A model generated the notes under the pieces. The model was not told where the DNA came from. It saw nothing but the letters and a program-made list of their open reading frames with translations, and did not search any database. From a virus, in IMG/VR virus record IMGVR_UViG_3300046736_000165, positions 1-23,571 of that record: a DNA stretch of 23,571 nucleotides. One strand, given 5' to 3'. Shown one piece after another: positions 1 to 23,571 of the stretch (the stretch's first letter is position 1; each line of letters starts with the position of its first letter). The position numbers and the translations under genes were made by a program.

Positions 1-10
1 CCTGTGCTGC

Positions 11-379
11 TCATGGTAAGAATGGAAAGACCGGAAAGCTGTGATCGACTGCGGAGAGAGTGAAGCTACCAATGCCGCCATCCACCGTGACCATTGCCGT
101 GGTCCCGACCGCCGGAATGGTAGGCGTAACAACCGAGGAAAAACTGACCCCAGAAATGATCATCGAAGCGATGCCACCCGCGACCGCCGGCGAAAAGATG
201 CCGCTCATGGTCCCGCTGTACGGCGCACTGCTCCAGACCACCCAGTAGGAAGCGACCCCATCGATCAACACGGTGGCAAGATCCCCGGTCACCGAGACAA
301 TCTGCTCTTCCTCCGCCCCCCCGACGACGACAGCGCCAGGCGGGGAGATCAGGTTTGTTACCTCGGGAAGTCGCCGCAT
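11..379 (-). CDS. Small beta-rich protein of the virion module, function unknown
   Basis: A 122-residue protein I do not recognise. It is rich in Val, Ser, Thr and Gly with short alternating hydrophobic stretches, so it is probably all-beta. It has no signal peptide or clear membrane segment. It starts at an ATG 11 bases after the stop of the 88-residue gene before it and lies at the downstream end of the tail genes in transcription order. That position and composition suggest a small tail or fibre-associated virion component, but this is inference. The next gene in its direction of transcription lies outside the window. Confidence 0.6.
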   Translation of the reverse strand: MRRLPEVTNLISPPGAVVVGGAEEEQIVSVTGDLATVLIDGVASYWVVWSSAPYSGTMSGIFSPAVAGGIASMIISGVSFSSVVTPTIPAVGTTAMVTVDGGIGSFTLSAVDHSFPVFPFLP

Positions 380-390
380 AGGTTGGCATG

Positions 391-657
391 TTATGCGGGC
401 AGTTGAGTGGGTTGCGGCTTGCTCTCGATGTAGTTTTTCACATCTTCGAGATCCGCCTCGGACAGCGTTTCCAGCTTGTCCTTGGTCTCCTGCTTCTTCT
501 TCTCGGCGAGTTGGGCGCGCGTGAGCCCCAATGCGTAGAGCGCCTCCTTTTTGAAGAGATTCTCTATTGTGAGACCGGGATCGGTTTCTTGACGCTTGGC
601 CAGGATCGCGAGCGCGGCTTCTTCTTGGAGTGGAGTGATGTCGAAACTTATGTTCAC
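391..657 (-). CDS. Small charged helical protein, function unknown
   Basis: An 88-residue, Lys/Glu-rich protein predicted to be mostly helical, with a charged run AEKKKQETKDKLETL around residues 50-64 that could form a short coiled coil. It lies in the virion module between the tail fibre and the 122-residue gene. An HNH gene on the other strand and a minus-strand terminator now separate it from the fibre gene, so it may need its own promoter. Chaperone or small virion roles are possible, but nothing in the sequence decides between them. Confidence 0.6.
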   Translation of the reverse strand: MNISFDITPLQEEAALAILAKRQETDPGLTIENLFKKEALYALGLTRAQLAEKKKQETKDKLETLSEADLEDVKNYIESKPQPTQLPA

Positions 658-704
658 TTTGTGTTAGGGATTGAGGTTTTGGCGTTGCCTTTCATGGCTG
701 AACC

Positions 705-750
705 GAATAAAAAAGCGGGCGCAGGGACTGTTTCAGCAGCCCGAGCGCCC
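705..750 (-). terminator. Rho-independent terminator, minus strand
   Basis: The ends GGGCGC (717-722) and GCGCCC (745-750) pair perfectly, with an inner CTG/CAG stem. Read on the minus strand the hairpin is followed by GCTTTTTTATT. It would stop transcripts coming from the tail genes after they cross the HNH gene antisense, before the 88-residue gene. Confidence 0.65.
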
Positions 751-766
751 TAACCCAAACCGCTGT

Positions 767-1309
767 ATGAGAACGGAATCGGCTGGCAGCCTTCTGCCTC
801 AAGTCACGCCCAAGGTCGAGACCTACTTTTGGGGTAACGTTGCGAAACGCGCGCCAGAGGAATGCTGGTTGTGGATCGGCTGCAAAACGAACTGGGGATA
901 CGGACAGGCTTCTATTCGTAAGCGATTTATTGGGGCGCACCGCCTGAGTTGGCAGATCCATTTCGGAGAGATTCCTTCGGGACTCTGCGTTTGTCACCGT
1001 TGCGATGTGCCCTTGTGCGTTAACCCGCAGCACCTTTTTATTGGGACTACGCAAGAGAACCACGCCGATTGCGTGAGAAAAGGCAGAGTTGCGAGCGGCG
1101 CGAAGCATGGATCTCATACACGTCCAGATCGAATCGCTCGTGGCGAACGCCAAGGGCATGCAAAACTCACAGAAACCGATGTGCGGGAAATCCGGCGGCT
1201 GTGTGCGATGAACGGAGTGGTCCAAAGAAAGATCGCAGTTCAATTCAATATCTCTTGGGGCGTCGTAAATGACATCGTTCGCCGCAAAACGTGGCGGCAT
1301 GTTGGGTGA
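767..1309 (+). CDS. Free-standing HNH endonuclease (homing type)
   Basis: A 180-residue protein. The HNH core is CHRCDVPLCVNPQHLFIGT around residues 76-94, with His77, Asn86 and His89 as likely catalytic or metal-binding residues. The following ENHAD...KGR block is typical of the HNH_3 family. The C-terminus (from about residue 133, KLTETDVREIRRL) is a helix-turn-helix of the kind that gives such homing enzymes DNA specificity. I chose the ATG at 767 because an in-frame start further upstream would place the terminator hairpin inside the coding region. The gene lies on the opposite strand to its neighbours, six bases from the tail fibre stop, as expected of a mobile endonuclease inserted between genes. 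Confidence 0.88.
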   Translation: MRTESAGSLLPQVTPKVETYFWGNVAKRAPEECWLWIGCKTNWGYGQASIRKRFIGAHRLSWQIHFGEIPSGLCVCHRCDVPLCVNPQHLFIGTTQENHADCVRKGRVASGAKHGSHTRPDRIARGERQGHAKLTETDVREIRRLCAMNGVVQRKIAVQFNISWGVVNDIVRRKTWRHVG

Positions 1310-1314
1310 GAGGC

Positions 1315-2811
1315 TCATGGATCTGCCGTGGATGTGTACTTTACCCAGGCACCATTTTCATAAACTCGCAGACCGGGTGTGCTATCGCTCTGGTAGATCA
1401 TCATGCCGTTCACAGCGGTCAGGGCATTGCGTGCGGTCTTGGTCATTTGTGGCAGCAGGACAGGCGTGGCAAATGTCGCCCCCGCGGCCGCTAGGGTGAG
1501 GCGCGTTGTCTGCGTCTGCACCGTGCTCCCGCTCGCCGCGACCGTCGGCGTCTGGAACACCAGCGAGGAGGCGGTGCCGGTGCCGGTGCCGAGGCCGCTT
1601 TGCAAAGTGCCATTAGCTCCTGCGACATTTGAGTCTGTCCCCGGTCTGGATGCTTCGCCGAGGGTGAAGGTTTGGGCGACGGGGGTAGCGGAGGGCACGA
1701 GTCCCTGGCGGATGTTCGCGGCGCCGAGACGCGCCCATCCGGCATCCATTAGTGTTCCAGAAGGACTACCACTTGCCCAGCCGAATGGCATGGAGCTGAG
1801 AAGTCTATAGCCGCCAGAGGAAGAATGAAGAACCCAAGCCTCGGTTCCGTTGGAAGAACATGAGACAAAGTTTGGTGACGCACTCCAGAAACCGGTATTC
1901 GCCACGCCCATGGCAACAGATGGGAGAGCATTAGTACCCGCAGGAACAAGAACAGCACCGGCAGAGTTCACTCTGAACCGCGCTGCTCCATTCAACTGAG
2001 CATCAATCAGATTCCCTGCGAACCCACTCGCCGCGTTCACCCCGAGCATCGTTCCTGTCGTCCCCCAGCCGGTGGACGTGGTGCCGGTCGGCTCGATGAG
2101 GAGGAGCGGCTTGGTCGTGGTGGCATCACCGCCAGTGAAGGGCAGGCCGGTGAGCGAGATCGTCGGGGCAGATGCCGCGCCTGCGCGGGTGAAGGTGTGG
2201 GCGCCGGTCCAAGTGGGTGAGTCGCCCGCGGCGATGCCGCCGGCGGCCGCGGCCGCCCATTCTGGCAGCGTCGCCCCCGCATTCATCCGCAGCACCTGGA
2301 GGGCCGTGCCCTTGGTCAGTTTCGTCCAGTCGCCGGCCCCATTGCCGATCACGATGTCCCCCTGTGCCGCGGTGAGCCCGGCCAGGTCGGTGAGGTTCGC
2401 GTTGAGCGGCTGCGGCGCCACGGCAAGCCCGAGGGCCGTGCCCGTCAGATTGAAGTCCGCCCCCAACGTGATCGCCTCCGGCACGCCAAGTCCTCCCGTC
2501 GCTCGGCCGATAATCATCCCCTGCGCGAGGTTCGCCATCCGCGCCAGCGTGATGTGCCCCGGATTAACCGTCCAGGTCGCGCCACTGCCGGCCACCGTGA
2601 TTCCCCCCTTATCGCCGTCGGTCACGCCGCCCGCCGCCGCCGGCCCGATGATCGGGTTGCCATTGGTGTCAAACGTCAGGACGTTGTTGGGAACCGTGGT
2701 GAGCGGAATGGGAGCGTAGTTGCCCGTTGTGCCATCTCGCCAATCGATGCGGATCTGATCGGCGGATGCCAAGCCGACCAGCAACAGGAATGCGATGGCG
2801 GCGCGCGTCAC
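1315..2811 (-). CDS. Tail fibre / receptor-binding protein
   Basis: A 498-residue protein rich in Gly, Ala, Thr and Asn. Around residues 63-115 it has the block GVTDGDKGGITVAGSG followed by WTVNPGHITLARMANL and the GRATGG motif, a pattern common in phage tail fibres. Near the C-terminus, ARNALTAVNGMMIYQSDST and the tryptophan-containing end resemble the knob-proximal segment of other phage fibres. Oddly, the first 18 residues (MTRAAIAFLLLVGLASAD) look like a cleavable signal peptide, which is unusual for a virion protein assembled in the cytoplasm. Its start overlaps the stop of the tail tubular protein A gene by four bases, so the two are probably translationally coupled. Host recognition is the likely role. 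Confidence 0.82.
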   Translation of the reverse strand: MTRAAIAFLLLVGLASADQIRIDWRDGTTGNYAPIPLTTVPNNVLTFDTNGNPIIGPAAAGGVTDGDKGGITVAGSGATWTVNPGHITLARMANLAQGMIIGRATGGLGVPEAITLGADFNLTGTALGLAVAPQPLNANLTDLAGLTAAQGDIVIGNGAGDWTKLTKGTALQVLRMNAGATLPEWAAAAAGGIAAGDSPTWTGAHTFTRAGAASAPTISLTGLPFTGGDATTTKPLLLIEPTGTTSTGWGTTGTMLGVNAASGFAGNLIDAQLNGAARFRVNSAGAVLVPAGTNALPSVAMGVANTGFWSASPNFVSCSSNGTEAWVLHSSSGGYRLLSSMPFGWASGSPSGTLMDAGWARLGAANIRQGLVPSATPVAQTFTLGEASRPGTDSNVAGANGTLQSGLGTGTGTASSLVFQTPTVAASGSTVQTQTTRLTLAAAGATFATPVLLPQMTKTARNALTAVNGMMIYQSDSTPGLRVYENGAWVKYTSTADP

Positions 2812-3593
2812 GGGAGAGAGGAATAGACCGCTTGGTACCTGATCGACCCGTCCGAGAAGGTAATTTTTTCGTACTCGGACCCGTCGCTTCCAGTCACCAA
2901 TTCTATCTTTGCCGGCGGAACCACCGGCGGCGGGATCACGGGTGGTTTTGGCGCCGGTGGTGTCTTCACTGGTCCGGTGCTCGTTCCATCCGGAGGGTAA
3001 ATCGAATAACCAAAGCGCGCGTTAAGGTAGCCGCTGGCCGATTGCGCCAACACCGCACGCGGGCGCGTCTCGAGGTTGTCCGGCCCAAATGCCTTGACCA
3101 TCACCCGCTCGGCCTCGACCCGCAGGTCCCCCGCAAGACCAGGCGCCGCAGTGATAGATGGCGCGATTGCGGACGCGAGCTTCAGGCAAAAAGCCTCGCA
3201 GAAAGCGGCGTCCCAGAGCGACGTCTGTTCCACGCGTCGAACATACTGAAGGCGAGCCTCGGCATCTGCGCAGTGAAGTTGATTCCCGATGATCTCGAAC
3301 CGCGCTTCACTCGTGCCGCCCCGCCGGCAGTTCAACTCGACCGCCAGCAGATAATCCTCGGGCAATTGATAAGCCCACCCCCAGCCGAACGCCGGTGCGT
3401 TCGCCAGCGGTGACAGGAACGCCAGGCTAAGCGCGAAGTTCCAGTGCCGTTGTCGCAGCAGGCCGTCGCGCGTCAGATTCCACATCCGCCGGCAATGTTC
3501 TGCCTGCGGCGACTGCTCATCGATGTTTAGGATCCGCGCTTCGCCCAGGTGGCCGAGTGCCACGTTTGCGAGCTCTGTTTGCGTGGATCCCAT
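2808..3593 (-). CDS. Tail tubular protein A (T7 gp11-like)
   Basis: A 261-residue protein. The N-terminal 180 residues match the gp11-like adaptor family: LANVALGHLGEARI at about residues 9-22, then CRRMWNLTRDGLLRQRHWNFA at about 34-54, then a YQLPEDYLLAVELN segment. In T7-like phages this protein forms the ring between connector and tail nozzle. Compared with a usual length near 190-200 residues it carries a C-terminal extension: a proline-rich linker (TPPAPKPPVIPPPVVPP) followed by about 35 residues ending in a small beta-like domain (ITFSDGSIRYQAVY). The extension may dock the fibre encoded immediately downstream. No tail tubular protein B gene follows in this window, which is unusual. Confidence 0.85.
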   Translation of the reverse strand: MGSTQTELANVALGHLGEARILNIDEQSPQAEHCRRMWNLTRDGLLRQRHWNFALSLAFLSPLANAPAFGWGWAYQLPEDYLLAVELNCRRGGTSEARFEIIGNQLHCADAEARLQYVRRVEQTSLWDAAFCEAFCLKLASAIAPSITAAPGLAGDLRVEAERVMVKAFGPDNLETRPRAVLAQSASGYLNARFGYSIYPPDGTSTGPVKTPPAPKPPVIPPPVVPPAKIELVTGSDGSEYEKITFSDGSIRYQAVYSSLP

Positions 3594-3607
3594 GCTGCTT
3601 TCATGGC

Positions 3608-4084
3608 TTAGGCCGGCGCGTCATACGCGATCTCAGCGATGATCCCCATCGTTATCGGGAGCGTCACTGCCGATGCCCCGGTTGTGAACGTCAGGATCAG
3701 CTTGTCGCTCTGGTCGAGCACCACCAAGTCCCCCGCGGCGACTGGCGCCGCCAGAACAACCGGCGCGGTGAGCGCCGCGACCGTTGCGGTTGCCGCACTG
3801 ATCGTCGTCTGCACCGCAGCCGTGCTGAGCTTCTTGAGCGTGAATTTCGCGTCAATTGTGCCGGTCCCGGTAAACCGAAGGATGCTCGCACTTGGAACGA
3901 TCCGGGCGTCATCAATCCCAAGCGACCCGAGCACGAGGTACTCAGTGTTCACTTCGGTCGCCGCCGGCGTGTAATGGAAGACGGCCGTCCGCCGCACAAG
4001 CTGCAACCCGGTGCGGTCCAATGACGATGCGAGAGAACTCGTCGCCCGCACTTTTGCTTCCTCTGTTGAATAGTAAGTAGCCAT
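3608..4084 (-). CDS. Small structural protein following the capsid gene
   Basis: A 158-residue protein I cannot assign to a named family. The N-terminal half has mixed charge (MATYYSTEEAKVRATSSL). The C-terminal half is an Ala/Thr/Val-rich stretch (about residues 85-150) that looks all-beta. It lies 42 bases after the major capsid gene and before tail tubular protein A, where podophages often carry head decoration or head-completion genes. A decoration or head-fibre role is inferred from position and composition only. Confidence 0.65.
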   Translation of the reverse strand: MATYYSTEEAKVRATSSLASSLDRTGLQLVRRTAVFHYTPAATEVNTEYLVLGSLGIDDARIVPSASILRFTGTGTIDAKFTLKKLSTAAVQTTISAATATVAALTAPVVLAAPVAAGDLVVLDQSDKLILTFTTGASAVTLPITMGIIAEIAYDAPA

Positions 4085-4126
4085 AACTGATTTTGGTGAA
4101 GTTGGGTTTCTGGTTCTTGTGTCTTG

Positions 4127-5083
4127 CTATGGCGACCGATCGCATGGGATGGCAATGATTCGCTCGTCGTAGCGGCGACCGATCCCGACCATCGCCGATC
4201 CCTGAATCAGGAGCATGTTCCGTTGCGTCGGAACCCGGTCCATCGAGCTCTTTACTTCGCTCGCAGGCGAAACAACGAATGCCGACCGACAGAACGCATA
4301 GCAGGTTCGGATGTCGGTCGGCTGCGGGTTCGGCAGCCTCGTGGTCGTGATCACCTTGAAGATCCCAAGCAGCCGGGCCTGCGCATTGCCTCGAGCGTCC
4401 TCCTTGAACCAGTCGCCAATCAAGTTCGCCCACACGTCGTTCGGCGAGACTTCCACCGTGAGCGCGAGGTCGAGCTTTTCGTCCGGCGACATCGCCAGGC
4501 AGACTTCCTCGCGGTCAAGGTTGATGTTCAGGTTCTCGAACCGCTGCTTGGCGAGCAGCAGTTTCCAAATCGTCAGCCCGAGGTTTGCACCGGCAGTCGC
4601 CCCAGGCTTGACCGCATTGACCGGAATGACCTGTGAATTCGGGAACGGGATCGCCGTGTTGTAAGGATCTTTCCCGCCCAGCGCATCCTCACTGCATGCT
4701 TCGATGAACAAGTCATCTCGCGCCCGCTCGTAGCCATACATCATCGCCTGCATTTCCTGGGAGGAGGGCAGGACGATATGGTCGAGCAACGCCTGGTCCC
4801 ACTGGTCGAACTTAATCGGCTCGGCATGGATCTTTTTCTTCCAGGCCTTGCGGAAGCTAGCCAGCGATTCGCGCGCGACCGTCGCACCGAATCGTGTGTC
4901 GTCACGCATCCAGGTGTTCTGGCTCAAGTCGCGGTAAACCTTTTCCTTGGCGGTCCACGATGGATCGATGATCCCCGCGTTTACAAAGCGCCCCTCGGTC
5001 TGCTGGATCTGGTGCGCAAATTGATCCGAGAACTGCCGCGGATAGTGTTCCGGGATGGTGTATGTGGTATCTGAGAAGCTCAT
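4127..5083 (-). CDS. Major capsid protein
   Basis: A 318-residue protein whose size and position (directly after the scaffold gene) fit a HK97-fold capsid protein of the 'phage capsid 2' type. Seen in order: an N-terminal arm with YPRQFSDQFAHQIQQ; a WTAKEKVYRDL segment; an E-loop/spine region FGATVARESLASFRKAW; helices around YGYERARDDLFIEA; and a C-terminal P/A-domain segment ending in MVGIGRRYDERIIAIP. There is no N-terminal protease domain. A run of 157 non-coding bases upstream contains a G6/C6 hairpin and could carry an added promoter for this highly expressed gene. Confidence 0.85.
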   Translation of the reverse strand: MSFSDTTYTIPEHYPRQFSDQFAHQIQQTEGRFVNAGIIDPSWTAKEKVYRDLSQNTWMRDDTRFGATVARESLASFRKAWKKKIHAEPIKFDQWDQALLDHIVLPSSQEMQAMMYGYERARDDLFIEACSEDALGGKDPYNTAIPFPNSQVIPVNAVKPGATAGANLGLTIWKLLLAKQRFENLNINLDREEVCLAMSPDEKLDLALTVEVSPNDVWANLIGDWFKEDARGNAQARLLGIFKVITTTRLPNPQPTDIRTCYAFCRSAFVVSPASEVKSSMDRVPTQRNMLLIQGSAMVGIGRRYDERIIAIPCDRSP

Positions 5084-5204
5084 TTTTACGAAAGGCTGAC
5101 GGTTCTTGTGAACGCGTTCTGCTCTCGGTAGGCCGGTTAAGGGCCGATGGCTTCAGCGGTGCGTGGGTGGAGTAAGCTCGGACGAGGCTCCCGCACACCG
5201 GCAT

Positions 5205-5222
5205 GGGGGGAAATCACCCCCC
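5205..5222 (-). other. Perfect G6/C6 hairpin in the leader of the capsid gene
   Basis: Six G's and six C's flank the loop AAATCA. The hairpin sits in the 157-base gap between the scaffold stop (5241) and capsid start (5083), about 120 bases before the capsid ATG. No T-run follows on the minus strand, so it is a weak terminator at best. It could instead be an mRNA processing or stabilising element. I see nothing else clear in the rest of this gap. Confidence 0.4.
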
Positions 5223-5240
5223 GAATTGCAAGCGGAAATT

Positions 5241-6173
5241 TTACGTCCCGCTTGCATATCCGCGTCTTACCTGAGCCTGAATCTCCGGGTCCCCCTCCTG
5301 GAACTGCTTGTAGAGTGGATTATTCTTGTTCGTCGCGATGTCCTTGGCCCATGCCGCCTGCGACAGGTTCTTAACCGCTGCGCCCGACACCAGGTGCCCC
5401 TCGCCAACGTCGACGCCCAGACGCGCCACCAGTGAAAGCGCCTCGACTCCCCAGAACTTGTCCGACTGAGGATCAAAGTACGCTGGGTCAACGCCCTTGG
5501 TCCGCGCGACCCGCTGTGCCAGGTCCACCGACCTCTCGACCGCATCACCGAAAGTAGCTCGCAACTCAGCCTTCTCCGCGACGAGCGCCGCCGCCACCGC
5601 ATCGCGATTTGCTCGCGCCTGCTCACCCACCATCCGCACTTGGAACTCTTGCAACCCGTGAGCCTGTTTCGGCGTCAGTCCAAGTTTGACCGCCTCCTGC
5701 GCGAATGCCTCTCGCAGTTTCGGATCATCCCCGACTCCCTCGGGAAATTTGTCCGGCGGCTTCAGCCCGTAGTCGGCCGCCCGCTCCGGCACGCCGATCG
5801 ACTTGTTGAATGCCGTCCATTCTTCCGGCGTCGCCTCGGCTCCTGGCACTTTGACCATGCCATCGGTCTTCTGCCGGGCGGCCGCCATGTTGTCTTTCAT
5901 CACCCGCGCCACCGACTTCAAGTCGCCGAACTGCGCGAGCATTGCGCGGTCCTCCTCGAACTCCGCGGGCAGGCGATCCTGCCACCCAGGGATAAACTTG
6001 CCCTCGGGCGTGATGATCGATGAATTCCACGGCGCCTCGGCCGGCGGAATACTCGACGGCTGCTGGCTAGCGGGGACTGGCGACGCCGCTGCGCCGCCGA
6101 CTGCTGGTGCAGCCGGCGCTGGCGCTGACGACGGTGGTGGTGCGGACGGTGGTGGTTCTGCGACTGGGCTCAT
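5241..6173 (-). CDS. Capsid scaffolding protein
   Basis: A 310-residue protein. The first 45 residues are a Pro/Ala/Ser-rich disordered tail. The body starts with ITPEGKFIPGWQDRLPAEF, then the block VPGAEATPEEWTAFNKSIGV (about residues 109-128) and ADYGLKPPDKFPE. That combination recurs in phage scaffold or head-assembly proteins encoded between connector and capsid genes. A long helical middle (about residues 150-240) fits a scaffold rod. Its start overlaps the stop of the acidic 100-residue gene by four bases. The role, assisting procapsid assembly and then leaving the head, is inferred from family and position. Confidence 0.82.
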   Translation of the reverse strand: MSPVAEPPPSAPPPSSAPAPAAPAVGGAAASPVPASQQPSSIPPAEAPWNSSIITPEGKFIPGWQDRLPAEFEEDRAMLAQFGDLKSVARVMKDNMAAARQKTDGMVKVPGAEATPEEWTAFNKSIGVPERAADYGLKPPDKFPEGVGDDPKLREAFAQEAVKLGLTPKQAHGLQEFQVRMVGEQARANRDAVAAALVAEKAELRATFGDAVERSVDLAQRVARTKGVDPAYFDPQSDKFWGVEALSLVARLGVDVGEGHLVSGAAVKNLSQAAWAKDIATNKNNPLYKQFQEGDPEIQAQVRRGYASGT

Positions 6174-6472
6174 GCGGTTTCAGTTTCCTCCGTCGCTGGA
6201 GTGGCGGGCGCCGCCGGCGCTTTCCCCTTGCCCTTTCCCTTCCCCTTCTCCGTTCCCTCCGGGTGCCGCTCGTGCCAAGCGATCCACGCAGGGTCCTTGG
6301 CCCCGAGATACGGGTCCTGCTTCGGTTCAGGATCCGGGTCCGCCGCCGGCTCGCCCGTTTCGGTCGTTTCGGTCGTCTCCGGGTCCTCTCCACTCTCTTT
6401 GGTTGCCCAGGGCGACGATTTTTGCCCGTGGATGTTCTTTTCAGGATGCTTCGGCGTTGGTTGCGTGCTCAT
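6170..6472 (-). CDS. Acidic low-complexity small protein between Bbp19-like and scaffold genes
   Basis: A 100-residue protein starting MSTQPTPKHPEKN. The middle is acidic and repetitive (ETTETTETGEPAADPDPEPK), followed by DPAWIAWHERHPEG and then a KGKGKGKGK run and an Ala/Pro tail. The KG run is coded by a short purine-rich repeat near 6222-6250. I chose the ATG at 6472 because the reading frame further upstream reads as a shadow of the Bbp19-like gene. The gene overlaps the end of that gene by 32 bases and the scaffold start by four. It may be a scaffold accessory or an internal head component, but I do not recognise a family. Confidence 0.6.
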   Translation of the reverse strand: MSTQPTPKHPEKNIHGQKSSPWATKESGEDPETTETTETGEPAADPDPEPKQDPYLGAKDPAWIAWHERHPEGTEKGKGKGKGKAPAAPATPATEETETA

Positions 6473-6731
6473 GGCTCGTTTGCGGGTTTTGGGTTTCGAT
6501 CGGGAAGGTGTTCTGATTCGATGCATACCGCCACAGCATGGCGACCACTTCAGCGTTGCCGTGCAGGTGATCCCCCATCGCAGGCGGGTGGAAAAGCGGA
6601 TGCTGGCCAGCGCACAGCCTGGTGAGCACCCGGGCCCCGGCGTCGCCGCCGAATATCTCGGCGCAATCCTCGGCAAATTGCCGGCGGACTGCTTCGGTCT
6701 GTAGTGCGCGGTCCTCGAAACACGTCATCAT
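6441..6731 (-). CDS. Bbp19-like small podophage protein
   Basis: A 96-residue protein with the pattern FAEDCAEIFGGDAGARVLTRL (roughly residues 19-39), then HPLFHP, then a region ending EVVAMLWRY. This resembles the Bbp19 family of short proteins found next to the connector gene in Bordetella phage BPP-1-like and other podophages, where 'FG...G.RVL..L' is followed by a short Arg-containing helix. Its molecular role is unknown. It overlaps the portal gene by four bases at its start and the next gene by 32 bases at its end. Confidence 0.7.
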   Translation of the reverse strand: MMTCFEDRALQTEAVRRQFAEDCAEIFGGDAGARVLTRLCAGQHPLFHPPAMGDHLHGNAEVVAMLWRYASNQNTFPIETQNPQTSHEHATNAEAS

Positions 6732-8398
6732 GCGGCTAGTTTTTGGACCGCCTCGACCCCGGCCTCGGCGATCGGCTGCGACTTCATCGCCTGCTGCACC
6801 ATCTCCTGCTGCTGCGCCGCCTGTTCCGCTGCCTGTTGCGCCTGCGCCCGGGCCGCCCGGTAGGCTGCGACCGCCTCGCTATCGCGCAGATACATCGAGG
6901 GCATCCCGTCGCCGCGGGTCAGGTCGCGAAATGCCGCGTCCTCGTCCAGGTTGTCCATCACGGCGGCGCTCTGGGTCGCTACGATATACGGCGACCAAAG
7001 TTCGAGCATCGAGCCAAATGCGGCCTTCTTGAGCGCCTGGAGTGCGAGCGCCATTCGGGACGTCTGGACCGCTTGTGGAAACATCATCACCATTTCACCC
7101 ATGCTGTTACGCACGAGCGCCTCCTGCGGCGGCGCAGGAAATTTCCCGGCGCGGAAGAGCAGCATAAAGACGCGCTCGAGCACAGGGTTGATGATCTCAG
7201 TGACAAGCAGAGTGAAGGCGGGACTAAACCGCGCCAGCTTTTCCGCCTCGCGCGCCCTGACCTCAGTCGCAGTGATCTGGCGATCGAGCAGTGCAAACTG
7301 GTCGAAGAGCGAGCGGTGGAAAATCTCGCGGATCATCTCTTCCTTCCGTTTGATCAGCTCCAATCCAAAGTCGATCCGACCCCCCGTGAGCCATTCTTGC
7401 GGGTGAGTGTCGCGGCTTATCCCGCCCATCGTCAGGCCGCCCGCCCGCAGATCCGGCACGCCTTGCATGCTCTGCGGCATGATGATCCGCGGGTTCACGG
7501 TCACCTCGGCCATCGTGCTCACCAGCATCTCGAGGTAATTCACGCCGCGGATCTCAGCGAGCGCCTGCATCGCTGGGGACGCGCCGTAAACGCTCGCCTC
7601 GGACCACCGCAGATAGCGCGTCCCGAATGCCGGGTTTGCCTCATACCCTTCCTCCTTGCACTTCGTTTTCGAAGCCTCGTGCAGGTAACACGAAGCGAAC
7701 CGCATCTGCGACGGTCCAGGTCCGCCGCGTTCCTTCTCGTCGCGCTCGTAAACCGCATGGAGGAACCGGTGCCGCTTCGTCGGGTTCCGATCATAATCGT
7801 TGCGCACGATCTCCGGCACCACCGGGAACGCTTCCATCGCTTGGTCCGCCGTGTACTCCAATTCGCGGAAAACCGAGTTCACGCGCCCCTCGGAGTTTTC
7901 GGCAAGGCAGAAACTCCCGACATCGAACGACCGGAAAAAGACAGGCGATTCCATCCCACCTTCGGCCCACAGACACGCAGTTCCGAAGCACGAGCGATCG
8001 AGGAAGACCTCGTGAATCTTGCTATAGAAGTTGCTCGCCTGGAGCCAATACTGCGCGATCTCAGCGCACCGGTGCAGCCAGGTTGTCACCGCGTCTGAGC
8101 CCTCGAGCTGGAACGGCGGCTTCCAGGTAAACCAGGGCGAATCCGCCGGCGTGATCCATGACACGCAGCCAGCCGCGAGCACACTGTTGGACTCGCTTGC
8201 CACCGTGTTCATCACCCGCAGGTCTGGCGTGTAGCCGGTCCCGATCGCCGTATCCTGGCGGTTCACCCCGTAGTTGAGCGCCTGGACCTTGCGCGTCACG
8301 CACATGTTCCCACACTCGTTCCACAGCGCGACCATGCCCGCCGCCTCTTCGCGCAGACGCTGGTTGCGCCGGATCAACCCATCGGGGGACGTGTCCAT
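6728..8398 (-). CDS. Portal (head-to-tail connector) protein, T7-like
   Basis: A 556-residue protein of the size and composition of the T7-like head-tail connector family. Seen in it: an N-terminal RNQRLREEAAGMVALWNEC segment; the conserved VNTVASE...LAAGCVSWITPADSPWF region (about residues 62-90); a wing segment with WSEASVYGASPAMQALAEIRGVNYLEM; the clip/stem region with ITATEVRAREAEKLARFSP; and a C-terminal Gln/Ala-rich helix (AQQAAEQAAQQQEMVQQ) typical of the portal barrel. Twelve copies would form the DNA channel at the head vertex. The ATG directly follows the TAA of the small gene before it. Confidence 0.93.
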   Translation of the reverse strand: MDTSPDGLIRRNQRLREEAAGMVALWNECGNMCVTRKVQALNYGVNRQDTAIGTGYTPDLRVMNTVASESNSVLAAGCVSWITPADSPWFTWKPPFQLEGSDAVTTWLHRCAEIAQYWLQASNFYSKIHEVFLDRSCFGTACLWAEGGMESPVFFRSFDVGSFCLAENSEGRVNSVFRELEYTADQAMEAFPVVPEIVRNDYDRNPTKRHRFLHAVYERDEKERGGPGPSQMRFASCYLHEASKTKCKEEGYEANPAFGTRYLRWSEASVYGASPAMQALAEIRGVNYLEMLVSTMAEVTVNPRIIMPQSMQGVPDLRAGGLTMGGISRDTHPQEWLTGGRIDFGLELIKRKEEMIREIFHRSLFDQFALLDRQITATEVRAREAEKLARFSPAFTLLVTEIINPVLERVFMLLFRAGKFPAPPQEALVRNSMGEMVMMFPQAVQTSRMALALQALKKAAFGSMLELWSPYIVATQSAAVMDNLDEDAAFRDLTRGDGMPSMYLRDSEAVAAYRAARAQAQQAAEQAAQQQEMVQQAMKSQPIAEAGVEAVQKLAA

Positions 8399-8776
8399 TT
8401 ACGCTGCGAGTTGCACCGCCCCACCGAGCGCCGGCCGCTGGTACTTCGGCGATTCGCCCGCGAAGACACTGCGCCCAGCACCGAACCGGCGGCGCGTGTT
8501 TCGTCGGTAATCCCGACCCGCCTCGATGGCGTCAACTCCGACCGAGGTCGGCGGCGACGGTGGCTTGTACTCGGGAATCTCGATCTGCTTGGACATTTCC
8601 ATTTGCTGGCGGGCGAGCTGCATCGATTCAGCGTGCTGCTTGGCAGAAAGCTCGCGCCCAAGGCGTTGCTCACGCAGCGCCGCCTCCTGGTTCGCCCCTT
8701 TATGAAGTCGAGCAAGGCGCCCGTTGGCCCCGATCAGGCCCGGCTCGAAGTATGGCCCATCGCATGAATGTGTCAT
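8399..8776 (-). CDS. Small virion-module protein before the portal gene
   Basis: A 125-residue protein with a helical Gln/Glu-rich middle (AALREQRLGRELSAKQHAES) and a basic C-terminal region (GRDYRRNTRRRFGAGRSVFAGE). Many podophages carry a short protein ending in a similar arginine-rich 'FAGE' segment just before the connector gene, but no function is known to me. The stop directly abuts the portal start, so the two are probably coupled. Confidence 0.65.
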   Translation of the reverse strand: MTHSCDGPYFEPGLIGANGRLARLHKGANQEAALREQRLGRELSAKQHAESMQLARQQMEMSKQIEIPEYKPPSPPTSVGVDAIEAGRDYRRNTRRRFGAGRSVFAGESPKYQRPALGGAVQLAA

Positions 8777-9034
8777 GGCGAAGGAACGGGGGGAAATCGC
8801 GCCCTGAAAAGCAAGTGGAGAATTGCAACCGGCCCATGTGCCTAAATCGCCAATGGCAGTTTGGGATTTTCAGGGCACCCACTCAGTGCTCAAATCCAGC
8901 CGCGCATGTTGCGGATGTGTTCTAAAGTTTTGCCAACATGTTCCCCCGTTGGTAATGAGCGGATTGTGGATGTTCACTTCAGGGGGGGATTAGAAACCGC
9001 GTCTGATCCCCTCCCTGTGGCGGCGGAAGTGTGC
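8777..9034. other. Gap in the packaging genes with two inverted repeats
   Basis: These 258 bases hold no convincing gene. There is a perfect 10-base inverted repeat, GCCCTGAAAA at 8801-8810 and TTTTCAGGGC at 8867-8876. There is also a strong hairpin at 8981-9016, where AGGGGGGGAT pairs with ATCCCCTCCCT with one bulged base. The second hairpin lies 19 bases beyond the stop of the 116-residue gene and may slow or end transcription, although no T-run follows it. Confidence 0.4.
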
Positions 9035-9385
9035 CTACACCGCCCGGAACGGGAGAAACCGCGACGAACGATAAAACCTCATCTTGTTTTTGCGCTCGAA
9101 CCCGATCCACGGTTTTGGGACCGGCAGCCACCGTGCAGCAACCGACATATCGCCCGCCAAGAGCCAGATCAGCCAGGCGTCGCCCTGCTCGTCTGCGTGC
9201 CATGGTTGGCGCAGCACGTCCAGCGGCCAATGCCGCCAGACGATGCGAACCATGGCGAATGCTTCAGGTGTCGAGACAACGTACCCGTGCATGAGGTGGT
9301 GCCACAGATCCTCCTCGAACGACCTAGCGCACGGCTCGCTCTCATACACGCCCAGGGCCCGGGCAAGCGGCGGCGACAACTTCAC
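9035..9385 (-). CDS. Conserved-looking small protein after the large terminase, function unknown
   Basis: A 116-residue protein, Trp-rich (EEDLWHHLMHGYVVSTPEAF, WRHWPLDVL, GDAWLIWLLAGDMSVA). The start is a GTG that overlaps the terminase TGA as GTGA, which fixes it well. The mixed helix/strand pattern with a hydrophobic centre (AWLIWLLAGDMSVAARWLPV) resembles an acetyltransferase-like or small alpha/beta fold, but the similarity is too weak to name. Coupling to terminase suggests a packaging or head-related job. Confidence 0.65.
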   Translation of the reverse strand: MKLSPPLARALGVYESEPCARSFEEDLWHHLMHGYVVSTPEAFAMVRIVWRHWPLDVLRQPWHADEQGDAWLIWLLAGDMSVAARWLPVPKPWIGFERKNKMRFYRSSRFLPFRAV

Positions 9386-10701
9386 CAGTCCATTCTGGTT
9401 CCCATGATCGCACGCTGCGGCCTGGCGCGCTCCTGCTCGCCGGTTTCATAGCGCGGGATCAGCCCGTTCACATCCGCCTCGGCCATCGTCCGCAGCGCGT
9501 CCGCGACATGCGCAGCCCAGGTTGCCAGGGGATCGCGGCGCTCGATCCCCTGCTTGTTCGCCGGCGCGCTCTCGTAGCTCTTGAGCCCGCGGACCCCGAC
9601 CTCGCACGCAGGCAGGCGAAACTCGAACGTGCCGAACAGGCTCGCGGCATGGTTGATCCCGTTCCACACGTCCGCGACCTGGGGAACAATGAGCATCCGG
9701 CCGAGCTGCGCCTCGCGCGCGTCTTGCTCGAACGTCCGGCCGGTTCGGGCGGTTTGCTTCGCATCGTGAGGCAGGTAGTGGATCCCGTAGTTGTATCCCT
9801 TTTGGCGCATGTGGTGGACGCGTTCGGCCAGCGTCAGGTTTAGCCCATAATCGCAGTCGATGAAACGGGTTACCCCAAACGGGAGGCGCTGCCAGTACCA
9901 CACCACCGTGTTTTGCGGGCTCCCCAGATCCCAGGAAGTGTGGACAGGCACCCGCCCATCGACCACGAATTCTCCGATCCGCCCCTCGGCGAGCGCCGCG
10001 CTCATGAATCTGCCATAAATAGCATTTTCGTTAGCACTGGTGAAGTCGCACCAAAACTCTTGGCGGATCAGGGCATCGCTCATCCCTTGGCGCCGCTCGG
10101 CTTCGATGTCGGCCAAACTGATGGCCCCGGTATCATCGACGGTAAGCACCTGCGCGAACCAATCAGGGTCGCTCTGCGCCATCGTCAGCATGTCATAAAG
10201 ATGGTTTTCGCCGCGTGGCGTGGCGTTGAACCAGGCGAAACCGCCATTCTCCGCGAGGATCGGGCGAGTTAGGTCCCATGCGAGTGGGTTTTGCAGGGCG
10301 TATTCCGAGAACGCGACACCAAAGAAGTTACCGCCGACCACGTCCAGGTTGTCAGTCCCGAATACCTGGATCGTCGAGCCATTGATGAGCGAGATTTTCA
10401 TCTCGGTTTGGTTCGGCTCTTTGGCCAGCAGTTCGCGCGGGATGTGATCGATGACGCGCATCTTGTTGGCCACATCGACGTTCTCCCAGAGCGCGCGCCG
10501 GCCGAGCCGGGCGGTGGGGAAATAGTACGCATAGTTCGCCATCGTCTCGCACGCGCGGACCAACAGCTTATTGAGGAACAACTTGTCTTTCCCGGCGCGG
10601 CGGTGCCAGACGCAGAGCGCGCGTTTGTGGGTATCCATGGCGCGCCAGACTGGCAATTGGTAGTCGCGCGGCGTGAATCGATGTGGGACTTGAATGACCA
10701 C
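9382..10701 (-). CDS. terL: Terminase large subunit
   Basis: A 439-residue protein that packages DNA into the prohead. Seen: Walker A-like WHRRAGKDK (residues 32-40); Walker B FGVAFSEYA (about 127-135, with the catalytic Glu after Ser); the coupling motif FNATPRG (158-164); and the RNase H-fold nuclease with Asp258 (SWDLGS), Asp282/Asp284 and Asp401 (HVADALR). The sequence is closest in style to T7-like or 'WHRRAGKD' podophage terminases. The start must be the GTG at 10701, because an in-frame stop lies three codons upstream and the next ATG (residue 22) would cut into the ATPase domain. A perfect hairpin lies just before it. Confidence 0.95.
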   Translation of the reverse strand: MVIQVPHRFTPRDYQLPVWRAMDTHKRALCVWHRRAGKDKLFLNKLLVRACETMANYAYYFPTARLGRRALWENVDVANKMRVIDHIPRELLAKEPNQTEMKISLINGSTIQVFGTDNLDVVGGNFFGVAFSEYALQNPLAWDLTRPILAENGGFAWFNATPRGENHLYDMLTMAQSDPDWFAQVLTVDDTGAISLADIEAERRQGMSDALIRQEFWCDFTSANENAIYGRFMSAALAEGRIGEFVVDGRVPVHTSWDLGSPQNTVVWYWQRLPFGVTRFIDCDYGLNLTLAERVHHMRQKGYNYGIHYLPHDAKQTARTGRTFEQDAREAQLGRMLIVPQVADVWNGINHAASLFGTFEFRLPACEVGVRGLKSYESAPANKQGIERRDPLATWAAHVADALRTMAEADVNGLIPRYETGEQERARPQRAIMGTRMDW

Positions 10702-10712
10702 TGGTGTTCAGC

Positions 10713-10730
10713 ATAGGACCAAAGTCCTAT
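10713..10730 (-). other. Perfect 7-bp hairpin in the terL leader
   Basis: ATAGGAC and GTCCTAT pair around a four-base loop. On the minus strand the hairpin ends 11 bases before the GTG start of terL. It has no T-run and is not a terminator. It could affect ribosome access to terL or be an RNase III-type processing site. The remaining bases of the 10702-10855 gap hold no gene that I can support. Confidence 0.45.
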
Positions 10731-10855
10731 TTCGCGCAAGGACCGCGGGAGGCGCGCCTGCGAGGTCATGGCGGCCGGGCTTGACCGTCACCGTGGGGCG
10801 TACCAGCCTCGTCCAGTTATCGCTAACTCACAGACGCGCCTGCCAAGGTCATAGG

Positions 10856-11131
10856 TCAGCGATCGATTGCATTTAGCGCCCCTCGTTCTTTCAGCGCAGC
10901 CTCAAGGAATTTTATCGCGTTCTTTTTTGCCCCTGCCGCGCTCACATGCGGAGGTGGATGATGATTTAGTCCATTGCCTTCCCCAGTAATCTGGCATCTC
11001 CACGCTACCGAGTAGTCGCTACGGTAGATTTGGAAGTGATACGTTTTGCCGTTCGACGCCGTATGGTTGCAGTCGGCGTATTCCCATTCAGCGTAGTCCT
11101 CGATATTGATTTTTTGTTTCGCCAAGGTCAT
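10856..11131 (-). CDS. Small protein between the two terminase subunits, function unknown
   Basis: A 91-residue protein starting MTLAKQKINIEDYAEWEYADC. The start is set by an ATGA overlap with the small terminase stop. The N-terminal part looks like a small beta sheet (KTYHFQIYRSDYSVAWRCQI) and the C-terminal part like a helix (AAGAKKNAIKFLEAALKERG). No family is recognised. Its coupling to terS suggests a packaging accessory protein, which is inference. Confidence 0.6.
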   Translation of the reverse strand: MTLAKQKINIEDYAEWEYADCNHTASNGKTYHFQIYRSDYSVAWRCQITGEGNGLNHHPPPHVSAAGAKKNAIKFLEAALKERGALNAIDR

Positions 11132-11766
11132 AACTTGCGGATTTCGATGACGACACGACCGTCGTGCTCGTGTTTCTCTGGTTCGTTCCAGCCGCATAGC
11201 TTGGTGAGGCGGTCGATGGCACCGAGTTTCGAACAGAGGACAGGGACCATGCCGATCCTGCCCGGACCCGGAGCCATTTCGCAGATATCGCTTCCCACAT
11301 GGGCATCCGCGGGAACGGCACTGATCAGACGCTCGCACCACTTGCGCAGAGCAACGCGGTCGAGGTGTGATTCTAGCGCCTGTTCTCGTTGTAGTTCTTG
11401 TATTCGTTCTGCAATTTGAGGCTTTTTGAGCAATCTAGGACCATCCCATGGTGCGGTGGTGGTATTGGTGTAAACCCGGCCGTATGCGGCGCCGGCGGAA
11501 ATGTTGCCCGGGGCGACGAGTTGGGCGACTGCTTCCCAGCGACGATTAGCCAGCGGCGTGCCAGGCGCTCGATACGGGATCGGGCGAGGACGAGGCTTTG
11601 GCCGTGGAGTTGCCGGCCGGCCAGGGCGCGGTTTGGATGCCGCGGATGAGTCGTTGGCATCTGAGGCATTTTCTGTCGTGCTGACCATCGAGAGGGATGC
11701 CGCCGATCCATGAGGCGCCGCAGATTGGGCCGGTAAATTCTGAGGGAACGAAGTGAGCTGAGTCAT
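11128..11766 (-). CDS. terS: Terminase small subunit
   Basis: As drawn, a 212-residue protein. A long basic and proline-rich N-terminal tail (PRPGRPATPRPKPRPRPIPY) is followed by a helix-turn-helix-like segment: NRRWEAVAQLVAPGNISAGAAYGRVYTN, then PQIAERIQELQREQ. This is the arrangement of Terminase_2-type small subunits, which recognise the packaging site and load the large subunit. The C-terminus continues through a helical oligomerisation-like region to VVIEIRKL. The start is uncertain: ATG at 11766, or ATG at 11685 (MVSTTENASDAN), because a second plausible reading frame covers the segment between them. Its stop overlaps the next gene as ATGA. Confidence 0.75.
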   Translation of the reverse strand: MTQLTSFPQNLPAQSAAPHGSAASLSMVSTTENASDANDSSAASKPRPGRPATPRPKPRPRPIPYRAPGTPLANRRWEAVAQLVAPGNISAGAAYGRVYTNTTTAPWDGPRLLKKPQIAERIQELQREQALESHLDRVALRKWCERLISAVPADAHVGSDICEMAPGPGRIGMVPVLCSKLGAIDRLTKLCGWNEPEKHEHDGRVVIEIRKL

Positions 11767-11788
11767 GCCAGAGCGACCGTTGCCACAT
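11546..11788 (-). CDS. Possible small zinc-binding protein overlapping the terS 5' end
   Basis: An 80-residue frame starting MWQRSLWHDSAHFVP. It has CGASWIGG and then DRKCLRCQRLIRG, a plausible His/Cys-Cys-Cys zinc knuckle of the kind seen in many small phage proteins. Codons in the first 50 residues favour G or C at the third position as real genes here do. The last 30 residues are low-complexity and run antiphase to a clearly coding part of terS, so either the genes overlap by about 140 bases or the ORF is partly a shadow. Confidence 0.35.
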   Translation of the reverse strand: MWQRSLWHDSAHFVPSEFTGPICGASWIGGIPLDGQHDRKCLRCQRLIRGIQTAPWPAGNSTAKASSSPDPVSSAWHAAG

Positions 11789-11825
11789 GTTGAGCGAAAG
11801 GGAATCACGAGAGTGTGGCAAAGGT

Positions 11826-11932
11826 CAAGGACAAAAAGTGGCTTTTCCGCCCGGGATGAAAAAGGCACAAAAAGGCACGTTTGGTGCGTTGGGATGGCAC
11901 AAAAAGTGAGGCCTGCGGCAACAAAAAGGCTG
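11826..11932. repeat. Four A5-centred repeats upstream of terS
   Basis: The element G-G-(C)-(A)-A/C-ACAAAAAG followed by G/T-G appears at about 11829, 11863, 11895 and 11918 (for example GGCACAAAAAGGCAC and GGCACAAAAAGTGAG). The last copy merges with the T-run of the terminator of the neighbouring gene, so part of the similarity may be trivial. The position just before terS is where small-terminase recognition sites or promoters are often found. Confidence 0.4.
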
Positions 11933-11955
11933 GAGAAGGTCGCCCCTCCCCAGCC
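11920..11955 (-). terminator. Strong rho-independent terminator of the VPEGG-CTERM gene
   Basis: On the minus strand a 10-base stem, GGCTGGGGAG with TTCTCCAGCC (two G-U pairs), closes an eight-base loop and is followed by TTTTTGTT. It begins 28 bases after the stop of the sorting-signal gene and separates that gene from terS. Confidence 0.85.
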
Positions 11956-11983
11956 TCCGAGAGTTCGTCAGCCGCCCTTCCGG

Positions 11984-12574
11984 TCAGGCAATCGCAGACG
12001 CTCTCGAAAGAACCCTGCGAGCGACGCCCAGGCCCGCAATGACGAAGCCAAGGAGAGCGACGCCCGTGCCGCCCTCCGGCACGCTGAAAGGCGTCGGGGT
12101 CACGTCGCCCTGACCTGAGAACAAGGTGTAGTGCGAGATGCGATACTGCTCGTGGTTGCTGGTCCACAGATCCCAAGGATACTCGGGGATCGTGGAGGCG
12201 GTGCCGCCGAACACGAACAAGGCGTAGCCCGCGTTGTTGCCATCGTATTTGACCAAGGCACCACCCCAGCCAGCCGGGATCGAGACGATGCCGTCGCCGA
12301 CGATCAGGTCCGGGTGCTGCCCGCCGTTCGAGGTGATGGTGCCAGCGTAGTTGAAGATGGTATTCGCGGCGTAGGCACCATCAACCTGGCCGAGAGCGAG
12401 GTCGAGGATGTGCTGGGCGATGAGCGTCTCGGTCGCAATGTTCGAGTTGCCCGGCTGGCCGTTGACGATGCCGACCAGATACTGCGTCTGGAGCGAGAGG
12501 GGATTGGAGATGGTGACCCCGAGCCCCGTGCTGGAGACCCCGAGGGAGAGGAGTGTGATGAGGATGAGTTTCAT
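11984..12574 (-). CDS. Secreted protein with VPEGG-type CTERM sorting signal (probable phage moron)
   Basis: A 196-residue protein. Residues 1-20 form a signal peptide (MKLILITLLSLGVSSTGLG). The middle is a beta-rich domain with WGGALVKYDGNNAGYALFVF at about residues 103-122 and EQYRISHYTLF near 142-152, a pattern common in exosortase-sorted proteins. The C-terminus is a tripartite sorting signal: the motif VPEGG (165-169), a hydrophobic helix (GVALLGFVIAGLGV) and a basic end (ARRVLSR). By family knowledge, such tails (VPDSG/PEP-CTERM class) are processed by a host exosortase at the inner membrane and the protein is exported to the surface or matrix. The gene has its own upstream AT-rich region and a strong terminator, as phage morons do. 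It has no close Shine-Dalgarno sequence. Confidence 0.85.
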   Translation of the reverse strand: MKLILITLLSLGVSSTGLGVTISNPLSLQTQYLVGIVNGQPGNSNIATETLIAQHILDLALGQVDGAYAANTIFNYAGTITSNGGQHPDLIVGDGIVSIPAGWGGALVKYDGNNAGYALFVFGGTASTIPEYPWDLWTSNHEQYRISHYTLFSGQGDVTPTPFSVPEGGTGVALLGFVIAGLGVARRVLSRASAIA

Positions 12575-12594
12575 GCGGGCACTTTTTACGTCGT

Positions 12595-12624
12595 TTGCGT
12601 AACTCGCGCCACTCAAATTAGAAT
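12595..12624 (+). promoter_or_regulatory. Candidate sigma70-type promoter for the ERCC4 nuclease
   Basis: TTGCGT (12595-12600), an 18-base spacer, then TAGAAT (12619-12624), a five-of-six match to the -10 consensus. It lies in the AT-rich gap between the divergent CTERM and ERCC4 genes, about 40 bases before the first codon of the open frame. Confidence 0.4.
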
Positions 12625-12660
12625 TAATTACTGTAAAGAATTCCGACACTTGTGCATAGT

Positions 12661-12679
12661 TGTGAATCGAAAATTCACA
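12661..12679. promoter_or_regulatory. Perfect palindrome at the ERCC4 gene start
   Basis: TGTGAAT and ATTCACA flank the spacer CGAAA as a perfect 7+5+7 inverted repeat. It spans the in-frame stop (12663-12665) before the ERCC4 frame and its first codons. It could be an operator shared by the two divergent genes or an RNA hairpin at the start of translation. Confidence 0.5.
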
Positions 12680-13118
12680 CCTGCTGCTGATCGACAGCCG
12701 GGAACCGTGGCCCCACCCGTGGGGAGAGTGGTTGCCCGAGGGATGGGGCGTCGAACGCAAATGCCTGGCAACCGGCGACCTCTGCCTGGCCACCAATGAG
12801 GGGACGGTGGTCGAGCGGAAAACGGGACTCGATTTCCTCTCGTGCGTCGGCGGCCAGCGGGAACGGTTCGAGCGGCAACTCGTCCGCTCCCGGCACCTCG
12901 ACGCGTTCGTCATCATCGTCGAGAGCGATTTCCCGTCGCTCATCCGGATGCGCGGCGGCTTGAGCCCGCAGTCGATCGTCGGCACGGTGGCGGCCTGGTC
13001 GAGGAGGTACGCGCCGATCCTCTTTGCCGGCGACGCGCCACATGCCGCCCAGATTGCCTGGCGTTGGCTCGCACAGCCGCTCCAGGAGGCGCGGAGGGTG
13101 GTGGGAGGGGTAGTGTAA
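12666..13118 (+). CDS. ERCC4-domain nuclease, start codon unclear
   Basis: The open frame encodes up to 150 residues. It carries the ERCC4 (XPF/Mus81-type) nuclease signature in order: LLLIDSREPWPHPW, then ATGDLCLATNEG, then VVERKTGLDFL. It continues with GQRERFERQLVRS, FVIIVESDFPS and SPQSIVGTVAAWSRRY, as in stand-alone phage members of the family. These enzymes cut branched DNA; a role in phage recombination or replication intermediates is likely. All catalytic residues (Asp, Asp, Glu-Arg-Lys, Asp) are present. However, no ATG, GTG or TTG lies in frame between the upstream stop (12663) and the DSRE motif. Only CTG (12681-12689) or ATC codons could start it there. The TTG at 12732 would remove the first motif. 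Confidence 0.75.
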   Translation: MENSHLLLIDSREPWPHPWGEWLPEGWGVERKCLATGDLCLATNEGTVVERKTGLDFLSCVGGQRERFERQLVRSRHLDAFVIIVESDFPSLIRMRGGLSPQSIVGTVAAWSRRYAPILFAGDAPHAAQIAWRWLAQPLQEARRVVGGVV

Positions 13119-13142
13119 ACGCCGTGGCGGGGCTGCCAGGGG

Positions 13143-14432
13143 TCACCGCTCGAAAGTCTGAATGTCCCCAACCAGCTTGTAAGGCATCGACCAATCTCGC
13201 TCTCCGTCGCGATTCTTTGCGCAGAGGATGCGGCCGGCGTCCGATTCGATGACGAGGTAAACCCCGGCATGATGCTTCAGCGCGCGGCTCTCGCGCACCT
13301 TCCCGTCGTCGTTCAGTTGCGTCGGCGCGATGACAGGGATTCCGAGTTCATTGCTCATCTTCTTACACTCGGCGCCAATGAAACTGATTTCCTGCTCGCG
13401 GTTCGCTTGGTCACGAAACCGGCCAGCAGTGGCGAGTTGGACGTAATCGAGCAGCACGCATCCGAGCGGCTCCTTGGCGTGCTCCCCGCGGGCGATGGCC
13501 CGCACGTCCTGAATGTGCAGGTCGGAATCGTCGTAGATCGTGAGCATCTTCGCGTTCCAATCGCTGCCAGGCCCGACGAGTTTCGGCCAGTCAGAAGTGC
13601 CGAGTTTTCGCGGGTGCATCAGCCGCGACATTGGGATGCGACTCTCTGCGGCGACCACGCGGCGAACCAACTTCATCGCCGTCATTTCGAGTGGGAAGAC
13701 GAGGGCTCGCTGTCCGGCTCGGAGGACGGCGCGAACGAGCTGCATCGCCAGGACGGTTTTCCCGGCAGAGGTCTCGGCGCCGATGAGCCACAGGTCTGGA
13801 ATCAGCCCGCCAATTTTCTCGTCGAGTTCGGGAATTCCGGTGGAGATTGGTTGGCCGGACGTGTGCTCGTCCCCGGCCTCGTAGGCCTCCTCCAGGCTCG
13901 TGATGAACTCGCGCAGGACATCCGCACCGTTGACGAGTTTGGACGAGGCAGACGGCGCGCTGAGGGCCGCCAGCGAAGTCAGTGCGGTGCTGAGGTCGTG
14001 GTCAAATGATCCGCCGGCCATGTAAGCCACGGCGAGGAGGCGCGAACAGGTGGCTATTGCCTCGCGCCGCTGCCACTCCTGCCGCAGGACTCCGGCGTAG
14101 AATGCCGCATTTTCGGGCGATGGCGAGCCGGCGATGCCGCCGACGATTTCGAGTAGCGTTGCCGGGCCGCCGATCACCTCGAGCGCCCCAAGGGCAATCA
14201 GGCGGGATTGCAGGGCCAGCGCATCGACCTCTCTCTCGTCCGGCCGTTGCTCGCGAATCCATGCGATTTCGGCCCAGAGGCGCCGATGTGCCGGGATGTG
14301 GAGCCACTCTGAGCGGAAGCCGTGGAAGGCGAGTTCGGTCTCCCACTCGGGCGATTGGAGGGCCAGCGTGAGGACGGCTTTTTCCGCTTCGGGCTTTGAC
14401 GGTAAGGCCCTGAATGTGTCAGTGATAGCCAT
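13143..14432 (-). CDS. dnaB: DnaB-like replicative helicase
   Basis: A 429-residue protein. The N-terminal domain (about residues 12-150) begins PSKPEAEKAVLTLALQSPEW and has the HRRLWAEIAW and VIGGPATLLEIVGGI elements of DnaB N-domains. The RecA-like core follows: STGIPELDEKIGGL (about 197-210), Walker A GAETSAGKT (218-226), FPLEMTAMKLVRR (246-258), Walker B CVLLDYVQL (325-333), and the sensor-like PTQLNDDGKVRESRALKHHA. It would unwind DNA at the phage replication fork. The ATG at 14432 sits two bases after the stop of the DUF1376 gene. It is shorter than bacterial DnaB, as phage versions often are. Confidence 0.93.
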   Translation of the reverse strand: MAITDTFRALPSKPEAEKAVLTLALQSPEWETELAFHGFRSEWLHIPAHRRLWAEIAWIREQRPDEREVDALALQSRLIALGALEVIGGPATLLEIVGGIAGSPSPENAAFYAGVLRQEWQRREAIATCSRLLAVAYMAGGSFDHDLSTALTSLAALSAPSASSKLVNGADVLREFITSLEEAYEAGDEHTSGQPISTGIPELDEKIGGLIPDLWLIGAETSAGKTVLAMQLVRAVLRAGQRALVFPLEMTAMKLVRRVVAAESRIPMSRLMHPRKLGTSDWPKLVGPGSDWNAKMLTIYDDSDLHIQDVRAIARGEHAKEPLGCVLLDYVQLATAGRFRDQANREQEISFIGAECKKMSNELGIPVIAPTQLNDDGKVRESRALKHHAGVYLVIESDAGRILCAKNRDGERDWSMPYKLVGDIQTFER

Positions 14433-14434
14433 GG

Positions 14435-15073
14435 TCAGTAGTCCCTCGATGGGATGCCGGTTTTCTGGCGTTTGAACGCTTTCGCGTTGGTGCCAAACCT
14501 CACGGCCCAACCCTTGAGCGACGATTGCCAGCGGCGAATGGGCTGGCCTTTGCTGTCCACCCAGCCGCGGGCGTCGTGGTCGTCCCACCACAGCGCGGCC
14601 GATTCAGGAGGAATTCCGAGGTTGACGGCAAAAATAACGGCGGTCTCGCGCGCCCCCGGCGCGCTCTGACTCTCAGGAGACGGAGACGGAGACGGAGACG
14701 GAGACGGAGGGCTTTCGCTATGCTTTCCATGTGGTAAGCATGTGGAAACCATATGCTTTTTCGGTCTACCACCCTTCGCCCCGTTGGAACTCCTTGATTT
14801 TCTATAGGCTTCTGACTCCTTCCTCACTGCCTCCAATCGCCTGTTACGCAGAAGCCCGTCCTTTCCTGACTGAAACTTCGATAAAATCTCAGAAATATTT
14901 TCATCGGAGGTGTCGCAAAGTCGCGCGAGTTTCTTCGCGTCGTTTGGCAATCCACCAGTCTCCCACTGGTGACACAAAAGCACGATATATGCGCCTTTCT
15001 GTTCGCATGTTAGGAGGGCGGTTCCCATGAGGAAGTCGGTTGGGTAGAATTGGAATGACTGGCTGGTTTTCAT
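14435..15073 (-). CDS. DUF1376-type replication initiator / helicase loader
   Basis: A 212-residue protein. The N-terminal domain has the DUF1376 pattern: FQFYPTDFLMGTALLTCEQKG, then AYIVLLCHQWETGGLPND, then KKLARLCDTS, then ISEILSKF with a basic RKSRSSNGAKGGRPKK segment. A Ser-Pro repeat linker (about residues 122-134) joins it to a C-terminal region with AALWWDDHDARGWVDSKGQPIRRWQSSLKGW, as in phage replisome organiser and helicase-loader proteins. In this family the N domain probably binds the origin and the C domain recruits the helicase, whose gene follows two bases later. The linker is coded by a perfect hexanucleotide repeat. Confidence 0.85.
   Translation of the reverse strand: MKTSQSFQFYPTDFLMGTALLTCEQKGAYIVLLCHQWETGGLPNDAKKLARLCDTSDENISEILSKFQSGKDGLLRNRRLEAVRKESEAYRKSRSSNGAKGGRPKKHMVSTCLPHGKHSESPPSPSPSPSPSPESQSAPGARETAVIFAVNLGIPPESAALWWDDHDARGWVDSKGQPIRRWQSSLKGWAVRFGTNAKAFKRQKTGIPSRDY
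14676..14705. repeat. Five perfect GGAGAC hexamers inside the initiator gene
   Basis: Five uninterrupted GGAGAC copies, followed by a near-copy GGAGGG, encode the Ser-Pro linker of the DUF1376 protein. Gain or loss of a unit keeps the frame and changes only linker length. Confidence 0.8.
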
Positions 15074-15097
15074 TCGGCCTTGGCGGTGCCTGGCCCG

Positions 15098-15427
15098 TCA
15101 TCCTCCGGTACACCAGTAACTAGCCGTCGCCGCCCTGAACCGATGCATCATGGCCATGAAGTCGGGCCAGTCCATCCAGGATTTTTCATGCATGTGAGCA
15201 AGCCAATCCACGGTTGCGGCCGGGCTTGCGAAAAATCTATGGAATTCAATATAGTAGACCTCCTTCTCGCTCGTGCATTCACAGCAGAACATCCATCGCG
15301 CGGGGGTGCCATCAACTCGGGGATGGAAGTAAGAAAATGACATTGCCGGAGCCTCTCCGCAGGCTTCGCAAGTCGGCGTCCCTTTGAAGGTTACAATCCT
15401 GGCTCTCTTTCTAGGTTTTACGCTCAT
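15098..15427 (-). CDS. Small Cys-rich protein leading the replication operon
   Basis: A 109-residue protein with a basic start (MSVKPRKRARIVTF), then CEAC (about residues 20-23) and CCEC (about 48-51). The two Cys pairs could bind one zinc ion as a small ribbon. The C-terminal half is helical and Trp/Phe-rich (WLAHMHEKSWMDWPDFMAMM). I recognise no family. It is the first gene of the minus-strand replication operon and lies 24 bases before the initiator gene. Its 5' leader holds a long hairpin. Confidence 0.65.
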   Translation of the reverse strand: MSVKPRKRARIVTFKGTPTCEACGEAPAMSFSYFHPRVDGTPARWMFCCECTSEKEVYYIEFHRFFASPAATVDWLAHMHEKSWMDWPDFMAMMHRFRAATASYWCTGG

Positions 15428-15463
15428 TGGATGTTATACGGAACCCAAATCCAGACAATAAGA

Positions 15464-15527
15464 ACCCCCTCGGTTCTACCGGTGTCTTGCCCCCGAGAGA
15501 TCGGGGCACCGGCAGAACGGAAGGGGT
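15464..15527 (-). ncRNA. Long imperfect hairpin in the leader of the replication operon
   Basis: The arms 15464-15494 and 15503-15527 pair over 21 positions with three mismatches. A five-base bulge follows, then CCCC/GGGG closes a loop containing CGAGAGATC. On the minus strand the hairpin ends about 37 bases before the ATG of the Cys-rich gene. A partial copy of the arm (CCGGCAAGAACGGCAAGGG) follows at 15550. It may be a structured leader RNA, an attenuator or a DNA element of the origin. The 271-base region 15428-15698 otherwise holds only the tandem repeats listed next. Confidence 0.55.
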
Positions 15528-15645
15528 GGCTTTTGAGGGATGACATAAGCCGGCAAGAACGGCAAGGGTTTTATACCACCACCTCGCTCCGATTTGCACC
15601 AGCAAAGTGTAACTCGGCGCGCCTTTTTTTGTAACGCGCGCACTC

Positions 15646-15685
15646 CACGCGTAGCTCACGCGTAGCCCACGCGTAACTCACGCAC
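15646..15685. repeat. Tandem 11-bp repeats (iteron-like), copy near the replication operon
   Basis: Three consecutive units, CACGCGTAGCT, CACGCGTAGCC and CACGCGTAACT, are followed by a partial CACGCAC. The 11-base spacing puts each unit on nearly the same face of the helix. Read on the minus strand the unit is GCGTGAGCTAC, which is the repeat also found just before the integrase gene. It lies between the early operon and the replication operon. It could be origin iterons or a protein binding array. Confidence 0.7.
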
Positions 15686-15698
15686 ATTTCGCCACATG

Positions 15699-16187
15699 TC
15701 ATGGTTCGCGCCTCCTGGGTTCGATCGTAGTTTCCCTCCATTCGCGGCCATCCCAGCGCGCCCAGATCCACGCCACTGCGGGCCATTCCGAGGCGGCCGT
15801 CTTCCACGCCAGCGCCGAGCGCGAGTGCGACCCGTGGTCCCAGCCGCCCTTCACTTCCACGCACGCCACGAGTTCGCCCGCGCGCCAGCCTGTCCAGTCT
15901 GGGCAGTAGCCGGCGCCGGACTCCAGGCGGAAGCTGAGCGCCTCGTAACGGAAGTAACAATCTGGCCAGAGCTGGAACCCGCGTTCATCGAGCCATCGTT
16001 GTTCAGTGGCATTCGGCGTGCGGGAGCGCGGGATGCGGATTGGCGAAGGCTTGGGCGCAGGCGCCGGCTCGAGTGCGCCGTGCCGTTCCTTCCATTCGGA
16101 CTCAGGCAGGCGAACGATGCCACCGCGGTCAGGCACGAAGCCTTTCGCCCTTAGCTGTTCCCTGGTCCATCGCGTGCCCGCTTTCAC
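15699..16187 (-). CDS. PD-(D/E)XK endonuclease (phage resolvase-like)
   Basis: A 162-residue protein. The start GTG overlaps the stop of the 31-residue membrane protein as GTGA, giving MKAGTRWTREQLRAKGF. The nuclease core is FRYEALSFRL (Glu82), YCPDWTGW (Asp97) and ACVEVKGGW (Glu111, Lys113), followed by LAWKTAASEWPAVAWIWARWD. This is the arrangement of small phage PD-(D/E)XK nucleases such as DUF1064 proteins, which cut branched or Holliday-junction DNA. The exact substrate cannot be read from the sequence. It is the last gene of the early operon. Confidence 0.8.
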   Translation of the reverse strand: MKAGTRWTREQLRAKGFVPDRGGIVRLPESEWKERHGALEPAPAPKPSPIRIPRSRTPNATEQRWLDERGFQLWPDCYFRYEALSFRLESGAGYCPDWTGWRAGELVACVEVKGGWDHGSHSRSALAWKTAASEWPAVAWIWARWDGREWRETTIEPRRREP

Positions 16188-16279
16188 ATCCGAATAAACC
16201 GATAGACGACCCAGCACATGAAGACGGCCGAGGCGCAGCAGACGCCGACGCTGAGGAGGAACCACCAGTCGGTTTTCAT
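16184..16279 (-). CDS. 31-residue single-pass membrane protein
   Basis: A very short gene: MKTDWWFLLSVGVCC, then ASAVFMCWVVYRFIRM. It has one hydrophobic helix (about residues 5-26) with an acidic/basic N-terminus and a basic C-terminus. It is supported by context: its ATG overlaps the stop of the 84-residue gene as ATGA, and its TGA overlaps the GTG of the nuclease gene. The role is unknown. A superinfection, membrane-toxin or small holin-like function is possible but cannot be shown here. Confidence 0.7.
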   Translation of the reverse strand: MKTDWWFLLSVGVCCASAVFMCWVVYRFIRM

Positions 16280-16530
16280 GACGGCTTCGTGCCCTCCTCC
16301 ATGCCCACGGCTAGGGCGGCCTCGATTTTATCCGCCATGCCGCGCAGAATCCTCGATGAAGTCTCAAGACGCTGAACTCGTGTTTCGATGTCACGCTCAA
16401 ATTCATTCTCGGTTTCCGGCCATACCCATTTGCCGTTTTGCTTGACGCAATAACCATCGCGCCACGTTTGTGCTTCCGCGTCATGCAGGTCCGCCGCCCG
16501 CCGCAGATTCTGAGCGTCTGCTTTGATCAT
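16276..16530 (-). CDS. Small helical protein of the early operon, function unknown
   Basis: An 84-residue protein that is helical with heptad-like spacing (NLRRAADLHDAEAQTWRDGY, and ETRVQRLETSSRILRGMADK). The end (IEAALAVGMEEG) resembles the end of the 67-residue protein encoded just upstream, so the two may be distant relatives. A good Shine-Dalgarno sequence (GGAGGAG) precedes its ATG, which overlaps the previous stop as ATGA. Confidence 0.65.
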   Translation of the reverse strand: MIKADAQNLRRAADLHDAEAQTWRDGYCVKQNGKWVWPETENEFERDIETRVQRLETSSRILRGMADKIEAALAVGMEEGTKPS

Positions 16531-16730
16531 TTCTCCTCCTCCTGCACCGCGAGCGCGGCTTTTAACTCATCGAACATTTCCGCAGCCTGTTCAGCCAGTT
16601 CAGGGTTGTAGGTTCCGACACAAGCGTCCAGAAAGCGGCAGGTGACACCACGCCAGCGGTCCCGCTCGGCTTCGAGTTCGGCCACCCGTGCCCGCAGTTC
16701 GTCCAGTTCCAGTGACGGGTCGTATGTCAT
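16527..16730 (-). CDS. Small coiled-coil protein of the early operon, function unknown
   Basis: A 67-residue protein with a clear coiled coil near the start (LDELRARVAELEAERDRW, about residues 9-26), then a helical part ending MFDELKAALAVQEEEK. It overlaps both neighbours by four bases. Its N-terminal coiled coil suggests oligomerisation. No family is recognised. Confidence 0.65.
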   Translation of the reverse strand: MTYDPSLELDELRARVAELEAERDRWRGVTCRFLDACVGTYNPELAEQAAEMFDELKAALAVQEEEK

Positions 16731-17019
16731 TCGCGCGGCGGGAGGTTGCGGGCGCGTTCTTTGAGGGCGTCAGCGAGGGGATCGATGTTGGCGGAGTTGT
16801 CAGCGGCCTCGACCATTTCGCCGCGGGGAGAGCCCATGAGGGCGATGTGCATGGCGGCTTGGATGGCAGAGTCGATGAGTGAGGCCATTTTGATTTCGGC
16901 TTTGGTGGCAGGGGAGGCTGGTCCTGGCTGGAAGTCACAGGTGATGACGCCGTTTGGGAGTTCGTTAATTTCGATGGTGGCGGTGATCATTGGGTTGATG
17001 GTCATTCGCGCGGCAGGAG
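16726..17019. repeat. 19-base direct repeats flanking the 92-residue gene
   Basis: GTCATTCGCGCGGC plus A/G plus GGAG occurs at 16726-16744 and again at 17001-17019, 18 of 19 bases identical. Each copy holds one gene's stop, the next gene's start and an Arg-Glu ending. Confidence 0.65.
16727..17005 (-). CDS. Small early protein, possible inserted cassette
   Basis: A 92-residue protein with a beta-like start (TATIEINELPNGVITCDF) and a helical middle (LIDSAIQAAMHIALMG). I recognise no family. It is joined to both neighbours by ATGA overlaps. It lies exactly between two nearly identical 19-base sequences that carry those overlaps, so it may have been gained as a unit. Confidence 0.6.
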   Translation of the reverse strand: MTINPMITATIEINELPNGVITCDFQPGPASPATKAEIKMASLIDSAIQAAMHIALMGSPRGEMVEAADNSANIDPLADALKERARNLPPRE

Positions 17020-17235
17020 TCGATCAACCTTCACTTCGAGGGCATCGGCCAGGCGACGGAGATTCTCCAATTGCGGAATGTATCGGCCGGTCTCCCAGCT
17101 CGATATGGACACGCCAGTTGTTGGGTTCCCGAGTTTCCGCGCCAACTGATCCTGGGTAAGTCCCCGCTTTTTCCGGCACCGGCGCAGGCGGTCGCCGAAC
17201 CGGGCGCGGAAGGTTCGTTTTACTATGTCAGTCAT
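17002..17235 (-). CDS. XRE-family helix-turn-helix regulator
   Basis: A 77-residue protein starting MTDIVKRTFRARFGDRL. The HTH_3 domain spans almost all of it: RRCRKKRGLTQDQLARKLG, then GVSISSWETGRYIPQLENL, then RRLADALEVKVDRLL. It has no C-terminal dimerisation or cleavage domain, so it is a Cro-size protein. The start at 17235 is set by an ATGA overlap with the exonuclease gene. Lying mid-operon, it may act on another promoter of the phage, for example at the replication operon. Confidence 0.88.
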   Translation of the reverse strand: MTDIVKRTFRARFGDRLRRCRKKRGLTQDQLARKLGNPTTGVSISSWETGRYIPQLENLRRLADALEVKVDRLLPRE

Positions 17236-18059
17236 TTGAGCAAAAGATTCTCGACTTCGCGCACGCTCCACGTTGGTAATTCAAAGTAAGTCCAGCACCA
17301 TTTTCCCGACTTCTGCGCGGCCTTGAATTCCGTTAGGACTCTCGCTAGCTGGGCCTGCCCGATCGCGCGTTGCTGCTCAGTCGCGCGCGGCAAGGCGACA
17401 ACCGGCGGGTCAGTGTCGGACACCGCGAGCCACGCCCATTCAATCGGCGCGTCCGAGCCCGTGGCCTCAACGAAGCAGGCTTCGTAAATGGCTTGCTGCA
17501 AAAGGTAATGCCGCTCGTAAACCGTCTCTCCCCATGTCCCCTTGCCCAGCTTCGGGGATGTGCTCTGACACTTCTTTAGTTCGATGATGAACCGATTGCG
17601 GATGTTCGCGCCGTCCAGGCGACACTTCACCGGCACGCCCAGGATCGTCGCCTCGAGTGACACTTGCCGCTCTGGGCAGGCGTGTAGCGCGTCCACCGCT
17701 TCCTTCTCTCTCATCACAGCCTCGACCATCCGATCCACGCGCTCGCGCTCGTCGCTGGTCAGGATCGGGAGCGTTTGCGAATCGCGCCAGGCTTTGCCTT
17801 CCTTGCTGCGGTAGTCCATTCCCTCGGGCCGGACGGCGTGGGGATATTCCTTCCCTTCCAGAATTAGCGAGTCGATGCACGATCCGATCAGCATGTCGGG
17901 CGTCGCTTGCTTCGGTGGCGCAACCTGCGCCGCGCGGAATGCCGCGGTGCTTTCGAGCAGATGCTTGAGCAGGGAGAAGTTGAGACGATCGAGCGCCCTA
18001 TACTCACCGAACGGCATGCCGGTGTGGATTCGCGGCGATGTGACGGCGAGGACGCTCAT
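17232..18059 (-). CDS. RecE-like PD-(D/E)XK exonuclease
   Basis: A 275-residue protein paired with RecT. Seen: a start-proximal ALDRLNFSLLKHLLESTAAF segment; the IGSCIDSLILEG motif (about residues 58-69); KCRLDG (Asp149); FIIELKKCQ (Glu160, Lys162); and YERHYLLQQAIY (with Gln188) as in RecB/RecE-family nucleases. It would digest a DNA strand to leave single-stranded ends for RecT. At the first motif the family usually has His where Asp63 stands here (G..(I/L)H). The start at 18059 (MSVLAVTSPRIHTG) overlaps the recT stop as ATGA. Members vary in length, and this one is near the short C-terminal nuclease form. Confidence 0.82.
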   Translation of the reverse strand: MSVLAVTSPRIHTGMPFGEYRALDRLNFSLLKHLLESTAAFRAAQVAPPKQATPDMLIGSCIDSLILEGKEYPHAVRPEGMDYRSKEGKAWRDSQTLPILTSDERERVDRMVEAVMREKEAVDALHACPERQVSLEATILGVPVKCRLDGANIRNRFIIELKKCQSTSPKLGKGTWGETVYERHYLLQQAIYEACFVEATGSDAPIEWAWLAVSDTDPPVVALPRATEQQRAIGQAQLARVLTEFKAAQKSGKWCWTYFELPTWSVREVENLLLK

Positions 18060-19078
18060 ACCCGCGTTGCCTCCGTAATCAATTGAGACACAAGCTCCAG
18101 AGCCTCGGCTGCCTCGCCTCCGGAAATCGCGCTCAGCGGCGGCCACATATTCGCGGCGAGCCGCTCGTTGAATCGCTCGACGTTGACGCCGGATTCTTTG
18201 ACCCGCCGGCGAAGTTCCTGTGCCGGGGTTCCCGGCCCGCCTTCCAAGCCGAAGGGAATTTCGTCGGGCTCGGATGGCGCCTCGGGTTCCGCCTTGGGCT
18301 TTGGCTTCGCCGTCCGCCGTGCCGGCTTTGGGGCTTCAGGCTGCGGTGTGGCCTCCGCCACGTCAGCGCCAGGCGAGGACCCTCCCAGAACCTCGTCGTT
18401 CTCGCTGGCGGGCGGAGGAGATTGTGTGCCGAATGGCTCGGGCTTGGCCGTCTCGACCACGCGGCCGCTCACTTCCTTGGGCGACATGTCCTGCACTTCC
18501 TCAGTGCTCAGCATCCCGCGCAGGGCATCGCCGAAGCCATCGCGCAGCGCGAACGCCCGCGCGCGGAACTTGAGCATCCGGAACGGGTATTGCGACCACG
18601 GCCCTTGCTTGCCCCAGAGACCGGCCCGCTTCGCATCGGCGACCGAGAACGCAACATCCGGGGCCGCGTCGTATCCGCGCCGTTTCACATGGCAGACGGC
18701 AGTCGTGCCGTCCTTGTATTCCGACGGCGTCCGGTCGATCCGCTTCCCGTCCTGCTCGAACCACTCGGTAAACTCCTCAAGGTCGCCCGTCGCGCGCACG
18801 ACCGCCAGCATGGCATCACCAAATAAACTTGGGCGGCCGTTAACGATTGCGATGTTCTGCAGCGCCGCCATCGGCGGCAGCCCGACCTCCATTCCCATTT
18901 GCACCGCAATCGTGATCGCCTCCGGTGACTCGATCCCTTTCGGAGCGAGACCGGATTTCGCCAGGCAAGTCGCGAACCTCCACACGTCGTCGAGGGTTCT
19001 TATCTCCAAGCCAGTGCGGCTGACGAGCATTGCTGGACGAGGGACGATGGCGGTTCTGTCGATTGTTGAGTTAGACAT
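18056..19078 (-). CDS. recT: RecT-family single-strand annealing protein
   Basis: A 340-residue protein. The conserved RecT core covers about residues 25-195. It includes the WRFATCLAKSGLAPKGIESP block, MEVGLPPMAALQNIAIVNGRPSLFGDAML, the CHVKRRG segment and AKRAGLWGKQGPWSQYPFRML, ending with ALRDGFGDALRGML. A long Pro/Lys/Glu-rich linker (about 210-275) leads to a small C-terminal helical tail, which in relatives binds host SSB or other partners. It anneals complementary strands during phage recombination. It follows the small membrane gene after seven bases. Confidence 0.93.
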   Translation of the reverse strand: MSNSTIDRTAIVPRPAMLVSRTGLEIRTLDDVWRFATCLAKSGLAPKGIESPEAITIAVQMGMEVGLPPMAALQNIAIVNGRPSLFGDAMLAVVRATGDLEEFTEWFEQDGKRIDRTPSEYKDGTTAVCHVKRRGYDAAPDVAFSVADAKRAGLWGKQGPWSQYPFRMLKFRARAFALRDGFGDALRGMLSTEEVQDMSPKEVSGRVVETAKPEPFGTQSPPPASENDEVLGGSSPGADVAEATPQPEAPKPARRTAKPKPKAEPEAPSEPDEIPFGLEGGPGTPAQELRRRVKESGVNVERFNERLAANMWPPLSAISGGEAAEALELVSQLITEATRV

Positions 19079-19085
19079 AAAGTGA

Positions 19086-19220
19086 TCAAAACCAGTATTT
19101 TCCGACTAGGATTCCCAAGAGAAATGCGACGACGCAGGTCGGCAGGAGAAGCAGATAAGGGAACCGGTAACCCATCGGGGGGCGCTGCGGCGTATGGGGA
19201 CCGTCGAGGTGAAATTTCAT
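19086..19220 (-). CDS. 44-residue membrane protein
   Basis: A very short gene: MKFHLDGPHTPQRPPMGYRF, then a hydrophobic segment PYLLLLPTCVVAFLLGILVG (about residues 21-40) and a short end KYWF. The ATG overlaps the previous stop as ATGA, and recT starts seven bases after its TGA. One membrane pass is likely. The function is unknown. The early position argues against a late lysis role. Confidence 0.7.
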   Translation of the reverse strand: MKFHLDGPHTPQRPPMGYRFPYLLLLPTCVVAFLLGILVGKYWF

Positions 19221-19501
19221 TTGCCGGCCCTCCGGAGCATCGCCAGGGACTCGCTGTTCGTTGGATCGCGCCTGGCCGCCGCCGCCGTAACCTCCTCCTC
19301 TTCGAGCACCCGGGGCGCGGACATCGGGGGGATCTCCGGCCAGTGGTCGGCGATCATCTTGTTCGCCTTATGCAGAGGCACTCGCGGTCCACGCACGCCA
19401 GGGAGTCGCTCGACAGGGACGCGTGAAGCAGCCAGTGCTCGAATTATTGTCGAGTAATGATGCCCGGTGTGGGCAGCGATCATGTGGATCGAGACTTTCA
19501 T
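19217..19501 (-). CDS. Small HTH-like DNA-binding protein
   Basis: A 94-residue protein starting MKVSIHMIAAHTGHHYSTI. The segment IAAHTGHHYSTIIRALAASR (about residues 8-27) reads as a helix-turn-helix, followed by VPLHKANKMIADHWPEI. The shape resembles excisionase- or AlpA-like factors, but the match is too weak to name. The C-terminal 40 residues are charged. If it is an excisionase, it would act at the attachment site near 21 kb. The start is set by an ATGA overlap. Confidence 0.6.
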   Translation of the reverse strand: MKVSIHMIAAHTGHHYSTIIRALAASRVPVERLPGVRGPRVPLHKANKMIADHWPEIPPMSAPRVLEEEEVTAAAARRDPTNSESLAMLRRAGK

Positions 19502-19833
19502 GGCGCCTCGGTTTCGGTTTGCTGCTCTGCCAGCTTCGCCTTTAGGGCGCGGACCCCCTGGGCGATTGACCTCTGGTCGATGACGCATTCACCGCCCGAA
19601 TGCAGGACCCACCGCGCGTCGATCTGGCCATTGTGAGGATACCAGGTCGCGTGGACGCTCAGCGCGGCGATTCCGTGTCGCTCGTGTAATTCGGCGAGGC
19701 GGATTCTCAGCCAGTCAGCGACCGCCATCTCCTCTGGTGAGACCACCAAGGGATCGGCGAGAGGCAGCAGCGAGAATCCCGGCGGGTCATCCTCGAAGCA
19801 ACGCCGCGGCTCGGAGCGGGGCGAGGCCATCAT
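19498..19833 (-). CDS. Hypothetical early protein
   Basis: A 111-residue protein starting MMASPRSEPRRCFEDD, with an acidic helix (PEEMAVADWLRIRLAELHERH), a beta-like middle (ALSVHATWYPHNGQIDARWVLH) and a C-terminal helix (ALKAKLAEQQTETEAP). No family is recognised. It overlaps the repressor gene stop (ATGA) and the next gene start, so it is translated with them. Confidence 0.65.
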   Translation of the reverse strand: MMASPRSEPRRCFEDDPPGFSLLPLADPLVVSPEEMAVADWLRIRLAELHERHGIAALSVHATWYPHNGQIDARWVLHSGGECVIDQRSIAQGVRALKAKLAEQQTETEAP

Positions 19834-20015
19834 GACAATGCCTCCTTTTTCCTGGCCTTGCGGCCGGCTGGCTTGGTGCGCTCCCGGTGGCTCTTGGCGA
19901 AGGCCGCCACCGCGAGGCGCACAATCTGAGCGGCCGTCCCCATCTGCTCGGTCGCCATCTCCTGCACAAATGCGAGCTGTTCCGGACTCAGCCGCACTGA
20001 AAGTGGTTTTCTCAT
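19830..20015 (-). CDS. Ribbon-helix-helix protein, first gene of the early operon
   Basis: A 61-residue protein: MRKPLSVRLSPEQLAFVQEM, then EQMGTAAQIVRLAVAAFAKS, then a Lys/Arg-rich tail. This is the CopG/Arc-type ribbon-helix-helix shape, with a beta strand giving specificity, two helices for the dimer and a basic extension. It is divergent from a second ribbon-helix-helix gene at 20097, with GGCGTCA boxes between and over its start codon. It likely represses its own operon. Confidence 0.85.
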   Translation of the reverse strand: MRKPLSVRLSPEQLAFVQEMATEQMGTAAQIVRLAVAAFAKSHRERTKPAGRKARKKEALS

Positions 20016-20096
20016 GACGCCTGATGTTTACACGAGGCGTCATTAGGCGTCAATAAAATAATGTTGCCATTTGACACTTTTCGGCGTCAATTAGCT
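20015..20096. promoter_or_regulatory. Divergent control region with four GGCGTCA operators
   Basis: The box GGCGTCA occurs at 20036-20042, 20046-20052 and 20083-20089, and inverted (TGACGCC) at 20015-20021, over the start codon of the minus-strand gene. The first two are 10 bases apart on the same face of the helix. A TTGACA element is present at 20071-20076. On the minus strand, TTGACG (20053-20048) with TAAACA (20030-20025) at 17 bases spacing could be a promoter. Two divergent ribbon-helix-helix genes start at its ends. Confidence 0.7.
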
Positions 20097-20342
20097 ATGG
20101 CGAAAACAAGCTCGATTTCTATACGCCTTGAGCCTGAACAGCTTGAGGATGTTCATCGGCTGGCGGTAAAATTCGGGACAAACGATATTCAGATTGTCAG
20201 GTGGGCGATCGACGCTCTGCGCGATTATGTGGCCCTGCATCAAGGGAAGCTCCACATGCCCATTGATTTTGAGGAATTCTGGAAGGTTGCCGAAAAAAAG
20301 GTTCCGGCGAAGAAACCGAAGAGAAACGCGAACTGCGCCTAG
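20097..20342 (+). CDS. Second ribbon-helix-helix regulator, divergent
   Basis: An 81-residue protein starting MAKTSSISIRLEPEQLEDVH, then LAVKFGTNDIQIVRWAIDAL. It is a ribbon-helix-helix protein with a basic C-terminal tail (KVPAKKPKRNAN). An in-frame earlier start exists, but the ATG at 20097 gives the usual family N-terminus. It faces the minus-strand repressor across shared operators, so the pair may form the lysogeny/lysis switch, like other temperate-phage Arc/Mnt-type regulators. Confidence 0.8.
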   Translation: MAKTSSISIRLEPEQLEDVHRLAVKFGTNDIQIVRWAIDALRDYVALHQGKLHMPIDFEEFWKVAEKKVPAKKPKRNANCA

Positions 20343-20376
20343 CTGAAATCATCCCGTTCCCGCAAAACCCCGCATC

Positions 20377-20886
20377 ATGAGCATCGCATCCCCCGCCGCC
20401 ACAGTCCGCATTTTGTCCAACCTCGCAGCCGAGCAGGCCGACATTCTGGTGAAAAGACTGTCCTACGCAGAAATGTTGCTGGCCGAGGCTACCACGCCGG
20501 CCGAGGCGGTGAAAACTTACAAACTCGCCGAGGCCGCCCGCGTCTATGCCTACAATGTCGGCGCTGCTCCACCGCTCATAAATCGCGCTGTAGTCCTTAA
20601 GCTCAAGGCCAGACGCAAGATGGGGGACTTGATGGACAAGGAGAGGGCGCTACAGCGTTCCGGTCCCGGCGCCTTTTCAAAGTTGTTGCAGCGAGGGAGA
20701 AGACTACTCCAGCGAGGAGCGAGGGCTCTAAAGCGCAATCTCATTGCGTCCCTACTCTTCGCAATCCTTTGCGTCCTGGTCGGGTTCCTCGTCCTTGCGT
20801 TCTACTGCGCAAATTGGCAATTTCACATTTTCGCACGGCATTTACCTCGGGGCTCTCGAATAGAACTCCACCTCGACAGCTATTAG
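20377..20886 (+). CDS. Phage protein with KARRKMGDL motif and C-terminal membrane segment
   Basis: A 169-residue protein. The first 95 residues (LSYAEMLLAEATTPAEAVKTY..KLAEAARVYAY..AVVLKLKARRKMGDLM) match a common phage/plasmid family of unknown function, usually found beside ParB-like or replication genes. From about residue 96 the sequence changes: an Arg/Leu-rich stretch (LLQRGRRLLQRGARALKRN) and a strong transmembrane helix (LIASLLFAILCVLVGFLVLA), then a hydrophilic end. In the family the usual continuation is soluble, so the tail looks acquired or altered. It lies next to the attachment site. Confidence 0.65.
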   Translation: MSIASPAATVRILSNLAAEQADILVKRLSYAEMLLAEATTPAEAVKTYKLAEAARVYAYNVGAAPPLINRAVVLKLKARRKMGDLMDKERALQRSGPGAFSKLLQRGRRLLQRGARALKRNLIASLLFAILCVLVGFLVLAFYCANWQFHIFARHLPRGSRIELHLDSY

Positions 20887-20912
20887 AAGCCCGCGCCCCA
20901 CGCAGCGCCCCA

Positions 20913-20953
20913 GACCTTTATCGCTCTCTAAGCGTTAACGGGTTCTAAAGGTC
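20913..20953. other. 8-bp perfect inverted repeat in the left arm of the attachment region
   Basis: GACCTTTA (20913-20920) and TAAAGGTC (20946-20953) pair perfectly, with an inner CGCT/AGCG stem. It lies 10 bases before the tRNA-derived core. It could be a terminator-like hairpin for the 169-residue gene or a recombination accessory site. Confidence 0.5.
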
Positions 20954-20962
20954 AGTTTAAGC

Positions 20963-21018
20963 TTCAAAATCTGGTTCTCCGAAAGGAGAGTATCGGTTCA
21001 AGTCCGATCGTCGGCACC
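20963..21018 (+). other. attP core: 3' part of a tRNA-Leu(CAA) gene
   Basis: The segment reads as the 3' part of a class II tRNA. It has the anticodon loop TTCAAAA (anticodon CAA), the 3' anticodon stem TCTGG, a long variable arm TCTCC-GAAA-GGAGA, a perfect T-arm ATCGG/TTCAAGT/CCGAT, the 3' acceptor CGTCGGC, the leucine discriminator A and CC. The 5' side does not supply a tRNA: TAAGC replaces the CCAGA that would pair. Phage genes stand on both sides, and the integrase is 80 bases away. This is the pattern of a phage attachment site that rebuilds the host tRNA on integration. Confidence 0.8.
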
Positions 21019-21023
21019 CCGCG

Positions 21024-21042
21024 CGCGCTCAAAATGAGCGCG
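21024..21042. other. Perfect hairpin after the tRNA fragment
   Basis: CGCGCTC and GAGCGCG flank an AAAAT loop, six bases after the tRNA-like end. It lacks a T-run. It might be a host-derived tRNA terminator captured with the core or an integration-host-type site. Confidence 0.45.
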
Positions 21043-21059
21043 GACTAAGCGCGGGTTGC

Positions 21060-21093
21060 GCGTGAGCTGTGCGTGAACTAGCGTGAGCTACGC
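21060..21093. repeat. Second GCGTGAGCTA repeat array, before the integrase gene
   Basis: GCGTGAGCTGT, GCGTGAACTA and GCGTGAGCTA follow one another with a trailing CGC, spaced 10-11 bases. They share GCGTGAGCTACGC (13 bases) with the array at 15646-15685. They end eight bases before the integrase ATG and lie 42 bases after the tRNA-like core, where integrase arm-type sites are expected. Confidence 0.7.
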
Positions 21094-21100
21094 ACGCGAA

Positions 21101-22243
21101 ATGACCAAACGCGCCCCAATCCCGCCCCAGGTGCGCCCCACGCGCATCCAGTTCGACGGGCGGGAATGGCCGATGTATTACGAGCCGACCGGCTGGCGGC
21201 TGCGGTCGAAGGCGAAAGGACGGCTGGCGGACTTCCGGACCGGGACGAAGAACCTCAAGGAAGCGACCCGGCGGGCCCGCGAATACCTCGATCGCCGGGC
21301 CAATGACCCGCGGCACAGCCGGAAGGGCGGCGGGACGCTCGAGGCGCTGGCCGACGTCTACATTGAGACACCGAAAAGGACCAAAGGAAACGTGGCCGAG
21401 AACAACGTCTCGAGGCTCCGAGGCATCTGCCGCGTGATCGGGCGCGAGTTGGGGACGGTGACGTGCCGGGAAGTCGGGCCGGAGTTCTGGCAACTCTATC
21501 AGCGCCAGGCGCTCGAGCGGGCTGGCCGGCGGTTCGATCTCGTCACGAGGTATCGGGAGAATATCGCGATCAATGCCGCGGTGCGGGCGGCCCGGTGCCT
21601 GTTCCTACGCGCGCTCCTGCCGGCGTATCGAGCGGCGGGTCTGGATCTGCGGCCTGATGCGGGCGAGGCGGTGATGCTGCCGGTCCCCTACCTGCCGCCC
21701 TCTGCGATCGATGACGCGGCGGTCGTGGAAGGCTGGTCGGCACTCGAGGTGACTGATCGCCTCTGGCTCGTGATCGGCCTCGCACGGTTCGCCGGCCTGC
21801 GGCGGGAGGAGATCAAGGCGTTTCGCGGATCCTGGATCGAGGACCAGGTTGGCGTCGTCTCGATCGCCCTGCGGGACCGGCCAGAGGAATCGTGGTGGAC
21901 GAAAACCGGACGTCCCTACCGGGCCCAAGTGATCGAGCCGCGCCTAGCCGAATGGCTGCGGACGGCGGCCCAGAAACCGGACGCCCTCGTGGTCCCCGAT
22001 CCGCCCGATGGCTCAGACCGCCGCCACTGGTTCGCTCACGAGCCGCAGCGGTGGCTTAGGGACGTGGCCGGAGTGAGAGCAGGGAAACCCTTGCACCGTC
22101 TGCGCGGGCTCTATGCTGACCATGTGGCCCAGCTCACGGCCGATGCGGTGGCGGCCAGGCTCGCGGGCATCGAGGCCGCCCGGGCGAACCTCGGGCATAC
22201 GACCAGCGCGGTGACGGAGGCGCACTACCTCACTCCTCACTAA
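21101..22243 (+). CDS. int: Tyrosine-recombinase integrase
   Basis: A 380-residue protein starting MTKRAPIPPQVRP. The catalytic residues are visible: Arg234 in ARFAGLRREEI, Lys268 in WWTKTGRP, His332 and Arg335 in LHRLRGLYADHV, His366 in NLGHTTSAV and Tyr376 in EAHYLTPH. The N-terminal part (about 1-75) is basic and likely binds arm sites; the middle (about 80-180) is the core-binding domain. A GTG at 21083 is possible, but it lies within the repeat array, so the ATG at 21101 is preferred. It would integrate the phage into the host tRNA-Leu. It ends overlapping the stop of the convergent tailspike gene. Confidence 0.92.
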   Translation: MTKRAPIPPQVRPTRIQFDGREWPMYYEPTGWRLRSKAKGRLADFRTGTKNLKEATRRAREYLDRRANDPRHSRKGGGTLEALADVYIETPKRTKGNVAENNVSRLRGICRVIGRELGTVTCREVGPEFWQLYQRQALERAGRRFDLVTRYRENIAINAAVRAARCLFLRALLPAYRAAGLDLRPDAGEAVMLPVPYLPPSAIDDAAVVEGWSALEVTDRLWLVIGLARFAGLRREEIKAFRGSWIEDQVGVVSIALRDRPEESWWTKTGRPYRAQVIEPRLAEWLRTAAQKPDALVVPDPPDGSDRRHWFAHEPQRWLRDVAGVRAGKPLHRLRGLYADHVAQLTADAVAARLAGIEAARANLGHTTSAVTEAHYLTPH

Positions 22244-23571
22244 TATCCGATTCTCAAATTTGACCCGAGAAATGCTGCGGTCGCCGTAGCCGGCGCCACG
22301 CCAGAGTCGCCAATGTAAATCGTTGAGCCACCCCCGTTCGCGAAGGTGCCAAAGAGCTTTGCTGGCGCGCTCGGATACCACGAGACGTTATTGCGCACCA
22401 CGGCGAGCGTGACATTGACCAAGTAAATGGCCGGCCAGGACGCGTAAAGCGTCCCATAAATGGAATCGTACAGCGCAGTGTAAAGGAAGGTATTACCATC
22501 GATGACGTATCGCGTGTAAAAAGTCCCGCCCCCTCCACTGGCCCCATAGATGGAGACATTGCCCGAATCGGTAAAGACATTACCCCTGATGGTGATGTTC
22601 GCCACGCCATTGGGATTATCCGCCCACATCTGAATGCCGATGGCTTCGCCTGACACAGTGGGTTTCTTTGTGATCTTGCCGATTTGATTGTTGGCGACCA
22701 GGCACGGCACGATGACTTCATCAATCGAAATTCCCAGGCTTGATGTTCTAGCGTCTGGACTGTATCGGATGTCCTTTACAATGTTCCCGGTGCAAATGTA
22801 TTGACCGAGCGACTGCGGGTTGAAGTTGGTCAGCTCGATTCCGATGTTCGCGGCCCGCTCGATCTGATTGCCCATGACTATGCCCGAGCTCGCCACCGTG
22901 AGGGAGATCCCAAACATACAATCCTCGCAGACATTGTCGGTGACCCGCGTGGCGAAGCCAGATCCCGTGATCGGGTTGACGATCTCGATCCCATGTCGAT
23001 CGACGTGCCGGCAGATGTTTCTGGCTATCGATGGGCGCATGATTTTAGCGCCGATGTAGATGGCATTTCCATGGCCGAAGTACGGGTTGCGGGTGAAGGC
23101 AAATCCCTCGGTCAGGTCGCTGGTAAAATTGATCGTTGGGCCGCCCGCCGTATCCGAAACCCGGAACGTGTTCGCACTGAGTCCCGAGGCGATCACATAG
23201 TAAAACTTCTCCGCTCCGGCGCCCGCGGGCGGAGTGACGATGATGCCCGTGCCGCCAACGATCCAATTGAACCAAATGGCATCGCCGACTTTCAGTCCGT
23301 GAGCTTGGGAAGTGAACAAATCATCGCTCGCCGTTCCCGTGACCGCGAATCGACCCATGGTCGAATGTTTCTCGCGCACCTGGCAGCAAGAGTAGCCGGA
23401 CGCGTCGGCAGTAATGTTGACCTCTGATCCACCCGGAGTTTCGGAAACTTTGAATTGAGTGGCGGTTAATCCGCTGGTGATCACATAATAATCCTCGTGC
23501 TTATTGATCACCAGCGGCGCTCCCCCGGCAGATCCCCCGCCAAGAAGATTTGGGAAAGCCACTTGCCGGCC
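22240..23571 (-). CDS. Right-handed beta-helix tailspike, 5' end outside the window
   Basis: At least 440 residues. It begins with a partial repeat and then a full repeat of one module: DDLFTSQAHGLKVGDAIWF followed by YYVIASGLSANTFRVSDTAGG. The earlier copy contains only the YYVITSGLTATQFKVSETPGG half. From about residue 165 the sequence has short Asn/Gly-turn rungs (NAIYIGAKIM, GIEIVNPITG, FGISLTVASSGIVMGNQIE), typical of parallel beta-helices in tailspikes and polysaccharide lyases. The GTG at 23562 is a possible start, but the frame stays open to the window edge and the first module is cut, so the true start is probably beyond it. It probably binds or degrades host surface polysaccharide. 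Confidence 0.8.
   Translation of the reverse strand, partial: GRQVAFPNLLGGGSAGGAPLVINKHEDYYVITSGLTATQFKVSETPGGSEVNITADASGYSCCQVREKHSTMGRFAVTGTASDDLFTSQAHGLKVGDAIWFNWIVGGTGIIVTPPAGAGAEKFYYVIASGLSANTFRVSDTAGGPTINFTSDLTEGFAFTRNPYFGHGNAIYIGAKIMRPSIARNICRHVDRHGIEIVNPITGSGFATRVTDNVCEDCMFGISLTVASSGIVMGNQIERAANIGIELTNFNPQSLGQYICTGNIVKDIRYSPDARTSSLGISIDEVIVPCLVANNQIGKITKKPTVSGEAIGIQMWADNPNGVANITIRGNVFTDSGNVSIYGASGGGGTFYTRYVIDGNTFLYTALYDSIYGTLYASWPAIYLVNVTLAVVRNNVSWYPSAPAKLFGTFANGGGSTIYIGDSGVAPATATAAFLGSNLRIGY

Follow-up and report, generated by a model that had tools for sequence, protein, structure and literature searches.

Substrates of the EpsH (exosortase) system, represented by the VPDSG-CTERM and PEP-CTERM families (PF18205, TIGR03778, and TIGR02595; PMC1569441), carry a signal peptide and end in a tripartite sorting architecture, wherein a proline-containing motif is followed by a hydrophobic helix and a basic cluster (PMC1569441, PMC3237569). 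Such proteins are encoded by many gene copies scattered over the chromosome, as with the 65 PEP-CTERM proteins of Verrucomicrobium spinosum, and release of the processed proteins to the surface or matrix has been proposed (PMC1569441). According to work cited in PMC9012009, PEP-CTERM proteins and exopolysaccharide are needed for floc formation by Zoogloea.

Two precedents involve phages. SasX, a protein encoded by a staphylococcal phiSPbeta-like prophage, has a signal peptide and a C-terminal LPXTG sorting motif, borrows the sorting enzyme of its host, and is associated with aggregation and biofilm (PMC5088179). In addition, TIGR03118 proteins with a putative exosortase-interaction tail have been reported as host-derived genes in viral contigs from Yellowstone hot springs (PMC11003980). 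Reliance of a phage-borne protein on the sorting enzyme of the host is already known from Gram-positive bacteria, and a count of exosortase-type tails is available for viral contigs.

The locus described here lies in a metagenomic IMG/VR virus record of 23,571 bases, IMGVR_UViG_3300046736_000165, which was analyzed over its whole length and is called “the window” below. This single record encodes TerL, portal, capsid, DnaB, and integrase proteins. The presence of the integrase and of an XRE-type regulator indicates that the phage is temperate. The features that define the locus and its setting are as follows.

9382-10701, minus strand: large terminase subunit, TerL, downstream of the CTERM gene (phrog_2)
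11128-11868, minus strand: small terminase subunit, downstream of the CTERM gene (phrog_51)
11984-12574, minus strand: gene for the VPEGG-CTERM protein of 196 amino acids (open reading frame and translation; homologues in two other contigs)
12014-12085, minus strand: sorting tail VPEGGTGVALLGFVIAGLGVARR, PF18205-like (PF18205 profile, six-frame search)
12518-12574, minus strand: signal peptide MKLILITLLSLGVSSTGLG, with probable cleavage before VTIS (sequence, aligned with ASA-VT and ASA-IV in the homologues)
12684-13118, plus strand: ERCC4-type nuclease gene, the divergent neighbor between the CTERM gene and DnaB (context)
13143-14591, minus strand: DnaB-like replicative helicase, upstream of the CTERM gene (context)
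21083-22243, plus strand: integrase (phrog_1)

The encoded protein begins with MKLILITLLSLGVSSTGLG, continues with an ectodomain body of ~145 residues, and ends in SVPEGGTGVALLGFVIAGLGVARRVLSRASAIA. A search of viral databases, as suggested in a preliminary description of this DNA, revealed homologues beside phage genes in two other IMG/VR contigs. The first is IMGVR_UViG_3300011443_000023 (44.7 kb; loci L002 and L091-L093), a sister podovirus-like phage that shares 86-91% DNA identity with the window across the structural genes. Its homologue has 205 amino acids, is 57% identical to the window protein, and is located between a helicase gene and the small terminase gene. The second is IMGVR_UViG_3300046736_000149 (26.3 kb; loci L007 and L090), from a phage that is unrelated in its terminase. 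Here the homologue has 202 amino acids, is about 71-72% identical to the window protein, and has its own terminator; its gene is divergent from a DNA methyltransferase gene and upstream of an HTH/small-terminase-like gene. In both contigs, the homologue repeats the layout of the window protein, from the signal peptide through the body to the VPEGG tail. By inspection, all three proteins carry a Sec signal peptide consisting of MK, a hydrophobic stretch, and a small-residue cleavage site. The open reading frame translation and the two homologues therefore bear out the original claim of a 196-residue protein with a signal peptide and a tail composed of VPEGG, a hydrophobic helix, and ARR.

Assignment of this tail to the exosortase type is architectural rather than based on score, because the profiles give borderline scores and do not match the sister homologue. 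PF18205 (VPDSG-CTERM), the sole Pfam match of the window protein, covers 24 of 26 profile positions at 21.3 bits against a cut-off of 25, whereas a six-frame search of the window with the same profile yields 25.1 bits (E 6.4e-7). TIGR03778 yields 14.8 bits against the window protein (cut-off 22). The L007 homologue scores 18 to 21.7 bits, below the PF18205 cut-off of 25, and the sister homologue matches neither PF18205 nor TIGR03778. The profile check proposed earlier thus gives a borderline result, with PF18205 reaching its cut-off in the six-frame search and both models falling below theirs at the protein level. Nevertheless, the three parts of the tail, namely the motif, the transmembrane helix, and a basic cluster near the C terminus, are present in every homologue: VPEGGxGV, the hydrophobic helix, and then R-[RK], with a brief extension up to the C terminus, are retained in all three, and the linker ahead of the tail differs in length among them. 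When 1.08 Mb of fetched phage DNA was scanned in six frames with a strict tail pattern, the three CTERM genes were recovered and nothing else. A looser pattern returned some unrelated open reading frames from this DNA, none with a VPEGG-like motif.

The short TIGR02595 model misses the real CTERM tail yet gives false six-frame matches. One of these, at 20666-20728 on the minus strand (16.2 bits), passes the cut-off and was rejected because it is antisense to the open reading frame at 20377-20886 on the plus strand.

Given these borderline scores, the miss of both PF18205 and TIGR03778 by the sister homologue, and a host exosortase that is presumed, one possibility is that the protein is an ordinary exclusion or conversion protein of the phage, with a signal peptide and a C-terminal transmembrane anchor, that acts at the inner membrane or in the periplasm with no exosortase processing at any stage. 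We consider this unlikely, because V-P-E-G-G-x-G-V, the helix, and R-[RK] are kept in all three proteins despite a variable linker, which is the tripartite architecture described for PEP-CTERM proteins (PMC1569441, PMC3237569). Another possibility is that the GG within the motif marks a GlyGly-CTERM tail read by rhombosortase, and that the protein is not an exosortase substrate. Some Verrucomicrobia, Opitutus terrae among them, have proteins of the GlyGly-CTERM type (PMC3237569). However, the matches of an NCBIfam scan (E up to 10) included VPDSG-CTERM and a PEP-CTERM family but no GlyGly-CTERM model, and the invariant VPE ahead of GG suits the VPDSG/PEP type, making recognition by rhombosortase highly improbable. 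No EpsH-type exosortase is encoded in any of the three phage records. Thus, processing of the tag would need a host enzyme.

Searches for relatives beyond the three phages did not expand the family. No chromosomal relative of the protein emerged when 84,980 species genomes were scanned for close relatives, and protein searches of phage, plasmid, and genome collections likewise returned none. A single weak match to a microvirus pilot protein (E 0.05) was taken as chance. The ectodomain has no trustworthy match in Pfam, NCBIfam, or the PDB, where matches with E 0.017 or worse reflect chance or hydrophobic-tail similarity. A match of the body to phrog_16436 (E 6e-4) is not reproduced by the homologues, and therefore we claim no homology. 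A motif scan for the body yielded no new carriers, and the AlphaFold model of the protein (pLDDT 37.6) is unusable.

The gene has evolved on a course of its own. Between the window and its sister phage, dS is 0.41 for TerL, 0.24 for the portal, 0.38 for the major capsid protein, and 0.57 for the scaffold, compared with 1.43 for the CTERM gene. Between the window and L007, dS for the CTERM gene is 1.11; because values above 1 are near saturation, the ranking of closeness leans on protein identity (about 71-72% versus 57%) as much as on dS. The large terminase of L007 has relatives that differ from those of the window TerL, and its portal shares only a remote family with the window portal (phrog_332), with the capsid protein in a different family. 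Indeed, DNA similarity between these two phages is confined to the CTERM gene, tail-protein pieces, and an HNH gene. That the CTERM gene is closer to its counterpart in an unrelated phage than to that in the sister indicates that it has passed from phage to phage separately from the structural genes. The tail-protein pieces in common suggest that window-type and L007-type phages infect similar hosts.

Among these phages, the HNH endonuclease gene (window 671-1309, plus strand) is a mobile gene of the homing type, with relatives in L007 and at two or more sites of the sister contig (L091 and L092). Palindromic words resembling GCGAGCGTTAGCGAGC occur at L007 positions 5730-5755 and 6270-6300, within the stretch of the homologue that encodes the signal peptide and at its stop codon, and may have been left behind by a small mobile repeat.

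The dN/dS ratio of the CTERM gene, about 0.2-0.27, indicates a selected protein-coding gene under purifying selection. This ratio and conservation in two other phage contigs make it very unlikely that the tail-bearing open reading frame is due to chance. PEP-CTERM proteins are normally chromosomal (PMC1569441), and one might therefore suspect a host gene joined to the window by misassembly or a host remnant acquired once. However, two further viral records have homologues at the corresponding position and the gene is under purifying selection, such that a host origin of this kind is extremely improbable. Misassembly itself, a concern raised in the preliminary description, is ruled out by the presence of homologues with equal architecture in two separate metagenome records.

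These data accord with a moron, as first proposed for this gene between packaging and replication genes. A profile search found the CTERM gene to be absent from 48 of 50 viral records, a set made up mostly of terminase relatives and including many fragments; the two that matched are the known carriers. The gene is therefore dispensable among relatives, sits between replication and packaging genes, and keeps a constant position upstream of the small terminase gene in three records. Its horizontal acquisition independent of neighboring genes is evident from the discordant dS and identity values and from the lack of common terminase and head genes in L007. It is also followed by its own terminator in the window and in L007. 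The elements at the two ends of the window gene are as follows.

11926-11957 (approximate), minus strand: intrinsic terminator with a 14-bp GC-rich stem and a U5 run (-28 kcal/mol, z -4.7, for the isolated element)
12575-12683, no strand assigned: A+T-rich divergent intergenic region, a probable promoter (sequence)
12658-12682: inverted repeat AGTTGTGAAT-CGAAA-ATTCACACCT, including GTGAAT-CGAAA-ATTCAC at 12662-12678, located between the CTERM gene and its divergent ERCC4-type neighbor

The claim that the gene forms its own unit with a strong terminator holds at the 3′ end, where the hairpin (z -4.7) directly follows the gene in the window, as a terminator does in L007. The 5′ end of the unit is less firmly placed, because no sigma-70-like promoter consensus was found for the window gene; a promoter is implied by the divergent neighbors in the window, where the ERCC4-type gene lies on the opposite strand, and in L007. 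Judging from its sequence, the inverted repeat is a candidate operator; its core, GTGAATNNNNNATTCAC, has no other exact copy in the window. In the sister phage, the structure 3′ of the gene is not significant (z -0.03) and the gene begins 40 bp past the preceding open reading frame. The gene may therefore belong to an early operon in that phage, where its status as an independent unit is weaker.

The divergent ERCC4-type nuclease frame has no ATG, GTG, or TTG start ahead of its conserved LLIDSREP motif. The candidate starts that follow the in-frame TGA at 12663 are limited to ATC and CTG; the gene may be damaged, or its translation may begin at a non-standard codon.

The CTERM gene is on the late-gene strand immediately upstream of the small terminase gene in all three phages, which could mean that it encodes a late lytic protein, for example of the virion or of the lysis machinery, whose tail is incidental. 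This too is very unlikely, because two of the three phages have a strong terminator between the gene and the late genes, related phages manage without it, and its evolution and exchange are independent of the structural genes. We conclude that the gene is probably a moron of temperate tailed phages whose product is secreted by Sec, carries a PEP/VPDSG-type tag, and would be processed by a host exosortase to become a surface protein.

We propose lysogenic conversion as the most likely mode of action: the protein would be exported by Sec during lysogeny, or late in infection, and its C-terminal tail would retain it in the inner membrane. A host exosortase could then cleave at VPEGG and hand the protein to the cell surface or the exopolysaccharide matrix, where the conserved ectodomain might alter the surface, for example through matrix binding, aggregation, or blocked adsorption of related phages. 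The gene would travel between unrelated phages that share exosortase-bearing hosts. On balance, we lean toward the broader view that a family of temperate phages of exosortase-bearing bacteria displays a protein of its own at the cell surface or in the matrix via the host exosortase, as a conversion factor swapped among unrelated phages of the same hosts. VPDSG-type tails are tied to Verrucomicrobiota, and a sorting tail could hint at the host of viral contigs that have no other assignment. Given the need for PEP-CTERM proteins in Zoogloea flocs, a prophage carrying a gene for such a protein could alter the aggregation, matrix, and adsorption properties of its host.

Compared with known VPDSG-/PEP-CTERM substrates, the protein has the same order of signal peptide, proline-containing motif, hydrophobic helix, and basic cluster. 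It differs in its VPEGG motif, its borderline scores, an ectodomain outside any Pfam or NCBIfam family, and carriage by phages rather than in scattered chromosomal copies. The preliminary statement that no phage example had been established was nearly right, given that a conserved unit with an exosortase-type tail exchanged between phages was not found in the literature searched, but it overlooked the two precedents. The TIGR03118 proteins belong to another family of unknown function and were reported as a bare count (n = 13), with no conserved unit across phages shown (PMC11003980). SasX is alike in being prophage-encoded, in its signal peptide and C-terminal sorting motif, and, on our reading, in borrowing a host sorting enzyme (PMC5088179). 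However, it depends on a Gram-positive sortase system, and we claim no sequence relation between it and the present protein. If our interpretation is correct, these phage proteins are a Gram-negative counterpart of sortase-anchored prophage proteins and extend lysogenic conversion to the exosortase route.
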